A stretch of 64,000 nucleotides of DNA. It comes from Actinoallomurus purpureus (lineage in GTDB: Bacteria; Actinomycetota; Actinomycetes; Streptosporangiales; Streptosporangiaceae). Position numbers and translations under genes: made by a program. This document shows, in pieces, positions 1 through 64,000 of the stretch. Position 1 is the stretch's first letter, and every line of letters starts with the position of its first letter. Where the stretch lies: the NCBI RefSeq assembly GCF_024055795.1, contig NZ_JAMXMY010000026.1, positions 1 to 64,000 on the forward strand, in the 5' to 3' direction. The notes beneath the pieces are model-generated. The model ran no database searches and was not told where the DNA came from. It worked only from the letters and a program-made list of their open reading frames with translations.

Positions 1-1
1 C

Positions 2-108
2 GGGACGGTGTGTGTGGCGGGCTCGCTCAGTGGGTGGGCGATCACGGACTTCCAACCGGTAGCGATGATCCCGTCCGGAACCAAGCTCACGGCGTTCCAC
101 AGCGACAA

Positions 109-118
<10 letters not shown>
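2..118 (+). pseudogene. C-terminal fragment of a zinc-type alcohol dehydrogenase/quinone oxidoreductase
   Basis: The plus-strand frame from base 2 reads GTVCVAGSLSGWAITDF, then PVAMIPSGTKLTAFHS. This resembles the C-terminal Rossmann part of zinc-type alcohol dehydrogenase/quinone oxidoreductase proteins (glycine-rich strand, then an IPSG-x-LT-x-FHS segment). The usual last 40 or so residues are missing: after about base 118 the frame runs into antisense livF and stops at 161-163. The gene enters from the left edge, so its N-terminus is outside the window. It looks like a gene cut at its 3' end by a rearrangement. The family call rests on recognised motif shape only. Confidence 0.5.
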
Positions 119-757
<639 letters not shown>

Positions 758-774
<17 letters not shown>

Positions 775-1567
775 CGCCGACCTCCTCTCTGGCCGCCTCG
801 ACCTCTGCCTCGTCGGCGTCCCGCCCGAGGTACGCCTCGATCACCGCCGGATCGCCCCGGACCTCCTCGGGCGGCCCGTCGGCGATCTCCCTGCCGAAGT
901 TGAGCACGACCACCCGGTCGGAGACCTCCATGACCAGGCCCATGTCGTGCTCGATGAGCGCGATCGCGATGCCGAGGTCGCGGATCCGCCGGATCAGGTC
1001 GAGTAGCTCGGTCTTCTCGCCGTGGTTGAGGCCGGCCGCGGGCTCGTCGAGCAGCAGCAGCTTCGGGCGGCGGGCCAGCGCGCGGGCGATCTCGACCCGG
1101 CGCTGCTCGCCGTACGGCAGGTACCGCACGAGCCCGGCGCGGTCGGCCCGCAGGCCGACGAAGTCGAGCCACTTGTCGGCCTCGTCGGTGCCCTCCCGCT
1201 CGCTGCGGCGGTACCGCGGCGTGTGCAGCAGTGCGTCGACGACCCGCTGCCGCAGCCACAGGTGCGTGCCGGCCCGTACGTTGTCGAGCACGGACATCTC
1301 GCCGAACACCCGCAGGTTCTGGAACGTCCGGGAGACGCCCTTCGCCGCGATCAGCGAGGGCCGCCGCCCGGTCACGTCCGCACCGTCGATCCGGATCCGG
1401 CCGGCGGTCGGCTTGTAGAACCCGGTGACGCAGTTGAACGCCGACGTCTTGCCCGCGCCGTTCGGGCCGATCACCGAGACGATCTCACCCGCGCCGACGC
1501 CGAACGTCAGGCCGTCCACGGCCAGCACGCCGCCGAAGGCCAGTCGCAGGTCCTCGACTTCCAGCAT
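758..1567 (-). CDS. livG: Amino acid ABC importer ATPase (LivG family)
   Basis: 269 residues from the ATG at 1567. I prefer this ATG to one nine codons upstream because GAGGGAG lies just before it and it overlaps the livM stop as TGATG. Walker A is GPNGAGKTS, the LivG-type signature is degenerate (YLPYGEQRRVEIARAL) and Walker B is LLLLDEPAAGLNH, followed by ALIEHDM. LivG pairs with LivF to drive LivH/LivM. The context (hydroxyproline epimerase and deaminase upstream) suggests the substrate is hydroxyproline or a related imino acid rather than leucine. Substrate is inference; family is secure. Confidence 0.9.
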
Positions 1568-2559
1568 CACCGCTCCCTCGATCGATGGGGCCACAGGCCC
1601 TGCGGCCGGGCGATCATCACGATGATCAGCAGGACGCCGAAGGCGAAGAACCGGTAGTCGGCCAGGCCCCGCAGCATCTCCGGCAGCAGACTGATCACGA
1701 TGGCGCCGAGCACCACGCCGGGCGTCGAGCCCATGCCGCCGAGCACGACCGCCATCAGCACGAGCGCCGACTGCAGGAACGTGAAGCTGGCCGGTGAGAT
1801 CGCCGACAGCTGGGCCGCGAACAGCACGCCGGCCAGGCCGCCCCAGACCGCGCCCGCGATGTAGGCGGCGAGCTTCACCTTGTAGGTGTTGATGCCCATC
1901 GCCTCGGCGGCGTCCTCGTCCTCGCGGACGAATCGCCAGGCCCGGCCGATGCGGGACCGGCCGAGCCGGGCGGCCATCAGCACCGCCACGGCGACGATCA
2001 GCAGCACCGCGTAGTAGAAGACCACCGGATCGGACGAGGCGTCCCCGAACAGGCCGGGGATGCCGTAGATGCCGGACGGGCCGCCGGTGATGCTCAGGTT
2101 GTTGGCCGTGATCCGGATGATCTCTCCGAACCCGAGCGTCACGATCGCCAGGTAGTCGCTGCGCAGCCGGAGCGTCGGCCCGCCGATGATCACGCCTGCC
2201 AGCACCGTCACGACGATCACCGCCGGGATGGTCGCCAGCAGTGGCAGCTTCAGCTCCGTGGACAGAACGCCGCTGGTGTAGGCGCCGACCGCGAAGAACG
2301 CGGCGTACCCGAGGTCGAGCAGACCGCAGTAGCCGACCACGATGTTCAGCCCGACGGCGAGCATGACGAAGACGACCGCGCTGGTCATCACGTCCATCGC
2401 GTACGGCGTGGCGATGATGAACGGCGCGAGCAGGCCGACCGCCAGGCCCGCCCAGCCAAGGTGCCGGCTCTCCAGGAAGCGCGTGACGAACGTCGGGCCC
2501 CGGCCCTTGACCGGCTTGACCGGCGGGTCCTGGACGGCGGCGCCGTTGCCCGCGCTCAC
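1567..2559 (-). CDS. livM: Amino acid ABC importer permease (LivM family)
   Basis: 330 residues from the GTG at 2559, which overlaps the livH stop as GTGA and is preceded by GGAGAGA. The frame is open far upstream, but that part is shadow sequence inside livH. About 8-9 hydrophobic segments are visible. The LivM hallmarks are VGLNIVVGYCGLLDLGYAAF near the first helices, LRLRSDYLAIVTLGFGEIIR in the middle, and the cytoplasmic loop with EDEDAAEAMGIN that contacts the ATPases. Forms the membrane pore with LivH. Confidence 0.92.
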   Translation of the reverse strand: MSAGNGAAVQDPPVKPVKGRGPTFVTRFLESRHLGWAGLAVGLLAPFIIATPYAMDVMTSAVVFVMLAVGLNIVVGYCGLLDLGYAAFFAVGAYTSGVLSTELKLPLLATIPAVIVVTVLAGVIIGGPTLRLRSDYLAIVTLGFGEIIRITANNLSITGGPSGIYGIPGLFGDASSDPVVFYYAVLLIVAVAVLMAARLGRSRIGRAWRFVREDEDAAEAMGINTYKVKLAAYIAGAVWGGLAGVLFAAQLSAISPASFTFLQSALVLMAVVLGGMGSTPGVVLGAIVISLLPEMLRGLADYRFFAFGVLLIIVMIARPQGLWPHRSRER

Positions 2560-3449
2560 ACTCTCTCCGTCACGCGTTCGCCGAGCAGGCCGGTGGGCCG
2601 CACGGTCAGGAACAGGATCAGGAAGCCGAACGCGAAGACGTCGCGCCACTGCCCGCCGACGAAGTGGGTGCCGAACGACTCCAGCAGGCCGAGCAGCAGA
2701 CCGCCGAGCATGGTGCCCGGGATGTTGCCGATGCCGCCGATGACTGCCGCGGTGAACGCCTTCAGCCCGATGATGAAGCCCATCAGGAAGTCGATCTTGC
2801 CGTAGTAGCCGCCGGCCATGACGCCCGCCGCCCCGGCGAGCGCCGAGCCGATGAAGAACGTCCGGGAGATCACCTTGTCCACGTCGATGCCCATGAGCAG
2901 GCACGCTTTGGGATCGAGCGCGATGGCCCGCATGGCGCGGCCCTGGCGGGTCCGGGTGATCAGTACGTTGAGCGCGACCATGAGGACGACGGAGACCGAC
3001 ATCAGGGCGATCTGCTGCCACGTGACACGCGCGCCCAGGACGTTCAGCGCCGTGCCGTCCAGCCGTACCGGGTAGACCTTCGGGTTGGGCCCGGCGACGA
3101 TGCGGGTGCCGTACTCCAGCGCGAACGACGCACCGACCGCCGTGAGCAGCAGGGACAGCCGGGGCGCGCCGCGCAGCGGGCGGTAGGCGATCCGCTCGAT
3201 GACGACGCCGGACAGGCCGGTCGCCACCATCGTGAGGATCAGCACGACGAACAGCGCGACGAGCGAGGAGGACTTCACCAGCCCGCCCATCGTGCCGAGC
3301 ATCGCGAACCCGCTGAACGCGCCGAGCATGTAGAGGTCGCCGTGGGCGAAGTTGAGCAGCTTGATGACGCCGTACACCATGCTGTAGCCCAGCGCGACCA
3401 GTGCGTAGAACGAGCCGACGAACAGCCCGTTCCAGATCAGCTGTGACAT
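2556..3449 (-). CDS. livH: Amino acid ABC importer permease (LivH family)
   Basis: 297 residues, the usual LivH length, with about 8 hydrophobic segments. Hallmarks are the N-terminal YALVALGYSMVYGVIKLLNF followed by AHGD, and the conserved loop RAIALDPKACLLMGID that docks on the ATPase pair. It begins 9 bases after the livK stop and its stop overlaps the livM start by four bases. Partner of LivM in the hydroxyproline-linked importer. Confidence 0.92.
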   Translation of the reverse strand: MSQLIWNGLFVGSFYALVALGYSMVYGVIKLLNFAHGDLYMLGAFSGFAMLGTMGGLVKSSSLVALFVVLILTMVATGLSGVVIERIAYRPLRGAPRLSLLLTAVGASFALEYGTRIVAGPNPKVYPVRLDGTALNVLGARVTWQQIALMSVSVVLMVALNVLITRTRQGRAMRAIALDPKACLLMGIDVDKVISRTFFIGSALAGAAGVMAGGYYGKIDFLMGFIIGLKAFTAAVIGGIGNIPGTMLGGLLLGLLESFGTHFVGGQWRDVFAFGFLILFLTVRPTGLLGERVTERV

Positions 3450-3458
3450 GTCAGGGGC

Positions 3459-4610
3459 CTACTTCAGCGCGTCCTGCAGGACGAACTTGCCGTTCTTGAC
3501 GACCAGGATCACGAAGCCGCCGCTCGTCAGCGTGTGCTGCGGGGTGAACTTCAGCGGGCCGGAGAACAGCTGCAGTCCGCTGATGCCCTCCAGCGCCGAG
3601 ACGAGCTTGTCGCCGTCGGTGCTCCCGGCCTTCTTGATGGCCTCGGCCGCGACGCGCACCGCGTCGTAGGACTGTGTGGAGTACGGCCCGGGCTCGGCGC
3701 CGAACTTCTGCTTGTAGGAGGCGATCCAGTTCTCCGCGCCCTGGATGGTGTCCGGGGTCTGGGTCATCGTGGCGTACGCGCCCTCGGCGGTCGACCCGCC
3801 GGCGATCTTTACGAGCTTGGCGTCCACCGAGCCGTCGCCGACCATGAACTTGCCCTTGTACCCGGCCTGCCGCAGCTGCCGCAGGATCAGGCCGCCCTCC
3901 TGGTAGTAGCCGGTCCAGTAGATGAAGTCCGGGTTCGAGCGCAGCACGTTGGTGATGTTCGCGGAGTAGTCGGACTCGCCGGGGGTGACCGCCTCCAGCG
4001 TCGCCTTGTCCGGGCCGCCGGGCTTGTCGAGTTCGGCGGCGGTGCGCACCGCGATGTCCTTGGAGTACGACGTGTTGTCGTGGACGACCGCGACCTTCTT
4101 GGCCCCGCTCTTGGTCACCCAGGCCATCGCGGCGGCGGCCTGCTGGTCGCCGGTGCCGTTGACGAAGAACACGTGCTTGAGCTTCTGGTCGACCAGCTCG
4201 GTCGAGTTGGCCGCCGGAATGATCATGGGGATCTTGCGGCGGTCGAAGACCGGCAGCGTGGGCAGGGTCGCGCCCGAGCAGTACCCGCCGACCGACACCG
4301 CGACGTTCGCGGCGACCAGCTTGTTCGCGGCGGCGACCGCCGTCTTCGGGTCGCACGCGTCGTCCTCGGCGCGCAGCTGCAGCTTGCGGCCGAGCACGCC
4401 GCCCTTCGCGTTGAGCTCGTCGATCGCCAACTGGGCGCCGTTCTTCATGTACGGGCCGATGTCGGCACTGCTGCCGGACAGCGGGATGTCCATCCCGAGC
4501 AGAATCGGGCCCTTGTCCTTCTTGCTGTCGCCGCCGAGCACACCCTGGCCACAGGCCGAGGCGGACAGAGCGGTCGCCGCCAGCGCGACGCCGAGCGCTG
4601 CTTTTCTCAT
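3459..4610 (-). CDS. livK: Amino acid ABC importer substrate-binding lipoprotein (LivK/Peripla_BP_6 type)
   Basis: 383 residues with a lipoprotein signal: MRKAALGVALAATALSASAC, with the lipobox cysteine at residue 20, so the mature protein would be anchored outside the membrane. The type I binding fold is clear: LLGMDIPLSGSSADIG at the start, then GGVLGRKLQL, VSVGGYCSGAT and the LRSNPDFIYWTGYYQEG hinge region. GGAG stands 6 bases before the ATG. Binds the imported amino acid and passes it to LivHM. The ligand is inferred from the neighbouring catabolic genes. Confidence 0.9.
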   Translation of the reverse strand: MRKAALGVALAATALSASACGQGVLGGDSKKDKGPILLGMDIPLSGSSADIGPYMKNGAQLAIDELNAKGGVLGRKLQLRAEDDACDPKTAVAAANKLVAANVAVSVGGYCSGATLPTLPVFDRRKIPMIIPAANSTELVDQKLKHVFFVNGTGDQQAAAAMAWVTKSGAKKVAVVHDNTSYSKDIAVRTAAELDKPGGPDKATLEAVTPGESDYSANITNVLRSNPDFIYWTGYYQEGGLILRQLRQAGYKGKFMVGDGSVDAKLVKIAGGSTAEGAYATMTQTPDTIQGAENWIASYKQKFGAEPGPYSTQSYDAVRVAAEAIKKAGSTDGDKLVSALEGISGLQLFSGPLKFTPQHTLTSGGFVILVVKNGKFVLQDALK

Positions 4611-4706
4611 GGAGATCTCCGATGGTGAACGACGGGATAGGAGGAGATGGCGGCGCGGCCGGGTGGCCGCGCCGCGTCGGGGACGGTCGGTCTCAGGAGT
4701 GGGGGA

Positions 4707-5711
4707 TCACAACAGGAACCCCTCCGGGAAGGGGTCGTCCGGGTCGAGCAGATACTGCGCGGTGCCGGTCACCCAGGCCCGGCCGGTGATCGCCGGGACG
4801 ATCGCGGGCCGCGAGCCGCCGACGGTCGTCTCCTCGGTGATCCGGCCGATGAACCGGCTGCCGATGAACGACTCGTTGACGAAATCCTGGCCGGGCGCCA
4901 GCTCGCCGCGCGCGTGCAGCTGGGCGAGCCGGGCCGAGGTGCCGGTGCCGCACGGCGAGCGGTCGAACCAGCCGGGGTGGATCGCCATCGCGTGCCGCGA
5001 GTGCTTCGCGTCCGAGCCCGGCGCGACGAACTGCACGTGGTGGCAGCCCGCGATCGCGGGGTTCTCCGGGTGCACCGGGCGGCGCTGCTCGTTGATCGCC
5101 TCCATCATCGCCAGCCCGGCGGCGAGGATGTCGTTCTTGCGGGCCCGGTCGAACGGCAGCCCGACCCGCTCGATCGGCAGGATCGCGTAGAAGTTGCCGC
5201 CGTAGGCCATGTCGTACGTGACGGGGCCGATCCCCGCCACCTCGACGCTCTGGTCGAGGGCGTCGACGAACGACGGGACGTTCTGGATGGTCACGCTCTC
5301 GGCCGCACCGTCGCGCACCGCGACCTCGGCGACGACGAGCCCGGCCGGGGTGTCCAGCCGGATCCTTGTCACCGGCTCGGTCACCTCCACCATCCCGGTC
5401 TCGACCAGCACGGTGGCGACCCCGATCGTGCCGTGCCCGCACATCGGCAGGCAGCCGGACACCTCGATGAACAGCACGCCGTAGTCGGCGTCCGGCCGGG
5501 TCGGCGGCTGAAGGATCGCGCCGCTCATCGACGCGTGCCCGCGCGGCTCGTACATCAGCAGGGTGCGGATGTGGTCGAGGTGCTCCATGAAGTGCGCGCG
5601 CCGCTCGAACATGGTCGCGCCCGGGATGACGCCGACTCCGCCGGTGATGACGCGGGTCGGCATCCCCTCGGTGTGCGAGTCCACGGCGTGGAAGACGTGC
5701 CTGCTACGCAT
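4707..5711 (-). CDS. 4-hydroxyproline 2-epimerase (proline racemase family)
   Basis: 334 residues. Proline racemase fold with both catalytic cysteines present: CLPMCGHGTIG (about residue 90) and DRSPCGTGTSA (about residue 250). Dehydratases of this family replace the second cysteine with threonine, so epimerase chemistry (trans-4-hydroxy-L-proline to cis-4-hydroxy-D-proline) is favoured over dehydration. The N-terminal HAVDSHTEGMPTRV motif is typical of the hydroxyproline branch. It overlaps the upstream deaminase gene by 8 bases and the importer follows. Its product would be the substrate of the dehydrogenase encoded at 6.7-9.6 kb. Confidence 0.88.
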   Translation of the reverse strand: MRSRHVFHAVDSHTEGMPTRVITGGVGVIPGATMFERRAHFMEHLDHIRTLLMYEPRGHASMSGAILQPPTRPDADYGVLFIEVSGCLPMCGHGTIGVATVLVETGMVEVTEPVTRIRLDTPAGLVVAEVAVRDGAAESVTIQNVPSFVDALDQSVEVAGIGPVTYDMAYGGNFYAILPIERVGLPFDRARKNDILAAGLAMMEAINEQRRPVHPENPAIAGCHHVQFVAPGSDAKHSRHAMAIHPGWFDRSPCGTGTSARLAQLHARGELAPGQDFVNESFIGSRFIGRITEETTVGGSRPAIVPAITGRAWVTGTAQYLLDPDDPFPEGFLL

Positions 5712-6600
5712 TGCTCTCCAGGTGCGCGGCGGCCTCCGTGGCGGCCCGCACGGTCGCGGCCTGGTCGCCGGTCAGCGGCAGGCGGGGCGGGCGGCACGGC
5801 CCGCCGTACCCGCCCATGACGTCCATGGACAGCTTGATGGCCTGGACGAACTCCGTCCGGGAGTCCCAGCGCAGCAGGGGGTGCAGCGCCCGGTAGAGGG
5901 GCAGCGCCCGGTCGAGGTCGCCGGCGACGGCCGCCCGGTACAGCGCGACGCTCGCCTTCGGCAGGGCGTTCGGGTACCCGGCGATCCAGCCCTTGGCGCC
6001 GGCGATGGCCAGCTCGAGGAGCACGTCGTCCGCGCCGATCAGCAGGTCGAGCTCGGGGGCGAGCTCGGCGATCCGGTAGGCGCGGCGCACGTCGCCGCTG
6101 AACTCCTTGACCGCGACGATGTGGCCGGCCTCGTGCAGGCGGGCCAGCAGCTCCGGGGTGAGATCCACCTTGGTGTCGTACGGGTTGTTGTACGCGACGA
6201 TCGGCAGCCCCGCCTTGGCCACCTCGGCGTAGTGCGCCTCGACGATCCGGTCGTCGGCGCGGTAGGCGTTCGGCGGGAGGAGCAGCACCGCGCCCGCGCC
6301 CGCATCGGCGGCCTGCTCGGCCCAGCGCCGCGACTCGGCGGAGCCGTACGCCGCGACGCCCGGGACGACACGGTCGCCGCCGATCGCCTCCACCGCGGTC
6401 CGCACGACCTGCGCCCGCTCCTCGGCGGTGAGGTTCTGGTACTCGCCGAGCGAGCCGTTGGGGCACACGCCGTCGCAACCGGCGTCGACCAGCGCGCGGA
6501 CGTGCTGGGCGTACCGGTCGAAGTCGACCGACAGGTCCTCTCGCAGCGGCAGCGCGGTGGCGACCAAGATGCCGTGCCAGGGCTTACGGGGGGCACTCAT
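5704..6600 (-). CDS. Pyrroline-4-hydroxy-2-carboxylate deaminase-like protein (DapA/NAL family)
   Basis: 298 residues from the ATG at 6600, chosen over one nine codons upstream because GGGAG sits 7 bases before it. Class I aldolase-type barrel: the Schiff-base lysine is in VAVKEFSGD, the catalytic tyrosine in VAYNNPY, and the substrate loop is NGSLGEYQNL. In hydroxyproline catabolism a DapA-family enzyme deaminates pyrroline-4-hydroxy-2-carboxylate to alpha-ketoglutarate semialdehyde, which fits the epimerase next to it and the dehydrogenase operon upstream. The semialdehyde dehydrogenase needed next is not in the window. It may have been lost at, or lie beyond, the left-edge junction. Confidence 0.8.
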   Translation of the reverse strand: MSAPRKPWHGILVATALPLREDLSVDFDRYAQHVRALVDAGCDGVCPNGSLGEYQNLTAEERAQVVRTAVEAIGGDRVVPGVAAYGSAESRRWAEQAADAGAGAVLLLPPNAYRADDRIVEAHYAEVAKAGLPIVAYNNPYDTKVDLTPELLARLHEAGHIVAVKEFSGDVRRAYRIAELAPELDLLIGADDVLLELAIAGAKGWIAGYPNALPKASVALYRAAVAGDLDRALPLYRALHPLLRWDSRTEFVQAIKLSMDVMGGYGGPCRPPRLPLTGDQAATVRAATEAAAHLESNA

Positions 6601-6620
6601 GTGGATCTCCCTGATGCGAT

Positions 6621-6632
6621 GTGACATTTCAC
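6621..6632 (-). promoter_or_regulatory. Candidate operator of the importer/deaminase operon
   Basis: GTGACATTTCAC, an imperfect palindrome (GTGA-N4-TCAC), lies 20 bases upstream of the deaminase ATG. The same motif in the extended form ATGTGACATTTyAC stands before the dehydrogenase operon at 9583-9594. Size and shape suit a GntR-type regulator, but no regulator gene lies next to it. Confidence 0.55.
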
Positions 6633-6682
6633 GTTGGACCGGGCATGACCGTCAAGATGTGGCGAGACTCGTGACAGGTCCG

Positions 6683-8194
6683 TTATGCCGGGTTAATCGG
6701 ATGGTTCCCGTCCCGGGGCCGTACGGCACCCTCAGGGCCGGCCCTGAGGGTGCCGTCGCGTGGACGTACGGGTCGGCCGCCCGCGCCGTCACGCGGCCGT
6801 ACGGGCGGGTCCTGCGCGACCTCATGTGGGCGTACGGGCGCGTCGTCCGCCAGGTCGCGGAGGCGTACGGGCTGGGCGATCGGCCGCCGCGCCGTACCGA
6901 GCAGGTCGTCGGGGCCCGGCGACCGCCCGCAGGCCGAGGCGGCGAGCCAGGACGTCGCGTAGCCGCACACCCGGCCCTGGCACCAGCCCATGCCCGCCCG
7001 GCTGAGCAGCTTGGCCGAGCGCGGATCGGTGGCGCCCAGCCCGGCCGCCTCGGCGATCCGCCCGCGCGTGACCTCCTCGCAGCGGCAGACGATCGTGTCG
7101 TCCCGCAGCCGGTCCATCCAGCCGGGATGGACCGGATACGCCCGGTGCATGGCCTCGGCGAACGCCCGCAGCCGCCGCCGTCGCGCCACCAGGCGCCGTA
7201 CGCCGGCCGGATCCGCCGCGATCCCGCCGAGCGCCTCGGCGGCGGCCAGCCCCGCCAGCTCCCCCTCGACCAGCGACAGCTGGGCGCCGCCGACGCCGGT
7301 CGTCTCCCCCGCCGCGTACACGCCGGGCACGCTGGTGCGCTGCGCGGCGTCGGCCACGACGACGAGGCTGCCGTCGGCGTCCATCCGGGTGGCGCAGCCG
7401 AGTTGCACGGGGATCTCCAGCTGCGGAGTGAAGCCGTAGCCGACGGCGACCGTGTCGCACACGATCACACGCTCGCGCACCGAAGCCCCGTCGCGGTCGA
7501 GCCGGGCGACGGTGACCGCCTCGACCCGGCCGTCCCCATGCGCCGCGACCACGGCGTGGCCCGTGCGGTACGGGATCCGGTACCGCACCAGCAGGGCGGC
7601 GTAGCCGACGGCCTCCCGCAGCTTGTCCGCGTGCCCCGCGACCCGGCGGGCGAACCCGTACGGCCGGTTGCCCTCGAAGACGCCCGCGACCGTGGCGCCG
7701 GCCCCGGCCAGGCCGGTGGCGACCGGGAGCAGGAACGGCCCCGTCCCCGCCACGACGACCCGCTCGCCCGCCGTCACGCGGTCGCCCTTCAGCAGCGCCT
7801 GCGCGCCGCCCGCGGTCAGGACGCCGGGCAGGTCCCAGCCGGGGAACGGCAGCGACCGGTCGTGAGCGCCGGTCGCGACGATGACCGTTCGCGCGTCGAT
7901 CCGCACCGGCCGTTCGTCGCGGTCCCCCGCGAGCGCGTGCACGGTGAAGCCGTCCTCTACGTTCCAGACCCGGTGACCCGGCAGGTACGTCAACCGGTCC
8001 AGCGCGTCCCGCAACCGGACGAACGCGTCCCACCCGTGGTGCAGCGCGCCCGTCTCGGCCGCGTGGTGCCGGTAGTACTGCCCGCCCGGCCGCCGGCCCG
8101 CGTCGACCAGGGCGACGTCCAGCCCGGCCGTCGCCGCCGTCACCGCCGCGGCCAGGCCCGCCGGCCCGGCGCCGATCACCACCACGTCACGCAT
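6683..8194 (-). CDS. D-hydroxyproline dehydrogenase large FAD/NAD(P)-binding subunit
   Basis: 503 residues from the ATG at 8194, which overlaps the small-subunit stop by 8 bases. The N-terminal dinucleotide motif is DVVVIGAGPAGLAAAV, a second one is VVVAGTGPFLLPVA, and a late region reads GVYAAGETTGVGG. A BFD-like cysteine cluster follows: VCRCEEVTRGRI, then GWCQGRVCG. This layout matches the alpha subunit of multi-subunit amine dehydrogenases (OoxA/HcnB/SoxA-like). The last 60 or so residues are odd: an 11-residue repeat of the type PVRPRDGAGGR, encoded by 33-base DNA repeats, plus a segment encoded by a 34-base perfect palindrome. That tail is probably dispensable and variable. Confidence 0.85.
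   Translation of the reverse strand: MRDVVVIGAGPAGLAAAVTAATAGLDVALVDAGRRPGGQYYRHHAAETGALHHGWDAFVRLRDALDRLTYLPGHRVWNVEDGFTVHALAGDRDERPVRIDARTVIVATGAHDRSLPFPGWDLPGVLTAGGAQALLKGDRVTAGERVVVAGTGPFLLPVATGLAGAGATVAGVFEGNRPYGFARRVAGHADKLREAVGYAALLVRYRIPYRTGHAVVAAHGDGRVEAVTVARLDRDGASVRERVIVCDTVAVGYGFTPQLEIPVQLGCATRMDADGSLVVVADAAQRTSVPGVYAAGETTGVGGAQLSLVEGELAGLAAAEALGGIAADPAGVRRLVARRRRLRAFAEAMHRAYPVHPGWMDRLRDDTIVCRCEEVTRGRIAEAAGLGATDPRSAKLLSRAGMGWCQGRVCGYATSWLAASACGRSPGPDDLLGTARRPIAQPVRLRDLADDAPVRPHEVAQDPPVRPRDGAGGRPVRPRDGTLRAGPEGAVRPRDGNHPINPA
6723..6756. repeat. 34-base perfect palindrome inside the 3' end of the dehydrogenase large-subunit gene
   Basis: Reading outward from the centre between 6739 and 6740, 17 bases on each side pair without a mismatch (core CTCAGGGCC/GGCCCTGAG). 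It lies 40 bases before the stop codon of the minus-strand gene, between two operons on the same strand, so in RNA it would form a very stable hairpin suitable as a terminator or decay barrier. Confidence 0.8.
6760..6880. repeat. 33-base tandem repeats with a GTACGGGCG core
   Basis: TACGGG cores recur at 6767, 6800, 6833 and 6866, an exact 33-base period in frame with the gene. On the minus strand each unit encodes about 11 residues (PVRPHEV..., PVRPRDG...). The same core with a 31-base period recurs at 48028-48151, again at a gene 3' end. Confidence 0.75.
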
Positions 8195-8438
8195 CGGGGC
8201 CACCGCCCTGCACGACGTCTCCCGGTCGCGCCTCGACCATGCACGCCCGAAGCGACGGGCGGCCGTTGACGGTGATGAGGCAGTCGAAGCACACGCCGAT
8301 CCCGCAGAACAGCCCACGCGGCCGTCCGCCGAACCGGGTCGTCCGCCAGGACCTGATGCCGGCGGCGGTCAGGGCGGCGCCGATGCTCTGGCCCGGTTCG
8401 AACGGCACCGGCCGGCCCTCGAAAACGATCTGACTCAT
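8187..8438 (-). CDS. D-hydroxyproline dehydrogenase 2Fe-2S small subunit
   Basis: 83 residues from the ATG at 8438, which overlaps the oxidase-subunit stop as ATGA. Plant-type ferredoxin fold with four cluster cysteines in FCGIGVCFDC and a fourth in SLRAC. It begins MSQIVFEGRPVPFEPGQS, typical of the small ferredoxin-like subunit that sits between the two flavin subunits in SoxA/HcnA-type dehydrogenases. Too small to act alone; it carries electrons within the complex. Confidence 0.87.
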   Translation of the reverse strand: MSQIVFEGRPVPFEPGQSIGAALTAAGIRSWRTTRFGGRPRGLFCGIGVCFDCLITVNGRPSLRACMVEARPGDVVQGGGPDA

Positions 8439-9577
8439 GGCTGCTCCGGGAAGCGGTCGGGGCGGAACGGTCCGAGGTCGAGGTCCGGCCGCGCGCCGGT
8501 GAGGGACTGGGCGAGCAGGTGACCGGTCGCCGCCGCCAGGCCGATCCCGGCGCCCTCGTGACCGCACGCGTGCAGCAGCCCCTCGGCGCGCGGGTCGGGA
8601 CCGATGACCGGCAGGTGGTCGGGGCAGTACGGCCGGAATCCGCAGTAGGCGCGGATCGCCGCGACGTCAGCGAGCGCGGGGAACAGCCGGATCGCCTGGC
8701 GGGCCAGCCGCCGCAGCGCCGGCAGCGACAGCGTCCGGTCGAAGCCGACCCGCTCCCTGCTGGCGCCGATCAGGATCGTCCCGGACGGGGTGCCCTCGAC
8801 GACCGCGGAGGACTCCAGCCCCTCGTCGTCGCTGGCGACGTCGGCGACGTACTCCGCCGCGTACACCTTGTGCCGGATCAGCGACGGCAGCGGCTCGGTG
8901 ACGAGGATGAACCCCCGGCGCGGCAGGATCGGGACGGTGACGCCGGCGAGCGCCGCGACCTCCCCGCCCCAGGTGCCCGCCGCGTTCACGACCGCCCCGG
9001 CCGGGAGGTCTCCCCGGTCGGTGCGCACGCCCGTGACCCGGTCGCCGCTCCGCAGCATCCCGGTGACGGTGACGCCCGTACGGACCTCGGCCTTCGACGC
9101 GCGCAGCAGATGCGCGGCGGCCAGCATCGGCTGGACCTGCGCGTCCTGCGGATAGAACATCCCGCCCGCGAGGTCCGGTGCCAGGTGCGGCTCGTAGCCG
9201 GGAAGCCCGGACGCGGGCACGGCGACCGCGTCGACGCCCGCGGCACGCTGGCGCACGGCCAGCTCCTCCAGCCCGGCCGCGCCCTCCTCGGTCTCGGCGA
9301 CCACGAGGCCGCCCTTGGTCTCGTACTCGAAGGCCGCGCCGAGCCCGTCCTCGGCGGCCAGCTCCGTCCATCGTGCCGAGGAGAACAGCGCGAGCTCGAG
9401 CTCCGGTCCGGGCTCCTTGTCGGAGACGAGAAGGTTGCCCTCCCCCGCGCCGGTGGTGCCGCCCGCCACCGCGCCGCGCTCGATCACGGTCACCGTCAGC
9501 CCGGCCCGCGCGGCGTAGTACGCGCAGGCGGCTCCGACGACACCGCCGCCGACGACCACCACGTCAGTGCTGCTCAC
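8435..9577 (-). CDS. D-hydroxyproline dehydrogenase catalytic subunit (DAO/glycine-oxidase family)
   Basis: 380 residues from a GTG at 9577. The FAD motif DVVVVGGGVVGAACAYYAAR begins at residue 5. The DAO-family C-terminal motif GHEGAGIGLAAATG is also present. It would oxidise cis-4-hydroxy-D-proline to the pyrroline, passing electrons through the 2Fe-2S subunit. No good ribosome site precedes the GTG and the candidate operator ends only 6 bases before it, so translation may be leaderless. First gene of the three-subunit operon; all three genes overlap and are probably coupled. Confidence 0.85.
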   Translation of the reverse strand: MSSTDVVVVGGGVVGAACAYYAARAGLTVTVIERGAVAGGTTGAGEGNLLVSDKEPGPELELALFSSARWTELAAEDGLGAAFEYETKGGLVVAETEEGAAGLEELAVRQRAAGVDAVAVPASGLPGYEPHLAPDLAGGMFYPQDAQVQPMLAAAHLLRASKAEVRTGVTVTGMLRSGDRVTGVRTDRGDLPAGAVVNAAGTWGGEVAALAGVTVPILPRRGFILVTEPLPSLIRHKVYAAEYVADVASDDEGLESSAVVEGTPSGTILIGASRERVGFDRTLSLPALRRLARQAIRLFPALADVAAIRAYCGFRPYCPDHLPVIGPDPRAEGLLHACGHEGAGIGLAAATGHLLAQSLTGARPDLDLGPFRPDRFPEQP

Positions 9578-9582
9578 GAGCA

Positions 9583-9594
9583 GTAAAATGTCAC
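9583..9594 (-). promoter_or_regulatory. Candidate operator of the D-hydroxyproline dehydrogenase operon
   Basis: On the minus strand the sequence reads GTGACATTTTAC, inside ATGTGACATTTTAC. It differs by one base from the site before the importer operon at 6621-6632. It ends 6 bases from the GTG start, so a bound regulator would block transcription initiation directly. Confidence 0.55.
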
Positions 9595-9732
9595 ATGGCT
9601 CACCACGCGCACAAGAGTCCAAAGACCCGAGACCCAGGGGCCTGGACGGCATAGCGGTCGGCGACGCCTGGTTCCGGCGCTGCGACGACCTCGACGCCGG
9701 CGGATTCCTGCCCGGCCCCGCTCAGAGGTCGG

Positions 9733-10434
9733 TCAGGTCGCGCCGTGGTGCACGAGGCGACCGAGCGGCGCCAGCAGCAATGTGAGGATCACGACGTCGC
9801 ACACCATCGCCGACATGTGCGCGCGGATCCAGTGCCGCCTGTCGCCCGCACCGCGCAGCAGCCGGAATGAGGACCGGTGGACGGAGTAGCTCTTGATCGA
9901 GCAGAGCGCCAGTCCGAGGATGGCCCCGACGGTCGCGTAGGTCCCGACCGCGTCGGTGGCCTTCACCCCGGCTGGTAGCGGGTCCCGGGCGATCGACAGG
10001 AACCCCAGCAACGTCGCCCACAGCGCGGCGACCCCGGTCCTGGCCAGCGCCACGTTCAGCAGTTCACCGGCGGTCGCGTCGTCGCGGAAGTGCTCCCCGA
10101 GGCTCATCGCGCGCAGTTCGGCGACGACCAGGGCCCGGGCGAAGACCCAGACCGCGACGACGCCGAACAGGGTCGTCGCGTCGGCCAGCCACCACGGCGG
10201 GTCGGACTCGACCCAGACCCGCTCGGCATCGGGCCAGGCCAGGAGGAACAGGCTGAGCGCCGCGACGAGGACGATGTACGGCGCTCGGCGCGCATCGCCG
10301 TCGGCGGCAGGGGCACCGGCATCCGGGGCCGGGCGGCCGGGCTTCGGCCTGTCCGCGGCCCTCGGGGCGGTGCCGGTCGAGGTGCCATCGCTCGGTCTCT
10401 CACGGCGCCGCCGCGACCGTCCCCCCACGGGCAT
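9733..10434 (-). CDS. Integral membrane protein of unknown function
   Basis: 233 residues. The first 50 or so are polar, Arg/Pro-rich and probably cytoplasmic. About four hydrophobic segments follow: APYIVLVAALSLFLLAW, TTLFGVVAVWVFARALVVAE, ALWATLLGFLSI with YATVGAILGLALCSI, and a C-terminal MVCDVVILTLLLAPLG. I do not recognise a family. No cysteine pairs or catalytic motifs are visible. It stands alone, tail to tail in orientation with neither neighbour, and ends 155 bases from the start of the dehydrogenase operon on the same strand. A real gene by codon pattern and membrane layout; function unknown. Confidence 0.65.
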   Translation of the reverse strand: MPVGGRSRRRRERPSDGTSTGTAPRAADRPKPGRPAPDAGAPAADGDARRAPYIVLVAALSLFLLAWPDAERVWVESDPPWWLADATTLFGVVAVWVFARALVVAELRAMSLGEHFRDDATAGELLNVALARTGVAALWATLLGFLSIARDPLPAGVKATDAVGTYATVGAILGLALCSIKSYSVHRSSFRLLRGAGDRRHWIRAHMSAMVCDVVILTLLLAPLGRLVHHGAT

Positions 10435-10526
10435 CCCCTCCCCCGAACTCCAGGCCGGGGACGAACCTACACCGGACCACGCCCGTCACGAGCCGGAGCC
10501 AGGCGGAGGGCCCTGACGCGGCCGTG

Positions 10527-10562
10527 GACGGTGGGGCCCTCCGCGGGCGGAACCCCACCGTC
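10527..10562 (-). terminator. Hairpin terminator after the Tat-secreted lyase-like gene
   Basis: GACGGTGGGG at 10527-10536 pairs with CCCCACCGTC at 10553-10562 across a 16-base loop. The hairpin begins 8 bases after the stop codon of the minus-strand gene at 10571. There is no T-run, which is normal for actinomycete terminators. Confidence 0.6.
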
Positions 10563-10570
10563 AGATCCCT

Positions 10571-11401
10571 CTAGGCGCGGGAGGCCTGGTAGTTACGGAA
10601 CAGCAGGTGCGTGTCGATGATGTCGGAGGACGCGCTTTTGATCGACCGGTAGATCCCCCACTTGGGCCGGACGTAGTCGCCCTCGTCGGGGATGTTCACG
10701 TTGGACATGCTCTTGTCGACCACGACGGGGGCACTGGACCCCGTGCCGTTGCGGGCCACGAACCGGGCCTTGCCCTCCGGGCCGATCGTGAAGGTCCACT
10801 CGACGGTGATCCACTTGTTGCGCAGCGGGGACAGGTCGGTCGAGGCGATGTCCGGCGACCCGGGCATGCCATACGCCCGGGCCCGGAACGTCTCGCTGCT
10901 ACCGCTTCGGCCGAGGTCGAGCGTGATCCAGGGCCCGCCGTTCGTGGCGGGCGTCTTGAGCTGGAAGATGTGCGTGAACTTGCTGGTGCCGTGCAGCGTG
11001 GTCGGCATGAACATCTCGTACGAGATGGTCCAGGTCTCGCCGTTCTTCATCTTCAGGGCCTTGCCGCCCGACACCATGCCCTTGGACTCGGTGCGCTGCC
11101 GGTCGTTGTCACCGGTGCTGTCCAGGTCGTCCTTGTAGATGTCGAACCGGTAGTGGTCGCCCTCGACGTAGACGTACTTGCGGCCCGGGTGCTTGCCGAC
11201 GCGGTCGGCCTCGATGCCCTCGAAGGCGTTCAGGCCGTCGCTGGACGGGCTCGGCGACCAGAGCACCTGGGCGGCGTACGCGCTGCCGGCCGTGGCGGCG
11301 GTCCATCCGGTGACCGCGAGCGGTGCGGCGATCGCGGCGGCGGCCAGGGTGCCGAGCACTCTGCGGCGTGCGTACCCGGGCGTAGCGGAGGGGTGGATCA
11401 C
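10571..11401 (-). CDS. Tat-exported polysaccharide lyase-like protein (concanavalin-A-like fold)
   Basis: 276 residues from the GTG at 11401, which has AAGGAG 6 bases upstream; an ATG 35 codons further up has no such site. The N-terminus carries a twin-arginine signal (YARRRVLGTLAAAAIAA, ending near YAAQV). The secreted part has beta-sandwich segments such as ETWTISYEMFMPT, FTHIFQLK, PWITLDLGRSG and WITVEWTFTIGPEGKARF. These resemble the heparin-lyase-I-like Polysacc_lyase family. Substrate unknown; polysaccharide binding without lyase activity is also possible. A single-gene unit with its own terminator. Confidence 0.65.
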   Translation of the reverse strand: MIHPSATPGYARRRVLGTLAAAAIAAPLAVTGWTAATAGSAYAAQVLWSPSPSSDGLNAFEGIEADRVGKHPGRKYVYVEGDHYRFDIYKDDLDSTGDNDRQRTESKGMVSGGKALKMKNGETWTISYEMFMPTTLHGTSKFTHIFQLKTPATNGGPWITLDLGRSGSSETFRARAYGMPGSPDIASTDLSPLRNKWITVEWTFTIGPEGKARFVARNGTGSSAPVVVDKSMSNVNIPDEGDYVRPKWGIYRSIKSASSDIIDTHLLFRNYQASRA

Positions 11402-11829
11402 GGCGACTCCTTCCTGGTGCGCGAGGCGGCCGAGGAGCGCCGCCACGCGACGGGGCGGGGCACACGACCCTCGTGGCCGGTCGGCGCGAGAGGGGTGTGA
11501 AGCCATGGAATCATCGGATGACTAATCCATCAACAAGCTTTACAAAAAAGATCGCCCATCAGCGGCGAAGCACCGCACGACAGCGGGTCCACAGCCAAAT
11601 TTCGTCGACGATGCAAGGTGCCTGGACCACTCATCCACCCCAGAGGACGAGCGTCGACAGGGATTGGCGGCACGTACGGCCTCACAGGCGAGAGGCGATA
11701 CATCCGACGTCTCGCCATCTCCCTGGCGCCGCCGGGCTGCCATCGGCCCCGCGAGTCGCGGCCTTTACAAAGTAGAGTTCTATCACTCTCCGAATACTAA
11801 TGATCACTTTACGTTGTTACGATGGTGCG
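11402..11829. other. Intergenic region with lower GC
   Basis: About 430 bases between divergent genes, clearly richer in A and T than its surroundings (for example around 11520-11560 and 11760-11815). It should hold the promoters of both flanking genes. Short open frames here lack ribosome sites and recognisable products. Confidence 0.5.
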
Positions 11830-13083
11830 ATGACCCCTGAATCCCCCACAGGCCGGCACGCGCCCGGCGATTTCGACATCGCCCGTGACGTCGCCGGCGG
11901 GCTTCCCCTGGCACTGGTCGAGCAATGGCGGCGCGGCGGTCAGACCGCCGCGGACGCGCGGCGCCTCCTGAGCCGATACGCGATCGACGGCTACAGCGTC
12001 GTGTCGGACTCGGCGGGGCTCACGAAGCTCAGCGAGCGGCTGGCACTGCTGGAGGTGCTGGCGCTCATCGACCGGCCGAAGCGGATCCTGCACGCGTACG
12101 GCCGCGCCATCGGGGGCCGGGCGATCGGAGTGTGGGCGGCCGACAACGCCCAGCTGTTCCATCCGGCCGCCACCCGCGCTCCGGCGCTGCTGTCCGCCCT
12201 GCTGAGCGTGCAGGACGAGATCGAGCGCCATTGCCGGATCCGGATCGCGATCGGCGTCCACCACGGGATCTTCAGCGAGCTGTCCGGCGGCCTGTACGGC
12301 GCGGACGCCGAGGGGATCGAGGACCTCGCGGAGAACCATCTCGACGGCGGCGAGATCGCCGTGACCCAGCCGGTGGTCGACCGGCTCCCGGCCGGCCACG
12401 CCTTCACCCTGCGGCGCAAGGACGGCCCGCCCCATCCGCTCGGCGCCGTCCACCAGGTGCTCGACGGTCCCCGCCTGGAGGACGTGCGCCCCGACGAGGA
12501 CGAGCGGTACCCCATTCCGTACTCCCCCGACCTGCACGCCGACCTCCTGCGCCTGGAGCGCTCTCCCGCAGACCCCGAGCTCCTCCCCCGGCTGACCGCC
12601 CGTCACCTCCACGACCGCACCGTCGTCCTGGTCGAACGCGGCGCCGCCCCGGCGGAGACACCCGACCTCGCGCTGCTGCGCGGGCTGGCCCTGTCGGCCG
12701 CGATGAAGGAGACGGGCCTGCGCCTGCTGCCCCCGAGCGGCGCCGCCGAGATCAAGGTCGCCGGTCCGCTGGCCATCTACCTCTTCGACGAACCCGCGCC
12801 CGCGGTCCACTTCGCGCTACGGCTCCGCGCGGGCCTGGCCGAACGCGAGATCGTCTGCCGGATCGGCGTGGACACCGGACCGGTGCTGACCGCCAAGACG
12901 CCCGGCGGCGGCCGGGACATCGCCGGAGCACCGGTCAACCTCGCGTCCAAGATGGCCCAGGACATCGGACGGCCCGGCCACGTCTACCTCAGCGCGGCCC
13001 TGCGCGAGCAGACCGGCCTGGGCCGCTTCGTGCCGGTCGAGCGGGCCGTCTCCGGCGTGCGCATCAGCTTCTTCGAGGGATGA
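11830..13083 (+). CDS. Protein with two degenerate class III cyclase homology domains
   Basis: 417 residues from the ATG at 11830 (an ATG at 11800 is in frame, but I see no ribosome site for either). Two cyclase-like halves are visible. The first has VVSDSAGLTKLSE in place of the metal-binding DIxGFTxLS strand, then RIRIAIGVHHG and a DAEGIEDLAENH stretch. The second has CRIGVDTGPVLTA and DIAGAPVNLASKMAQDIG, close to the conserved G-x-VNLAxR/KM segment. The second metal aspartate and the substrate-specifying residues are not obvious, and the second half appears to lack its own metal strand. It may be a pseudo-cyclase or a heterodomain enzyme with one active site. No membrane or sensor domain is attached. 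Confidence 0.6.
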   Translation: MTPESPTGRHAPGDFDIARDVAGGLPLALVEQWRRGGQTAADARRLLSRYAIDGYSVVSDSAGLTKLSERLALLEVLALIDRPKRILHAYGRAIGGRAIGVWAADNAQLFHPAATRAPALLSALLSVQDEIERHCRIRIAIGVHHGIFSELSGGLYGADAEGIEDLAENHLDGGEIAVTQPVVDRLPAGHAFTLRRKDGPPHPLGAVHQVLDGPRLEDVRPDEDERYPIPYSPDLHADLLRLERSPADPELLPRLTARHLHDRTVVLVERGAAPAETPDLALLRGLALSAAMKETGLRLLPPSGAAEIKVAGPLAIYLFDEPAPAVHFALRLRAGLAEREIVCRIGVDTGPVLTAKTPGGGRDIAGAPVNLASKMAQDIGRPGHVYLSAALREQTGLGRFVPVERAVSGVRISFFEG

Positions 13084-13088
13084 GTTCG

Positions 13089-13787
13089 TTAGCGCAGGTG
13101 GCGGGCGAGGAAGTCCTCGGCGCGGCTCCAGGCGCGGGCGGCGGGTTCGGGATCGTAGAACATCGGCGCCTTGCGGTTGTGGAAGGCGTGCCCCGCCTGC
13201 TCCTCGACGTGGATCTCGACGTTGGGCCGATCCGCGACGGCGGCCTCCACCCGGGCGACGTCCTCGCGCGGGATGTACGGATCGCTGCCGCCGAAGTGCA
13301 GTTGCAACGGCCGTTCGATGTCGTCGAGGAGGCCGAGCCGTTTCGGGACGCCGGAGCCGTAGAAGGAGACGACGGCGGCCGCGGTGTCGCGTGCGGCGAG
13401 GGCGAAGGCGATCGAACCGCCGAGGCAGAAACCGACGACGCCGACCCGGCCGTCGACCTCGGGCAGTTCGGCGAGGCGATCGAGAGCCGCGGCCGCGTCG
13501 GCCACCCCCTGCTCGGCGTCGAAGCGCCGGGCCAGCTCGACCGACGCCCTGAGCCCCGCCTCATCGTGGTCGGCGCGCCAGCCGGGCCGTATCCGCCAGA
13601 ACAGATCCGGGGCGGCGGCGACATACCCGAGGCCGGCGAGGTCCTCGGCGACCGCCTCGATGTAGTCACCGACCCCGTAGATCTCTTGAACGATCAGAAC
13701 TCCGGGCCCGGTGCCGCCTTCGGGGAGCCAGACCTTCAGATCGAAGGTACCGCCGGGAACCGCCACCTGCTCGACGCGCGACGTCAT
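13089..13787 (-). CDS. Dienelactone hydrolase family protein
   Basis: 232 residues, the normal length. Alpha/beta hydrolase with the DLH cysteine nucleophile in VGFCLGGSIAF, aspartate in FGGSDPYIP and histidine in EEQAGHAFHN. The oxyanion region is VLIVQEIYGV. DLH proteins hydrolyse dienelactones in aromatic breakdown, but many family members act on unrelated esters. No catechol-pathway genes are nearby, so the substrate is open. It is convergent with the cyclase-like gene, the stops being 5 bases apart. Confidence 0.85.
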   Translation of the reverse strand: MTSRVEQVAVPGGTFDLKVWLPEGGTGPGVLIVQEIYGVGDYIEAVAEDLAGLGYVAAAPDLFWRIRPGWRADHDEAGLRASVELARRFDAEQGVADAAAALDRLAELPEVDGRVGVVGFCLGGSIAFALAARDTAAAVVSFYGSGVPKRLGLLDDIERPLQLHFGGSDPYIPREDVARVEAAVADRPNVEIHVEEQAGHAFHNRKAPMFYDPEPAARAWSRAEDFLARHLR

Positions 13788-13908
13788 GCCGTCCAGCGTA
13801 GATCACCGCGGGTCGGCGACCGGTTCGGCCCCCGGCATCGGTGGCGACCTGAGCCGGACGGCTCGATGCGCGCCCGCTACCCGTAGGCGCCGGGCGGGCC
13901 GTGATGGC

Positions 13909-14469
13909 TCACCGGGGCGCCGCGCCCTCTGCCTCCGGGAGCCGGTAGCAGTAGCCCACCCGGCGTACGGTCACCAGGCGCCGGCCGTGGCGCCCGAGCT
14001 TGCGGCGCAGCCGATGGACGTGGACGTCCACCGTCCGGGGAACGACCACGGCCGCGCCCTCCCAGACCGCGTTCATCAGGTGGATGCGGGAGAACACCTT
14101 TCCGGGACGCGCCGTCAGGTAGTCCAGTAGTTCGAACTCCTGGAACGTCAGCGTCACCTCCTTTCCGTCCACCCAGACGCGCCTGGCGTCGCGCTCGACC
14201 ACCAGGTCGGCGGTCTCCCGCTCGGCACCCTGTGGGCCCGTGACCGGATGGGCGAACAACCCCGGCACGGTCGCCGGCGTTCCGACGTCCGCCGCCGGGA
14301 GCAGATGGGCGGTGATCACCATGACCTGGCCGGTCTCGGGGATGGGGATCACCTCGAGCAGACCGCCCGGTGGCGTGTCGCCCGTGATCGGTGGCAGCCT
14401 GCCGCCGAAGCCGGGCCGATCGTCGTCGTTGAGGTGTGCGTCGTGCGTCGCAAGCTGAAGTCGTGGCAT
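13909..14469 (-). CDS. Orphan winged-helix (OmpR/PhoB-type DNA-binding) regulator without receiver domain
   Basis: 186 residues from the ATG at 14469, which has AAGGAAG 7 bases upstream. The C-terminal half is a complete Trans_reg_C winged helix: TLTFQEFELLDYLTARPG, KVFSRIHLMNAVW, RTVDVHVHRLRRKLG and VTVRRVGYCYRL. The N-terminal 90 residues are not a receiver: there is no phospho-acceptor aspartate pocket, only an Asp/Pro-rich stretch and a strand-rich VIPIPETGQVMVITAHLLP. No histidine kinase is adjacent. It probably responds to a signal other than phosphorylation. Confidence 0.75.
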   Translation of the reverse strand: MPRLQLATHDAHLNDDDRPGFGGRLPPITGDTPPGGLLEVIPIPETGQVMVITAHLLPAADVGTPATVPGLFAHPVTGPQGAERETADLVVERDARRVWVDGKEVTLTFQEFELLDYLTARPGKVFSRIHLMNAVWEGAAVVVPRTVDVHVHRLRRKLGRHGRRLVTVRRVGYCYRLPEAEGAAPR

Positions 14470-14924
14470 TGACGGACTTCCTTGATTCCCATGGGCGTTG
14501 ACAGGCCGTAGGAGCAGACCGGAGACGGGCGTCGTGAACGGACGGCCGTCACGCACCGCTCCGGCCGCTCGAGAGCTCTTCGGATCTTCAGCGTCGGGGC
14601 ATGGGAGGCGCACACAGCGCGCTGGCCTGCCGGCGGAGATCGACGTGCCGGCGCACTGTCAAGGGAACGTTGCGGATCACAAGTCCAGAGTGTGGAGATT
14701 TCCCTACTTTGTCAATAGGAAATATCAGATAGGTCCGGGCGACGCCCTCATCCGAGACCGGCGCCGCCGCCCTATCGCGGTTCGCCGTTGTTCTGGGGAT
14801 TCCAGGCCGTGACGGGGGTACGGAAGGGCGAAGGACGCGACGTGGGTTGGCGTAGCATCGGCGAAGGATGATCGGCGGCCGTAAGGTGAACACCGCCATC
14901 ATTCGGTGCGGAGGTGGAGACGAC
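14470..14924. other. Intergenic region between divergent regulator genes
   Basis: 455 bases. It includes an A/T-rich patch around 14685-14730, a likely promoter region for one or both flanking genes. I see no gene or repeat in it. Confidence 0.4.
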
Positions 14925-15314
14925 ATGGCGGCGGATCGACCGGACGAAGCGACGCTGGATGTGACGGTCGAACCACGTGATACGTGGTCGCTGGTGCACG
15001 TCTCGGGTGAACTCGACTACACGACCGTGGGAGTTCTCCGTGAGCAGCTGGACACCATGCTGTCCGCGGGCCAGATCCAGATCGCGCTTGAGCTGTCCAT
15101 GCTCGACTTCTGCGACTCGGTGGGGCTGGGGTGTTTCGTCGGCGCGTGGAAGCGCGCCCGTAAGGCCGGCGGCGACCTGCTGCTCCTTCGACCCGCCGGG
15201 CATGTTCAGCGGATGCTCCGGATCACGGGGCTCGACAGGTTCCTCTCCAGCCGCGATCAGCTTCCGGGCGGCGCACCGACCGGCGGTGACGCGGACCTGA
15301 CGGCGGCCCTGTAG
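14925..15314 (+). CDS. STAS-domain anti-sigma factor antagonist
   Basis: 129 residues from the ATG at 14925, preceded by GGAGGTGGAG; an upstream ATG at 14868 is in frame but less well placed. One STAS domain: SLVHVSGELDYTTVGVLREQ, then the phospho-site strand MLDFCDSVGLGCFVGAWK, then GDLLLLRPAGHVQRML and LDRFL. In this family a serine in the D-S-S/T-G motif is phosphorylated by the partner anti-sigma kinase. Here the motif is D-S-V-G, so one of the two possible acceptor positions is lost. No anti-sigma kinase is adjacent. Role in sigma-factor switching is inferred from family. Confidence 0.82.
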   Translation: MAADRPDEATLDVTVEPRDTWSLVHVSGELDYTTVGVLREQLDTMLSAGQIQIALELSMLDFCDSVGLGCFVGAWKRARKAGGDLLLLRPAGHVQRMLRITGLDRFLSSRDQLPGGAPTGGDADLTAAL

Positions 15315-15382
15315 ACGCTTCACGTCAGACCGGTGGCACACCCACGGCTCCTCGGCCGTCATCGCGTGTTCCGGCAGGACCG

Positions 15383-17476
15383 TCAGATCGGTGACGCGCC
15401 CATCATCGCCAGCCAGTCGGCCTTCTCCGCCAGGGCCGCCGCGATGCCGTCCCGGCTCCGGGGCGAGTGTCCTTCTCCCGGAAGCAAGACGAGCCGCGCT
15501 CGGGTCCCATTGGCGATCAGCGCCTGGAACAGCAGCGTCGCCTGGAGCACCGGGGTCGCGGGATTCGGATCGGCCTCGCCGTGGATGATCAGAACGGGCC
15601 TCCGGATGCGCGGCGCGTTGACGATCGCGTCGAAGTCCGCGTAGACGCGCGGAGCCTCCCAGAGTGTGCGGGTCTCGTCCTGGAAGCCCAAGAGGGTCAG
15701 CTGCCGGGAGTAGGCGCCGCTCTGAACGATCGCCGTGCTGAACAGATCACAGTCCGCGATCGCCAGCAACGCGAGTGTCGCGCCGAAACTGGCACCACCG
15801 ACGGCGAGAAGGGACGGGCCGGCGTGCTCGGCGACTCCGCTGCCGAGGACCGCTTCGCGGATCTGCCGGACGAGGCGCGGCCGGATCTCCTCGTCGGTAA
15901 CCCCCGGTGGCCAGCCGGGGACGATCCTCAGGTCGAGGACGCCGTATCCGGCGAGGGTCAGGCCGTAAGGGTCGAGCGTGGAAGAGCCGGCGGGGATCGC
16001 CTCGCCGGCCTGTGACAACCAGACGAGGACGGCCGCCGGATCACGTCGGGTGGGCAGGTGGAGCGTGAACTCCGCGTCCGCCTCGGCGATCCTGCCGTGC
16101 AGCGGTGGCCGCCCTCCCGGGTGGGCCGGCAGCGGGGACCGCACCCGCCTCCTGTCGCGGACGGTCCTGACATCGCCGGGATCCCAGCCCGCGAGGGTGA
16201 TGGGCTCCTCGTCCTCCGGCACCGCGAGGTCGAACAGCCGGCTCGCGACCGCGCCCTCGTCCGGCACCTCCCAGACGACCAGGTTGTTCGCGGCGTCGAC
16301 GGTGGCGAACCGCCGACCGGCCGCCGCCGAACGCGGCGCGACCGCCGCGATCTTGATCAGCGTGGGTGGCCGGAGGCCGAGGGCCAGGCAGCGGACCGGC
16401 CGGGGAGCACCGGGGTCGACGACGAGGACGGTATAGGAGCCATCGGCGTCCAGGGCCAGGACGAAGAGGCCGTCCTGGCGGTGCGCGTGGAGGTAGCGTC
16501 CTCGGTGCCGGTGCAGCGGGCGACCGGGCTCCACGGCGCCGTCCGCCATCGCGTACGAGGTGATCGCGAAACCGTCCGGGTGACCCGTGACCGTGACGAG
16601 GTGCGCCGCCCGCGCGGTCGTCGGCGTGCGCCCGCCTGCTCGCCTCGGCCCGTGAGGCGGCGCAGGGCGGACGGCCTCGACCCAGCAGAACTCGAGCACC
16701 GGGCCCTCGTCGACCTGGATCAGGTGCTCATCCGCTGAGCCGGGGATGCCGACCGCCACGACCGCGCGGCCTGTCACCGCCGGAGCGCAGGCCGCGACGT
16801 GCCCGGTCGAGGTGCCCCGCACCCGCTGGTACGGCCGGGTGTCGAGGGAGATCGGACCGGCCGTGCCTCTGCCCGGATCCAGGGCGACGAAGCGGAATGG
16901 GTGGTACGCCGGGTGTGGAGCGTCCTTCAGGACCCGGACCCGTTCACCCGGCGTCGCCGCGAAGACGCGCTCGAACACCGGGTGCGTGGCGTCGCCGGGC
17001 GCGGTCATGGGGTCGCGCGGGCCGGGTGACGGGTCCACCGGCACCGCGAGCGAGGAACCTGCCCAGGCCAGGGGTGCCTCATCGAACGGGGGCAGAGCCG
17101 GCACCGGGCCCAGGAACGTGACCGAGCGGGCCACGACATCGGCGAGCCAGCATCGTGGGCCGCCGGAATCGATCGCGACGCCCGCGAACAATCGATGCTC
17201 CGTCGGGTGCTGGATCGGCTTTCCGAGCACTTCTCGCAGCCGCTCCGGAGCCCAGCGTGTCCCGTCCGGAGAATGAAAGAACAACCGCCCGGACGGAAGT
17301 GCCGCCGGAATGCGGTCGGGACGAACGGTGGACGGATATGGCATTCGGATGAGCGAGCTGCCATATCCGCCGCCGTGAGATTCCGTCGCGGTCTCCGCGC
17401 ATGCGTCGAGCATGTCGCAGACCTGTTTCCGGAGTCTCTCGCCGATCACGTCACCCGCCACAGAGACCGGTGACAT
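15383..17476 (-). CDS. S9-family prolyl oligopeptidase-like serine peptidase of the RiPP-like cluster
   Basis: 697 residues. The N-terminal two thirds are beta-propeller-like, with repeated short strands and no membrane segment. The C-terminal alpha/beta hydrolase has serine in GGASFGATLALLA, aspartate in IIHGEADPNPATP and histidine in LLPGEGHSPRSRDG, in the correct S9 order. The ATG at 17476 lies 22 bases after the peptide-gene stop, so it is probably co-transcribed with it; the ribosome site is weak and a later start (about residue 45) is possible. In such clusters a cytosolic S9 enzyme is a good candidate for cutting off the leader. That role is inference; the fold is clear. Confidence 0.8.
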   Translation of the reverse strand: MSPVSVAGDVIGERLRKQVCDMLDACAETATESHGGGYGSSLIRMPYPSTVRPDRIPAALPSGRLFFHSPDGTRWAPERLREVLGKPIQHPTEHRLFAGVAIDSGGPRCWLADVVARSVTFLGPVPALPPFDEAPLAWAGSSLAVPVDPSPGPRDPMTAPGDATHPVFERVFAATPGERVRVLKDAPHPAYHPFRFVALDPGRGTAGPISLDTRPYQRVRGTSTGHVAACAPAVTGRAVVAVGIPGSADEHLIQVDEGPVLEFCWVEAVRPAPPHGPRRAGGRTPTTARAAHLVTVTGHPDGFAITSYAMADGAVEPGRPLHRHRGRYLHAHRQDGLFVLALDADGSYTVLVVDPGAPRPVRCLALGLRPPTLIKIAAVAPRSAAAGRRFATVDAANNLVVWEVPDEGAVASRLFDLAVPEDEEPITLAGWDPGDVRTVRDRRRVRSPLPAHPGGRPPLHGRIAEADAEFTLHLPTRRDPAAVLVWLSQAGEAIPAGSSTLDPYGLTLAGYGVLDLRIVPGWPPGVTDEEIRPRLVRQIREAVLGSGVAEHAGPSLLAVGGASFGATLALLAIADCDLFSTAIVQSGAYSRQLTLLGFQDETRTLWEAPRVYADFDAIVNAPRIRRPVLIIHGEADPNPATPVLQATLLFQALIANGTRARLVLLPGEGHSPRSRDGIAAALAEKADWLAMMGASPI

Positions 17477-17497
17477 GAAGCGCGATGAGGACCATTT

Positions 17498-17707
17498 TCA
17501 CTTGCAGCAGTAGACCTTGTAGCCGGTCCAGCAGCAGGCACCATCGCCGCAGCTGTTGCGGTTGCGCTCCGTGTATCCGGCCGGGCAGGACCCGGCGCAG
17601 AACGGCGCCGTCCCGTCCCAGTAGCAGACCTCGGCCTCACGCTCGTTGCGGTAGGGGGTGACGGTGAACGTGGCGCGTGTCGCGGCCATTTCCTGAAGAC
17701 CGTGCAT
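17498..17707 (-). CDS. Small 8-cysteine peptide, candidate RiPP/defensin-like precursor
   Basis: 69 residues from the ATG at 17707 (AAAGGA 9 bases upstream; an upstream in-frame start is less likely). Residues 1-27 look like a leader (MHGLQEMAATRATFTVTPYR) without a Sec signal. Residues 28-69 are cysteine-dense, with cysteines at 28, 37, 41, 53, 58, 59, 67 and 68 (spacing C-x8-C-x3-C-x11-C-x4-CC-x7-CC-K). Eight cysteines allow four disulfides. The C-x3-C pair recalls CSab defensins, but the closing C-x-C of that fold is replaced by CC. A thioredoxin-fused membrane protein, a leader-peptidase candidate and an exporter are adjacent. I recognise no exact family; precursor status rests on size, composition and context. 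Confidence 0.65.
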   Translation of the reverse strand: MHGLQEMAATRATFTVTPYRNEREAEVCYWDGTAPFCAGSCPAGYTERNRNSCGDGACCWTGYKVYCCK

Positions 17708-17752
17708 GCGTGGCAGATCCTTTCTTTTGACGGCTACCGGTTGCCCCGGCAC

Positions 17753-17807
17753 TAATAGGATGACCCGCCGACTTTCTCATGTCAATGAGCAATTCTTGAT
17801 CCTATTA
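17753..17807. promoter_or_regulatory. Promoter region of the cysteine-rich peptide gene with a 9-base inverted repeat
   Basis: TAATAGGAT at 17753-17761 and ATCCTATTA at 17799-17807 form a perfect inverted repeat around an A/T-rich core. On the minus strand TTGACA (centred near 17781) followed by an A/T-richer segment could serve as a promoter for the peptide gene. The repeat could be an operator or a weak hairpin after the B2 gene, whose stop lies at its edge. Confidence 0.4.
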
Positions 17808-18209
17808 TGATTGAATTGAATGCGCCCATTGCAACACTTCGTCCGATTTCGGGAATCTGATCAATTCGACCAGGTAATTACCTGGTGGCGCGTCGGCGTC
17901 CAGCGGAACGCCCGCGATCTCGATCCAGGTGTAGACGCGGTATCCGCCGTGGGATTCGGGGAGCGGGTCGGCGCCCACGACGAGTTGCGCGGGGATCCCG
18001 CAGCGGTGGAGTGCCGCCACGACGAGGGTGTTCTCCCGCATCGGGGCGCAGAAGCCGGCGAACAGCCGTAGCGTCAGGACGATGGGGGTGACGGCCGGGC
18101 GAACGGTGCGGCGCCGCCGAGGTGGCCGGCCCATGCCGGCGATGAGGTCGGGCAGGTCCTGGCGACGCAGACGTAGTGCCGTCCACATCGCGATGATCGT
18201 CGTCGTCAT
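17805..18209 (-). CDS. Transglutaminase-like B2 protein (lasso-peptide-B2 type) with an altered active site
   Basis: 134 residues. Matches the short Transglut_core3 domain of lasso-peptide B2 leader peptidases: RLFAGFCAPMRENTLVVAAL carries the expected cysteine, followed by RCGIPAQLVVGADP and the strand YRVYTWIEIAGVPLDAD. In active B2 enzymes that strand reads AHAWVE with the catalytic histidine; here the position is tyrosine (VYTWIE). A nearby histidine (ESHGG) might substitute, or the protein may be a non-catalytic leader binder. Its ATG overlaps the MauE-thioredoxin stop by four bases. Confidence 0.72.
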   Translation of the reverse strand: MTTTIIAMWTALRLRRQDLPDLIAGMGRPPRRRRTVRPAVTPIVLTLRLFAGFCAPMRENTLVVAALHRCGIPAQLVVGADPLPESHGGYRVYTWIEIAGVPLDADAPPGNYLVELIRFPKSDEVLQWAHSIQS

Positions 18210-18991
18210 GTGGTCACCTGTGAGCCCGGTCGGTGGGAGGGCCTCGTCGCGTTGCGCAGCAGATCACGGATCGCGACCAGGCCATGGGCGGCCTCGGAGA
18301 TCGCGGTGCCGTTCGCGTCGTACGCCACGGCGGCCGGGAACGCTCCACCCGCGGCCTCCACCTCCTCTTCGGCGTCGGCACGCCGGAATCTCACCGGGCA
18401 GTCGGCCATGGCCTCATAGCGGTCGCGCTGGGCCTCGAGGGCAGCGCAGTAGCGGCAGGACTCGGCGGTGAAGATGACGATGTGATCGACGTCGGCCGGT
18501 GCCGGGACGTGGCCGGTGCCGGAGCGGCACCGGAACCAGACGACGGCGGCCCCGGCCGCCCCGAGACCCGCGGCGGCCTGGACGCAGGCGAGCCAGGTCC
18601 GCGGCGGGCCGAGGATGCCGACGAAGGCCGCCACCGCGACGACGGCGCACCCTGCCGCGTGCGCCGTCGTGAACCGGGTGGGGATCCAGCTCCCGAAGCA
18701 CGCGCAACGGCGCCCTCTCATCAGGAGCGCGGCGATCGTGTACGCGGCGAAGACGGCGCCGAGCAGCGCCAGGCGCGCCGGCACGGGCGCCGGGGCCAGC
18801 GCCGCCACCACCGCGAGGCCCTCGGCCACCGTGACCGGGGCGGGGCCCGCGAGCGCCCGTGGGCGGCCCGTCACGGGCCACATGACGCGTGTGGTCTCCC
18901 AGTCGGTGAGCTTGGCGGCGATGCTGAGGGCGAGAACGGCGACGCCGCCGACGAGGACGGCGGCCGAGCACAGGCCGGCGAGCTCTCTCAT
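18206..18991 (-). CDS. MauE/DoxX-like redox membrane protein fused to a thioredoxin-like domain
   Basis: 261 residues. The N-terminal 150 have four to five hydrophobic segments (LVGGVAVLALSIAAKL, TVAEGLAVVAALAPAP, LALLGAVFAAYTIAALLM, AAGCAVVAVAAFVGIL). There are paired cysteines in MRGRRCACFGSW, typical of MauE-type thiol transporters. A C-terminal thioredoxin-like domain carries CRYC in FTAESCRYCAALEAQ. The fusion joins electron transfer across the membrane with a dithiol oxidoreductase, an obvious partner for making or reshuffling disulfides in the 8-cysteine peptide. Overlaps the genes on both sides by four bases (ATGA). Confidence 0.78.
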   Translation of the reverse strand: MRELAGLCSAAVLVGGVAVLALSIAAKLTDWETTRVMWPVTGRPRALAGPAPVTVAEGLAVVAALAPAPVPARLALLGAVFAAYTIAALLMRGRRCACFGSWIPTRFTTAHAAGCAVVAVAAFVGILGPPRTWLACVQAAAGLGAAGAAVVWFRCRSGTGHVPAPADVDHIVIFTAESCRYCAALEAQRDRYEAMADCPVRFRRADAEEEVEAAGGAFPAAVAYDANGTAISEAAHGLVAIRDLLRNATRPSHRPGSQVTT

Positions 18992-19215
18992 ACGGTCTCC
19001 TCCTGATCGATCAACCAGCCCTCCTCGACGCCGGTGTGGAGCTCCGCGGCGAGGGCGGGCGGTGGCGGGCCGGCCGGCGCGGGATCGACGCCGGCGAGCA
19101 GCCCGGCCAACTCGGTACTGATCTGCCGGACGGCCAACCGAGCGCCGTCCAGCACGAAGGCGCCTCCGAACGGCATGGGATGCAGGCTGATGCCGTCCCG
19201 GAGCGTCCAGCTCAT
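18988..19215 (-). CDS. PqqD-like leader-recognition protein
   Basis: 75 residues: MSWTLRDGISLHPMPFGGAF, LDGARLAVRQISTELAGLL, then EEGWLIDQEETV. Size and layout fit the PqqD/RiPP-recognition-element family (two or three short strands, then helices), which binds leader peptides and presents them to modifying enzymes. The gene is hidden as the tail of a long shadow frame. Its ATG overlaps the upstream stop as ATGA and its stop overlaps the next ATG in the same way. Similar small proteins accompany actinobacterial defensin-like clusters, which I recall from family knowledge and cannot confirm here. Confidence 0.7.
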   Translation of the reverse strand: MSWTLRDGISLHPMPFGGAFVLDGARLAVRQISTELAGLLAGVDPAPAGPPPPALAAELHTGVEEGWLIDQEETV

Positions 19216-20960
19216 GACCGTCCTCCCGTGGCCAGCAGGTCGGGGTGGCACGCGGCGGTGACGCAGAGCCGGCGCAGCGCCCGCGCGTCGGCCAGCACTC
19301 GCGTGGAGTCGGCGAGAACGGCGCGGAGGCGGTCGTGCACGATCCACGGGCTGCCGTCGACCTCGGCCAGCAGTGCCGCGCGCCGCTCCGGCGCGGCCAG
19401 GCGGCGGGTGACGAAGGCGGCGGCCAGCAGGCCGTCGCGCTCGTCCGGCGTCACGTCGCCGGGCCGGCGGCCGGCCGGCACCAGGTCGTGCAGCAGGGGC
19501 GCGGCCTGGATGTAACCGTCGCGCCGACGGACCCGGAGGCGACCGTGCCGGGCCAGCAGCACCGCCGCGCCGAGCACCACCGGGTGCGCGCAGACCAGCA
19601 CGGGGTCGATCCTGCGGTCGCCGAGGGCCCGCGGAGGGCGTTCGAGAAGGTCGAGAACGGCCTGCAGGGCCCCGGCGCCGGGCACGGCGTCCGTCGTGTC
19701 GTCGGCGACGGGAAGCAGGTGGCTGGCGGTCTGGGCGGAGGTCACGGCGGCACCGGCCTCGGCGACGGCCGGAGAGATCCAGCCGCCCGGGAGGCCACCG
19801 TCCGGGGAGTGCGCGTGGTCGTGCGGTGTTGCGGGCTCGTCGGTGCGCGGCGGGCGCCAGGCCTGCCACCCGGGCCGGCCGAACAGGGCCGGGAACGGCG
19901 CGGCCATGGTCAGCTGCCGCCATCCGGTGAGGAACCGACCGGGCGTGCCGGCGTCCCCGGTCAGCAGCCTGACGAGCCCCGCCCCGCTGAGCAGCGGGGC
20001 CGCCTCCCACTCGGTGCGCCGGAGAAGCTCCGGGACCGGCGGCCAGGGATCGCCCTCCTCGGCGGCGCCGACCCGGTGGCCGTCGCAAATCCGTCTCCAG
20101 TGGTCCATGCCGTCGACCACCTGAGTGTCGGCGGGGAGCCGTCCGCGACGGCGGTCGAGCACCGGGACGTCCAGATGGACGTGGAGGCGGCACAGCCGTG
20201 CCGGGTCGACCGCGGCCAGGGCCGCCGCGCCGAGCCCGCCGCCGTCGCCGAGCACTCCGCGGCCTCCGGCGGCGGACAGGGCCTCGTCGAGGGCGTGCCG
20301 CAGGGCCCGGCGGACCACCTCGCGCGGGTCGATCGGGCGCCCGAGGATCCGGCGGGCCTGGTCGGCGAGGTCGGCGAGGTCGAGCTCGTCGAGGGTGAGG
20401 CGCTCCCGGCCACCGGACGTGCTCAACGTCGTGCCGCACGCCAGTTGGAAGACCCCTTCGTACGGCGTGAGCGGCATCGGCACCGCCTGCCCGGCCAGTG
20501 CCGCCGCGACGGCGGCGGCCCAGGGAGCGGGCCCGGCTCCGGTCACGTCGGCGGGCTCGGTCGAGAATCGCACCGCGCGGCCCTCCGGACCGTCGGTGAC
20601 GGCGTAGAAGAGCCGCGCCTGCGACAGCGCGCCTCTGCCCAGGGTGCCGGTCGTCGGGTCGGCCCACGTCTGGGCGAGCCGGCCCGCGGAGGCGAACGGG
20701 CCGACGACCACGAGGCCGCCCCGGGCGGCGGAGTCCGCCGCCGGGCCGGGGTCCGCCCCCGCCCTGGGGTCCGCCGCCGGGGAATGGCGCCCGCCGCAGG
20801 AGCAGACCGTCTCGACGACCATCCGCCCGGCCGTGGCCGTGCCGGTGAAGCCGACGGGCGCCCCGCCCGAGGTGCAGCCGGCGGCCCGCGCTCCGGGCGT
20901 GACACCGGTCAGCGTGTCACCCCGAAGGGTCGAATCCGGCAAGCCGTTGCGTTTTCCCAC
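19212..20960 (-). CDS. Degenerate asparagine-synthetase-like protein (lasso-cyclase-related) of the RiPP-like cluster
   Basis: 582 residues. Segments echo class II asparagine synthetases and lasso cyclases: ARLFYAVTDGPEGRAV, PLTPYEGVFQLACGTTL (compare the TPF/YEGV-x-x-LPPG motif) and a helix RRALRHALDEAL leading to the ATP-pyrophosphatase loop. That loop reads GVLGDGGGLGAAALAAV instead of SGGLDSS, so the key serine and aspartate are missing and AMP-forming chemistry is doubtful. No N-terminal cysteine for glutamine amidotransfer is present. It may be a scaffold or a divergent enzyme. The start is uncertain (GTG at 20960 or later GTG codons). First gene of the minus-strand biosynthetic operon. 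Confidence 0.6.
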   Translation of the reverse strand: MGKRNGLPDSTLRGDTLTGVTPGARAAGCTSGGAPVGFTGTATAGRMVVETVCSCGGRHSPAADPRAGADPGPAADSAARGGLVVVGPFASAGRLAQTWADPTTGTLGRGALSQARLFYAVTDGPEGRAVRFSTEPADVTGAGPAPWAAAVAAALAGQAVPMPLTPYEGVFQLACGTTLSTSGGRERLTLDELDLADLADQARRILGRPIDPREVVRRALRHALDEALSAAGGRGVLGDGGGLGAAALAAVDPARLCRLHVHLDVPVLDRRRGRLPADTQVVDGMDHWRRICDGHRVGAAEEGDPWPPVPELLRRTEWEAAPLLSGAGLVRLLTGDAGTPGRFLTGWRQLTMAAPFPALFGRPGWQAWRPPRTDEPATPHDHAHSPDGGLPGGWISPAVAEAGAAVTSAQTASHLLPVADDTTDAVPGAGALQAVLDLLERPPRALGDRRIDPVLVCAHPVVLGAAVLLARHGRLRVRRRDGYIQAAPLLHDLVPAGRRPGDVTPDERDGLLAAAFVTRRLAAPERRAALLAEVDGSPWIVHDRLRAVLADSTRVLADARALRRLCVTAACHPDLLATGGRS

Positions 20961-21117
20961 CGGTCACCCCAAAGAACCAGATCCGGATATCCCGTCGAAT
21001 TTCCCATTCAGCACCGCCCGTCAACTCGAGCTTTCCTGGAAAGTCATCGCGCACTTGGGCAGCACATGACGCCGACATTACCAAGGTCGAACGCCATTGC
21101 CGAGATGCTGCGTAAAT

Positions 21118-21135
21118 TGTCCACTGTTGTGGACA
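21118..21135. promoter_or_regulatory. Palindromic operator candidate in the divergent promoter region of the RiPP-like cluster
   Basis: TGTCCAC-TGTT-GTGGACA is a perfect 7-base inverted repeat, 86 bases upstream of the exporter ATG and in the region between the divergent biosynthetic and export genes. It is well placed to control both. No dedicated regulator is adjacent. Confidence 0.5.
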
Positions 21136-21220
21136 TTCGTGGGCACTCGTCATTTCTCCGGCAGACGTGGCAGACTGCCGGACGGTGACGGATGAGCATG
21201 GCGCGAGGAAAGGCGGCACC

Positions 21221-23050
21221 ATGACGATCAAGGGTCAGTGGCGGCGTTTCTCCGTAATGCGGCGATTGCTGACTTTCGGGGTGGCCCTCGCATGGCGGGC
21301 CGACCGCCGGCGGGTGGCGGCCGTCCTGCTTCTGCAGCTCCTGCAGTCGATCGGCCTGGGCGGCATGCTGCTGGGCGGCCACGGCGTGGCCGACGGGCTT
21401 ATGGGCCCAGCACACGGACACGCCGGCATCACACGAGCCGGAATATCCGCTCTTATCGTCATGGCCCTCTCATTCGTCAACAGCACCCTTAATCTCTTCG
21501 GCCTCCTTCATCAATGCGTCCTTCGTGTCGCCATCGAACGCGACGCGGTGGAGGCGGTGACCGCGGCCACGGCCCGGACGGATCTGCTGGAATTCGAACG
21601 GCCCGGCTTTCACGACACGGTCCGGCTCGCGCTGACGGCGGCCCAGATTCACGCCCCCAATCTGCCGTTCACCGTCATGACCGTGACGCGGACCGTGTTG
21701 ACACTGGCCACGGTGGTGATCGCGCTCGTCGCCATGGCCTGGTGGCTGCTTCCGCTTCTTCTGCTCGCGGCGATCCCGTCGATACGGGTGGCGCTGCTCC
21801 AGCAGCGGGCCCATTTCGACCTCCAGCGAAGTCTCACCGAGAATCAGCGCACCGCCGGATACCTCACCCAGTTGCTCACCGGGAGAGACGAGGCGAAAGA
21901 GCTCCGCGCGTTCGGCCTGGGGCGTACGTTCTTCGACCGGTTGGCGGCCTGTTATGACCGCGCGCTGAGCGCGGAGGTCGCGTTCCGGCGCCGGTTCCTC
22001 GGCAAGGAGATCCGGGCGAGACTGGCGGGGCACGCCATGGCGGCCGCGGCGGTCGGCGGCCTGATCGTCGCGACGGCCTCCGGGGTCATCGGCACGGCGG
22101 TCGCGCTGACTGCGCTCGGCGGCCTGCTGATCGGCGTGCAGCAGGCCATCACGCTCACATCCGTCCTGCGGGCGTCCGGCGATTCCCTGCGCTACCTCGA
22201 TGCGCTCCGGACGTTCACCGAAGGTGCGGCCGGGCCTCCCCCGCCGCCCGCGATCACACGCCGGTCGTTCGACTCCCTGCGGGCCCGGCGGCTCTCCTTC
22301 ACCTACCCCGGCGGCGCCCGTCCCGCGGTGGACGGGGTGTCGATCGACCTGCGCCCCGGCGAGGTGGTCGCCCTCGTCGGGGAGAACGGCTCCGGCAAGA
22401 CGACGCTGACCAAGCTGCTGACCGGGCTCTACGCCCCGGCCGCCGGTGAGCTGCTGGTGGACGGCAGGCCCGTCGCCGCCGCCGAGCTACGGGCGCTGTC
22501 GACGGTGCTGTTCCAGGACTACCTGCACTACAAGCTCTCCGTCGCGGAGAACATCGCGCTCGGCGATCCCGCGTGCCTCGGCGACCGCGGCAAGGTCCTC
22601 GAGGCGGCTCGGCGCGCCGGCGTGACCCCGATCGTCGCGAACCTGCCCGGCGGGTACGACACGCGGCTGGGAGCGGAGTTCACCGGCGGCACGGACCTGT
22701 CCCTCGGGCAGTGGCAGCGGGTCGCGCTGGCCCGGGCCTTCTTCCGGCAGGCACCGCTCGTCGTGCTGGACGAGCCGACGGCGGCCATGGACGCGCGCGC
22801 GGAGGCCGACCTGTTCGCCCGGATCCGGGAGCTGTTCGCCGACCGCGCCGTCCTGCTGATCTCACACCGGTTCTCGAGCGTCCGCTCGGCCGACCGGATC
22901 CATGTGCTGCGCCAGGGAAGGGTCGTCGAAGCGGGGACCCACGACGAGCTGATGGCCGCCGATGGGCTGTACGCCGAATTCTTCCGCATCCAGGCGGCAG
23001 CGTACCTCGACGACCCGGCACCACGTTCGCGATCGATCAAGCCGGTGTGA
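21221..23050 (+). CDS. ABC exporter (fused membrane and ATPase domains), peptide export candidate
   Basis: 609 residues from the ATG at 21221 (AGGAAAGG upstream). The N-terminal exporter membrane domain has five to six hydrophobic segments (for example RVAAVLLLQLLQSIGLGGML, LATVVIALVAMAWWLLPLLL). The ATPase has Walker A GENGSGKTT, an altered signature LSLGQWQRVALAR, Walker B LVVLDEPTAAMD and the histidine switch LLISHRF. No C39 peptidase domain is attached, so leader removal must be done by another enzyme (the S9 or B2 protein). Divergent from the biosynthetic operon and probably exports its product. Confidence 0.85.
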   Translation: MTIKGQWRRFSVMRRLLTFGVALAWRADRRRVAAVLLLQLLQSIGLGGMLLGGHGVADGLMGPAHGHAGITRAGISALIVMALSFVNSTLNLFGLLHQCVLRVAIERDAVEAVTAATARTDLLEFERPGFHDTVRLALTAAQIHAPNLPFTVMTVTRTVLTLATVVIALVAMAWWLLPLLLLAAIPSIRVALLQQRAHFDLQRSLTENQRTAGYLTQLLTGRDEAKELRAFGLGRTFFDRLAACYDRALSAEVAFRRRFLGKEIRARLAGHAMAAAAVGGLIVATASGVIGTAVALTALGGLLIGVQQAITLTSVLRASGDSLRYLDALRTFTEGAAGPPPPPAITRRSFDSLRARRLSFTYPGGARPAVDGVSIDLRPGEVVALVGENGSGKTTLTKLLTGLYAPAAGELLVDGRPVAAAELRALSTVLFQDYLHYKLSVAENIALGDPACLGDRGKVLEAARRAGVTPIVANLPGGYDTRLGAEFTGGTDLSLGQWQRVALARAFFRQAPLVVLDEPTAAMDARAEADLFARIRELFADRAVLLISHRFSSVRSADRIHVLRQGRVVEAGTHDELMAADGLYAEFFRIQAAAYLDDPAPRSRSIKPV

Positions 23051-23258
23051 GATCCCGGGCCGCCCCTGGCGACGCGACGCGGCGGCGCCTCACCGCGGCC
23101 GGTCCGCGGGCTCCCCGCCCGTCTTCCGCGCGGCGAGATTCGACGCGCGTCCGTAGGCGAACGCCCGGACCCGATACGACGCGACCCGCTCCTCGGCCGC
23201 CATCGGTCGTCGGCGACGACCTGCACGGCGCCGCGGAGAGACATCCGATCAATGTGCT

Positions 23259-23274
23259 CGGAGCCGCGGCTCCG
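23259..23274. terminator. Short palindromic hairpin between convergent genes
   Basis: CGGAGCCGCGGCTCCG is fully self-complementary and ends 4 bases from the kinase stop codon, so it would terminate the minus-strand kinase transcript and perhaps the exporter transcript coming from the other side. The rest of the 227-base gap shows nothing recognisable. Confidence 0.5.
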
Positions 23275-23277
23275 GCG

Positions 23278-24834
23278 TCAGCTCACGTGGAAGCCGCCGA
23301 ATATCGGGTCGAGGTACCGCTGCGCGTCCGGCCACTGGTCCGCGGGCATCCGGAAGTAGATCGCGAAGGCACGCCCGCCGACGCGAAAGAACCTGTCGTT
23401 GACGCGCGAGGTCCCGGTCGACCGGTCGTAGGCGAAGCGCAGATCCGCCGCGGGGACGCCGAGGTACGTCACCGGCGTGACCGTGGCCTCCCGGTAGCCG
23501 GAGAAGCTCCGTGGCAGGGCGGCGCTCACCGTCTGCGCCTGGACCTGCGGGTCGCCATCCCAGTAGGTCGTGCCGATCTGCAGCACGAACCGCGTGGAGG
23601 AGTCCTCGTAGAAGACGTTCTCCCCGTCGGCGCGCCTGGACCACGACGCGGGGACCGAGACCGAGAATCCGGACTCCGACCTCGTCGTCCAGTCCCGGGG
23701 GAAGGCGTCCGCGACGGCGGTCGACCGGCCGGCCGCCGGAGATGCCTCGGGGCTCGACCCGCCGGGCTCCGCCGTGCCCGGTGAGCCGGGGAGGCTCGTC
23801 GCGACGCTGGACGTCGCGGCCGGCACATTGGTGCCGGAACGACGGCCCAGCCACCACACGGCCCCGAACGCGGCGACGACCAGAGCCCCGGCGAGCGCGC
23901 CGGCGACCGCTACCATGGCGGGCCTGCGGGACGGAGCCGTCGCCACCGTCGCCACCGCCACCGTCGCCGCCGCCGGCGCGGCCGGTGGCGGTGCGGGGAC
24001 AGGGAGCGTCAAGGCCGCGACGTCGGGGTGTGTCCCCTCGGCGACGGCCGACAGCAGGCGGTCCGCCTCGGCGGCGAGCATCCGATCCGCCGGATCACGG
24101 CGCAGCAGTCCGGCGAGCACGGGCGCCAGCGGACCGGCGTTGCGCGGCGGCGGCGCCTCCTCCGCCAGGATCGCCGCGAGCGTCGAGACCGGCCCGGACC
24201 GCGCGAACGGCGATCGGCCCTCCACAGCCGCGTAAAGGGTGGCGCCCAGCGACCACAGATCGGCGGCGGGCCCGGCGTGCGCGTCTCGAGCGCGCTCGGG
24301 GGCGATGTAGGCGGGCGAGCCCATGAGAACACCGGTGCCGGTCAGCGTCGCGTCGCCCTCCAGCGCCGCGATGCCGAAGTCCGTGATCACGGCGCGGTCC
24401 CCGTCGGCGACGAGGACGTTGCTCGGTTTGATGTCCCGGTGCAGGATGCCGGCGGCGTGGGCCGCGCGCAGCGCGGCGAGCATCTGACGGCCGAGCGCGG
24501 CGACCCGCTGGGGCGGCAGCGGGCCCTCCGCGTCGATCAGGCTCTGCAGCGAGGGGGCGGCCACCAGCTCCATGACGATCCAGGGGCGGCCTTCGTGTTC
24601 GATCACGTCGTGGACCGTGACGGCGCCCGGGGTGCTCAGCCGCGCCGCCGACCTGGCCTCCCGGATTGTCCGCGCGTGCCGCTCGGCCCGCTCGGCCTCG
24701 CCCAGTTCGGGTGGCAGCAGCACCTCTTTGATCGCCACGTCGCGACGGAGGAGTTCGTCGTGGGCGCGCCAGACCGTGCCCATCCCGCCCTGACCGAGCC
24801 GGCCGAGCAATTCATAACGGTCACCGACGCGCAT
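23278..24834 (-). CDS. PknB-type transmembrane Ser/Thr protein kinase
   Basis: 518 residues. Complete Hanks-type kinase domain (about residues 1-270): glycine loop GRLGQGGMGTVW, lysine in DVAIKEV, catalytic loop ILHRDIKPSNVLV, DFGIAAL and the activation-segment GSPAYIAPE. A Pro/Ala-rich linker leads to a single membrane helix (VAVAGALAGALVVAAFGAVWWL). Outside is a Ser/Pro-rich stalk and a globular domain of about 140 residues (GFSVSVPASWSRR onward) that resembles extracellular ligand or protein-binding domains rather than PASTA repeats. It lies next to the RiPP-like cluster but on its own transcript; a link is not shown. Confidence 0.9.
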   Translation of the reverse strand: MRVGDRYELLGRLGQGGMGTVWRAHDELLRRDVAIKEVLLPPELGEAERAERHARTIREARSAARLSTPGAVTVHDVIEHEGRPWIVMELVAAPSLQSLIDAEGPLPPQRVAALGRQMLAALRAAHAAGILHRDIKPSNVLVADGDRAVITDFGIAALEGDATLTGTGVLMGSPAYIAPERARDAHAGPAADLWSLGATLYAAVEGRSPFARSGPVSTLAAILAEEAPPPRNAGPLAPVLAGLLRRDPADRMLAAEADRLLSAVAEGTHPDVAALTLPVPAPPPAAPAAATVAVATVATAPSRRPAMVAVAGALAGALVVAAFGAVWWLGRRSGTNVPAATSSVATSLPGSPGTAEPGGSSPEASPAAGRSTAVADAFPRDWTTRSESGFSVSVPASWSRRADGENVFYEDSSTRFVLQIGTTYWDGDPQVQAQTVSAALPRSFSGYREATVTPVTYLGVPAADLRFAYDRSTGTSRVNDRFFRVGGRAFAIYFRMPADQWPDAQRYLDPIFGGFHVS

Positions 24835-25061
24835 ACCCGTTCGCCTTTCCGCGTAAATGTCCGAGCAAATGTTGGACGGAGCGGGTCTGCCATTGGTTCA
24901 CCGACGGTACGGACACGGGGCCGCTCCGTCGTCGAGTGCGGGCGTGTCGCCCTCCCCGGCCCCGGCCGAACGGCGGTTCTCCCGTTCCTGGCGGAAGGGA
25001 GGCCGCGGGGATGGGCCGTTCCGCCCGGGGCCGGGCCGATGGGGCAGAATGGGACGCACTG

Positions 25062-25124
25062 AGGTGATGGGGCTCACCCGCAACCGCGGCGCCGCCGCTG
25101 ACGGTCCCTGGCGCGATGTCAGGG
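25062..25124 (+). promoter_or_regulatory. Fluoride riboswitch (crcB motif)
   Basis: The aptamer (25062-25110) matches the crcB-motif plan: GGTG at 25063-25066 pairs with CACC at 25075-25078, GCGG (25086-25089) pairs with CCGC (25095-25098), and GATGGGG in the loop can pair with GGTCCC through the conserved TGACGGTCCCT segment (the usual form is TGATGGCCTC). Directly after it, CCCTG (25106-25110) can pair with CAGGG (25120-25124) and would compete with the pseudoknot, a plausible switch. It lies 109 bases upstream of the first crcB start. Fluoride binding should turn on the exporter genes. Confidence 0.78.
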
Positions 25125-25232
25125 AGGTGCCGTGCCGTGAAGGGCCATCGTCGTGACGCGTGTCCGCCGTTCGCCGGGCGCCTCTCGCGTCCGGTTCTGC
25201 ACACTGTTGAGACCCTCACCCGGAAGGACACC

Positions 25233-25793
25233 GTGACCTCACGATTCTCCGACGGATCGGTCGACGGCCGCGCCGATCCGCCGATCGACCCCGACCCCGG
25301 CCCCGGCCTCCGCGACGAGGGCGCCGACGCCCGGGGCGACGTCTTCGCGCTCAGGGCGGCGCCGCGCCGCCAACGCCAGTGGAGCGTCCTGGCGGTGATC
25401 TCGGTCGGCGGCGCGCTGGGCAGCGTCGCGCGCTACCTGATCTCCGAAGCCGTCCCCGTCATGCCCGGCCGCTTCCCCTGGGCCACCTTCCTGATCAACG
25501 TGTCCGGGTGCCTGGCGCTCGGCCTGCTGATGGTGTTCGTGCTCGACGTCTGGCCTCCGAACCGGTATGTCCGTCCCTTCCTCGGCGTCGGATTCCTCGG
25601 CGGCTACACCACCTTCTCCACTTTCGCCGTCGAGGCCAGGAACCTCGCCGGGCACGGCGCGTGGCCCCTCGCCGGCGCGTACGCGCTGGTCAGCCTGGCC
25701 GGTGGCCTGGCCGCGGTCTGGTGCGGGATGATCGTCGCCCGCCTCGTCGCCGGCCTGCCCGTACGGCGGAACCGGGAAGGGGAGCGAGCATGA
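25233..25793 (+). CDS. crcB: Fluoride channel subunit CrcB/Fluc (first copy)
   Basis: 186 residues from the GTG at 25233, which has GGAAGG upstream; an ATG at 25116 is in frame but lies within the riboswitch platform. After a polar N-terminal extension of about 45 residues there are four membrane helices with Fluc hallmarks: [27 protein letters not shown] (pore asparagine) and [15 protein letters not shown] (Phe-box and Na-site region). Exports fluoride as a dimer. Two different copies in one operon suggest a heterodimer. Stop overlaps the next ATG (ATGA). Confidence 0.93.
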
Positions 25794-26143
25794 GACTGCA
25801 CGGCAGGGCCTGCCGCGTCACGATCTTCATCGGTGAGACCGACCAGTACCACCACAAGCCGCTCTACAGCGAGATCGTTCATCGCGCCCACGCGCGCGGG
25901 CTGGCCGGAGCCAGCGTGTTCCGCGGCATCGAAGGCTACGGCGCCTCCTCCCACATCCACACCAGCCGGATCCTGTCCCTCAGCGAGGACCTCCCGCTGG
26001 CCATCGTGATCGTCGACTCCGAAGAGAAGATCGTCGATTTCCTCCTGGAACTCGACGACCTCATCGACGAGGGACTCGTCATCCTCGACGAGGTCGAGGT
26101 CTACCGGTACGTCGGCCGAGGCACCTACCAGGAGGAGTCGTGA
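25790..26143 (+). CDS. DUF190 (PII-like fold) protein
   Basis: 117 residues: [60 protein letters not shown] and [13 protein letters not shown]. This is the DUF190 family, small PII-like trimers regularly found next to crcB. Function is not settled in the family; a sensor or regulator of the channel is the usual guess. It is flanked by two crcB genes with four-base overlaps on both sides, so the three proteins are made together. Confidence 0.9.
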
Positions 26144-26517
26144 CCGTCCTCCTGGTCCTGCTCGGCGGCGCCGTCGGAGCGCCCAGCCGTTACCTGATCG
26201 ACCGTTATGTCCAGCGACGTCACGAAAGCGTGTTCCCCTGGGGAACCCTCACCGTCAACCTGATCGGCTGTCTCATCCTCGGGCTGCTGGCCGGAGCCGC
26301 CCATGGCCTGCCGAAGCCGGTCGTCACCCTGGCCGGCACCGGATTCTGCGGCGCCCTGACCACCTTCAGCACGTTCGGCTTCGAGACCACCCGCCTCCTG
26401 GAGGACGGCTCGTTCCGCGAGGCCGGCCTCAACGTCGTGGCCGGTCTCGGACTCGGGCTGCTGGCGGCCACGGCCGGTTATCTGATCGGCGTCTCCGTGT
26501 CAACTACTTGGCCCTAG
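26140..26517 (+). CDS. crcB: Fluoride channel subunit CrcB/Fluc (second copy)
   Basis: 125 residues from a GTG that overlaps the DUF190 stop. Four membrane helices: [37 protein letters not shown] (pore asparagine), [17 protein letters not shown] and a final [20 protein letters not shown]. It lacks the long polar N-terminus of the first copy. Likely forms a heterodimeric channel with it. Last gene of the riboswitch-controlled operon; remnant mobile DNA follows. Confidence 0.93.
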
Positions 26518-26608
26518 AGACCGAGCTTGTCGACCCAGGTCCTGAGGGCTTCGTTCATGCTCCCCGGCGCGGCTGGCTGTCGTGTCCGGGGTCACATCTT
26601 CCCGCCCC

Positions 26609-26821
26609 CTATGTGGGGGTGGGCTGGGGCATGTTGACGAATACCCACGCCGAGCGTGCGCGGTTGCGCACGTTGATCCCGGCGACGACATCGGCAGGCC
26701 CAGCGAGGCCGCACCGCCGGCAATGGAAGGTGTCTCGATCGGGCCGGTTGGCCTTCTCGGTATGCCCGCACCAGGCGACGGGGCATTTTTGGGAGGTGTA
26801 GGCCGGATCCACCTCGATAGT
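26609..26821 (-). pseudogene. C-terminal remnant of a TnpB (IS200/IS605 OrfB) protein
   Basis: Minus-strand frame: EVDPAYTSQKCPVAWCGHTE, then DTFHCRRCGLAGPADVVAGI and NVRNRA. This is the TnpB zinc ribbon and C-terminus. The first cysteine pair is broken: CPVAWCGH has two extra residues where CPxCGH is expected. Nothing upstream reads as the RuvC core. A small C/G hairpin (CCCCC-TATGT-GGGGG, 26605-26619) overlaps the stop. A dead fragment of an insertion sequence. Confidence 0.75.
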
Positions 26822-26883
26822 CCTTGACCACCGCCAGTGGCTGAACGACGGCGACGCCCATCACGCGTCGTGTGGGCCGCAGC

Positions 26884-27075
26884 TCAGGACGGCCGGATAC
26901 GGTACGTCTCGCCGGGCCGGGTGTCGAAGACCACGACGTTCGGCTCGGGACGGCTGACCCGGGCGCCCGTCACCGACACCGGCGCCTGGGTCCGGACGCG
27001 GATCTCCTCGCCGAGATCGGAACGGATCTCCGCCTCGGACAGGGTTGGCGGGGGCGGAGGCACCCGGGCTGCCGC
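26884..27075 (-). pseudogene. C-terminal fragment of a glycoside-hydrolase-like protein
   Basis: The minus-strand frame ending at 26884 reads LSEAEIRSDLGEEIRVRT, then QAPVSVTGARVSRPEPN and VVVFDTRPGETYRIRPS. This beta-sandwich ending resembles the C-termini of large bacterial glycosidases (fucosidase GH95-like). The upstream part is missing: the frame runs back only through a proline run to the neighbouring gene's stop. Probably a stump left by the rearrangement that also left the TnpB remnant. The family assignment is weak. Confidence 0.35.
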
Positions 27076-27081
27076 GGCGGC

Positions 27082-27729
27082 TCACGTCCGTGGGCCCCCC
27101 GGGGCCGGTCGGCGCCGTCGGGGAGGGTCGGGCGGGATCCGCAGCGCGATGATCGCCGTCGCCAGCATGTCGTAGTGGCCGACGAGCATGATCAGCTCGA
27201 TGCTCTCCCGCTCGTCGAGGTGCTCGCGCAGGCGTGCCCAGGCCGCGTCGTCGAGGTCCCGCGCGGCCTGCAGGGCGTCCACCGCCGCCAGGATGGCGCG
27301 CTCCCGCGGCGACCAGCCGTCGGCCTCGGACCCGTGCTCGATGATCCGGTCCAGGTCGGCGCGGGTGACGCCGGCCCGGGCACCCAGCCGCACGTGGTGG
27401 TCGAACTCGTAGCGGCAGCCGCGCAGATGCGCCACCCGGAGAATGACCAGCTCGGTCTCGCGGCGCGGCAGCAGTCCGCCAGGCATCAGCCGGCCGGCGA
27501 AATGCAGCCAGCCGCGGAAGAGGCCGCGGTGCCGGCCGAGGACCCGGAACAGGACGGGCGCCCCCGTCCCCGCGCGCCGTCCCGCCAGCAGAGCGAAGAT
27601 CCAGGCGGGCGCGCCGAGGTCGCGACGCGAGCCGGGCGGGATGCGCGGATTCCACGCGAGGGCGTCACCGACGGACGTCGGGCCGGAGTCGGGTCCCGCG
27701 TCCCCTTCCACCTGCTTCGGTCGTCGCAT
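27082..27729 (-). CDS. Carboxymuconolactone decarboxylase (AhpD-like) family protein
   Basis: 215 residues. Helical CMD domain in the middle: RRETELVILRVAHLRGCRYE, FDHHVRLGARAGVTRADLDR, then the WSPRERAILAAVDAL helix and LIMLVGHYDMLATAIIAL. The AhpD C-x-x-C pair is absent (CRYE), so peroxidase-type thiol chemistry is unlikely; many CMD proteins of this type are uncharacterised. It starts 14 bases after an operator that is duplicated before the SDR gene at 29126, so the two are probably co-regulated. Confidence 0.8.
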   Translation of the reverse strand: MRRPKQVEGDAGPDSGPTSVGDALAWNPRIPPGSRRDLGAPAWIFALLAGRRAGTGAPVLFRVLGRHRGLFRGWLHFAGRLMPGGLLPRRETELVILRVAHLRGCRYEFDHHVRLGARAGVTRADLDRIIEHGSEADGWSPRERAILAAVDALQAARDLDDAAWARLREHLDERESIELIMLVGHYDMLATAIIALRIPPDPPRRRRPAPGGPRT

Positions 27730-27743
27730 GGGACCAGCAATAC

Positions 27744-27761
27744 ACGGACGGGGTCGTTCGC
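27744..27761 (-). promoter_or_regulatory. Imperfect palindromic operator before the CMD gene
   Basis: ACGGACG-GGGT-CGTTCGC is an imperfect inverted repeat. With its flank up to the ATG it matches the sequence before the SDR gene at 29126 over about 40 bases (both continue GTGTAyTGCTGGTCCCATG on the minus strand). TetR-like in shape. Confidence 0.5.
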
Positions 27762-27784
27762 GGAACCTCCGGCCGTACGCGGCC

Positions 27785-28072
27785 TCAGCGCGCTCCGAAG
27801 TGCTCGACGATCCCCCGCGCGTAGTACTCCTCCCAATCCTCGGCCGGGTTGTCCGCGGTGTACCGCCTGTCCAGGCTCACCAGCAGATAGACCAGCTCGC
27901 TGCGGACCGGCTCTTCTCCGAGGAGCTCCGGCAGCTCCGAGAGCCGGAGGAGCCAGTCGGCGTACCAGGAGGCCCAGTCGGCGTCCGCACCGTCCGAGAT
28001 GCGGAAGACACTGTGGTGGATCTCCCCCGCCTCGTGCAGCAGATCGCTCACGCCCTGCGTCGTCGTGTCCAT
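27785..28072 (-). CDS. Small acidic hypothetical protein
   Basis: 95 residues from the ATG at 28072, with GAGGCGGG just upstream; the longer frame above it is not supported. Sequence features: SDLLHEAGEIHHSVFRIS, then WASWYADWLLRLSEL and a C-terminal DWEEYYARGIVEHFG. It is helical, acidic and Trp/Tyr-rich, without membrane or metal motifs. I do not recognise the family. It sits between the CMD and SDR genes on the same strand and could be part of the same regulated group. Confidence 0.6.
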   Translation of the reverse strand: MDTTTQGVSDLLHEAGEIHHSVFRISDGADADWASWYADWLLRLSELPELLGEEPVRSELVYLLVSLDRRYTADNPAEDWEEYYARGIVEHFGAR

Positions 28073-28256
28073 CGTCCCGCCTCGAACGGATCGCGGTGCG
28101 TCTCCCGAAGGTCCCGCGCGCTCAGGACGGCCGGCCGTTCGGGCAGCGTCGGGTACGTCGGACCGGGCCGCCAGATGCCGGCGGCGCGGACCGGTGACCT
28201 GGACTTTCCCCAGTTCATGGGCGTCGGTAAACCTCATCACGGACCGGTGGCCGGGA

Positions 28257-29126
28257 TCACCCGTCCCGGTCCACGGGCTGCGGCGTCGTCAGCGGCGCGT
28301 CCTCCTCGCCCGCGATCCGCAGCGCCCGCTCCACGCGCGGCCGTACCGCCAGGTCGAACACGCGCTGGGCCACCATACGCCCGTGCAGGACCGGCCCCAC
28401 CCAGGACGGGGCGTACACGCGGCGGGCGCGCGTGGCGATGCCGCGCTCCAGCGCGTCGATCCCGGTTCTGAGCGGGGTAACCCCGGTGAACCCTCCCCTG
28501 CGGCCCTGCAGCGCCGCGGTGGCCCGTGTGCCGAACCCGCGGTGCGTCATGTCGGTGTCCAGTTCGGCGAAGTAGGCGACGCCGACCCGCGCTCCCGTGT
28601 GCCGCAGTTCGATGCGCAGGGTGTTGCCGAGGGCCTCCACCGCGGCCTTCGAGGCGCTGTAGGCCCCCAGGAGCGGGGCGTGGACGGCGGCGGCCAGCGA
28701 GGCGACCGCCAGGGCGTAGCCGTCCGGGTGGCAGATGTACGGCCCGGCCGCCCGCAACGTGTGATAAGTGCCGAAGACGTTGACCCGAATGGTGGTCTCG
28801 AGGACCCGGGGGTCGCCGCCGAGGACCGGCCACTGGCCGGCGACCCCGGCGTTGGCCACCACCACGTCCAGGCCGCCGAGCTCACCGGCGAGCTCTGCCA
28901 CGACCCGCTCAACGCGTTCGCGGTCGGTCACGTCGCACGGCCGCCACGGCGCGTCTCCGCAGTCCCGGGCGACGGCCGCGAGCCCCTCCGGCTCCAGACC
29001 CGCCAGGGCCACCCGAGCGCCCCGGGCGTGCAGGCGGCGGGCCAGGGCCGCCCCGATACCGCGCGCCGCTCCGGTGATCAGCACGCGGCGCCCCTGGAGC
29101 GCCGCCCGGTGGTTCGGTCTTCGCAT
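28257..29126 (-). CDS. Short-chain dehydrogenase/reductase
   Basis: 289 residues from the ATG at 29126, just downstream of the duplicated operator. Classical SDR: cofactor motif LITGAARGIGAALARRL, strand NAG (VVVANAGVAG), serine region LAVASLAAA, and catalytic YSASK in GAYSASKAAVEALG. The aspartate/glutamate after the second strand is replaced (ALAGLEPE), leaving cofactor choice open. The C-terminal extension (VGPVLHGRMVAQRVFD) is typical of retinol- or fatty-acyl-type SDRs of actinomycetes. Substrate unknown. Confidence 0.85.
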   Translation of the reverse strand: MRRPNHRAALQGRRVLITGAARGIGAALARRLHARGARVALAGLEPEGLAAVARDCGDAPWRPCDVTDRERVERVVAELAGELGGLDVVVANAGVAGQWPVLGGDPRVLETTIRVNVFGTYHTLRAAGPYICHPDGYALAVASLAAAVHAPLLGAYSASKAAVEALGNTLRIELRHTGARVGVAYFAELDTDMTHRGFGTRATAALQGRRGGFTGVTPLRTGIDALERGIATRARRVYAPSWVGPVLHGRMVAQRVFDLAVRPRVERALRIAGEEDAPLTTPQPVDRDG

Positions 29127-29140
29127 GGGACCAGCAGTAC

Positions 29141-29158
29141 ACGAACAGCGTTGTTCGT
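29141..29158 (-). promoter_or_regulatory. Perfect palindromic operator before the SDR gene
   Basis: ACGAACA-GCGT-TGTTCGT is a perfect 7-base inverted repeat, 14 bases upstream of the SDR ATG. It is the better-preserved twin of the site at 27744-27761, and suits a TetR-family repressor not encoded in the window. Confidence 0.6.
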
Positions 29159-29226
29159 GAAACCCTGGGCCATCGGTCAATGGGGCACCGGACCCCGGCG
29201 ATGCCGGCTCGCCGACCGGCCTTTCG

Positions 29227-30435
29227 CTATGCGGCGTCGGCCAGGGGTTCGGCGCCGGCCGCCGACCGCGCGGCACCCCGCCAGGCCGGGACGGCGAGCA
29301 GGACCACGAGGAGTCCGGCGGCGCCGGGGATCGCGAACGCCCAGCGGGCGCCCCAGCCGTCGATGATGGTGCCGGTGACGGGCCCGGCGACGGCCAGTCC
29401 CAGCGTCATGGCGGTGCCGTGCAGTCCCGTCGCCTCTCCTCGCGCCGTGGCGGGCACCCGCCGGCTGAGGGTGTCGATCGTGGTCGAGATGCCGGGCGCG
29501 CACAGCACCCCGGCCGGGAGCAGGGCGATGCAGAGCCACTGCCAGTGGCCGGCCAGGCCGATCGGCACGGTGAGGGCGGCCATGGCGCCGACGATGACGA
29601 GCGGGGAGAAGCCACGGGGCAGCGCGCCGTACACGAACCCGCCGACCAGGGACGCGATGCCCCACACGGCGAGCACCAGGCCGGTCCACCGGGTCGCGGC
29701 GTCGGCCTTGAGCGTCGCGACCAGGCCGAGCTCCGTCGCGGCCAGCACGAAGGTGGCCGCGAACGTGACTCCGAGGAGCGCGAGGAGCCCGGGGGTCAGC
29801 CACTGCCGGCGGCGCACCGCGGTTTCGGCGGTCCCCGTTTCGTCGTCGACGCGGGTGGGCGGGTCGAGCGCCAGCAGGGCCACGCCGGAGCCGACCAGCC
29901 CGAAACCCACGAACGCCATGGTCCAGGAGCTCCCGAGCGCGGTGGTGACGGCGACGGCGAGGGCCGGTCCGGTCATGTAGGCCACCTCGACGAGCATCGA
30001 GTCCAGCGCGTAGGCGCTGCGGCGGTGCTCGGCCGGAACGGCGGCCGCGACGCACTGGCGGACGACGCTGAAGACCGGCAGCGCCAGCACCCCGTCGGCG
30101 AAGGCGCCCGCGACCAGCGGCCAGTAGGACAGGAAGGGGGCGGCGATCCAGAACGCCAGCTGGGCGACGGTGGTGACCGCCAGCACCGGCCGTAGGCCCC
30201 GCCGGTCCACGATGCGCCCGGCGACGGGGGACCCGACGGCCACTCCGGCGGTCGCGGCGGCGCCGACCAGGCCCGCCTGCAGGAATCCGAGCCGCAGGCC
30301 GCCGACCACGTGCAGGGTCAGGGTCAGCCCGGTCGCGACCACCGGGATCCGGGCCACCAGCCCGACGAGCAGCAACGTCCGGACACCGGGGATGGACAAC
30401 ACCCGCCGGTAAGGTTCAACAGTCACTATGATCAC
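29227..30435 (-). CDS. MFS transporter
   Basis: 402 residues with about 12 hydrophobic segments. MFS features: the A-like loop GRIVDRRGLRPVLAV between helices 2 and 3, ALDSMLVEVAYMTGPALA in helix 5, and DTLSRRVPATARGEATGLHG in the second half. GGAGGT lies upstream, but the first GTG (30435) is very close to it; a second GTG three codons later (30426) is better spaced. Drug- or metabolite-efflux type by sequence; substrate unknown. It stands alone on its transcript. Confidence 0.82.
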   Translation of the reverse strand: MIIVTVEPYRRVLSIPGVRTLLLVGLVARIPVVATGLTLTLHVVGGLRLGFLQAGLVGAAATAGVAVGSPVAGRIVDRRGLRPVLAVTTVAQLAFWIAAPFLSYWPLVAGAFADGVLALPVFSVVRQCVAAAVPAEHRRSAYALDSMLVEVAYMTGPALAVAVTTALGSSWTMAFVGFGLVGSGVALLALDPPTRVDDETGTAETAVRRRQWLTPGLLALLGVTFAATFVLAATELGLVATLKADAATRWTGLVLAVWGIASLVGGFVYGALPRGFSPLVIVGAMAALTVPIGLAGHWQWLCIALLPAGVLCAPGISTTIDTLSRRVPATARGEATGLHGTAMTLGLAVAGPVTGTIIDGWGARWAFAIPGAAGLLVVLLAVPAWRGAARSAAGAEPLADAA

Positions 30436-30698
30436 TTACCTCCGCAGGCAGTATGACAGCGGGTCCCGGACCTCGAAAAGTGGATTTACGCCCCGCCGCG
30501 CCATCAGACACCCCATTCCGGACGCCGATTCCTGACACCGTTGGTCATCGCGAGTTCGTGCGGCTCGCCTTCGCGGGTATAGGTACCGCGACGGGGGTGG
30601 CCGCCGCGGTCCCCGCTGTTCGGCTCCACCTTCCGGACCGTTCTCAGCCGCCCCCCGAACCCTGCGCATGACAAAAAGCCGCTTAGTCGGGGGCAAAA

Positions 30699-31556
30699 GT
30701 GACGAACGACGGAAATGACAAAAACCATGAAAATGACAAAAAGGGCTTTCTGCAACGGCGTTGGGTCGTGCCCGCCGCTCTCGGGGCGGCCGTGCTGGTG
30801 GGCGGTGCGGTGGGCGCGGGGGTGTTCCGCCTGGTCGGCTCGGAGCCGCGTGAGCACCGGTCCGCCGCGCACGGACGGGCCGCGCAGCCGCGGCGGCCGG
30901 CCGCTCCCAAGGTCGACTGTCATGTGCGCAAGTGCATCGCGCTGACCTTCGACGACGGTCCGGTCGCCGGAACCGCCAAGCTCCTGGACATCCTGAAGGC
31001 GCACGAGGCGCACGCCACCTTCTTCGTCCTCGGTATGCAGGTGGCGAACAACGTCGACATCCTGAAACGGGAGGCCGCCGAGGGCCATGAGATCGGGAAC
31101 CACACGTTCGACCACATCAAGCTGGTGGGGGCCCCGCGGGGGAAGGTCGAGGACGAGCTGATCCGCACCCAGGAGGCCATTCTCCAGGTGACGGGCACGC
31201 CGCCGACGGTGTTCCGCCCGACCTACGGGGGCACCGACAAGCAGCTGAACGAGATCACCAAGAACATGAATCTCGCGCAGATCCTGTGGACCGTCGACAC
31301 GGTCGACTGGAAGGACCGCAACACCGCGCTCGTCAAGAAGCGCGTTCTGGCCGGCGCGAAGCCGGGCCACATCGTGATCATGCATGACATCCGGCCGACG
31401 AGCGTGGCGGCCGTGCCCGACATCCTGGCGACGCTCGCCAAGCAGGGCTACGCCTTCGTCACGATCTCCGAGCTGTACGGCGGCAAGCTGGTGGCCGGCG
31501 AGCGCTATCCGGCCTTCCTCGGCTCGCCCACCGCGGGCCCGGCCCCGCCCATGTGA
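30699..31556 (+). CDS. Membrane-anchored polysaccharide deacetylase (NodB domain)
   Basis: 285 residues from a GTG at 30699 with GGGGG 5 bases upstream. A short Asn/Asp/Lys-rich cytoplasmic start (NDGNDKNHENDKK), one membrane helix (VVPAALGAAVLVGGAVGAGV), then a NodB domain outside. Metal and catalytic motifs: ALTFDDGP (Asp-Asp), HTFDH (His-x3-His), FRPTYGG and IVIMHDI. The usual FRPPYG is FRPTYGG here. Probably deacetylates peptidoglycan or another cell-envelope polysaccharide. Confidence 0.9.
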   Translation: MTNDGNDKNHENDKKGFLQRRWVVPAALGAAVLVGGAVGAGVFRLVGSEPREHRSAAHGRAAQPRRPAAPKVDCHVRKCIALTFDDGPVAGTAKLLDILKAHEAHATFFVLGMQVANNVDILKREAAEGHEIGNHTFDHIKLVGAPRGKVEDELIRTQEAILQVTGTPPTVFRPTYGGTDKQLNEITKNMNLAQILWTVDTVDWKDRNTALVKKRVLAGAKPGHIVIMHDIRPTSVAAVPDILATLAKQGYAFVTISELYGGKLVAGERYPAFLGSPTAGPAPPM

Positions 31557-31649
31557 GTTCCGCGTCCGCCCGGAGCATCGGGGACCCGGCCGTCGGCCCG
31601 ATCCTTCGGGACGTACGCCCCCGTCCCCGATCCGACGCCTCGTTCGGCG

Positions 31650-32441
31650 TCAGTGCGCGGTCCAGCCGCCGTCCATGGTCAGGGACGCACCCGTGATCAT
31701 CGCTGCTCCAGGCGAGCAGAGGAAGGCGACCAGCTCGGCGACCTCCTCCGGCTCGACGAGCCGCCGGATCGCGGCCCTCGCCAGCATGACCTCGTCGACG
31801 ACCTGGTCGGGCTCCATCCCGTGGGCGGCCGCCTGGTCGGCGATCTGGTGCTCCACCAGTGGAGTCCGCACGTAGGACGGGCTGACGCAGTTGGCGGTGA
31901 CCCCGTGGGGGGCGGCCTCCAGCGCGATGACCTTGGTCATCCCCTCCAGCGCGTGCTTGGCGGTGACGTAGGCCACCTTGTACGGCGAGGCGATCCGGCC
32001 GTGGACGGAGGAGATGCCGATGATCCGGCCCCAGCCCCGGTCGTACATGCCGGGAAGCGCCCGGCGGGCCAGCCGGAACGGCGCCTCCACCATGATGCGC
32101 TGCATGCGCGCGAAGACGTCCGGGGGGAACTCGGTGACCGGGGCGACGTGCTGCAGCCCGGCGTTGTTGATCAGGATGTCCACGTCGCAGTCGATGGCCT
32201 CGACCGCCGCGCCGTCGGACAGGTCGGCGGGGACCGCCCGGCCGCCGATCTCCTCGGCGGCGGCCGCGGCCTCCTCCTCGCGCAGATCGACGATGACGAC
32301 CTCGGCTCCGGCGGCCGCCAGCCTCCGGGCGCAGGCCAGCCCGATGCCGCCGGCCGCGCCGGTCACCAGGGCCCGGCGACCGGACAGGTCGAGGCCGGCG
32401 GACGACTGAGGGGGCGGCTCCGGGGCGTTCGGCAGGGCCAC
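31650..32441 (-). CDS. 3-hydroxybutyrate dehydrogenase-like SDR
   Basis: 263 residues from the GTG at 32441 (GAGGAGG 6 bases upstream). SDR motifs: ALVTGAAGGIGLACARRL, VVIVDLREEE (aspartate selects NAD), NNAGLQHVAPVTEF, the serine in IIGISSVHGRIAS and catalytic YVTAKHALEGMTKVIALE. The QHVAPVTEF and SVHGRIASPYKVAYV segments match bacterial D-3-hydroxybutyrate dehydrogenases. Would interconvert 3-hydroxybutyrate and acetoacetate. Single gene. Confidence 0.85.
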   Translation of the reverse strand: MALPNAPEPPPQSSAGLDLSGRRALVTGAAGGIGLACARRLAAAGAEVVIVDLREEEAAAAAEEIGGRAVPADLSDGAAVEAIDCDVDILINNAGLQHVAPVTEFPPDVFARMQRIMVEAPFRLARRALPGMYDRGWGRIIGISSVHGRIASPYKVAYVTAKHALEGMTKVIALEAAPHGVTANCVSPSYVRTPLVEHQIADQAAAHGMEPDQVVDEVMLARAAIRRLVEPEEVAELVAFLCSPGAAMITGASLTMDGGWTAH

Positions 32442-32592
32442 GCGTTCCTCCTCGATCGGGACGCTCCGCGTGAACACGACCTTATCCGCGTGATGGGTCG
32501 GGGCCCCGCGCCCGGCGGGGCGCCCGCCCGTCGGCGGACGCCCCGGGAGGTCGGTCGGGGGCCGTTGGTCGGAGGAACGCCGCGTCAGAGGG

Positions 32593-34569
32593 TCAGGAGA
32601 CCGTCTCGAACGGCAGCCACAACGCGAGCCGACCGCCGATCCGCTGATCGGAGGTCGCGAGCGTCTGGATCTCCGCAGGAGACAGGGCCCGCTTGTACAC
32701 GCGCAGGTCGTCGAGCGTGCCGTGGAACCGGTTGGCGCCGTCCAGGCGCTCTCCGACATGGATGCCGTCCACCCCGAACTCCTTGCCCTCGGTGACCGAG
32801 CCGGGCGGCACCGCGGCGGAGGCGACCTGCGTCCCGTCGATCCACAGCGAGAACCGCCCGTCGGCGCGCTGCAGCGCCACGTGGTGCCATCGGTCGTCGT
32901 TGTAGGCGCTCGCCGACTGGACGGAGATGTTGAACCGATCGACCGCGATCATCGCCAGGATCCGGTGGGATGCCGGCTCGGCCCGCAGCCACAGTTGCGG
33001 CGTCGTCCCGCTGCCCCACCGGTACGCCCACAGCAGCGCGTGTGCCCCGGCGGTGTCGGAATAGCGGAACGACGTCGTCATCGTGAAGTCGCCGCCGCCG
33101 ACGTCGATCGCCCTGCTGTACGGCACCTCGACGCGGTCGTCCACCCCGTCCAGGGCCAGCCCCTGGCCGAACCGTCCGGTCGTGCTCTGGGCATCGCCCC
33201 GCACGTATGCGTCATTGTGGTGAGGCGACGCGTCGGGCGTCTTCGGCCCCGGCGCGGGCGGCCCGGGTATGCCCGGCGGCGTGCCGTTGGGCGTGGCGAG
33301 GTACGCCTCGTTGAAGCGCGCCCAGCGGATCGTCTCGTACGGCGTCGCGGTTCCCGCCTCGTAGTACAGGCCGATCTCGTCGTTGCCCAGCTTCACCATG
33401 TCGGAGTACGCCGAGGGCCCCCACCAGAAGACCTTGCCCCGCTGCCACGGCTGCCAGGTGCGGGCCTCGTCGAAGGACGAGAACACCGCCATCGCCTCGC
33501 GGGCCACGGGGTGCGCCGGCGAGGACAGCAGGATGCGGTTCGTGCGGTCGCCCTGGTCGCGGGCGTGCAGGCGCAGCGTCGAGGCCTGCACGTCCGGCAG
33601 CGCGAGGTTCTTCACCGTACGGAACGGCCGCTCGAAGGTCTCACCACCGTCCTTGCTGATGGCGTACGCCCGGTGGCCGGGGTCGGTGCCCCGCTCGCGG
33701 GCCAGTGCGTAGATCCGCCCGTCGGTGAGCTCGACGACGGTCACCTCCTGGGCGATGATCGAGCCGTCGTCGAAGGCGCTCGTCGCCCCGATGTGCCAGG
33801 TCACGCCGCTGTCGTCGCTGTAGAGCAGGTGCGTGCCGTAGACGTGGGGGCCCGTCCCGCCGTCGTAGATCTCGTAGCTGGCGCCGAGGACGAGCCGGCC
33901 GGCGTGCCGCCCCCGGGTCAGCTGGATGCCGTGCATCGGCCCGGTCGCGTACCAGAAGTTCCACTCGGGGCGCTTGCCCTCGGTCATCTCCCGTGGTGCC
34001 GTCCAGGTCGCGCCGTCGTCATCACTCGACTGCACGTACGGGTCGCGGTCGCAGCCGTTCGGGCAGGGCGCCGGTCCGTTGTGCGTGCTGACCAGGACGA
34101 TCCGGCCGGTGCGCCGGTCGACGATGGGCACCGGGTTGCCGTGCGTCGAGCCGTTGCCCTCCGAGACGACCTGCAACGGTCCCCAGGTGCGCCCGCCGTC
34201 GGCCGAACGCCGCAGCACAAGGTCGATGTCCTCGTCGTCGCCGCAGTCCTTGACGCGTCCCTCGGCGAAGGCCAGCACCATGCCGTCGGCCGCGCGGACG
34301 ACCGCGGGGATCCGGAAACAGGCGTACCCGAACTGCTTCTGCTGGAAGAGGACCTGCTCGTCGACGAAAGGCGCCGCCGAGGTCGGCTTGGCGGAGGGGG
34401 GCGGTGCGGTCACGCCGCCGGTCCGTGCGGAGACGGGCGTCGTCGCGCCGGCGGTATGTGCCGCGGCCAGGGCGGCGGGTGATCCCAGGAGGAGCCCGGC
34501 CGCGATCAGGGCGACGCGTCGCCACGCGGCCGGTCGGCGACTGGGCGGTTTCTCAGAGGCGTACCTCAT
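32593..34569 (-). CDS. Secreted sialidase (GH33) with C-terminal LamG/concanavalin-like domain
   Basis: 658 residues from the ATG at 34569 (GGAAAGG 6 bases upstream). Sec signal, with the hydrophobic core LIAAGLLLGSPAALAAAHTA. The six-bladed propeller is marked by the arginine motif YACFRIPAVV and four Asp-boxes (SADGGRTWGP, SDDDGATWTAP, SDDSGVTWHIG, SKDGGETF), with the acid/base region LAFAEGR and the late YYEAGTATPYETIRW nucleophile region. After a Pro-rich linker (about residue 440) a LamG-like domain follows (GQGLALDGVDDRVEVPYSRA through the FHGTLDDLRVYKRAL motif). Releases sialic acid from host or environmental glycans. A regulon palindrome stands 34 bases upstream. Confidence 0.93.
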   Translation of the reverse strand: MRYASEKPPSRRPAAWRRVALIAAGLLLGSPAALAAAHTAGATTPVSARTGGVTAPPPSAKPTSAAPFVDEQVLFQQKQFGYACFRIPAVVRAADGMVLAFAEGRVKDCGDDEDIDLVLRRSADGGRTWGPLQVVSEGNGSTHGNPVPIVDRRTGRIVLVSTHNGPAPCPNGCDRDPYVQSSDDDGATWTAPREMTEGKRPEWNFWYATGPMHGIQLTRGRHAGRLVLGASYEIYDGGTGPHVYGTHLLYSDDSGVTWHIGATSAFDDGSIIAQEVTVVELTDGRIYALARERGTDPGHRAYAISKDGGETFERPFRTVKNLALPDVQASTLRLHARDQGDRTNRILLSSPAHPVAREAMAVFSSFDEARTWQPWQRGKVFWWGPSAYSDMVKLGNDEIGLYYEAGTATPYETIRWARFNEAYLATPNGTPPGIPGPPAPGPKTPDASPHHNDAYVRGDAQSTTGRFGQGLALDGVDDRVEVPYSRAIDVGGGDFTMTTSFRYSDTAGAHALLWAYRWGSGTTPQLWLRAEPASHRILAMIAVDRFNISVQSASAYNDDRWHHVALQRADGRFSLWIDGTQVASAAVPPGSVTEGKEFGVDGIHVGERLDGANRFHGTLDDLRVYKRALSPAEIQTLATSDQRIGGRLALWLPFETVS

Positions 34570-34602
34570 GGCGTGCCTTTCCATGAGAGAGACGGAGGCG
34601 GC

Positions 34603-34617
34603 GGACATCCTATGTCC
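34603..34617. promoter_or_regulatory. Sialic acid regulon operator 1 (before the LamG sialidase)
   Basis: GGACAT-CCT-ATGTCC, a perfect 6-base inverted repeat 34 bases upstream of the sialidase ATG. Same palindrome as the sites at 34686 and 36850. Confidence 0.75.
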
Positions 34618-34685
34618 TACGTTCTATCTCCACCAGACCTGCTATTGACTGGGTCGGAGCACACCGTTAGCGTCCCCCGGTCATA

Positions 34686-34700
34686 GGACATCCCATGTCC
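34686..34700. promoter_or_regulatory. Sialic acid regulon operator 2 (before the second sialidase)
   Basis: GGACAT-CCC-ATGTCC, a perfect 6-base inverted repeat ending 18 bases before the second sialidase ATG. The two sialidase genes are divergent and each has its own operator in the 148-base gap. Confidence 0.75.
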
Positions 34701-34717
34701 ACGAAGGGACTGAGCCA

Positions 34718-35923
34718 ATGCCGGCAGCCGATCGCGGCCCGCTCCGCGCCGCGTGCGTCACCACCGTCCTCCTCGCCGGGCTCGCCGCCGGGATCACCCC
34801 GTCCGGGGCTGCCACCGGGTGCGAGACGTCCGTGCCGTACAAGGCGGGCACCGAGGGCTACAGCGCGTTCCGGATCCCCGCGGTCGTCAGGACCAGGTCG
34901 GGCGATCTGCTGGCCTTCGCCGAGGGCCGGTTCTCCGGGCTCGGGGACGCCGGGAACATCGACACCGTCGTCAAGCGGTCCGCCGACGGCGGGTGCACGT
35001 GGGGGCCGCTCCGGGTGGTCCAGGACAGCGGCCCGAACACCTCCGGAAATCCCGCCCCCGTCGTGACGGCACGCGGTCGCGTCGTGCTGCTGACCACGTA
35101 CAACGCCGGGACCTCCACCGAGACGGCGATCCTGCGCGGACAGGTGACGCCCGAGCAGAGCCGCCGCGTCTTCGTGCAGTACAGCGACGACGAGGGGACC
35201 ACCTGGTCCGCGCCGCGCGAGATCACCGCCGCCGCCAAGCTCGCCGGCTGGCGCTGGTACGCCACCGGCCCCGGCCACGCCATCCGGCTGACGCGCGGCC
35301 GGCACGCCGGGCGGTTGTTCGTCCCGGCGAACCACTCGATCGCCCCGCCGGCCGGTTCGACGGACCTCGGCTCGGAGGCGAAGTACTACGGCGGGCACTC
35401 CCTCTACAGCGACGACGACGGCCGGACCTGGCACATCGGCTACGTCGACGACGATCCGGACGGGTACGTGAACGTCAACGAGTCGACGGCCGCGCAGCTG
35501 CCCGACGGCCGCGTCTACGTCAACACCCGCGACCAGAACGGCACCAGCCCCGCCACCCGCGCGGACGCCTACAGCCGGGACGGCGGCCGTACCCTCACGC
35601 GGCCGTTCCGCCCGCAGGACACCCTGACCGGCCCGGTCGTCGAGGGCGACGTCCTGCAGCCGCGCGGCCGCAGGGCGCCGCTGCTCTACTCCGGTCCGGC
35701 GAGTCCCACCAGCCGCGCCATCATGACCCTGCGCGTCAGCCGGGACGGCGGCGTGACCTGGCGGCCGGCGCTGACCCTCTCGACGCTGCCCGCCGGCTAC
35801 TCCGACCTCGTCCAGGTCGACTCCGGGACCGTCGGCGTGCTGTACGAGACCGGGAACGCCGGACCGTACGAGACGATCACCTTCCGCCGCGTGTCACTGC
35901 GCGGCTTGGGGGCCGTTTCGTAA
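34718..35923 (+). CDS. Secreted sialidase (GH33), single-domain
   Basis: 401 residues. Sec signal (CVTTVLLAGLAAGITPSGAA). Catalytic propeller only: YSAFRIPAVV arginine motif, AFAEGRFSG, Asp-boxes SADGGCTWGP, SDDEGTTWSAP, SDDDGRTWHIG and SRDGGVTWRP, and the final LYETGNAGPYETITFRR nucleophile region. One Asp-box is altered (SRDGGRTLTRP). It lacks the LamG domain of the divergent neighbour, so the two probably differ in substrate reach. Controlled through the operator at 34686. Confidence 0.93.
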   Translation: MPAADRGPLRAACVTTVLLAGLAAGITPSGAATGCETSVPYKAGTEGYSAFRIPAVVRTRSGDLLAFAEGRFSGLGDAGNIDTVVKRSADGGCTWGPLRVVQDSGPNTSGNPAPVVTARGRVVLLTTYNAGTSTETAILRGQVTPEQSRRVFVQYSDDEGTTWSAPREITAAAKLAGWRWYATGPGHAIRLTRGRHAGRLFVPANHSIAPPAGSTDLGSEAKYYGGHSLYSDDDGRTWHIGYVDDDPDGYVNVNESTAAQLPDGRVYVNTRDQNGTSPATRADAYSRDGGRTLTRPFRPQDTLTGPVVEGDVLQPRGRRAPLLYSGPASPTSRAIMTLRVSRDGGVTWRPALTLSTLPAGYSDLVQVDSGTVGVLYETGNAGPYETITFRRVSLRGLGAVS

Positions 35924-35992
35924 GCGCCGCGAAGCCGGACGGCGGGCCCCCGAACAGCCGCACGGCGGGCTTGTGAGACAGCCCCCTGGTCC

Positions 35993-36784
35993 TCAGTCCT
36001 GATCCAGCCGGGCGAGCCGCGCGCGCACGCCGGCGAAGTGCGCGCGCATCGCCGCCTCGACGGCGGCGCGGTCGCCCGCGATGACCGCCGTGTAGATGTC
36101 GCGGTGGGTGCGGGCGACGTCGGCCGGCGTCTCGTCCGGCGTGCCCAGGTCGTCGCGGAGCTGGTGGTAGACCTCCCAGAACGCGCCGAGGAGCTGCCCG
36201 ACGAGCGGGTTGCCGAGGGGCTGGTAGAGCAGGTCGTGGAAGAGCCGGTCGGTCTCGGACGAGACCGCCCCGACCAGCGCCTCGGCCTCCATGCGCTCGA
36301 TGACCTCCCGGACCGGGGCCAGGACGGCGGACAGGTCGGTCCCGCCGCTCTCGTCGATCAGCCGCTGCGCCAGGCCGTTCTCCAGGACCTCGCGGATCTC
36401 GATGAGGTTCCCCAGGTGGTTCCGCTCGTCCCGCGGTCCGATGCGGGTGTGGAAGGCGAGCTCGTCGACGAGGCCGCCCAGCGACAGCCGTCCCACGAAC
36501 ATGCCGAAGCCGTGGCGGATGTCGACGATGCCGACGGCCTGCAGCGCCTTGAGCGCCTCTCTCACCGAGTTGCGGCTGATGCCCAGCTCCTCGATCAGCT
36601 CCGACTCGGTCGGCAACGGGTCTCCCGGCGCGAGACCGCGCCCGACGATGATGTCCTTGACCGCCTCCTGCACCTCGAGCGCTCGCGGCGGCCGGCCGCC
36701 GCGCGGGGCGGGGATGCGCCGTGCGGGCACGCCGGGGCGCCGGGCGGGCGGGCCTTCGGCGGCCTGCGGATCATCGTGAAACAT
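35993..36784 (-). CDS. GntR-family (FadR/FCD) regulator of the sialic acid genes
   Basis: 263 residues from the ATG at 36784 (AGGAG 9 bases upstream; an ATG three codons earlier abuts the ribosome site). N-terminal winged helix: DIIVGRGLAPGDPLPTESEL, GISRNSVREALKALQAVGIV and IRHGFGMFVG. The C-terminal helical FCD domain has ligand/metal histidines in DRLFHDLLYQPLGN and DVARTHRDIY. It lies between the sialidases and the importer; palindromes precede all three transcription units, including the gap shared with this gene, so it is the natural candidate for the regulator and probably represses itself. Confidence 0.85.
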   Translation of the reverse strand: MFHDDPQAAEGPPARRPGVPARRIPAPRGGRPPRALEVQEAVKDIIVGRGLAPGDPLPTESELIEELGISRNSVREALKALQAVGIVDIRHGFGMFVGRLSLGGLVDELAFHTRIGPRDERNHLGNLIEIREVLENGLAQRLIDESGGTDLSAVLAPVREVIERMEAEALVGAVSSETDRLFHDLLYQPLGNPLVGQLLGAFWEVYHQLRDDLGTPDETPADVARTHRDIYTAVIAGDRAAVEAAMRAHFAGVRARLARLDQD

Positions 36785-36849
36785 GGCGGACATCTCCTGG
36801 TCATTCGGGCTTGACCGGGCGCGGCCTTCACCCTAGCCTCCACCCTACT

Positions 36850-36864
36850 GGACATGGGATGTAG
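36850..36864. promoter_or_regulatory. Sialic acid regulon operator 3 (between the regulator and the importer operon)
   Basis: GGACAT-GGG-ATGTAG, one half-site imperfect, followed closely by a related GGACGTCC. It lies 36 bases upstream of the binding-protein GTG and 66 bases upstream of the divergent regulator ATG. Confidence 0.65.
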
Positions 36865-36899
36865 GACGTCCAATCTGCTACCCACGACGAGGAGGCACC

Positions 36900-38513
36900 G
36901 TGGCCTCGGTTTCCCGGCCATTCAGCCGCCGTGACTTTCTGCGCTACAGCGGGACGGTGAGCGCCGCGGCGGCCATCTCCGCCGCCATCTCCGCCTGCAG
37001 CGGGCCGGCGTCGACGAGCTCGACGGGGTCGGGCGCGTCCAAGGATCTGGTCACCGCCGTCATCGGCTACGGCAACGACCAGACCTGGGACCCGACGATG
37101 ACGGCGTCGGCGTTCGCGATGGCCGGCATCCAGCACGTCTACGAGGGTCTGGTCGACACCGACCCCATCACCCGCGCGCCCTACCCCGCGCTCGCCACGG
37201 CCCTGCCCGCCGACACCTCCGCGACCACGTGGAAGTTCACGCTGCGCCAGGGGGCCAAGTGGCACGACGGGCAGCCGGTCACCGTCGACGACGTGCTGTT
37301 CACCTTCGACCGCATCCTCGATCCGAAGACCAAGGTGCTCACCTACAACTTCTTCGCCACCTGGCTGAAGGAGGTGCGCAAGGTCGACGACACCAGCGTC
37401 GAACTGGTCTTCAAGTTCCCCTTCCCCGACGCGCTCCCCCGGCTCACGATCGCGAAGATCATGCCCAAGCACGTCTTCGGGCAGCCCGGTGGCTGGGACG
37501 CGGCCAAAAACGGCAAGGCCGTCGGCTCGGGCCCGTACAAGATGACGGCGCACAACCCGAAGTCGAACACGATGTTCGAGGCGTTCGCGGACTACAACGG
37601 CACGCGCAGGGCCGCGATCAAGAAGATGAACTGGCTGTCGATCGTGGACGCCGCCGCCCGCGTCGCCAAGATCTCCGGTGGCTCCGCCGAGGCGCAGATC
37701 GCCGACAACGTGCCGTACGCCAACATCGACCAGCTGCGCAAGGGCGGGCTGACCGTCGAGGGCGGCAAGGGCATGAACCACATGTTCCTGATGTTCAACA
37801 CCGCGCAGAAGCCGTTCGACGACGTGCGGGTCCGGCAGGCGCTGTTCTACGCGATCGACACCCAGAAGATGATCGAGGTCGCGCTCAAGGGCCACGGCAC
37901 CCCGACCAGCAGCTTCCTCAACGAGCAGAACCCCTCGTACGCCCGCGCCAAGACCGTCTACTCCTACGACCCGGAGAAGGCGAAGTCGCTGCTCGCGGCG
38001 GCCGGCGTCAAGAACCTCACGATCAACCTGATGGCGGTCAACGTCAGCTGGATCGCCGACTGCCTGCCGACGATCGCCAACTCCTGGAACGCCATCGGCG
38101 TCAAGACGACGCTCGCGCCGCAGGACACCAGCGCGCTGTTCACCAAGATGGACCAGTCGCAGGACTACCAGGTGGTCGCGGCGGCCTCGAACCCCAACCA
38201 GTTCGGCCTCGACGCCGACCTCATCCTCCGCTACAACTACACGCCCGGCGGCAGCTGGATGAAGTACACCAAGTGGGACGGCAGCGCGGACGCGAAGGCG
38301 CTGTTCGCGAAGATGGACAAGGCCACCGAGGAGCCGGACCAGCAGAAGAAGCTGGCTCTCGTGCACGAGTACATCGACCTCATCGCCGAACAGGCCGTGC
38401 TCTACCCGGTCGTGCACACCGAGCTGATGACCGCCTGGAACGCCAAGAAGCTCACCGGCGTGCGGCCGCAGGCCTACCCCGGCATCAATCTCCTGCAGGT
38501 CAAGCGCGTCTGA
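36900..38513 (+). CDS. Tat-exported lipoprotein, family 5 substrate-binding protein of the sialic acid-linked ABC importer
   Basis: 537 residues from a GTG at 36900. N-terminus has a twin-arginine motif (SRRDFLRYSG) and a lipobox ending ISAC near residue 33. SBP_bac_5 fold: AGIQHVYEGLVDTDP, WKFTLRQGAKWHDGQPVTVD and the hinge DVRVRQALFYAID. This class usually binds peptides or nickel, but family-5 importers for sialic acid are known (SatA type), and the gene context (sialidases, lyase, regulator) points to sialic acid. Starts the importer operon behind operator 3. Confidence 0.85.
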   Translation: MASVSRPFSRRDFLRYSGTVSAAAAISAAISACSGPASTSSTGSGASKDLVTAVIGYGNDQTWDPTMTASAFAMAGIQHVYEGLVDTDPITRAPYPALATALPADTSATTWKFTLRQGAKWHDGQPVTVDDVLFTFDRILDPKTKVLTYNFFATWLKEVRKVDDTSVELVFKFPFPDALPRLTIAKIMPKHVFGQPGGWDAAKNGKAVGSGPYKMTAHNPKSNTMFEAFADYNGTRRAAIKKMNWLSIVDAAARVAKISGGSAEAQIADNVPYANIDQLRKGGLTVEGGKGMNHMFLMFNTAQKPFDDVRVRQALFYAIDTQKMIEVALKGHGTPTSSFLNEQNPSYARAKTVYSYDPEKAKSLLAAAGVKNLTINLMAVNVSWIADCLPTIANSWNAIGVKTTLAPQDTSALFTKMDQSQDYQVVAAASNPNQFGLDADLILRYNYTPGGSWMKYTKWDGSADAKALFAKMDKATEEPDQQKKLALVHEYIDLIAEQAVLYPVVHTELMTAWNAKKLTGVRPQAYPGINLLQVKRV

Positions 38514-38524
38514 CCCGCGGGCGC

Positions 38525-38560
38525 GGGGGGGGGGGGGGCGCCCCCCCCCCCCCCCCCCCC
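38525..38560. repeat. G14-CG-C20 homopolymer pair between binding-protein and permease genes
   Basis: Fourteen G (38525-38538), then CG, then twenty C (38541-38560), 11 bases after the binding-protein stop and 43 before the permease GTG. The runs are complementary and could form a very stable hairpin, or slip during replication. An assembly or polishing artefact is possible because such runs are hard to read. Confidence 0.85.
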
Positions 38561-38602
38561 GCCGCTCCGCCCCTCGACCCGACTCTTTCCAGGAGGCACC
38601 CG

Positions 38603-39562
38603 GTGGCAGTGATCGCCAGAATGCTGGTGCGCCGCGTCCTCATCCTGATCCCGCTGTTGCTGGGCGTCGTCCTGTTCGTCTTCCTCATCATGCGGTTCTC
38701 CGACAACAAGCCGGAGTACGCCTACTTCGAGGGATCGAACCCGACGGCTGAGCAGGTCCACCAGTTCAAGGTGGACAACGGCCTGCTGGACCCGCTGCCC
38801 GTACGGTACGTGCGGTTCGTCGGCGACCTGGTCCGGGGCGACATGGGCACGAGCGTGCTGACCAAGGCACCCGTGCGCGACTCGGTGGCGACGGCGCTGC
38901 CGCTGACGGTGCAGCTCACGGTGCTCGGCATACTGATCGCCGTCGTGCTGTCCCTGATCTTCGGGATCACCGGGGCGATCTTCCGGGACCGATGGCCCGA
39001 CCAGCTCATCCGGCTCGTGTCGCTGATCGGCGTCGCGGCCCCGGCGTTCTGGATCGCGCTGCTGATGATCCAGTGGCTGGCCGTGAACCGCGGCTGGTTC
39101 CCGACCAGCGGCTACGTCAATCCGGCCGACTCGTTCACCGGCTGGCTGCGGTCGATGACGCTGCCCGCGCTGTCCCTGTCGCTACCGCAGGCCGCCTACC
39201 TCACCCGGATCATCCGCACGTCGATGGTCGAGGAGCTCGACAAGGACTACGTGCGGACCGCCATCGGCAGCGGCCTGCCGCCGATCGTCGTCGTGGGCCG
39301 CAACGTGCTGCGCAACGCGCTGGTCAACCCGCTCACCGTGCTGGGCCTGCGGGTCGGCTACCTGCTCGGCGGCGCGGTGGTCATCGAGACGATCTACTCG
39401 CTGCCCGGCATGGGCCAGCTCATGATCACCGCGGTGCGCAACGGCGACCCGGCCGTGGTCCAGGGCGTGGTCCTCACGATCGCGACCGGTTTCGTGGTGG
39501 TGAACCTCGTGGTCGACGTCCTCTACCTCCTCGTCAACCCCCGACTCAGGAGCGCCGCCTGA
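38603..39562 (+). CDS. ABC importer permease (DppB type)
   Basis: 319 residues from the GTG at 38603 with AGGAGG 6 bases upstream; the long open frame before it is shadow. Six membrane segments, starting LIPLLLGVVLFVFLIMRF. The DppB-type EAA loop reads RIIRTSMVEELDKDYVRTA followed by IGSGLPP, and the last segments end VLYLLVNPRLR. First permease of the sialic acid-linked importer; its stop overlaps the next ATG (TGATG). Confidence 0.9.
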   Translation: MAVIARMLVRRVLILIPLLLGVVLFVFLIMRFSDNKPEYAYFEGSNPTAEQVHQFKVDNGLLDPLPVRYVRFVGDLVRGDMGTSVLTKAPVRDSVATALPLTVQLTVLGILIAVVLSLIFGITGAIFRDRWPDQLIRLVSLIGVAAPAFWIALLMIQWLAVNRGWFPTSGYVNPADSFTGWLRSMTLPALSLSLPQAAYLTRIIRTSMVEELDKDYVRTAIGSGLPPIVVVGRNVLRNALVNPLTVLGLRVGYLLGGAVVIETIYSLPGMGQLMITAVRNGDPAVVQGVVLTIATGFVVVNLVVDVLYLLVNPRLRSAA

Positions 39563-41592
39563 TGCGCAACGGCCTGGCGAAACGACTGTCCCAGGGAGGC
39601 ATCGGCTTCCGGCGGCTGGGCGTGACCTCGTGGATCGCCCTCGGCGTGGTCGTGGTGATCGCCCTCGCCGCCGTCTTCGCGCCGGTGCTCGCCCCCCACT
39701 CCCCGTACGCCCAGCAGGCGGTGGGCGGCGGCCCGAGCGGGTCGAACTGGATGGGCCTGGACAGCGCCAACCGCGACATCTTCTCCCGCCTCCTGTACGG
39801 CGCGCGCTGGTCCCTGGTCATCGGCCTGGGCGCCACGGCGATCGCGCTGGTCACCGGCGCGCTGCTCGGGTCCGTCGCCGCGACGTCGCACCGGGCGATC
39901 GACGAGACGATCATGCGCACCCTCGACGTGATCATGGCGTTCCCGGGCATGGCGCTCGCCGCCGTGCTGGTGGCGGTGTTCGGCGGCAGCATCCCCGTGC
40001 TCGTGCTGGCGCTGGCGTTCCTCTACACGCCGCCCGTCGCCCGGGTCGTCCGCGGGAACGTCCTGGCGCAGTACGGCGAGGACTACGTCGCGGCCGAGCG
40101 CGTCATCGGGGCGCGCACCCCGCACATCCTGCTCCGGCACGTGGCGATCAACTGCGCCGCGCCGATCCTGGTGTTCTGCACCGTGATGATCGCCGACGTC
40201 ATCGTCTTCGAGGCGTCGCTGTCGTTCATCGGCGCGGGCGTACGGCCGCCGGACCCGTCCTGGGGCAGCGTCATCGCCGACGGCAAGAACATGGTGCTGC
40301 TGGGCGGCTGGTGGGCCACCGTCTTCCCCGGCCTGGTGATCCTCGGCACGGTGCTCGCGCTGAACGTCCTCGCCGAGGGCGTCTCCGACGCGTGGGCGAC
40401 GCCGACCGCGCGTGTTCGCCACCCCCATGGCTTCGCCCCACCGCCCCCGGGCCGCGAGGCGGCCGGGAAGAAGGGCGACGTCGACGCGCTCGAGCACGCC
40501 GTGCCCGGCTCCGGTGAGGTCACCCCGCTGCCCGGCCTCGCCGAGGCCGCGGCGCGCCTGGCCGAGCGCGCCCGGCCGCTGCCGGAGGGCGAGCCGGTGC
40601 TCCAGGTGGAGAACCTCGCCATCGGCTTCGACGACCAGCACGGCGGCGTGGACATCGTCGACGGGATCTCCTTCGACGTACGGCCCGGTGAGGTGCTCGG
40701 CCTCGTCGGCGAGTCCGGCTGCGGCAAGTCGCTGACCGCGCTGACCATCATGGGCCTGCAGCCGCGCGGCGCGCGGGTGCGCGGACAGGTCCGCTTCGAC
40801 CACAAGGACCTGCCGGCCCTCGGCCGGTCGGCCCGGCGACGGCTGCTCGGCCACGACATGGCCATGATCTACCAGGACGCGCTGTCGTCGCTGAACCCGG
40901 CGATGACCATCAAGGCGCAGCTCAAGCAGGTCGTACGCCGCGGCGGCCGGCGCAGCCCGGCCGAGCTGCTGGAGCTGGTTGGCCTCGACCCCGCGCGGAC
41001 CCTGCGGTCGTACCCGCACGAGCTGTCCGGCGGGCAGCGGCAGCGGGTGCTCATCGCGATGGCCCTGTCCCGCGACCCGAAACTGATCATCGCGGACGAG
41101 CCGACGACGGCGCTGGACGTCACCGTGCAGGCCCAGGTCATCCAGCTGCTGCTGCGGCTGCGCGAGGAACTCGGCTTCGCCCTCATCCTCGTGTCGCACG
41201 ACCTCGCGCTGGTCGCCGACGTCACCGACCGCGTCGTGGTCATGTACGGCGGCCAGATCGTCGAGACCGGCGTGACGTCCGCGCTGGTCGGCGCGCCCGC
41301 CCACCACTACGCCCGCGGGCTGCTGGGCTCGGTGCTGTCGCTGGAGTCCGGGGCGGAACGCCTCACCCAGATCCGCGGTGTGGTGCCCTCCCCCGCCGAC
41401 TTCCCGAGCGGCTGCCGGTTCGCCGACCGGTGCCCCATGGCGACGGAGGTCTGCCGGACGGAGACCCCCCGTCTCGAAGGCCAGGGACGCCGCCACTCGG
41501 CGGCCTGCCACCACCCGGCGATCGACCTCGCCGGCTCCATGTCCGCCGCCGGCACGGGCGCCACGCCGGCCGGCCCCGAGGAGGCACGTTGA
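39562..41592 (+). CDS. ABC importer permease-ATPase fusion (DppC-DppD type)
   Basis: 676 residues. Residues 1-280 are a DppC-type permease (WIALGVVVVIALAAVFAPVL, the N-terminal MGLDSANRDIFSRLLYGARW and EAA loop QYGEDYVAAERVIGARTPH). A linker of about 70 Pro/Ala/Glu-rich residues leads to a DppD-type ATPase: Walker A GESGCGKSLT, signature LSGGQRQRVLIAMAL, Walker B LIIADEPTTALD, switch LVSHDLALV, and the C-terminal oligopeptide-transporter cysteine region GCRFADRCPMATEVC. Fusion of the second permease with the first ATPase is known in actinomycete peptide-class importers. TTG of the next gene overlaps its stop. Confidence 0.9.
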   Translation: MRNGLAKRLSQGGIGFRRLGVTSWIALGVVVVIALAAVFAPVLAPHSPYAQQAVGGGPSGSNWMGLDSANRDIFSRLLYGARWSLVIGLGATAIALVTGALLGSVAATSHRAIDETIMRTLDVIMAFPGMALAAVLVAVFGGSIPVLVLALAFLYTPPVARVVRGNVLAQYGEDYVAAERVIGARTPHILLRHVAINCAAPILVFCTVMIADVIVFEASLSFIGAGVRPPDPSWGSVIADGKNMVLLGGWWATVFPGLVILGTVLALNVLAEGVSDAWATPTARVRHPHGFAPPPPGREAAGKKGDVDALEHAVPGSGEVTPLPGLAEAAARLAERARPLPEGEPVLQVENLAIGFDDQHGGVDIVDGISFDVRPGEVLGLVGESGCGKSLTALTIMGLQPRGARVRGQVRFDHKDLPALGRSARRRLLGHDMAMIYQDALSSLNPAMTIKAQLKQVVRRGGRRSPAELLELVGLDPARTLRSYPHELSGGQRQRVLIAMALSRDPKLIIADEPTTALDVTVQAQVIQLLLRLREELGFALILVSHDLALVADVTDRVVVMYGGQIVETGVTSALVGAPAHHYARGLLGSVLSLESGAERLTQIRGVVPSPADFPSGCRFADRCPMATEVCRTETPRLEGQGRRHSAACHHPAIDLAGSMSAAGTGATPAGPEEAR

Positions 41593-42608
41593 CCGCCGAT
41601 GACACCCTGGCCGAGCTCTCCGACGTCCATGTGGTACACCGGGCCCGCTCCGGCGGCCTGTTCGCCCGCGACCGCGTCCACGCGCTCACCGGCGCGGACC
41701 TGACCGTCGCCCCCGGTGAGACGGTGGGCATCGTGGGCGAGTCGGGCTGCGGCAAGTCCACCCTCGCCAAGGTCCTCGTCGGGCTGCAACGGCCGACCTC
41801 CGGCACGGTGTCCTTCGGCGGCCGGGACGTCTGGTCGATGTCGGCCTCCGAGCGCCGCACGACGATCGGGTCGACGACCGGCATGGTCTTCCAGGACCCG
41901 TCGACCGCGCTGAACCGCCGGCTGTCCGTGCGGCAGATCCTGCGCGACCCGCTCGACGTGCACAGCGCCGGCACCGCCCGCGAGCGCGACGACCGGGTCC
42001 GCGAGCTACTCGACCTCGTCGGCCTGCCGCGCAGCGTGTCCGACCTGCTGCCCGGCCAGATCTCCGGCGGGCAGCGGCAGCGGGTCGCGATCGCCCGCGC
42101 CCTGGCGCTACGGCCGAGGCTGCTGATCGCCGACGAGCCGACCAGCGCGCTGGACGTCTCGGTGCGGGCGCAGATCCTCAACCTGCTGCTCGACCTGAAG
42201 CAGCGGTTCGACCTGGCCATGGTCTTCGTCTCGCACGACATCCAGACCGTACGCCGGATGAGCGACCGGGTCGTGACGATGTACCTCGGCCGGATCGTCG
42301 AGCAGACCCCGGCCGAGGCCGTCCCCGCCCGCGCCCGCCACCCGTACACCCGCGCGCTGTTCTCCGCGACGCCCGGCCTGCTCTCGCCGATCGACCCGAT
42401 CCCCCTCATCGGGCCGGTGCCGTCGGCGACCCGGCCGCCGAGCGGCTGCCCGTTCCGTACGCGCTGCTGGCGGGCGGACGACGTGTGCGCCGCGGAGATG
42501 CCGGCCGTGGAGGGCGACGGCGGGGAGCACCTGTTCCGCTGCCACCACCCGGTTCCGGCCGGAGCGACCGACCGCGAACTGATCGGCCAGGCCGGGGAGC
42601 GTGACTGA
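41589..42608 (+). CDS. ABC importer ATPase (DppF type)
   Basis: 339 residues from a TTG at 41589 that overlaps the previous stop and follows GAGGAGG by 4 bases. Walker A GESGCGKSTLA, signature ISGGQRQRVAIARALAL, Walker B LLIADEPTSALD, switch VFVSHDIQTV, and the C-terminal cysteine region PSGCPFRTRCWRADDVC typical of peptide-class importers. Pairs with the ATPase half of the fused neighbour. The rare start codon could lower its yield; an alternative start is not evident. Confidence 0.85.
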   Translation: MTADDTLAELSDVHVVHRARSGGLFARDRVHALTGADLTVAPGETVGIVGESGCGKSTLAKVLVGLQRPTSGTVSFGGRDVWSMSASERRTTIGSTTGMVFQDPSTALNRRLSVRQILRDPLDVHSAGTARERDDRVRELLDLVGLPRSVSDLLPGQISGGQRQRVAIARALALRPRLLIADEPTSALDVSVRAQILNLLLDLKQRFDLAMVFVSHDIQTVRRMSDRVVTMYLGRIVEQTPAEAVPARARHPYTRALFSATPGLLSPIDPIPLIGPVPSATRPPSGCPFRTRCWRADDVCAAEMPAVEGDGGEHLFRCHHPVPAGATDRELIGQAGERD

Positions 42609-42679
42609 TGCCTCATCCGGTCTTAGGCCACTCCGGCCTGTCTCACCCACGCACTGATTCGATAACTGAAGGGAAATCG

Positions 42680-43609
42680 ATGGCCACCGCCACCGCGCTG
42701 TCCGGCGTCATCCCCCCGGTGTGCACCCCGCTGACCCCCGACTACGAGGTCGACACCGCCTCGTTGACGCGGTTGGTGGATCACCTGCTGGACGGCGGGG
42801 TCGACGGCCTGTTCGTCCTGGGATCGTCGTCGGAGGTGGCGTTCCTGCCCGACGGGCACCGCAAGGTCGTGCTGGACACCGTGCTGGGGCACGTCGGCGG
42901 GCAGGTCCCCGTGCTGGCCGGTGCCATCGACATGACCACGCCGCGGGTGCTCGACCACGTCCGCGTCGCGGTCGAGGCGGGCGCCGCGGGCATCGTCGCC
43001 ACCGCCCCCTTCTACACCCGCACCCATCCGGCCGAGATCGCGGTGCACTTCCGTACGATCGCCGACCGGGCGGGCGTCCCCCTTTACGCCTACGACCTGC
43101 CGGTGGCGGTGCACAGCAAGCTCGGGGCCGGCCTGGTGCTGGAGCTGGCCGCGGAGGGCGTGCTCGCCGGGCTCAAGGACTCCAGCGGCGACGACGCCGG
43201 GCTGCGCGAGGTCGTCCTCGGCCGCCGCGACCGGGCCCTGTCGTCGTTCTCGGTCCTGACCGGGTCGGAGCTGACCGTCGACTCGGCGCTCGCGATGGGC
43301 GCGGACGGCGTCGTCCCCGGACTGGGCAACGTCGACCCGCACGGCTACGTACGGCTGTTCCGCGCGGCGTCGGCGGGCGACTGGGCGGCCGCCCGCGCCG
43401 AGCAGGAGCGGCTGTTCCGGCTGTTCGGCCTGGTGAACGCGGGCGGACCGCACATGGGCCGCGGGTCCTCGGCACTGGGCGCGTTCAAGGCCGCGCTGCA
43501 CCTTCGGCGCGTCATCGACCATCCGACCACCGCGCTCCCCCAGATCCCGCTGGACGCCGACGAGATCGCCGTGGTCGGCAAGTACCTCGCGGAGGCCGCG
43601 CTCGTGTAG
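42680..43609 (+). CDS. N-acetylneuraminate lyase-like protein (DapA/NAL family)
   Basis: 309 residues from the ATG at 42680 (GAAGGGAAA upstream); an ATG at 42608 is in frame but lacks a site. Class I aldolase barrel: LFVLGSSSEVAFL in the substrate-loop position, catalytic tyrosine in PLYAYDLPVAV, Schiff-base lysine in LAGLKDSSGDD. Placed at the end of the sialidase-importer locus, it most likely splits imported sialic acid into N-acetylmannosamine and pyruvate. Downstream nanE/nanK genes are not in the window, so the pathway is completed elsewhere. Other keto-acid aldolase activities of the family cannot be excluded. Confidence 0.78.
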   Translation: MATATALSGVIPPVCTPLTPDYEVDTASLTRLVDHLLDGGVDGLFVLGSSSEVAFLPDGHRKVVLDTVLGHVGGQVPVLAGAIDMTTPRVLDHVRVAVEAGAAGIVATAPFYTRTHPAEIAVHFRTIADRAGVPLYAYDLPVAVHSKLGAGLVLELAAEGVLAGLKDSSGDDAGLREVVLGRRDRALSSFSVLTGSELTVDSALAMGADGVVPGLGNVDPHGYVRLFRAASAGDWAAARAEQERLFRLFGLVNAGGPHMGRGSSALGAFKAALHLRRVIDHPTTALPQIPLDADEIAVVGKYLAEAALV

Positions 43610-43733
43610 CCGGGCCGGACGTGTGTCGGCGTTGACAGGGACGCGGGGCACGCCGGATGCTCACCTCACATACGCCCGTTTTTTGATCATCGCGCCCACT
43701 ATTCGGGCATCGAGGAGTCGGGGGTCCAAAATC

Positions 43734-44495
43734 GTGTCCGTCGCCCTGCCCCATGACCTGTGCGGCTCGGGGCCGCACCGCGTGATCGCCCTGCACGGCT
43801 GGTTCGGTGACCGGGACGCCTTCCGGAAGATCCGGCCGTATCTGGACGGAGAGGCGTTCACGTACGCGTTCCCGGACTACCGGGGGTACGGCGCGGCGCG
43901 CGACCTCACCGGCGAGTACACCCTGAAGGAGATCGCCGGGGACGTGATCGCGCTGGCGGACCGGCTCGGCTGGGAGGAGTTCTCCCTGGTCGGGCACTCG
44001 ATGGGCGGGACGGTGATCCAACGGGTGATGCTGGACGCTCCGGGCCGGGTCCGCAGGCTCGTCGGCGTCTCCCCCGTCCCGGCGTCCGGCGTGCCGTTCG
44101 ACGAGCAGGGCTGGGCGCTGTTCTCCGGCGCCGCCGACGACCCGGGAAAGCGGCGGGCGATCCTCGACTTCACGACGGGCTCCCGCCTCCCGGCCTCCTG
44201 GCTGGAGGAGATGGTGGCGTACTCGCTGCGGAACTCCACGGTCCCGGCGTTCCGCGCCTATCTCGACGCCTGGGTCCGTACCGACTTCCACGAGGAGGTC
44301 GCCGGCGACCCCACGCCCGTCCTCGTCATCGCCGGCGAGCACGATCCCGCGCTGTCCGCGGAGGTCATGCGGAACACCTGGCTGCGGTGGTATCCGAACG
44401 CCGAGCTGACCGTCTTCCACGACGCCGGTCACTACGCCATGGACGAGACACCGCTCGCGCTCGTCTCCGCGATCGAGCGTTTCCTGGCCGCCTGA
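43734..44495 (+). CDS. Alpha/beta hydrolase
   Basis: 253 residues from the GTG at 43734, reading VSVALPHDLCGSGPHRV; a GGAGTCGGGGG stretch lies upstream. Triad: serine in LVGHSMGGTVIQ, aspartate in VIAGEHDPAL, histidine in HDAGHYAMDET; oxyanion region ALHGWFGD. Epoxide hydrolase/esterase-like, about the expected length. Seven bases separate its stop from the P450 ATG, so it is probably the first gene of a hydrolase-P450-IclR operon. Confidence 0.82.
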   Translation: MSVALPHDLCGSGPHRVIALHGWFGDRDAFRKIRPYLDGEAFTYAFPDYRGYGAARDLTGEYTLKEIAGDVIALADRLGWEEFSLVGHSMGGTVIQRVMLDAPGRVRRLVGVSPVPASGVPFDEQGWALFSGAADDPGKRRAILDFTTGSRLPASWLEEMVAYSLRNSTVPAFRAYLDAWVRTDFHEEVAGDPTPVLVIAGEHDPALSAEVMRNTWLRWYPNAELTVFHDAGHYAMDETPLALVSAIERFLAA

Positions 44496-44502
44496 CGAGC
44501 CG

Positions 44503-45810
44503 ATGGGGGACACTCCGTTGACGTCCGAAGATCGAGGTGCCGGCGCCGCGGGCGTCGACGTGTTCGACCCGAACCTCTACGCGCGGGGCGTTCCGCACGA
44601 CGCGTACCGCCGGTTGCGCGACGAGGACCCGGTGCACTGGCAGGAGGAGTACGAGGTCGGCGGCTGGCCGGCCGGGCCGGGATTCTGGGCCGTCACCCGC
44701 CACGCCGACGTCGTCCGGGTGCTGCGCGGTCCCGACGAGTACAGCTCCTGGATCGGGGCGACGCAGATCCGCGACCCGGACCCCGCCGACCTGCCGTTCA
44801 TCCGGCGGATGATGCTGAACCTCGACCCGCCGGAGCACGGCCGGCTGCGGCGGATCGCCGCGAAGGTGTTCACGCCCCGCCGCGTCGAGCGGTTCGCGGC
44901 CGACGTCGAGCGGCACGCCCGCCTGCTCGTCGACGGCATCGCCGAACGCGGCGAGTGCGACCTGCCGGCCGACGTCACCGACGAGTACCCGATCCAGAAC
45001 CTCGCGGACCTGCTCGGCATCCCGGAACAGGACCGCGGCCGGATCCTGGGATGGACGAACCGGGTCATCGGCTACCAGGATCCCGACCACGGCGGCGACG
45101 TCCCTCGCGGCCCGGACGGCGCGCCGGTCAACCCCCGGTCCCCGGCGATGCTCGCCGACATGTTCGAGTACGCCCACACGCTCGCCGCCGCCAGACGCCG
45201 GGACCCGGCGGACGACCTGATGACCGCGCTGGCGACGGCCGAGGTGGACGGCCGGCGTCTCACCGATCCCGAACTGTCGATGTTCTTCTTCCTCCTGGTG
45301 ATCGCCGGCAACGACACCGTGCGCTCCGGCCTGCCGGGCGGGGTGATGGCGCTCCTGGACCACCCGGACCAGCACCGGCGGCTGCTCGACCATCCCGAGC
45401 TGCTCGACTCCGCGATCGACGAGATGCTGCGCTGGCATCCGCCCGTGCTCAGCTTCCGGCGCACCGCCGCACGGGACACCGTGCTCGCGGGACGGCCGAT
45501 CGCCACCGGCGACAAGGTCGTGGTCTTCCACGCCTCCGCCAACCGCGACGAGCGCAGGTTCCCCGACCCGGAGCGGTTCGACATCGCGCGGCGGCCGAAC
45601 GACCACGTGGCCTTCGGCGACGGGCCGCACGTGTGCCTCGGCGCGCACTTCGCCCGTCTGCAACTACGGATCTTCTACCGCGAGTTCCTCTGGCGGCTGC
45701 CGGACCTGGAGCCCGCCGGCCCGCCCGCCCGGCTGGTGTCCAACTTCATCGCCGGGATCAAGCACCTGCCCGTCCGCTACACGCCCGTCCCCCGGAGCGA
45801 CGTCCGATGA
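44503..45810 (+). CDS. Cytochrome P450
   Basis: 435 residues from the ATG at 44503; a TTG five codons later (44518) has a better ribosome site (GGGGGA 7 bases before it). P450 landmarks: I-helix FFLLVIAGNDTVRSGLPGG (Thr at the oxygen-activating position), ExxR in DEMLRWHPPV, and the heme loop HVAFGDGPHVCLGAHFARLQ. Soluble bacterial type; needs ferredoxin partners not in the window. Substrate unknown. Operon with the hydrolase upstream and the IclR regulator, which overlaps its stop by four bases. Confidence 0.92.
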   Translation: MGDTPLTSEDRGAGAAGVDVFDPNLYARGVPHDAYRRLRDEDPVHWQEEYEVGGWPAGPGFWAVTRHADVVRVLRGPDEYSSWIGATQIRDPDPADLPFIRRMMLNLDPPEHGRLRRIAAKVFTPRRVERFAADVERHARLLVDGIAERGECDLPADVTDEYPIQNLADLLGIPEQDRGRILGWTNRVIGYQDPDHGGDVPRGPDGAPVNPRSPAMLADMFEYAHTLAAARRRDPADDLMTALATAEVDGRRLTDPELSMFFFLLVIAGNDTVRSGLPGGVMALLDHPDQHRRLLDHPELLDSAIDEMLRWHPPVLSFRRTAARDTVLAGRPIATGDKVVVFHASANRDERRFPDPERFDIARRPNDHVAFGDGPHVCLGAHFARLQLRIFYREFLWRLPDLEPAGPPARLVSNFIAGIKHLPVRYTPVPRSDVR

Positions 45811-46691
45811 CCGACCGACACCATCGCCCGGCCCCGTTCGGCCACCCACGCGCCGGCTCTCACCGCGGGTCCCCCGCCACGGGATCGCCCACCGCCGGGC
45901 CGCCCGCCACGGGATCTCCTGCCACAGGGTCACCGGCCACAGGGTCGCCCGCCTCCCAGGCCACCGGATCGCCCGCCACCGGGTCGCCCGCCTCCTCGGC
46001 CACCGGGTCTCCGGGCGGCGGATCCCCCGCCACCGGGTCGAAGACCATCGACACCGGCCTGCGGCTCCTGGAGATCCTCCGGGAGCACCCCGACGGGCTG
46101 ACGATCAGCGAACTCGCGCGCACCGCCGACGTGCACCGCAACGCCGTGTCCCGGCATCTGACCGCGCTGCGCAATCATCGCCTCGTCGCCCGGAACGGCA
46201 CGCGTTTCACGCTCGGGCTCGGCATCCTCGAACTCGGCGCCGCCGTGCGGCACCGGCTCCGCTCCGCGGCCGACGGCGCGCTCCAGGTGCTCGCCGACGA
46301 CTGCCGCGCGACGGCGTTCATCAGCGTGCTCGACACCGATGAGGAGGTCGTCGCGCTCGCCGTGGCCGAGCCGCGAGGTTCGCACATCCATGTGGCGTAC
46401 CGTCCGGGCAACCGGCACGCCGTCGACCGCGGCGCGCCCGGGATCGCCATCCTCTCCGGCCGCCCGCCCCGGCCCGACGAGCCGCCGCCGGTGCGCGACG
46501 CCCGGCGGGCCGGCTACTCGGTGACCTCCGGCGAGCTACAGCCCGGCGCCTGGGGCCTCGCGGTGCCGATCGTCCCGAAGGGGCGGCCCGCCGACGCGAG
46601 CGTGGGCGTGGTCACGATCGGCGCGCAGGAGGAGTCCGACGTCGCCCCGCGCGTCCTCGCCGCGGCCACCGAGATCGTGCGCCTCCTCTGA
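45807..46691 (+). CDS. IclR-family regulator with a Ser-Pro-Ala-Thr-Gly repeat N-terminus
   Basis: 294 residues. The first 75 are low-complexity: repeats of SPATG and close variants (GSPATGSPATGSPASQATG type). From residue 78 a normal IclR winged helix follows (SKTIDTGLRLLEILREHPDG, SELARTADVHRNAVSRHL), then a shortened effector domain (ATAFISVLDTDEEVVALAV, AVDRGAPGIAILSG, GELQPGAWGLAVPIV). The ATG overlaps the P450 stop. Likely controls the hydrolase-P450 operon it ends. The repeat tail is encoded by DNA repeats of about 15 bases and may vary in length between strains. Confidence 0.85.
   Translation: MTDRHHRPAPFGHPRAGSHRGSPATGSPTAGPPATGSPATGSPATGSPASQATGSPATGSPASSATGSPGGGSPATGSKTIDTGLRLLEILREHPDGLTISELARTADVHRNAVSRHLTALRNHRLVARNGTRFTLGLGILELGAAVRHRLRSAADGALQVLADDCRATAFISVLDTDEEVVALAVAEPRGSHIHVAYRPGNRHAVDRGAPGIAILSGRPPRPDEPPPVRDARRAGYSVTSGELQPGAWGLAVPIVPKGRPADASVGVVTIGAQEESDVAPRVLAAATEIVRLL
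45868..46040. repeat. Tandem 15-base repeats encoding SPATG units
   Basis: Degenerate direct repeats of the kind CCACCGGGTCGCCCG run through the 5' part of the IclR gene and translate as SPATG, SPASxATG and GPPATG units. In-frame copy-number change would alter only the disordered N-terminus. Confidence 0.7.
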
Positions 46692-46703
46692 CCGTCCCGC
46701 CGA

Positions 46704-46771
46704 TTCGTTGACTTTGGGACTATCGCCCTTCCGAGCCGCCGAGAAACGGCGACAACCCCAAAGTCAACGAA
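46704..46771. repeat. 68-base palindromic element, copy 1
   Basis: TTCGTTGACTTTGGG at 46704-46718 pairs with CCCAAAGTCAACGAA at 46757-46771; the interior also pairs partly. It lies 13 bases after the IclR stop and could act as a terminator. A near-identical copy is at 47246-47309. Confidence 0.75.
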
Positions 46772-46951
46772 CGGCCGACGCCGACGAGCGACTTCCCGCA
46801 CAGTCAGCGGACGACCCCGCCCGCAGCCGTCGGAAGCCGGGCCAGCGGACCGGCGGACCGTGGACGGCGGACCGCGGTCGGCGGTCGGCGGTCGGCGGTC
46901 GGCGTGAGCCGGGCCGACAGACGATGAGAGCTGCGCCAGCAGACGGAGGGC

Positions 46952-47119
46952 GTGAGCTAGGCCGACGCACGGCGGTCGGCGTGAGCTGTGCCGACGCACG
47001 ACGGTCGGCGTGAGCTAGGCCGACGCACGACGGTCGGCGTGAGCTAGGCCGACGCACGGCGGTCGGCGTGAGCTAGGCCGACGCACGGCGGTCGGCGTGA
47101 GCTGTGCCGACGCACGGCA
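46952..47119. repeat. 29-base minisatellite, about 5.8 copies
   Basis: Units start at 46952, 46981, 47010, 47039, 47068 and 47097 with an exact 29-base period (unit begins GTGAGCTAGGCCGACGCACG). Each unit contains GCCGAC and GTCGGC arms that can form a small hairpin. There are no spacers, so it is not a CRISPR array. Confidence 0.9.
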
Positions 47120-47164
47120 GAAACTGAGCCGGAGCACGACGGACGGTGGAAGCCGGAACGGTGC

Positions 47165-47309
47165 GTAGAAGGAGTCCCGGCATCGCCCCGCGTGTCCGCC
47201 GCGGCGACCGAGACCGCGCGCCTGCTCTGATCCTCGCCCCCGAGCCGTTGACTTTGGGACCATCGCCCTTCCGAGCCACCGGGAAACGGCGATACTCCCA
47301 AGGTCAACG
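47165..47309. repeat. Degenerate second copy of the IclR 3' end plus palindromic element copy 2
   Basis: Bases 47165-47230 match the last 20 or so codons of the IclR gene (through its stop, near 46635-46691) with many changes, and the palindromic element follows at the same distance (CGTTGACTTTGGG at 47246, CCCAAGGTCAACG ending 47309). The whole 46.63-46.77 kb segment was therefore duplicated and has since drifted. 46692-47368 holds no gene. Confidence 0.75.
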
Positions 47310-47368
47310 AACGGCCGGGGTCCGCCCGGCGGACGGCACGGCGGGGGGCTGCCGTTATCGTGCGGCTC

Positions 47369-48038
47369 ATGCGCTTTGGCATGCTCGGCCCGCTGGCCCT
47401 CTGGACCGACGACGACCGGTCCGTGCCGGTTCCCGGGGTGAAGGTGCGGGCGCTGCCGGCCGATCTGCTCGTGCACGCGGGGCGCCCGGTCCCCGCCGAC
47501 CGGCTGATCGACGACCTGTGGGGCGACCGGCTGCCCGGCAATCCCGCCGGGCCGCTGTCGGCCAAGGCGTCCCAGCTGCGGCGCGTTCTGGAGGACGCCG
47601 AGCCCGGGGCGCGCGCCCTCGTGGTGTCGCGCCCGCTGCACCTGCCGCTCCTGCAGATGGGCCTCGGCTACGTGGCCGAGCACCCGCGGCGACGCAGCCA
47701 CGGCCCTGGCCGTCCATCGGGACGCCCTCGCCGCCGCGCTGCGGATGGACGCCCCCCGCGACACGGCGGGCGCCCTGGAAGGCGTCGCCGGCGCGCTCAG
47801 CCTCGCCGGCCACCATGCCCGGGCCGCCCGCCTCCTGGGAACGGCGGCCGCGTTGCGCCGGTCCTCCGGTCTGGCCGCCGGCCCCGCCGAGCGCGAGGAC
47901 GTGGACCGCGCCACGGCGAGGATCCGCGCCGCGCTGCGAGAGACGGAGTTCACCGCCGCGTACGACGAGGGCGGTTCCGCGGCCCCGGCCGACTGCCTGG
48001 AGGCGGTGCGCCGGCTCACCGGAACCGTACGGACGTGA
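47369..48038 (+). pseudogene. Decayed AfsR/SARP (BTAD)-type regulator
   Basis: N-terminal piece (from ATG 47369): MRFGMLGPLALWTDDDRSVP, VKVRALPADLLVHAGRPVPA, DRLIDDLWGDRLPGNPAG and SQLRRVLEDAEPGARALVVS, the start of an AfsR-type DNA-binding domain. After about base 47650 the sequence jumps to the C-terminal TPR part (GDAATALAVHRDALAAALRM, ALEGVAGALSLAGHHARAAR, LLGTAAALRRSSG) in another frame. The bulk of the protein (BTAD, NB-ARC) is deleted and a frameshift lies near 47685-47692. It ends in the 31-base repeats. Not expected to work. Confidence 0.8.
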
Positions 48039-48151
48039 GCATGGCCGTCGCCAGGTCGTACGGGCGTCCACACGGTCGTCGTCGCGCCGTACGGACGTGA
48101 GCGCGGTCGTCGTCGCGCCGTACGGACGTGAGCGCGGTCATCGTCACGCCG
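48028..48151. repeat. 31-base tandem repeats with a TACGG core, four copies
   Basis: Units start at 48028, 48059, 48090 and 48121, each beginning TACGGACGTGAGCG or a close variant. They fill the space between the decayed regulator and the end of the next gene and overlap both 3' ends. The core resembles the 33-base repeats at 6760-6880. Confidence 0.85.
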
Positions 48152-48962
48152 TACGGGCGCCCACCGCACGGCCGGTGTGGCCGAGCATCGCCAGCGCGCG
48201 TGCCGTCTCGGTGGCGGTGAAGGGCAGGCCCGGCCGGTGCAGCCGGACCCGGCCGCCGGTCGGAGAGGTCAGGGACAGCGTCTCCCGGCCGTCTGGGTCG
48301 CCGGCGTCCGGTATGAGGCGTGCCTCCAGCAGCGCCGCCAGGGCGACGGGCAGCCGGTCCGGATCCTCACCGGCCCAGGATGCCAGCAGCAGGGCGCGGG
48401 TGACCGGGTCGACCAGTTCGCGCATGGTGGCGGGGCAGGCCCGCACCGCCCGGCCGCCCGCCGCGGTGAGCGCGCCGACGAGTGTCTCGGCGGTGACGGG
48501 CTCCGGCAGCTGGACGTGGAGTTCGTCGATGGTGCCGTCGGTGTCGGGCTGGGTGCTCAGCGACATGATGTTGCCACCGATCGCGGCGGTGGCCGCGGCC
48601 AGTGCCGCCAGTTGCCCCGGCGTCTCCCGCACCCGGGCCCGTACCCGCCAGAGCCGCGCCGGCGGCAGACCGGTCTCCGGCGCGGGGGCGGTCCGCGCGG
48701 ACGAGGCGTGCCGGTGGTGATCGTGCCGGTGCGTCAGCCAGATGTGCGCCGACACGATCACGCACAGGACGCCACCGAGCGCGACCAGCATCAGCGCGCC
48801 GGACTCGTGATGGCCCAGCGCCGTGGAGAACAGGTGGGCGACACCCGCCGCCACGAACAGTGCCGCGAACTCGACGGCCTCGCGCCGCCATGTCCGCCTG
48901 CCGTGACCGTGAGGAGCGCCGGCGCGGTCGATCGAGCGGCCGTTCCTGATCTTCAGTTCCAT
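48144..48962 (-). CDS. Membrane protein with an ACT domain
   Basis: 272 residues from the ATG at 48962. Two hydrophobic segments near the start (EFAALFVAAGVAHLFSTALG and GALMLVALGGVLCVIVSAHI), then a His-rich loop (THRHDHHRHAS). An ACT domain follows: RVRARVRETPGQLAALAAAT, AAIGGNIMSLSTQPDT and ELHVQLPEPVTAETLVGAL. ACT domains bind small ligands such as amino acids. The remaining 90 residues form a second, unrecognised domain (LTSPTGGRVRLHRPGLPFTA). Its last codons are made of the 31-base repeats. Function unknown; ligand-sensing at the membrane is a guess. Confidence 0.7.
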   Translation of the reverse strand: MELKIRNGRSIDRAGAPHGHGRRTWRREAVEFAALFVAAGVAHLFSTALGHHESGALMLVALGGVLCVIVSAHIWLTHRHDHHRHASSARTAPAPETGLPPARLWRVRARVRETPGQLAALAAATAAIGGNIMSLSTQPDTDGTIDELHVQLPEPVTAETLVGALTAAGGRAVRACPATMRELVDPVTRALLLASWAGEDPDRLPVALAALLEARLIPDAGDPDGRETLSLTSPTGGRVRLHRPGLPFTATETARALAMLGHTGRAVGARTA

Positions 48963-49156
48963 GGCGACCACTCTGCGCAGCTCTCGTTGCGAGGCGTGAT
49001 CGCCGATGTGACGTCGCGGTAACCGGTACCGCCCTTGTGTATACAACCGGGAAAACAGTCCGAAGCGGCGTTTACCGGGCCGATGACAGAAAGGGCGACG
49101 CTGTCTTACCGTGGGCGTCAGTGGATCTCTGATCGTCGATGCGGGGAGCGGTGGCC

Positions 49157-50389
49157 ATGGCGTACGGTGCGGATCTCGCGCGACTGGAATTCTGGGCGCG
49201 GCCCCCGGCCGAACGCGAGCGGGTGTTCGCGGCGCTGCGGGCCACCGGGCGGCCCGTGTTCGTCGGCTACTCCCCCGACGCGAGGCAGCCGGTGAACGGG
49301 TTCTTCGCCCTGACCCGTCACGAGCAGATCCTGGAGGTCAGCCGCAACCCGGAGGTGTTCAGCTCCGAGCCGACCGCGACGAGCCTGGACGATCCGCCGC
49401 CCGCCCTGAGCGACTTCGTCGGCTCCATGATCAGCCTGGACGACCCGCGGCACGCCCGGCTGCGCCGGATCGTCTCGCGTGCCTTCACGCCTCGGATGAT
49501 CAAGAAGTTCGAGGACGACGTCGCGCGGCTCGCGGCCGAGATCGTCGACCGCCTCGTCGAGCGCGGCCCCTGCGACTTCGTCACCGAGGTGGCGATGCCG
49601 CTGCCGCTCACGATCATCTGCGCGATGATGGGGATCCCGGAGTCGGCGTACGACGACGTGATCGACGCGACCAGCCTCATCCTCGCGACGGGCGATCCCG
49701 ACTACGCGGGGCCCGACGGGCGGGACCGGGTCTCGCTGCTCACGGAGAAGTTCTCCTTCCTGCACGCGCTGATGGGCGAACTCGCCCGCGAACGCCGGGC
49801 GCACCCGTCGGACGACCTGGTCACCGCCCTGGTGAGCGCCGAGGTCGATGGGGAGTCGCTGACCGAACGCGAACTGGGCAAGTTCTTCGGACTCCTCGTC
49901 GTCGCCGGCAACGAGACCACCCGCACCGCGCTGTCCCACGCCCTCGCGCTGTTCACCGACCACCCCGACCAGCGGGCGCTGCTCCTCGACGACCTGGATG
50001 CCCGGCTGCCGGGGGCGGTCGAGGAGGTCGTACGGTACGCCACGCCGGTGACCTGGATGCGCCGCACGGTCACCCGCGACGTGGAGCTGCTCGGCCACAC
50101 CTACCGCGCCGGGGACCGCGTCGTCCTCTACTACAACTCGGCCAACCGCGACGAGGCCGTCTTCGACCGCCCGGACGTCTTCGACATCACCCGGACGCCC
50201 AACCCTCATGTCGGATTCGGCGGGCCGGGCCCCCATTTCTGCCTCGGCGCGCACCTGGCCCGTCGCGAGATCACGGTGCTGCTGCGGGAGCTGTTCACCC
50301 GGCTGCCCGCCATCCACGCCACGGCCCCGCCCGTACGGCAGCGGTCGAGCTTCGTGAACGGGATCAATCAGCTGCCCTGCGCGTTCTGA
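49157..50389 (+). CDS. Cytochrome P450
   Basis: 410 residues from the ATG at 49157 (GGGGAGCGG upstream). Landmarks: I-helix KFFGLLVVAGNETTRTALSH, ExxR in VEEVVRYATPV, WMRRTVTRDVELLGHTYRAG, and heme loop HVGFGGPGPHFCLGAHLAR. The GNETTR form of the I-helix and the WMRR segment resemble CYP125/CYP142-type or linalool-type P450s of actinomycetes. Electron partners are absent here. It stands as a single-gene unit before the aldolase-kinase pair. Confidence 0.92.
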   Translation: MAYGADLARLEFWARPPAERERVFAALRATGRPVFVGYSPDARQPVNGFFALTRHEQILEVSRNPEVFSSEPTATSLDDPPPALSDFVGSMISLDDPRHARLRRIVSRAFTPRMIKKFEDDVARLAAEIVDRLVERGPCDFVTEVAMPLPLTIICAMMGIPESAYDDVIDATSLILATGDPDYAGPDGRDRVSLLTEKFSFLHALMGELARERRAHPSDDLVTALVSAEVDGESLTERELGKFFGLLVVAGNETTRTALSHALALFTDHPDQRALLLDDLDARLPGAVEEVVRYATPVTWMRRTVTRDVELLGHTYRAGDRVVLYYNSANRDEAVFDRPDVFDITRTPNPHVGFGGPGPHFCLGAHLARREITVLLRELFTRLPAIHATAPPVRQRSSFVNGINQLPCAF

Positions 50390-50440
50390 CCTCCGCCCGG
50401 CCCCGGCCGTCACCGCGAAAGCCGAACGTGACTTTGGTTC

Positions 50441-51145
50441 ATGTTCACCGTAATCTTCGATCTTGTGGCGGGTGCGGACCAGGTCCTGGAACAACAGCGA
50501 CGCTCGGTGGCCGCGGCATGCCGCCGTCTCGCCGGCGAAGGACTGCTCATCGGCACGGCGGGCAACGTGAGCGCGCGTTCGGGTGATCACATCGCCGTCT
50601 CCGCGACCGGCGTCACGCTCGGGCACGCCACACCGGAGCAGGTGACCGTGGTGGATCCGGGCGGCGGCGTCGTCGCCGGCGATCTGGAGCCGACCTCCGA
50701 ACTCGCGCTCCACCTGGGCATCTACGCGCGGTACGGCGCGGGTGCGGTGGTGCACACGCACTCGCCGCAGGCCACCGCGCTGTCCCTGGTCCTGGACGAG
50801 CTTCCCTGCGTGCACTATCAGCAGCTTCAGATCGGCGGATCGGTGCGGGTGGCGCCGTTCGCCGTCTTCGGCACGCCGGAACTGGCGGAGCTGGTGCTGA
50901 CGGCGCTGGAGGGCAGGTCGGCGGCTCTCATGGCCAACCACGGTGCGATCGCGCACGGCCCGACGCTGGACAAGGCGGTGGAGAACGCGCTCCTGCTGGA
51001 GTGGGCGTGCGGCGTCTACCTGCGCGCCGCCACGGTCGGCACGCCCCGGGCACTGAGTGCCGACCAGCAGGCCGCCGTCATCACGGGGGCGCTGCGCCGG
51101 GGCTACGGCGAGACTCGACGGATCGACAAGGAGAACGCCCGATGA
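50441..51145 (+). CDS. Class II aldolase (fuculose-phosphate aldolase family)
   Basis: 234 residues. Zinc-site histidines in GAVVHTHSPQATA and the later histidine in ALMANHGAIAHGP; the phosphate-binding segment is GTAGNVSARSGDHIAVS, with ATGVTLG following. These are the hallmarks of L-fuculose-1-phosphate/ribulose-phosphate-type aldolases. The downstream sugar kinase overlaps its stop by four bases, so the pair probably phosphorylates and then cleaves a deoxy- or keto-sugar. The particular sugar cannot be told from the sequence. Confidence 0.85.
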   Translation: MFTVIFDLVAGADQVLEQQRRSVAAACRRLAGEGLLIGTAGNVSARSGDHIAVSATGVTLGHATPEQVTVVDPGGGVVAGDLEPTSELALHLGIYARYGAGAVVHTHSPQATALSLVLDELPCVHYQQLQIGGSVRVAPFAVFGTPELAELVLTALEGRSAALMANHGAIAHGPTLDKAVENALLLEWACGVYLRAATVGTPRALSADQQAAVITGALRRGYGETRRIDKENAR

Positions 51146-52083
51146 CGCAGACGGTCATCACCCTCGGTGCGCACGTGTTCGACGTGCAGGTCCGCCCGGT
51201 CGAGGCGATACCGGAAGGGCAGGGCGCGGCACTCGTCGACCAGATCCGCTTCAGCCCGGCGGGAACGGCCGCGGGAACCGCGGTCACCCTGGCCAAGCTC
51301 GGTGCGGTGGTCCGCACCGCCGGGGCGGTCGGCGCCGACCCGATCGGCGACCTGATGCTGGCCATGCTCGCCGAGCACGGAATCGACGTCTCGCTGGTCG
51401 TACGCCGCGACACCGTGCAGACCTCGGCGTCGGTGCTGCCGATCCGCCCGGACGGCAGCAGGCCCGCCTTCCACGTCCTGGGCGCGAACCTCACGTACGG
51501 GAGCGACGACGCCCCGTACGCCGACATCGCCGACGCCACCCACCTCCACCTGGGCGCGCCCGAGCTCATGGGCGGCGAGAACGCGGCGAAGATCCTCGCC
51601 GCCGCGCGGTCGGCGGGCGTGGTCACCTCCGCCGACCTGCTGGCCCCCGGCGATCCCGGGTTCCTCGACGCGATCGCACTCGCGCTTCCGGGCCTGGACC
51701 ACCTGCTGCCCAATGACGAACAGGTCCTCGGCCTCACCGGTGCCGCCACGCTCGAGGACGGCGTTCGCGCGCTGCTGGATCGGGGCGTCGGTTGCGTCGC
51801 GGTCACCCGGGGAGCACGCGGCGCTCTGGTGATGACCGCCGGCGAGACCTTCGAAGTGCCGGCGTTCGCCGTCGAGGTCGTCGACACCACCGGCTGCGGC
51901 GACGCGTTCTCCGCCGGCTTCCTCCGCGGCATCGGCCTCGGCCGTCCTCTTCGGGAGGCCGCCGTGCTCGGCTGCGCGGCTGCGGCGCTGGTGGCCCAAG
52001 GTCTCGGCAGCGACCACGGGGAGTTCGACCTCGCCGCGGCCGACGCGTTCGCCGCACACGCCCACCCCCTGGACGTGCGTTGA
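51142..52083 (+). CDS. PfkB-family carbohydrate kinase
   Basis: 313 residues. PfkB signatures: the early glycine-rich region FSPAGTAAGTAVTLAKLGA and the C-terminal motif VDTTGCGDAFSAGFLRGIG with the catalytic aspartate; LLPNDEQVLGLTG is the N-E-x-E-like segment. Overlaps the aldolase stop (ATGA). A second, decayed copy of its 3' half exists at 54895-54968 plus 59982-60148, split by a mobile element. Confidence 0.9.
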   Translation: MTQTVITLGAHVFDVQVRPVEAIPEGQGAALVDQIRFSPAGTAAGTAVTLAKLGAVVRTAGAVGADPIGDLMLAMLAEHGIDVSLVVRRDTVQTSASVLPIRPDGSRPAFHVLGANLTYGSDDAPYADIADATHLHLGAPELMGGENAAKILAAARSAGVVTSADLLAPGDPGFLDAIALALPGLDHLLPNDEQVLGLTGAATLEDGVRALLDRGVGCVAVTRGARGALVMTAGETFEVPAFAVEVVDTTGCGDAFSAGFLRGIGLGRPLREAAVLGCAAAALVAQGLGSDHGEFDLAAADAFAAHAHPLDVR

Positions 52084-52177
52084 CACGCGCCGCGTCGATG
52101 CCGGGCCGACCGCGCGCCTTCTGACGTCCGATCCGCAAGCTGCCGTTCCACGGCGATGGTTTCTCACATTCCGAACG

Positions 52178-52294
52178 ATGGAGAGCCGGTCCGCCGATCC
52201 CGTCCTCGTCGACGAGCAGGCCGAGCGGGCGGTCGACCGGATCGACTACGACTTCTCCCGCCTGAAGGTGACCCGGAACCCCGTCGCCCGATGA
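52178..52294 (+). pseudogene. N-terminal stump of a methyltransferase-like protein
   Basis: Short frame of 38 codons: DEQAERAVDRIDYDFSRLKV, then TRNPVAR and a stop. The IDYDFxRLK segment resembles the start of leucine-carboxyl-methyltransferase-type (TcmP/PPM1) enzymes, which run to 270 or more residues. Nothing downstream continues the domain. Probably a remnant; the family call is tentative. The rest of 52084-52397 shows nothing else. Confidence 0.3.
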
Positions 52295-52397
52295 GCTCTC
52301 GGAATGTCGACGGCTCCTCCGCGGCGGCCGGCGAAGGAACCGTCATGAGCACTGCCTTCCGGCGGTCCCTGGGCGACCTGGCGCTACTCGCCCATGC

Positions 52398-53615
52398 TCA
52401 ACCGCCGCGCCCGTGACTGATACCGCTCCCCTTCGACGCGGTGGAAGGCCATCGTGCCGAGAGGAGGGTCACGGCGAGGTTGGTGCCGACCAGCAGTGCC
52501 AGGGCCGTCCGCAAGGTGGTGGCGTCGGCGATGCCGCCGATGAGGGCGGGGCTGAGAATGAAGGCGCTGTAGCCGGCCGCGGTGGTCGTCGCCACCGCCT
52601 GCCCGGAACGGCCAGGGGCACTGCGTCCGGCGAGCGACAGCGCGGTCGGGACGATCGGGGCGACGGCCAGGCCCGTGAGCAGCAGGCCTGCGATCGCCGA
52701 AGCGGCCCCCGGCGCGCCGACGGCGCAGGCGATTCCCGCGGAGGCGAGGAGCCCTGCACCGAGCAGTACCCGGCGTTCTCCCCATCGCCGCAGCAGGCGG
52801 GCGGCGAGGAGCCGGCCGAGGAACGATGCCAGGTGGTAGCCGCCGATGCCCACTCCGGTGAGCGCGATGCTGGAGGAGCGATCCTGCCGCAGGTAGATCG
52901 CCAGGAAGCTCTCCAGCGCGCCGTCTCCGAAGAAGGTCACCGATACCACGGCGATGGCGAGCCCGACCGCCGGGATACGCCATACGCCTTGCTTCCGGTG
53001 GCCCGGATTCTCGCCGCGCCCGGCTTCCCGCCATGGCGGCAGGGACGCCCCGCTCACCGTCAGGCCCGCTGCGGCGAGGACACCCGCGAGGAGGAGGTAG
53101 ACGACGCGAAACCCGATGCCGATCGAAAGCAGCGATGCGCTGAGGGCGGCGCCCAGCAGCGCCCCGAGGCTGAACCCGGCATGCAGCCCGGTCATGACTT
53201 GGCGGTCGTAGGTCCGCTCGAAGTCGGCGCCGACCGTGTTGGCGCCGAGATCGATGAAGCTCACCATCAGGCCGTACATGACGAACACCGCGACCAGGGT
53301 GTCGGCTGAAACGACCCACCCGAGCAGCACGAAGGCCGCTGCGGTTCCGGTGAACCCGGTGAGGATGATCGGGCGGCGCCCGACCCGGTCGACCAGACGT
53401 CCGCCACCGAACAGGGTGATGACCCCGGCGGTCGCGGCGGCGGTCACCGCCATGCCCAGAGCGCCAGGCTTCAGACGCAGGGCGGACGCCAGTTCGGCCA
53501 GCTGAACGGCCCAGACCCCGACATGGAACCCCAGGACCAGAAAGAGGCCGGCGGCCAGAAGGTAATGGCGCTGCCGCGTGGACAGGCGGTAACGCGAGAC
53601 AGGAAGAAACGACAA
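52398..53615 (-). CDS. MFS transporter
   Basis: 405 residues from a TTG at 53615, chosen because GGAG lies 6 bases before it; a GTG at 53663 has none. About 12 hydrophobic segments. MFS loop GGGRLVDRVGRRPIILTG, then ADFERTYDRQVMTGLHAGFS in helix 5 region, and GRSGQAVATTTAAGYSAF near the end. Sugar- or drug-type MFS of the YbjJ/FucP-like shape (LHAGFSLGALLGAALSA). It is convergent with the aldolase-kinase pair and could import their sugar; that is inference. Confidence 0.85.
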   Translation of the reverse strand: MSFLPVSRYRLSTRQRHYLLAAGLFLVLGFHVGVWAVQLAELASALRLKPGALGMAVTAAATAGVITLFGGGRLVDRVGRRPIILTGFTGTAAAFVLLGWVVSADTLVAVFVMYGLMVSFIDLGANTVGADFERTYDRQVMTGLHAGFSLGALLGAALSASLLSIGIGFRVVYLLLAGVLAAAGLTVSGASLPPWREAGRGENPGHRKQGVWRIPAVGLAIAVVSVTFFGDGALESFLAIYLRQDRSSSIALTGVGIGGYHLASFLGRLLAARLLRRWGERRVLLGAGLLASAGIACAVGAPGAASAIAGLLLTGLAVAPIVPTALSLAGRSAPGRSGQAVATTTAAGYSAFILSPALIGGIADATTLRTALALLVGTNLAVTLLSARWPSTASKGSGISHGRGG

Positions 53616-53877
53616 GGATGACTCCAGCAAGGAGGCGGGACAGATACCGCGTCCAGGCAGCACAAAACGGCCGGTGATACACCGGCCGCGCTGTCATCGA
53701 GAAGAGCGGACGCGCGGGCTCACCGCGCGCAGGCTGTCTCCCCCTCGCCCAGCTCTCCCTCTTGGTGCCGAGTCACGAGCCGCACCTTAGCCGACTGATC
53801 CGCCGGCGCAAACGGTTATCGCGCCGCTCACCCGGCTCGCTGAACCGTCCGCTCAGGCCCCAGCCGCCGCGAGCTGT

Positions 53878-54771
53878 CTATCGCATGGAGCAGATCGCGG
53901 ATCCGATCACGGACGTCACGGCATCCGGGTGCGATATGAGTGTCAGGTGAGAGCCGCCGTGGAACTCGGTGATCTTCGAGTGCGCCCGGTGGGCCATGGA
54001 CCGCTCTGAGGCCGGGGTGATGATCCGGTCGCCGGTGCTGATGAAGTACCAGGACGGGATCGTCTTCCACGCCGCGGCCTTCGACGGCGTCATGAACGCG
54101 CTGGTCGAGGCGGCTCGCTGGGAGGCCCACAGGCGTACGGCGGTGTCCTGCGGCAGGTCCGGGGCGAACGAATGGACGAAGACGTTCTGCTTGAGATACA
54201 GGTCGGTCGCTCCCTGGGGTGCTCCCGGGTAGGGCGCCTTGTCGTAGAGGGTGGCCGCGTCCTTGTTGAGGTCGGAGTCGGAGCCGCTGAGCCCGCCGGT
54301 GGTCTCCCCGATGTCCGGCGCCGCGGCGTCGACGTACACGAGGGCTTTGACGTTCGGAACGCCCGCGGCGGCGTTCGTGATCACCGAGCCTCCGTAGGAG
54401 TGTCCGACGAGCACGATCGGGCCGGGGACGGTCTTCAGAAAGTCGGCGACGGTCGCGGCGTCGCTCGTCAGGTTTCGCAGCGGATTCGCTATCGCCCGCG
54501 CGTCATAGCCCGCTCGCCGTAGAGCGTCCACCTCGCCGTTCCAACTCGAGGTGTCGGCCCAGGCTCCATGGACCAGGACGACCGTCGGCCTGGACCGGGC
54601 CGGCGGCCGGCAGGGCAGCGGCGGGGTCGCGAGGGTGGACGAGGCCCGCGCCGTCGTGGCCGCCTGGGCGTTGACCGTCGACGGCGCCCCCACCGACGTG
54701 GCGACCACGGTGAGCGCCGCCACGAATGTGACCGTCTTTCCGCCGGGTGAGCGTCTCATTTGTCCCGTCAT
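53878..54771 (-). CDS. Secreted alpha/beta hydrolase (EstC/salicylate-esterase-like)
   Basis: 297 residues with a Sec signal (TVTFVAALTVVATSVGAPST, cleaved near VNAQAA). Hydrolase core: VVLVHGAWADTSSWNG, nucleophile in VLVGHSYGGSVITNAA, aspartate in STGDRIITP and histidine in FHGGSHLTLISHP. This matches the short secreted esterase-like hydrolases common in actinomycetes. Start at the first or fifth codon (ATG). Substrate unknown. Confidence 0.85.
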   Translation of the reverse strand: MTGQMRRSPGGKTVTFVAALTVVATSVGAPSTVNAQAATTARASSTLATPPLPCRPPARSRPTVVLVHGAWADTSSWNGEVDALRRAGYDARAIANPLRNLTSDAATVADFLKTVPGPIVLVGHSYGGSVITNAAAGVPNVKALVYVDAAAPDIGETTGGLSGSDSDLNKDAATLYDKAPYPGAPQGATDLYLKQNVFVHSFAPDLPQDTAVRLWASQRAASTSAFMTPSKAAAWKTIPSWYFISTGDRIITPASERSMAHRAHSKITEFHGGSHLTLISHPDAVTSVIGSAICSMR

Positions 54772-54894
54772 CGGGGCATGATTCCTCGGACCACGGCGCG
54801 ATTAACTCAAAGAGGCCTAAAGCGTCAGCGGCCAGTACTGCAACGGCAGTTAGGTGAGTGGGTAGCCGCGGCGTTTGTAGTGACTGAGGCGTCG

Positions 54895-54968
54895 GCGCTC
54901 GCGCGCAGCTGGATCGGGGCGTCGGCTGCGTCGCGGTCAACCCGGGGAGCATGCGGCGCACTGGTGAT
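54895..54968 (+). pseudogene. Left fragment of a second pfkB kinase gene, cut by the mobile element
   Basis: Matches about 51761-51834 of the intact kinase gene nearly base for base (shared run GGATCGGGGCGTCGG). It has an extra A in GGTCAACCCGG that shifts the frame. It stops at GGTGAT, where the element's inverted repeat begins. Confidence 0.85.
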
Positions 54969-55018
54969 GGCCCTCCGCTCGGGTCGGTGCGACCAAGTGA
55001 AAAGTAGCTGTATGTAAC
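54969..55018 (+). repeat. Left terminal inverted repeat of the 5-kb element
   Basis: Begins GGCCCTCCGCTCGGGTCG and ends TAGCTGTATGTAAC. Pairs with 59927-59976 on the other strand with about seven mismatches. Confidence 0.85.
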
Positions 55019-55439
55019 GTCTCGAGCTCGTTGCGTAGCGATCGCGCCTCAGTGATACCGATCAGTAGCCACATGGTTACAGAACGTGTTTCTTCTGGCC
55101 TTCTATGCGGATCGGAAGAAAGGCCCAGTCATCATGCGGCGGGAGTGAGAGCGCCTCCAGGCAGGCCATCAACCATCGCAAGCAGATCCGCGAGTTGGAC
55201 CCACCTGAACCTGTACGGGCGGCTGGAGCTGGACATGACCAACCACCTCGACCTCGACCTCGATCTCGACGACCAGGGCGCGGCCTGACTGGCGTCGAGG
55301 AGTCCAGGAACGGCCAGTAGCGGTGAGAATGATCTCGCCGGTTACGCTCCTTTGCCGACAAGATCTCACCGCTACGGCTGTCCACCGGTTCCTCAACCCC
55401 GAACGCGTTTGACGCGGAGCCTCGGCATGCTATTCACTA
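55019..55439. other. Non-coding left part of the element with a 12-base inverted repeat
   Basis: GTAGCGGTGAGA (55317-55328) and TCTCACCGCTAC (55364-55375) form a perfect inverted repeat with a 35-base spacer. A short frame around 55200-55288 (THLNLYGRLELD, then an Asp/Leu run) might be a worn transposase C-terminus, but this is weak. No intact gene is seen. Confidence 0.4.
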
Positions 55440-55443
55440 TGAG

Positions 55444-55461
55444 TATACACTCAATGAGTAG
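55444..55461. promoter_or_regulatory. Candidate PadR operator before the secreted-protein gene
   Basis: TATACACTCAATGAGTAG differs by one base from the site just upstream of the PadR gene (59391-59408). It overlaps the palindrome TGAGT-ATAC-ACTCA (55440-55453) and ends 12 bases before the ATG. Confidence 0.65.
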
Positions 55462-55473
55462 AGGGGATTTGTC

Positions 55474-55956
55474 ATGCCACGTCGATCTCTGCACCTACTG
55501 CTCGGCTCGGGCGCGGTCGCGCTGGCCGCCGCTGTCACGATGGGCGCCGGCGGCGACGGCGCCTCTGCCGGCACCTTGGTGCACAAGGCGAGCCAGACCG
55601 CGTCGCAAGGGTTCACCGAGTCGAAGGCGAGCCAGACCGCGTCGCATTGGTTCACCCAAATCGAGCCGGCCAAGGGCCTGACCGTGTTCCTGCGCAACGG
55701 GTCCACGCCGACCTCGGCCGGCAAATACCGGATCGCTGTCCAGGTGACCTCCCGGCGCCACAACGCCCTGTCCTGCTTCGCAGAACGGCGCGACGGCGAG
55801 GACCTCAGCCGGGGGCACACCATCGCCGCCGGAAACACCGCACCGGTCATCATCGCCACGGCCGTGCCGGCCGGCACGCAGTACAACTTGATCTGCTTTG
55901 GCACAGCACAAGGCCGGGAGATGCTGAACGGCACGATCACCGAGACCTCCCGATGA
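55474..55956 (+). CDS. Secreted hypothetical protein with an internal duplication
   Basis: 160 residues from the ATG at 55474 (AGAGGGG upstream). Sec-type signal (RRSLHLLLGSGAVALAAAVT), then a duplicated segment KASQTASQGFTESK / KASQTASHWFTQIE encoded by a 39-base direct repeat. A probable beta-sandwich follows (LTVFLRNGSTPTSAGKYRIA, VIIATAVPAGTQYNLICFG) with two cysteines (LSCFAER and LICFG) that could pair. I do not recognise a family. It shares a PadR-type operator with the exporter genes on the same mobile element, which suggests a joint role in export or defence. Confidence 0.65.
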   Translation: MPRRSLHLLLGSGAVALAAAVTMGAGGDGASAGTLVHKASQTASQGFTESKASQTASHWFTQIEPAKGLTVFLRNGSTPTSAGKYRIAVQVTSRRHNALSCFAERRDGEDLSRGHTIAAGNTAPVIIATAVPAGTQYNLICFGTAQGREMLNGTITETSR

Positions 55957-56145
55957 CCCCCGAGTGCGAAGGACCTCGGCCGTAGCCGAAAAAATCGGCT
56001 GCGAAATCGGTCCGCCTCACCCTCCCGCATGGCCCCGGCGTTCTCGCGTCATGAGACGGAGCGGGGATCAGGGGTTGATCGCGATGGGTATGTCGCCGCG
56101 GCGGAAGACGACGATGCCCCGTTAGCGAACTGGCCCTGCTTGCGC

Positions 56146-56520
56146 CGGTCGACCGGCGCAAGCAGGGCATGAAACGCTCGCTGCTGGTCGACGGGTGCGG
56201 CATTCCACTGGGCCGCACGATCTGGCCCGGTCAGGTCGCGTTTGTCGAGCAGGGCACGGGTCTTGCCGGAGTCGTAGGGTGCTTGCCCCGGCCAACCGCA
56301 ATGACTCCCCGCTGCTGGCCCCCCCACCACCCTGGACAAGCTGGATGATCTGGGACCGCTGCCCGGCGACATCACCGTCCATCTGGACGCTGGCCCTCAG
56401 CGAAATCATGTGCCCCGAGGCCGGCGAGGTCCACTATGACGGGCGAGAAAGCGCCGGACCAGGCCATCTGACGCTGGCACATCGAGCGGACCAACGCCTG
56501 GCACAACGCCTTCGGCCGGC
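56146..56520 (+). pseudogene. Scrambled fragments of an IS5-family transposase
   Basis: Plus-strand pieces in order: KQGMKRSLLVDGCGIPLGR (about 56155-56212), NRNDSPLLAP then TLDKLDDLGPLPGDITVHLD (about 56298-56393), and WHIERTNAWHNAFGRL (about 56471-56520). The piece YDSGKTRALLDKRDLTG, which belongs after HLDAG, is present but inverted and placed earlier (about 56225-56275, minus strand). Dead transposase. Confidence 0.75.
56397..56443 (+). pseudogene. 47-base fragment of an ABC ATPase gene
   Basis: Reads SEIMCPEAGEVHYDGRE on the plus strand and matches codons for SGIMCPETGEVHYDGRR in the intact ATPase gene on the minus strand near 58665-58711, with about six base changes. It sits inside the IS5 fragments in place of the displaced piece. 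Confidence 0.75.
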
Positions 56521-56526
56521 TACACG

Positions 56527-56736
56527 GTGCTGGCGGTGAACCCCTTGCAGGCCGCTCGCTATCGCGAGCGCGTGGCGGTCTCGGGTGCCAAGAGCGACGC
56601 GGCAGACGCGCACATGCTGGCTGGCATGGTCCGCACCGACTCCCACCAACTGCGTCCCATCGCTGGCGACAGTCCGCAGGCCAAGGCGGTCAAGGTCGTC
56701 ACCCGCATGCACAAGACGCTGATCTGGGAACGCGGG
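56527..56736 (+). pseudogene. N-terminal fragment of an IS110-family transposase
   Basis: VLAVNPLQAARYRERVAVSG, AKSDAADAHMLAGMVRTDSH and QLRPIAGDSPQAKAVKVVTR are the conserved DEDD-domain segments of IS110 transposases (the SDAADA motif included). The frame breaks after LIWER at a hairpin. The remaining two thirds of the gene are absent. Confidence 0.85.
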
Positions 56737-56741
56737 CCCTT

Positions 56742-56767
56742 CCCCCCGCCTCGGGTGAGGCGGGGGG
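56742..56767. terminator. Strong hairpin between the IS fragments and the exporter genes
   Basis: CCCCCCGCCTC and GAGGCGGGGGG pair across a four-base loop (GGGT). It lies about 100 bases after the stop of the minus-strand permease and is a good terminator for that operon. Confidence 0.65.
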
Positions 56768-56869
56768 CTATCGGCTGTCTGCGGCGGGAACGGCAAGGGA
56801 CTTATCGGTCGCTCGGGCGCGGCGCTGAACCGGGCGGGATCGGCCCTTGACCTGCGGCCGGTGCGCTGA

Positions 56870-58186
56870 TCATTCCGTGCGGAGGCGGCCGGGGGAGACC
56901 GCGCGCTGGAGCCGGTGCTGTGACGCCTTGGTGGCGAGCGTCGCCGCCAGTACGCCGAGTGCGGCCATGAGGACGGCATTCGTCACCGGCCACAGCGCCC
57001 AGGTCTCGTTGTGCAGTGCCCTTGCTAGGGGGAGGAGACCGATCAGCGCCGCGACGGAGCAGGGCAGGACCGCGGCGATGATCCCCTGCCGCGTGAGAAC
57101 ACGGCGCAACTCGCCGTCGGCGACGCCGGCGGCTCGCAGCGTGGCCAGCACCGGGCCATGCTCCATGAGGTACTCGGCCTGGTGCGTGATGAGGGCGGCC
57201 GCCGCCACGGCCATTCCCACAAGCAGCGCCAGGTCGACGAGGGTGAAGCTGGTCAGCCAGAACGGATCGAGCGTGTGCCGGGCGTCCATGAACCCCGCCT
57301 GGATCCACCCGGTGCCGCTGCCGATGGCCACGGCCAGGCCGAGGATGGACATCGTGCGGCCCCACGGGCGGGTGTCGGCCTCCAGGGCGCGGGCCGCGAG
57401 CAGCGTTTCCGCCGATCGTGCTCGGCGCCCGGCGATTCGGGCGGACGCCCAGACCAGCCGGCTCGCGGAGAGCATCAGCCCGACAGCGGACAATCCGGCG
57501 CCGAGAAGGATGGCGAACGGGCGGTACGGCATCTGAACACCGACGACCAGGGCGACCATGGGGATGCAGCCCAGCACCGGGACCAAGAGTACATACCGGC
57601 CGGGTGGCCTCCGGGTGGCGCGGCGGATCACGCCCAGCGGACTGGTCACGACATGGCGCCCGGCAAGCAGGCCGGAGACGGTTGCGACGGCGATGACCAG
57701 GGCCATGGCGGCTAGGCCCGGGACCGGAGGCACCCCGGCTGCCGTCGTCGGCAGGTGCAGCAGGAGCCCGCGGATCGACCACTCCAGCAGGACGTAGGCG
57801 ATGGCGCCGCACACCGTGCCGAGCGCGGCGGAGCGGGTCGTCTCCAACGCACCGAGCAGCCTCACCTCCCCGGGCGTCGCCCCGGCAAGTCGCAGCGCGG
57901 CGAGCCGTCGCTCCCGGTCCGCGGACGCCAGCCGTCCCGTCTGGTAGAGGAAGGCGGCGACCGGAAGGATCATCAGGCCGAATGCGAAGGCGACACCGGG
58001 ACGCGTGCCCCGGTTGGCGATGGGGCCCAGCCGGTCGTCGAGTTGCCCGTTCAGGGTGAGCACGTTGGCCGCGCCGAACAGGAAGCAGGTGGCCAGCGCA
58101 GCCCCTGCGGCGACGAGTCGGGCACGGGCGCGCTCGGCACGTGACCCACCGCGTCCGAGCATTCCGGCGACTTGGAAAAAGGTCAT
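56870..58186 (-). CDS. FtsX-like ABC exporter permease
   Basis: 438 residues from the ATG at 58186, which overlaps the ATPase stop (TGATG). About eight hydrophobic segments, arranged as two FtsX-like blocks (FAFGLMILPVAAFLYQTGRL with ERRLAALRLAGATPGEVRLL, later LVGMAVAAAALITHQAEYLM with LATLRAAGVADGELRRVL). The RLAGATPGEVR and RAAGVADGELR cytoplasmic motifs mark this subfamily. With the ATPase it forms a MacB/LolCD-like transporter for peptides or lipids. Carried on the mobile element under PadR control. Confidence 0.85.
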   Translation of the reverse strand: MTFFQVAGMLGRGGSRAERARARLVAAGAALATCFLFGAANVLTLNGQLDDRLGPIANRGTRPGVAFAFGLMILPVAAFLYQTGRLASADRERRLAALRLAGATPGEVRLLGALETTRSAALGTVCGAIAYVLLEWSIRGLLLHLPTTAAGVPPVPGLAAMALVIAVATVSGLLAGRHVVTSPLGVIRRATRRPPGRYVLLVPVLGCIPMVALVVGVQMPYRPFAILLGAGLSAVGLMLSASRLVWASARIAGRRARSAETLLAARALEADTRPWGRTMSILGLAVAIGSGTGWIQAGFMDARHTLDPFWLTSFTLVDLALLVGMAVAAAALITHQAEYLMEHGPVLATLRAAGVADGELRRVLTRQGIIAAVLPCSVAALIGLLPLARALHNETWALWPVTNAVLMAALGVLAATLATKASQHRLQRAVSPGRLRTE

Positions 58187-58854
58187 CACACGACCACCCC
58201 CGCAGCCGCCCCATCGCGCACCACGATCTCCCGGTCGGCGTGCGCGGCGACCCGGTTGTCGTGGGTGACGATGACGACCGTGGAACCGTTCACCCGGGCG
58301 GCTTCCAGCAGCAGGCCCAGAACCCTCTCGCCGGCGACGGAGTCCAGCGCCCCGGTCGGCTCGTCGGCGAAGACCACCTTCGGGCCGGTGACCAGCGCGC
58401 GAGCCACCGCGACACGCTGAAGCTGGCCTCCGGACAGTTCTCCGGGCCGCGCGTCTGCGACGTCAAGCGCGTCCATCCGTTCCAGCCAGGCACGGGCCAC
58501 CGTCGCGGACTCCTCACGGCCGTTTCCGCCGAACAGCAGCGGCAACGCGACGTTCTCCGCCGCGGTCAGCTCAGGGACGAGTCGGCCGAACTGGAAGACG
58601 ACGCCGAACGCCTCACGGCGCAGCCGGGTGCGCGCCGCCTCGTCGAGCGTGTCGATCCGCCGCCCGTCATAGTGGACCTCGCCCGTCTCGGGACACATGA
58701 TCCCGCTGAGGCAGTGCAGCAGCGTCGACTTCCCCGAGCCGCTCGGCCCGGTGATCGCGACGATCTCACCGGACCCGATCGCGACGGACACACCGCGCAG
58801 CGCGCGCGTACGGCCGAACGCCTTCTCGATACGGCGAGCTTCCAGCAAAGTCAT
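58186..58854 (-). CDS. ABC exporter ATPase (LolD/MacB type)
   Basis: 222 residues. Walker A GPSGSGKSTLLHCLSG, Q-loop FGVVFQFGRLVPELTAAEN, signature LSGGQLQRVAVARAL, Walker B VVFADEPTGALD and switch VIVTHDNRVAAHAD. Typical length for LolD/MacB-class ATPases. Its ATG overlaps the PadR stop by four bases, so regulator, ATPase and permease form one translationally coupled operon. Confidence 0.92.
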   Translation of the reverse strand: MTLLEARRIEKAFGRTRALRGVSVAIGSGEIVAITGPSGSGKSTLLHCLSGIMCPETGEVHYDGRRIDTLDEAARTRLRREAFGVVFQFGRLVPELTAAENVALPLLFGGNGREESATVARAWLERMDALDVADARPGELSGGQLQRVAVARALVTGPKVVFADEPTGALDSVAGERVLGLLLEAARVNGSTVVIVTHDNRVAAHADREIVVRDGAAAGVVV

Positions 58855-59381
58855 GTGCGGATCTCCTGGGTGAGTTCGTCGATGCGCTGCCGGGCCGTCT
58901 CCAGCCAGCGCAGATCGGCGTCGAGGTGGTACAAGGCATAGTCGGTGGCGAGGAGCTCGCCCGCCGAAATCCCCGCGGTGTTCTTGCGGGCGGTCAGCTC
59001 GCGCATCCGCTCCAGGTGGGCGGCACGCTGCCGCAGCAGGTATCCGTCCGCCGTTCCCTCGGCGATCAGCGCCAGGACGACCCGCACGAACAGCGCGCTG
59101 GAGACGTAGGGCGCGGGCGGCTCGATCTCGGCCAGCCAGCGGTGCACCTCATCCGCGCCGTCTCCGGTGATCTCATAGACGGTACGTTCGGGCCCACCCT
59201 CCTTCGCGGTGCCGCTCACGGCGACCTTTCCGTCACGCTCAAGGCGCTGCAGGGTGGCGTACACCTGTCCGTACGCGATCGGCTTCACTCCGGGAAGCCG
59301 ATCGTCGTGCTCGCGTTTGAGCTCGTAACCGTGCTTGGGCCGCTCGGTAAGCAGGCCGAGCAGGATGTGCCCGGTAGACAT
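58851..59381 (-). CDS. PadR-family repressor of the element's exporter operon
   Basis: 176 residues from the ATG at 59381, reading MSTGHILLGLLTERPKHGYE; an upstream frame start is less likely. The winged helix continues YGQVYATLQRLERDGKVAVS and GPERTVYEITGDGADEVHRW, typical of PadR. The C-terminal helices are RAAHLERMRELTARKN and LATDYALYHLDADLRWLETA (PadR-s2, Vir_act_alpha_C type). A likely operator lies 10 bases upstream. Such PadR-ABC units usually sense and export an antibiotic or peptide. Confidence 0.9.
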   Translation of the reverse strand: MSTGHILLGLLTERPKHGYELKREHDDRLPGVKPIAYGQVYATLQRLERDGKVAVSGTAKEGGPERTVYEITGDGADEVHRWLAEIEPPAPYVSSALFVRVVLALIAEGTADGYLLRQRAAHLERMRELTARKNTAGISAGELLATDYALYHLDADLRWLETARQRIDELTQEIRT

Positions 59382-59390
59382 GCAAGCGAA

Positions 59391-59408
59391 TATACACTCA
59401 ATGAATAG
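59391..59408. promoter_or_regulatory. Candidate PadR operator before the PadR-exporter operon
   Basis: On the plus strand TATACACTCAATGAATAG, one base different from the site at 55444-55461. It lies 10 bases upstream of the PadR ATG, as expected for autorepression. Confidence 0.65.
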
Positions 59409-59706
59409 TCGGTCAAGCAAGAGTCGGCCTCTCCTCCCGAACGCGGCCCCGAGGCCAAACCGGAACCGTCACCGCAGGTCACGCGGCGAACATGACACGC
59501 AGGGATAAGAGGGCAACATTCGGCGGACTCCTCTGCCCTGCCGCGCTGTACGTCGCCCCTTGGGTTCACAGCGAACCGGATACGCCCATCAGAGTTCAAA
59601 GCCGCCCTCAGGCTCGCTGAGGATCCCTCAGTTCGCCGCGAACTCTGGGCTTTCTCGGGGTCCCGATAGTCCTGGCCGAAAAACCAACGGATATCGCCGA
59701 CCTGCG
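59409..59706. other. Non-coding segment between the PadR promoter and the resolvase remnant
   Basis: About 300 bases. Short inverted motifs are visible (for example TTCGCCGCGAA near 59634), but no gene. If the element was Tn3-like, the res site could lie here; I cannot identify it. Confidence 0.3.
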
Positions 59707-59926
59707 CTAACGCGGAGTCTCCGCGTCCGTCGTCCCCGTCGTCTTGGTGCGGTCGAGGACGCGGTAGACGGTCGCACGACCGACGGAGAAGACCTCCATG
59801 AGTTCGGCGATGGTGTAGTCGCCGGTGGCGTGCATCCGCACCAGTTCCGCTTGCTGGCGGGCGGTGAGCTTGGGCTGTTTGCCCTTGAGCTTGCCGCGGG
59901 AGTCCCCAGCGGACGCACAACGGCCG
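59707..59926 (-). pseudogene. C-terminal fragment of a serine resolvase/invertase
   Basis: Minus-strand frame ending at 59707: SRGKLKGKQPKLTARQQAEL, VRMHATGDYTIAELMEVFSV, GRATVYRVLDRTKTTG. This is the helix-turn-helix DNA-binding end of Tn3/Hin-type serine recombinases. The catalytic domain is missing: upstream the sequence becomes the element's right inverted repeat. Confidence 0.8.
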
Positions 59927-59976
59927 GTTACTCAGAGCTACATTTCATCTGGTCGCGTCGACCCGAGCGGAGGGCC
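59927..59976 (-). repeat. Right terminal inverted repeat of the 5-kb element
   Basis: On the minus strand it begins GGCCCTCCGCTCGGGTCG and ends CTCTGAGTAAC. Directly followed on the plus strand by the target duplication GTGAT. Confidence 0.85.
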
Positions 59977-59981
59977 GTGAT

Positions 59982-60148
59982 GACCGTCGGCGAGAGGATC
60001 GAAGTGCTGGCGTTCGCCGTCGAGGTCGTCGACACGACCGGCTGCAGCGGCGCTGGTGGCTCAGGGGATCGGCAGCGACCACGGGGAGTTCGACCTTGCC
60101 GCGGCCGACGCGTTCGCCGCACACGCCCGGCCCGTGGAAGTGAGCTGA
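59982..60148 (+). pseudogene. Right fragment of the second pfkB kinase gene
   Basis: Continues the left fragment: EVLAFAVEVVDTTGC is kept (intact copy: EVPAFAVEVVDTTGC), then about 87 bases including the catalytic GDAFSAGF segment are deleted between short GGCTGC repeats, then LVAQGIGSDHGEFDLAAADA to a stop. Homologous to 51835-52083 of the intact gene. Inactive even without the insertion. Confidence 0.85.
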
Positions 60149-60332
60149 CCAGCCCGTCCGCCGGCGTTCACGCGTTGTGAAGGACATCGATCGGCCGGCC
60201 TGCGCCTTTGATGCGGTATGCCGCCAAGCGCGTGAATTTTGAGTTACACGCCGTGTCGTCCGTCCTGTCCGCGCTCCGCCGCGCCAAGCTGAGAGCCCCC
60301 TTACCCCGGTCCAGCTTTTGCGAGGATTCCCG

Positions 60333-60608
60333 ATGCTCAGGCGCTCACGGCTGTTCGGCCGCAAGACCCGCGTCACTTTCAGCCTTCCCCCCGACCAGCC
60401 CGACGGTGTCGTCAGCGTCGTCGGCGACTTCAACGGCTGGGAGCCCGGCCGCCACGAGCTCGTCAGGCGGCGCCACGGCAGGCGCACCGTCTCGGTGACC
60501 CTCTCCCCCGGAGTCCACCGCTTCCGCTACCTGGCCACCGGCGGCATCTGGTTCGACGACGAGACGGCCGACCGCACCGACGAGAACGGCTCCCTGATCG
60601 AGGTCTGA
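60333..60608 (+). CDS. CBM48/isoamylase-N-like single-domain protein
   Basis: 91 residues from the ATG at 60333 (GCGAGGATTCCCG upstream). One early-set beta-sandwich: TRVTFSLPPDQPDGVVSVVG, DFNGWEPGRHELVRR and SPGVHRFRYLATGGIWFDD. The VGDFNGW motif is the glycogen-binding CBM48 signature also found in AMPK-beta. No catalytic domain is attached; proteins like this are common in actinomycetes and may be glycogen-binding adaptors. Single gene. Confidence 0.85.
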   Translation: MLRRSRLFGRKTRVTFSLPPDQPDGVVSVVGDFNGWEPGRHELVRRRHGRRTVSVTLSPGVHRFRYLATGGIWFDDETADRTDENGSLIEV

Positions 60609-60786
60609 CGGACACGACGCACTGACCGGCCCGTCGGTGGGCGGATGCACCAGCCCATCGTGATCCCTGGCGGATGCCGCCCGACGGGCCGCGTCCGCCA
60701 GGGATCACCGCAGATGCCCTCCACTGAACGTTCACCGATGACACTTTCCGTGTTCACTTCGAATCTGACGGTGACATGCCGGGGAA

Positions 60787-61650
60787 ATGCCCTTTGCGAA
60801 AGCGCCCTCCGTACGCATGCGCCGGATCGGTTCGGCGCTGCGCAAGGCCCGCGAAGAGAACGGGCTGACCATGGACACGGCCTGCCGCCGCTACGGCCGC
60901 TCAAAGGGCTGGCTCAGCACGCTGGAGAACGGCCTGCATCCCATCGACCCGCAGGAGCTCTCCGACCTGCTCGACTTCTACGGCGTCCCCGACGGCCCCC
61001 TCCGCGAGTCCCTCCTCCACCTCGCCAAACACAACCCCGGCAAGAACTGGCAGCGGGCAAGAGAAGGATGGATCTCTGCGGCCGCCCTCGACCTGGCCAG
61101 CCTGGAGGAAGACTCGGTGCTGATCCAGAGCTTCCAGCCGAACGTCATCCCCGGTCTCCTCCAAACCGAAGAGTACGCCTGGGCCTTAATGAAAGCCGGG
61201 CTCAAGGGTCCGAAGCGCAACAACGCGGAACTGGTGCGGTTTCGAATGAGCCGACAGCGGCTGCTGGCACGGAAGGACGCCCCCCGTTACGAGACCGTCA
61301 TCGGTGAGGCGGCGCTTCGACAGCAGGTCGGAGGCGCTTCGGTGATGCGCGCTCAGATTCGAAAGCTGATCGAAAGCCCGCGACGAGATCAGGTCGCGCT
61401 GCACGTGCTACCCCTGTCTTCGAACGCTGACCTGGGCATCGCAGGATCCTTCGACATCTTCACGCTTGGCCCACCCGGCCAGCTGACCGTCGCCGTAGCC
61501 GAGGACTTCACGCGGAGCACCTTCGTAGAGAGCGAAGCGGAAGTGCTGATCTTCGAAAAGATATTCGCCTATTTCCGAAGTGCAGCGCTTGACGAAGCAT
61601 CTTCGCTTCGAGTGCTTCAACAGATAGCGTCGGACCATGAACATTCCTGA
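60787..61650 (+). CDS. XRE-family regulator with DUF5753
   Basis: 287 residues. N-terminal helix-turn-helix: IGSALRKAREENGLTMDTAC, GRSKGWLSTLENGLHPIDPQ. The rest is DUF5753: IQSFQPNVIPGLLQTEEYAW, RMSRQRLLARKDAPRYETVI, GEAALRQQVGGASVMRAQIR, LHVLPLSSNADLGIAGSFDI. In actinomycetes these regulators pair with DUF397 proteins; two short DUF397 genes follow with overlaps. Signal unknown. Confidence 0.92.
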   Translation: MPFAKAPSVRMRRIGSALRKAREENGLTMDTACRRYGRSKGWLSTLENGLHPIDPQELSDLLDFYGVPDGPLRESLLHLAKHNPGKNWQRAREGWISAAALDLASLEEDSVLIQSFQPNVIPGLLQTEEYAWALMKAGLKGPKRNNAELVRFRMSRQRLLARKDAPRYETVIGEAALRQQVGGASVMRAQIRKLIESPRRDQVALHVLPLSSNADLGIAGSFDIFTLGPPGQLTVAVAEDFTRSTFVESEAEVLIFEKIFAYFRSAALDEASSLRVLQQIASDHEHS

Positions 61651-61744
61651 CCTGGCCGATGCGACATGGCGTAAGAGCATTCATAGCGGATCCGATGAAG
61701 GCAGCTGCGTCGAGGTTGCCGTCGTCGGGGTGAGAACGGAATGA
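61637..61744 (+). CDS. DUF397 protein, short
   Basis: 35 residues: MNIPDLADATWRKSIHSGSD, then EGSCVEVAVVGVRTE. The WRKSxxSGSxxxxCVEVA core is DUF397, but the usual C-terminal half (VRDSKxPxGPxLxFTxxEW) is missing; the frame ends at GVRTE. Overlaps the XRE gene by 14 bases and the next DUF397 ATG by four. Possibly a truncated duplicate. Confidence 0.7.
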   Translation: MNIPDLADATWRKSIHSGSDEGSCVEVAVVGVRTE

Positions 61745-61875
61745 GCTCCCCAGAGCAGGCGAGGGCCATCTGGCGCAAGAGCACCCGCAGCGGCTCGAAC
61801 GAAAGCGACTGTGTCGAGGTCACAGCGGTCTCCCAGCGGCTCTCCGGGCCCGGAGGCGAGCGGATAACTCGGTGA
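61741..61875 (+). CDS. DUF397 protein, short
   Basis: 44 residues: MSSPEQARAIWRKSTRSGSN, then ESDCVEVTAVSQRLSGPGGE and RITR. Same core as the gene before it and also lacking the normal C-terminal half, which suggests the original end was lost. DUF397 proteins are partners or antagonists of the adjacent XRE regulator in related systems. Confidence 0.65.
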   Translation: MSSPEQARAIWRKSTRSGSNESDCVEVTAVSQRLSGPGGERITR

Positions 61876-62209
61876 CCGCAGGCGCAAACCGGGATCGAAC
61901 ACCGTAGACCGTCGCCTGGATGCGGCGTTCACCGAGCAATCGGTTCGGCCCCCCTTCGGGCCGACGGCACCGGGTCGAGCAAAGCAGGGCGAATCGGGCG
62001 GTCGGGCGTTCCGGATGGCCGGGCGGCCGTACGGGAAGCACTCGTCCGGCTGCACGGCTCGTCGCCGAGGCCTTCCGCGTGGACAGCGTCCGTGACATAG
62101 TCGTCGATCTTCTCGCTGGGGATGCCAGCGGCCTGGGTCTGGCGTTCTTGCCGGACTTCTGGTCGGCGAAGATCCGGATGCACTCGGCCTCGTGCCGCTG
62201 CGGCGGCGA
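61876..62209. other. Intergenic stretch with a possible resolvase N-terminal scrap
   Basis: At about 62120-62197 on the minus strand the frame reads HEAECIRIFADQKSGKNARP, close to the IFADKxSGKNADRP segment of serine resolvases; the rest of the catalytic domain is not seen. Otherwise nothing recognisable. Confidence 0.35.
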
Positions 62210-63562
62210 TCATGCCTCGTCGCCGGGAAGTGTGACGACGAAGGTGGAGCAGCCTGTAACGCGGACGGTGCCGCCCAGCCCGGTGACGAGATCGCGGACG
62301 ATGGTGAGCCCGAGCCCGGCGCCGCCGTGCGCGCGGGTGCGGGCGTCATCGAGGCGGACGAAGCGCTCGAAGATCCGCTCGCGATCCTCGGGCGGGACGC
62401 CTGGACCGTCGTCGGTGACGGTCAGTGTGACGCTGCTGTCGGTGACGGCGACGGTCGCCGCCACCTTCGTACGGGCGTGCCGGGCGGCGTTGTCGAGGAG
62501 GTTGCGCACGATCCGGGCGAGTCGGATCTCGCTCTCGCGTACGAGGGCGGGGCGTGTCGTGTGCGCGGTGAACGCGGGGCCATCACCGGTGTGGGCGCGT
62601 TCGGCCACTTGCTCCTCGACGATGCCGGCGAGGTCCGAGGTCGTCAGTTTCACCTGGGCGGGCGAGGCGAGCAGGAGGAGATCCTCGGCTAGGCGCTGCA
62701 GGCGGTCGACGTCGGCCAGTGCCGTGGCGACCGTGATGGGCCAATCCGTTCGCTCCGGGTAGGCCAGCGCGATCTCCAGCGAGTTACGGAGGCCCGCGAG
62801 CGGTGTCCGCAGCTCGTGGGAGGCGTCGGCGACGAAGCGTTGCTGCCGGTGGTGGGCGTGTTCGAGCCGGTCGAGGGTCTCGTTGGTGGTCCGGGCGAGG
62901 CTGGTGATCTCGTCGTCGGTGGCCGGTACGGGGACCCGCTGGTCGAGCGCGTGGGCGCTGATGTCGGCCATCTTCGCCCGGATGGCCTCCACCGGCCGCA
63001 GGGCCCGGCCGGTGACGAACCAGGCGATAAGGCCGACGAACGGCACGGCGACCGGCAGGCCCCAGCCGAGCAGGCGATCGATCGTGGCGACGGCCGTGTT
63101 GGCGTCGGCCGGCGAGACGAGCACGTACACCGTCAGGCGCTGTGCCGGTTGGCCGCCGCTGCCGGTCAGCATCTTGATCCAGTCCGGCGGCAGCACGTTG
63201 GTGGTGCCGACGACGAACCGGCCCTTTCCACGGACCGTATGGATGCCCCACCCGACCCTCGGCGGGAACCCGGGCAGGGGCCGGTCCAGATCGCCTTCGA
63301 AGACCGGACCGGCCGCCATGGAGCGCCGCCCATCGGTGCGGACGACGACAAATGAGAAGTCGGTGCCGCGCGGTCTGGCCCCCGATTCGAGAACGGAGGT
63401 CACCGAGAAGGCGTCGCGCGTCGCCGTCTCTCGCGCTGCGGTCAGCCACTGGTTGCGGACGACGTCGCGGACCCACCAGCCGCCGGCGCCGAAAACGACG
63501 GCGGCCGCGAGCGCCGCGCTCAGCGCGGCTCGTGCCCGCACCGATCTGAGCCGCCTAACCAT
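62210..63562 (-). CDS. Two-component sensor histidine kinase
   Basis: 450 residues. Two membrane helices (ARAALSAALAAAVVFGAGGW and WGLPVAVPFVGLIAWFVTGR) bracket an extracellular domain of about 120 residues (FSFVVVRTDGRRSMAAGPVF). Then HAMP (ALRPVEAIRAKMADIS), HisKA with the phospho-histidine in VADASHELRTPLAGL, and the ATPase boxes NLLDNAARHA, VTDDGPGVPPEDR and HGGAGLGLTIV. It overlaps the response regulator stop by 8 bases. The signal is unknown. Confidence 0.93.
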   Translation of the reverse strand: MVRRLRSVRARAALSAALAAAVVFGAGGWWVRDVVRNQWLTAARETATRDAFSVTSVLESGARPRGTDFSFVVVRTDGRRSMAAGPVFEGDLDRPLPGFPPRVGWGIHTVRGKGRFVVGTTNVLPPDWIKMLTGSGGQPAQRLTVYVLVSPADANTAVATIDRLLGWGLPVAVPFVGLIAWFVTGRALRPVEAIRAKMADISAHALDQRVPVPATDDEITSLARTTNETLDRLEHAHHRQQRFVADASHELRTPLAGLRNSLEIALAYPERTDWPITVATALADVDRLQRLAEDLLLLASPAQVKLTTSDLAGIVEEQVAERAHTGDGPAFTAHTTRPALVRESEIRLARIVRNLLDNAARHARTKVAATVAVTDSSVTLTVTDDGPGVPPEDRERIFERFVRLDDARTRAHGGAGLGLTIVRDLVTGLGGTVRVTGCSTFVVTLPGDEA

Positions 63563-64000
63563 GGGTGGTCGCCAGCCGATAGCCGGCGCCGCGCACGGTC
63601 TGGATCGTCGCCGACCCGGACGGGAGCTTGCGGCGCAGGGTGCGGACGTAGACCTCGACGATGTTCACGTCGCCGTCGAACGCCTGGTCCCAGACTTCGT
63701 CGATGATGTCGATCTTCGCGACCACCTCGTCCGGCCGGCGCGCCAGGCACTCCAGCACCGCGAACTCCTTCGCGGTGAGCCGTATCTCTGTCGCGCCGTG
63801 ACGACATCGGCGGGCGGCGAGGTCGAGCCGCAAGTCGCCGGCGGTCAGGACCGACGGGCGGGTCGCGCCGCCGCGGCGCAGCAGCGCGCGCAGCCGGGCG
63901 ATGAGGACGACGTAGGAGAACGGCTTGCAGATGTAGTCATCAGCGCCGGTGTCGAGCGCCTCCGCCTCGTCATACTCGCCGTTCTTCGCGGTCAGCATGA
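63555..64000 (-). CDS. OmpR-family response regulator, partial at the right edge
   Basis: About 148 residues are visible; the N-terminus with the phospho-acceptor aspartate lies beyond the window. Seen: the end of the receiver domain (MLTAKNGEYDEAEALDTGAD, then DYICKPFSYVVLIARLRALL with the conserved lysine) and a full winged helix (IRLTAKEFAVLECLARRPDE, VDxI-type wing with VEVYVRTLRRKLPSG, VRGAGYRLA). Partner of the histidine kinase that follows and overlaps it. Confidence 0.92.
   Translation of the reverse strand, partial: MLTAKNGEYDEAEALDTGADDYICKPFSYVVLIARLRALLRRGGATRPSVLTAGDLRLDLAARRCRHGATEIRLTAKEFAVLECLARRPDEVVAKIDIIDEVWDQAFDGDVNIVEVYVRTLRRKLPSGSATIQTVRGAGYRLATTHG

What the first reader, a model, noticed from the sequence alone, without database searches (positions are those of the whole stretch)
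15383..23050. A RiPP-like cluster that applies lasso-type machinery and a thiol-redox fusion to an 8-cysteine peptide
Seen: a 69-residue peptide with eight cysteines in its last 42 residues. Beside it are an asparagine-synthetase-like protein, a PqqD-like protein, a B2 transglutaminase-like protein and a MauE-thioredoxin fusion, all overlapped by four bases, plus an S9 peptidase and a divergent exporter. Known: B2, PqqD-like and AsnB-like proteins are the lasso-peptide toolkit, and MauE-type proteins move reducing equivalents. Inference: the cluster makes and exports a disulfide-rich peptide using lasso-type leader handling. The cysteine spacing fits neither lasso peptides nor standard CSab defensins, so the product class may be undescribed. 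Actinodefensin-type clusters are the nearest comparison I can think of.
Basis: partly seen in the sequence, partly recalled or inferred. Interest (0 to 1): 0.88.

Follow-up and report, generated by a model that had tools for sequence, protein, structure and literature searches.

The report
Actinodefensin-type cluster with new peptide cargo
A soil actinomycete carries a gene set that appears to make, fold and export a small eight-cysteine peptide with much the same machinery that other bacteria use for defensin antibiotics, and relatives seem to use that machinery for a third, unrelated peptide shape.

Summary
In detail: a 69-residue precursor with eight Cys in its last 42 residues sits among AsnB-like, PqqD-like, MauE-thioredoxin and B2-like genes joined by 4-base overlaps, an S9 peptidase and a divergent ABC exporter. 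It is not a working lasso system: B2 lacks the catalytic Cys and His (9 of 9 loci), the AsnB-like protein the PP-loop Asp (8 of 8). I located a genuine actinodefensin cluster (NCBIfam NF038042); its B2, PqqD, MauE-Trx and S9 are the best hits outside the window-type loci for profiles of this system. So the window holds a divergent actinodefensin-type cluster with swapped cargo: CSalpha-beta defensin there, 6-Cys knottin-type peptides in five sister clusters, here an 8-Cys peptide homologous to a Cys-rich module of larger proteobacterial proteins. The S9 enzyme's closest solved relative cuts strictly after Glu, and a Glu lies at or near the expected leader end. Proposed working: RRE and dead lasso-type proteins hold the precursor, S9D removes the leader, ABC exports, MauE-Trx forms disulfides. 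Product, redox role and activity are untested. AsnB's link to actinodefensin protein A is not significant.

The parts
17498..17707 (-). Precursor peptide, 69 aa, leader (about residues 1-24 or 1-26, inferred) and 8-Cys core (C-x8-C-x3-C-x11-C-x4-CC-x7-CC-K)
   Evidence: ORF; 87% identical orthologue with all Cys in A. spadix; purifying selection
17805..18209 (-). B2-like transglutaminase-fold protein without catalytic Cys/His (pseudoenzyme, inferred)
   Evidence: PF13471 E=0.007, below cut-off; residue comparison; dN/dS 0.175
18206..18991 (-). MauE (five hydrophobic segments, CxC) fused to thioredoxin-like domain (CxxC)
   Evidence: PF07291 E=5e-4, PF13098 E=0.06, both below cut-off; four Cys invariant in 8 of 8 aligned; hydropathy
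18988..19215 (-). PqqD-like RRE protein, actinodefensin-associated protein B type
   Evidence: NCBIfam NF038044 E=1.6e-9, 38.1 bits, below its cut-off 45
19212..20960 (-). Degenerate asparagine-synthetase/lasso-cyclase-like protein (pseudoenzyme, inferred)
   Evidence: hhalign vs six lasso-type cyclases prob 96.1, E=3.6e-9; PP-loop Asp and GGD lost
15383..17476 (-). S9D-like peptidase, candidate Glu-specific leader peptidase
   Evidence: PF00326 4.7e-13; best solved relative chloroplast glutamyl endopeptidase E=1.6e-30; triad motifs
21167..23050 (+). ABC exporter (permease-ATPase), divergent; ATG start at 21221 preferred by my gene caller
   Evidence: PF00005 2e-29; 80% identical orthologue in A. 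spadix; present in L033, L034 (partial), L035, L081

Best explanation
This is a divergent actinodefensin-type cluster whose cargo is a different disulfide-rich miniprotein. Shown: gene content, conserved machinery with swapped cargo, homology of four partner families to a genuine actinodefensin locus, loss of the lasso catalytic residues, S9D kinship of the peptidase. Inferred: the PqqD-like RRE, with catalytically dead lasso-derived B2 and AsnB-like proteins as a non-catalytic holding complex, keeps the reduced precursor soluble and delivers it; the S9D peptidase cuts the leader after Glu (E24 or E26 in the window); the ABC exporter secretes the peptide; membrane MauE-thioredoxin forms or proofreads the four disulfides. 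The secreted peptide most likely acts against competing microbes, as actifensin does.
For: Eight clusters with this machinery in one family: window, A. spadix L032, L033, L034, L035, L058, L059, L081. The cargo is homologous between the two Actinoallomurus; in five others it is a 6-Cys knottin-type peptide (four of the five scanned with Pfam; one, L058, passes a cut-off: PF11703 27.0 bits against 23.2); in L081 a precursor would lie beyond the contig end. Genuine actinodefensin locus L072 (NF038042 118 bits, NF038043 676 bits, NF038044 65.9 bits): window-type profiles find its S9 (3.2e-24), MauE-Trx (9e-19), B2 (2.1e-13) and PqqD (4.8e-5) as best hits outside the window-type loci among 454 proteins. 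Window S9: only CGEP chains at E<=1e-4; CGEP cleaves strictly after Glu (PMC12871690, passages). Before the first Cys: VAE-C in 5 of 5 knottins, GAE-GFGC in L072, EAE-VC in the window; actifensin's mature N-terminus was sequenced just after Glu (PMC6989792, passages). CxC and CxxC of MauE-Trx invariant 8 of 8.
Against: The AsnB-like profile does not significantly match actinodefensin protein A (E=0.27), and the L072 exporter is only the 22nd ABC hit. AsnB-like and B2 profiles find no relative among PDB chains at E<=1 (three designed ankyrin chains for AsnB, none for B2), and B2 against lasso B2 is weak profile-to-profile (prob 1.6, E=0.031). The sister L033 MauE-Trx and PqqD have no Pfam match at E<=1. 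The window leader is not significantly like the other leaders. A. spadix has EAANC, so its nearest Glu is four residues before the first Cys; the second A. spadix peptide beside the cluster has no Glu near its first Cys. The sister S9 also finds an esterase at 9.4e-5, and the CGEP hinge-loop residues that favour Glu were not compared. I saw no signal peptide in S9 by eye, so the order of cleavage and export is open. No structure prediction was available; disulfides and activity are untested.
Confidence: 0.62

Rival explanations
1. A real lasso-like RiPP cluster: AsnB-like protein and B2 are active and add a macrolactam to the Cys-rich peptide.
For: Homology of the AsnB-like family to lasso-type cyclases (hhalign 96) and of the PqqD and B2 folds; 4-base-overlap operon.
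Against: PP-loop Asp absent in 8 of 8, GGD absent in the 7 aligned, B2 Cys/His absent in 9 of 9 loci, kept in lasso-type controls; no NCBIfam lasso model matches window or L033 proteins although they match two control clusters.
Confidence: 0.05
2. The S9 enzyme is an immunity or recycling peptidase (as lasso isopeptidases are), and the leader is removed by another protease or during export.
For: S9 enzymes serve as isopeptidases in some lasso clusters (recalled; NF033523 rings weakly with the window enzyme, E=0.0069, 15.2 bits against a cut-off of 400); the actinodefensin locus also has a subtilisin-type protease.
Against: Much closer to the S9D glutamyl endopeptidase (1.6e-30); Glu at or near the expected leader end; an S9 gene in 9 of 9 loci, two of them cut by contig ends. 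The window exporter shows no peptidase domain in Pfam.
Confidence: 0.2
3. The peptide is a signalling or structural secreted protein, or targets eukaryotes, rather than a bacteriocin.
For: The core matches modules in larger proteins (one with PF17660 repeats; one with lectin-like repeats by eye), whose roles are unknown; sister knottins resemble eukaryotic ICK peptides.
Against: Machinery shared with actifensin, an antibacterial peptide (PMC6989792, PMC12284004, passages).
Confidence: 0.25
4. B2 and AsnB-like proteins have a new catalytic activity (for example a transferase or disulfide-isomerase role) rather than being scaffolds.
For: Both are under purifying selection (dN/dS 0.175 and 0.40) and present in all eight clusters.
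Against: No conserved Cys in B2 (0 Cys in 5 of 9 loci); the catalytic motifs looked for in the AsnB-like family are lost.
Confidence: 0.15

Closest known systems
Actinodefensin (actifensin) biosynthetic cluster
   Same: PqqD, MauE-Trx fusion, S9 peptidase, degenerate B2, an ABC exporter, 69-aa precursor, Glu before the core
   Different: Cargo is a CSalpha-beta defensin (NF038042, PF01097); the protein at the AsnB position, NF038043, is not significantly similar; exporter of another ABC lineage; extra subtilisin and regulators
Lasso peptide clusters (A/B1/B2/C/D)
   Same: Fold families of B1 (PqqD), B2 and C; an ABC exporter
   Different: B2 and C catalytic residues lost; no NCBIfam lasso model matches; precursor has eight Cys
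Larger proteins with CRWDGTAPFCxGxC...GxACxxGxKxxCC modules (Cupriavidus KK10 L062; viral-contig L067)
   Same: Core module: 18 invariant columns in four sequences; 0 of 2000 Cys-fixed shuffles reach the score in each of three comparisons
   Different: There a six-Cys module after a signal-like N-terminus (by eye) in larger proteins; here a stand-alone leader-bearing peptide with two more Cys
decRiPPter MauE-bearing candidate RiPP families (Streptomyces; PMC7794033)
   Same: MauE homologue in a putative RiPP cluster
   Different: No link to lasso-derived proteins, S9D or defensin-type cargo in the passages seen

Membership tests
Lasso peptide cluster | B2 with Cys-His-Asp catalytic triad | tested here: not met
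   Cys and His absent in the window and 8 other loci; present in 9 lasso-type controls, of which two were confirmed as lasso B2 by NCBIfam. Asp not assessed
Lasso peptide cluster | Cyclase with PP-loop SGGxDS and GGD (motifs recalled) | tested here: not met
   Asp replaced in 8 of 8; GGD absent in the 7 aligned; controls keep D-S 6 of 6 and GGD 6 of 6
Lasso peptide cluster | Match to NCBIfam lasso B1, B2 or cyclase models | tested here: not met
   None at E<=1 for window B2, PqqD, AsnB-like; two control clusters match
Actinodefensin cluster | Precursor matches actinodefensin NF038042 | tested here: not met
   No NCBIfam match for the window peptide; core not similar to the L072 defensin core
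Actinodefensin cluster | Actinodefensin-associated protein B (NF038044) | tested here: inconclusive
   Window 38.1 bits, below cut-off 45; sister cluster L033 79.6 bits, above; lasso B1 controls also ring below cut-off (34.6 and 30.0 bits)
Actinodefensin cluster | Actinodefensin-associated protein A (NF038043) | tested here: not met
   No match in the window genome at E<=10; AsnB-like profile vs L072 protein A E=0.27
Actinodefensin cluster | Shared MauE-Trx, S9 and B2 families (my criterion, from L072) | tested here: met
   9e-19, 3.2e-24, 2.1e-13, best hits outside the window-type loci
S9D glutamyl endopeptidase | Sequence kinship and Ser-Asp-His triad | tested here: met
   E=1.6e-30 to CGEP, no other chain at E<=1e-4 for the window enzyme; motifs present
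S9D glutamyl endopeptidase | Cleavage after Glu | not testable with these tools
   Needs an assay; hinge loop not compared

The most novel reading that the evidence does not exclude
One lasso-derived but catalytically dead RRE/B2/AsnB assembly, paired with a Glu-specific S9D leader peptidase and a MauE-thioredoxin oxidase, is a general bacterial folding-and-export platform that has been loaded with at least three unrelated disulfide-rich miniprotein folds (CSalpha-beta defensin, inhibitor-cystine-knot, and this 8-Cys module), so new classes of bacterial disulfide-rich peptides can be mined by the machinery rather than the peptide.
Probability: 0.55. Interest if true: 0.85.

Novelty: new variant of a known kind. 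Interest (0 to 1): 0.72.

Why it matters
In the passages I saw of the actifensin paper (PMC6989792), the neighbouring afnG-I are called hypothetical and the Glu before the mature peptide is attributed to an exopeptidase. This analysis offers an enzyme for that cut (S9D), a candidate redox protein (MauE-Trx) and a descent (dead lasso-type proteins), and it indicates that the machinery is not tied to the defensin fold. It gives a fold-independent handle to find bacterial defensins, knottins and other disulfide-rich peptides that peptide-based searches miss, and a possible production system for such peptides.

Tried and rejected
Peptide in Pfam, NCBIfam and solved structures: no credible match. 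Distant peptide hits in 297 family genomes: 13 rang, 2 credible (window, G091); the other 11 (E 5.9e-4 to 8.9e-3) lack the Cys pattern when translated. Plasmid hits H2, H4 and H12 were translated and dropped; H5 was fetched but its match not examined further; the remaining plasmid hits were not fetched. Phage search: best E=2. Plasmid searches with sister-cluster genes: no match. AsnB-like in viral contigs: none confirmed. AsnB-like and B2 profiles against PDB chains: no relative. Leader homology across cargo classes: not significant, 7 comparisons. Window core against other cargo cores: two of the five knottins, the L072 defensin and the second A. spadix peptide were compared; three show nothing, one knottin (L034) is reached by only 5 of 2000 shuffles (z 3.6), which I read as Cys-pattern similarity. 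B2 against lasso B2 profile-to-profile was weak; B2 kinship rests on Pfam E=0.0074 and 0.0039, tblastn hits to L036 and L037. Class-wide MauE-Trx search found only the window (1 of 394), but only 6 first-look candidates per genome were scored in the rows shown, and 8 in the family search, so members may be missed. NF038044 in the phylum: 1 of 396. G264 (L082) has a MauE-Trx in a different Cys-peptide cluster and was not counted. A partial MauE-Trx match in G050 contig 572 was not a called gene and was dropped. Literature: 'actinodefensin' 0 papers; knottin/actinobacteria/RiPP 2 papers, listing only; defensin/lasso/PqqD/disulfide/asparagine synthetase 0; cystine knot/bacteriocin/Actinomadura 4 held, 2 listed, listing only. 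Papers PMC6989792, PMC8819291, PMC7794033, PMC7533575, PMC13352647, PMC12871690 and PMC12284004 were seen as passages only. Recalled, from no call: the YxxP lasso-leader motif (seen by eye in lasso-type precursors, and as YAEP/HAEP in the knottin leaders), the PP-loop consensus, the ICK spacing and the ICK nature of venom peptides named.
Full report
Observation. The window (closest named relative found: Actinoallomurus spadix) carries on the minus strand a 69-aa ORF at 17498-17707 with eight Cys in its last 42 residues, and genes for an AsnB-like, a PqqD-like, a MauE-thioredoxin and a B2-like protein, each overlapping the next by 4 bases; an S9 peptidase lies downstream and a divergent ABC exporter beyond the AsnB-like gene on the plus strand. 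The A. spadix locus L032 has the same genes; the peptide is 87% identical, all eight Cys kept, dN/dS about 0.39; B2, PqqD, AsnB-like, MauE-Trx and ABC give 0.175, 0.28, 0.40, 0.42 and 0.24 (S9 not computed). These are selected genes, including the ones I call pseudoenzymes.

Distribution. The peptide is rare: 2 of 297 family genomes with credible matches (11 weaker hits rejected) and one locus in the pattern-seeded genome-collection scan. The machinery is wider: MauE-Trx profile searches rang in 2 of 8 genus genomes, 6 of 65 of an unnamed genus (g38), 1 of 3 of another (g51) and 7 of 295 family genomes (the sets overlap). Reading neighbourhoods gave eight clusters with B2, AsnB-like, PqqD, MauE-Trx and S9: window, L032, L033, L034, L035, L058, L059, L081. 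The ABC gene is seen in six (partly in L034); L058 and L059 end within S9 at contig ends. Two g38 genomes (L060, L061) show only a MauE-Trx in the 19.9 kb fetched.

Cargo swap. In five clusters (L033, L034, L035, L058, L059) the gene beside B2 encodes a 56-59 aa precursor with six Cys in C-x6-C-x5-CC-x4/7-C-x4-C, a knottin-type spacing. Four of the five were scanned with Pfam: one (L058) passes the PF11703 cut-off, the others ring weakly with knottin-type families. The L058 peptide's seven weak PDB hits (E 0.12-0.92) are six venom peptides by name and Dickkopf-4. tblastn of the window peptide finds only the A. spadix copies among the 18 large loci then held, and shuffling tests on two of the five knottin cores and the L072 defensin core give no convincing homology to the window core (L034 was reached by 5 of 2000 shuffles). 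The window core instead matches two tandem modules in a Cupriavidus protein with PF17660 repeats (tblastn E=0.02, 91% of query) and one in viral-contig protein L067 with lectin-like repeats by eye; with Cys fixed, 0 of 2000 shuffles reach any of the three scores. The module has six Cys there; the window adds two.

Actinodefensin link. NCBIfam names the PqqD family actinodefensin-associated protein B (window 38.1 bits, below its 45 cut-off; L033 79.6, above). Searching 278 genomes of the order of G329, a genome related to the window's only at class level, with actinodefensin-associated protein A gave one locus, L072, with an actinodefensin precursor (NF038042, 118 bits; PF01097 1.7e-8), protein A, protein B, a MauE-Trx, an ABC exporter, an S9 peptidase, a B2-like protein and a subtilisin-like protease (exporter and subtilisin by eye). 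Profiles built from the window-type families, run on 454 proteins, put the L072 S9 (3.2e-24), MauE-Trx (9e-19), B2 (2.1e-13) and PqqD (4.8e-5) directly after the window-type loci; the best lasso-type proteins follow at 1e-6 for B2 and 0.0033 for PqqD. Against this: the AsnB-like profile does not find protein A (0.27), though it finds the lasso-type cyclases of L036 and L037 (2.8e-11, 6.3e-9), and the L072 exporter ranks only 22nd among ABC hits.

Dead lasso chemistry. Aligned with nine lasso-type B2 proteins from the same search (two checked with NCBIfam), all of which keep Cys and the HAW His, the window-type proteins have Met or Val for Cys and Tyr or Phe for His (7 of 7); L081 (Val, Tyr) and L072 (Ile, Leu) have the same loss. 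The window's own nearby Cys is Ser in A. spadix. The PP-loop Asp is lost in 8 of 8 and GGD in the 7 aligned; six control cyclases keep D-S (6 of 6) and GGD (6 of 6), one of them with a changed SGG. NCBIfam lasso models match two control clusters but not the window or L033 proteins, nor the L034 AsnB-like protein. That McjB-like proteins conserve a Cys-His-Asp triad is stated in PMC7533575 (passages). Weak points: B2 against lasso B2 gives only E=0.031 profile-to-profile, and neither profile finds a PDB relative.

Leader removal. The window S9's only solved relatives at E<=1e-4 are chloroplast glutamyl endopeptidase chains (1.6e-30); the sister enzyme gives 5.4e-30 and, far behind, an esterase at 9.4e-5. 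CGEP is reported to cut strictly after Glu (PMC12871690, passages). Ser, Asp and His motifs are present in 7 of 7 loci whose catalytic domain is complete (L081 by eye). VAE precedes the first Cys in 5 of 5 knottins, GAE precedes GFGC in L072, EAE then Val-Cys in the window; A. spadix has EAANC. Actifensin's mature N-terminus was sequenced right after that Glu, whose removal its authors ascribed to an exopeptidase (PMC6989792). I infer S9D is the leader peptidase. Not shown: specificity in this branch (hinge loop not compared) and the cell compartment.

Redox. MauE-Trx keeps CxC and CxxC in 8 of 8. MauE has been speculated to act in disulfide formation of methylamine dehydrogenase, and MauE genes occur in three candidate RiPP families (PMC7794033, passages). 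Disulfide formation by this fusion is inference; reduction or isomerisation is possible.

Verdict. I call it a new variant of a known kind: an actinodefensin-type cluster carrying a new cargo, and evidence that related machinery serves at least three cargo types. In the open-access papers I could search, no description of this was found.

Noticed in passing
L032:1857-3942: A. spadix has, next to the cluster, a second 59-aa peptide with six Cys followed by its own ABC exporter related to the cluster's exporter (5.8e-92); no counterpart was called beside the window cluster.
   Followed up: partly
L060:9432-10265 and L061:9562-10398: Orphan MauE-Trx genes with intact CxC and CxxC, sharing on one side the neighbours of the L059 cluster: perhaps a remnant of cluster loss.
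   Followed up: partly
L082:2765-8742: A short Cys-rich peptide gene between a lanthionine-synthetase-like gene and an exporter followed by a MauE-Trx fusion: MauE-Trx may serve other RiPP classes (labels by eye, not scanned).
   Followed up: no
L036:8237-11476 and L037:6543-9952: Lasso-like B2/AsnB/PqqD clusters with intact B2 Cys and His, an extra ~300-aa protein and a PqqD near the actinodefensin-B cut-off; possibly intermediates between lasso and actinodefensin systems.
   Followed up: partly
L032:8259-8720: The A. spadix PqqD-like protein carries a long Gly/Pro/Asp-rich insertion in the middle (about 153 aa against 75 in the window); g38 homologues vary in length too.
   Followed up: no
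window 14868-15314: STAS-domain anti-anti-sigma-like gene beside the cluster, also next to the A. spadix cluster; probably an ordinary neighbour.
   Followed up: no
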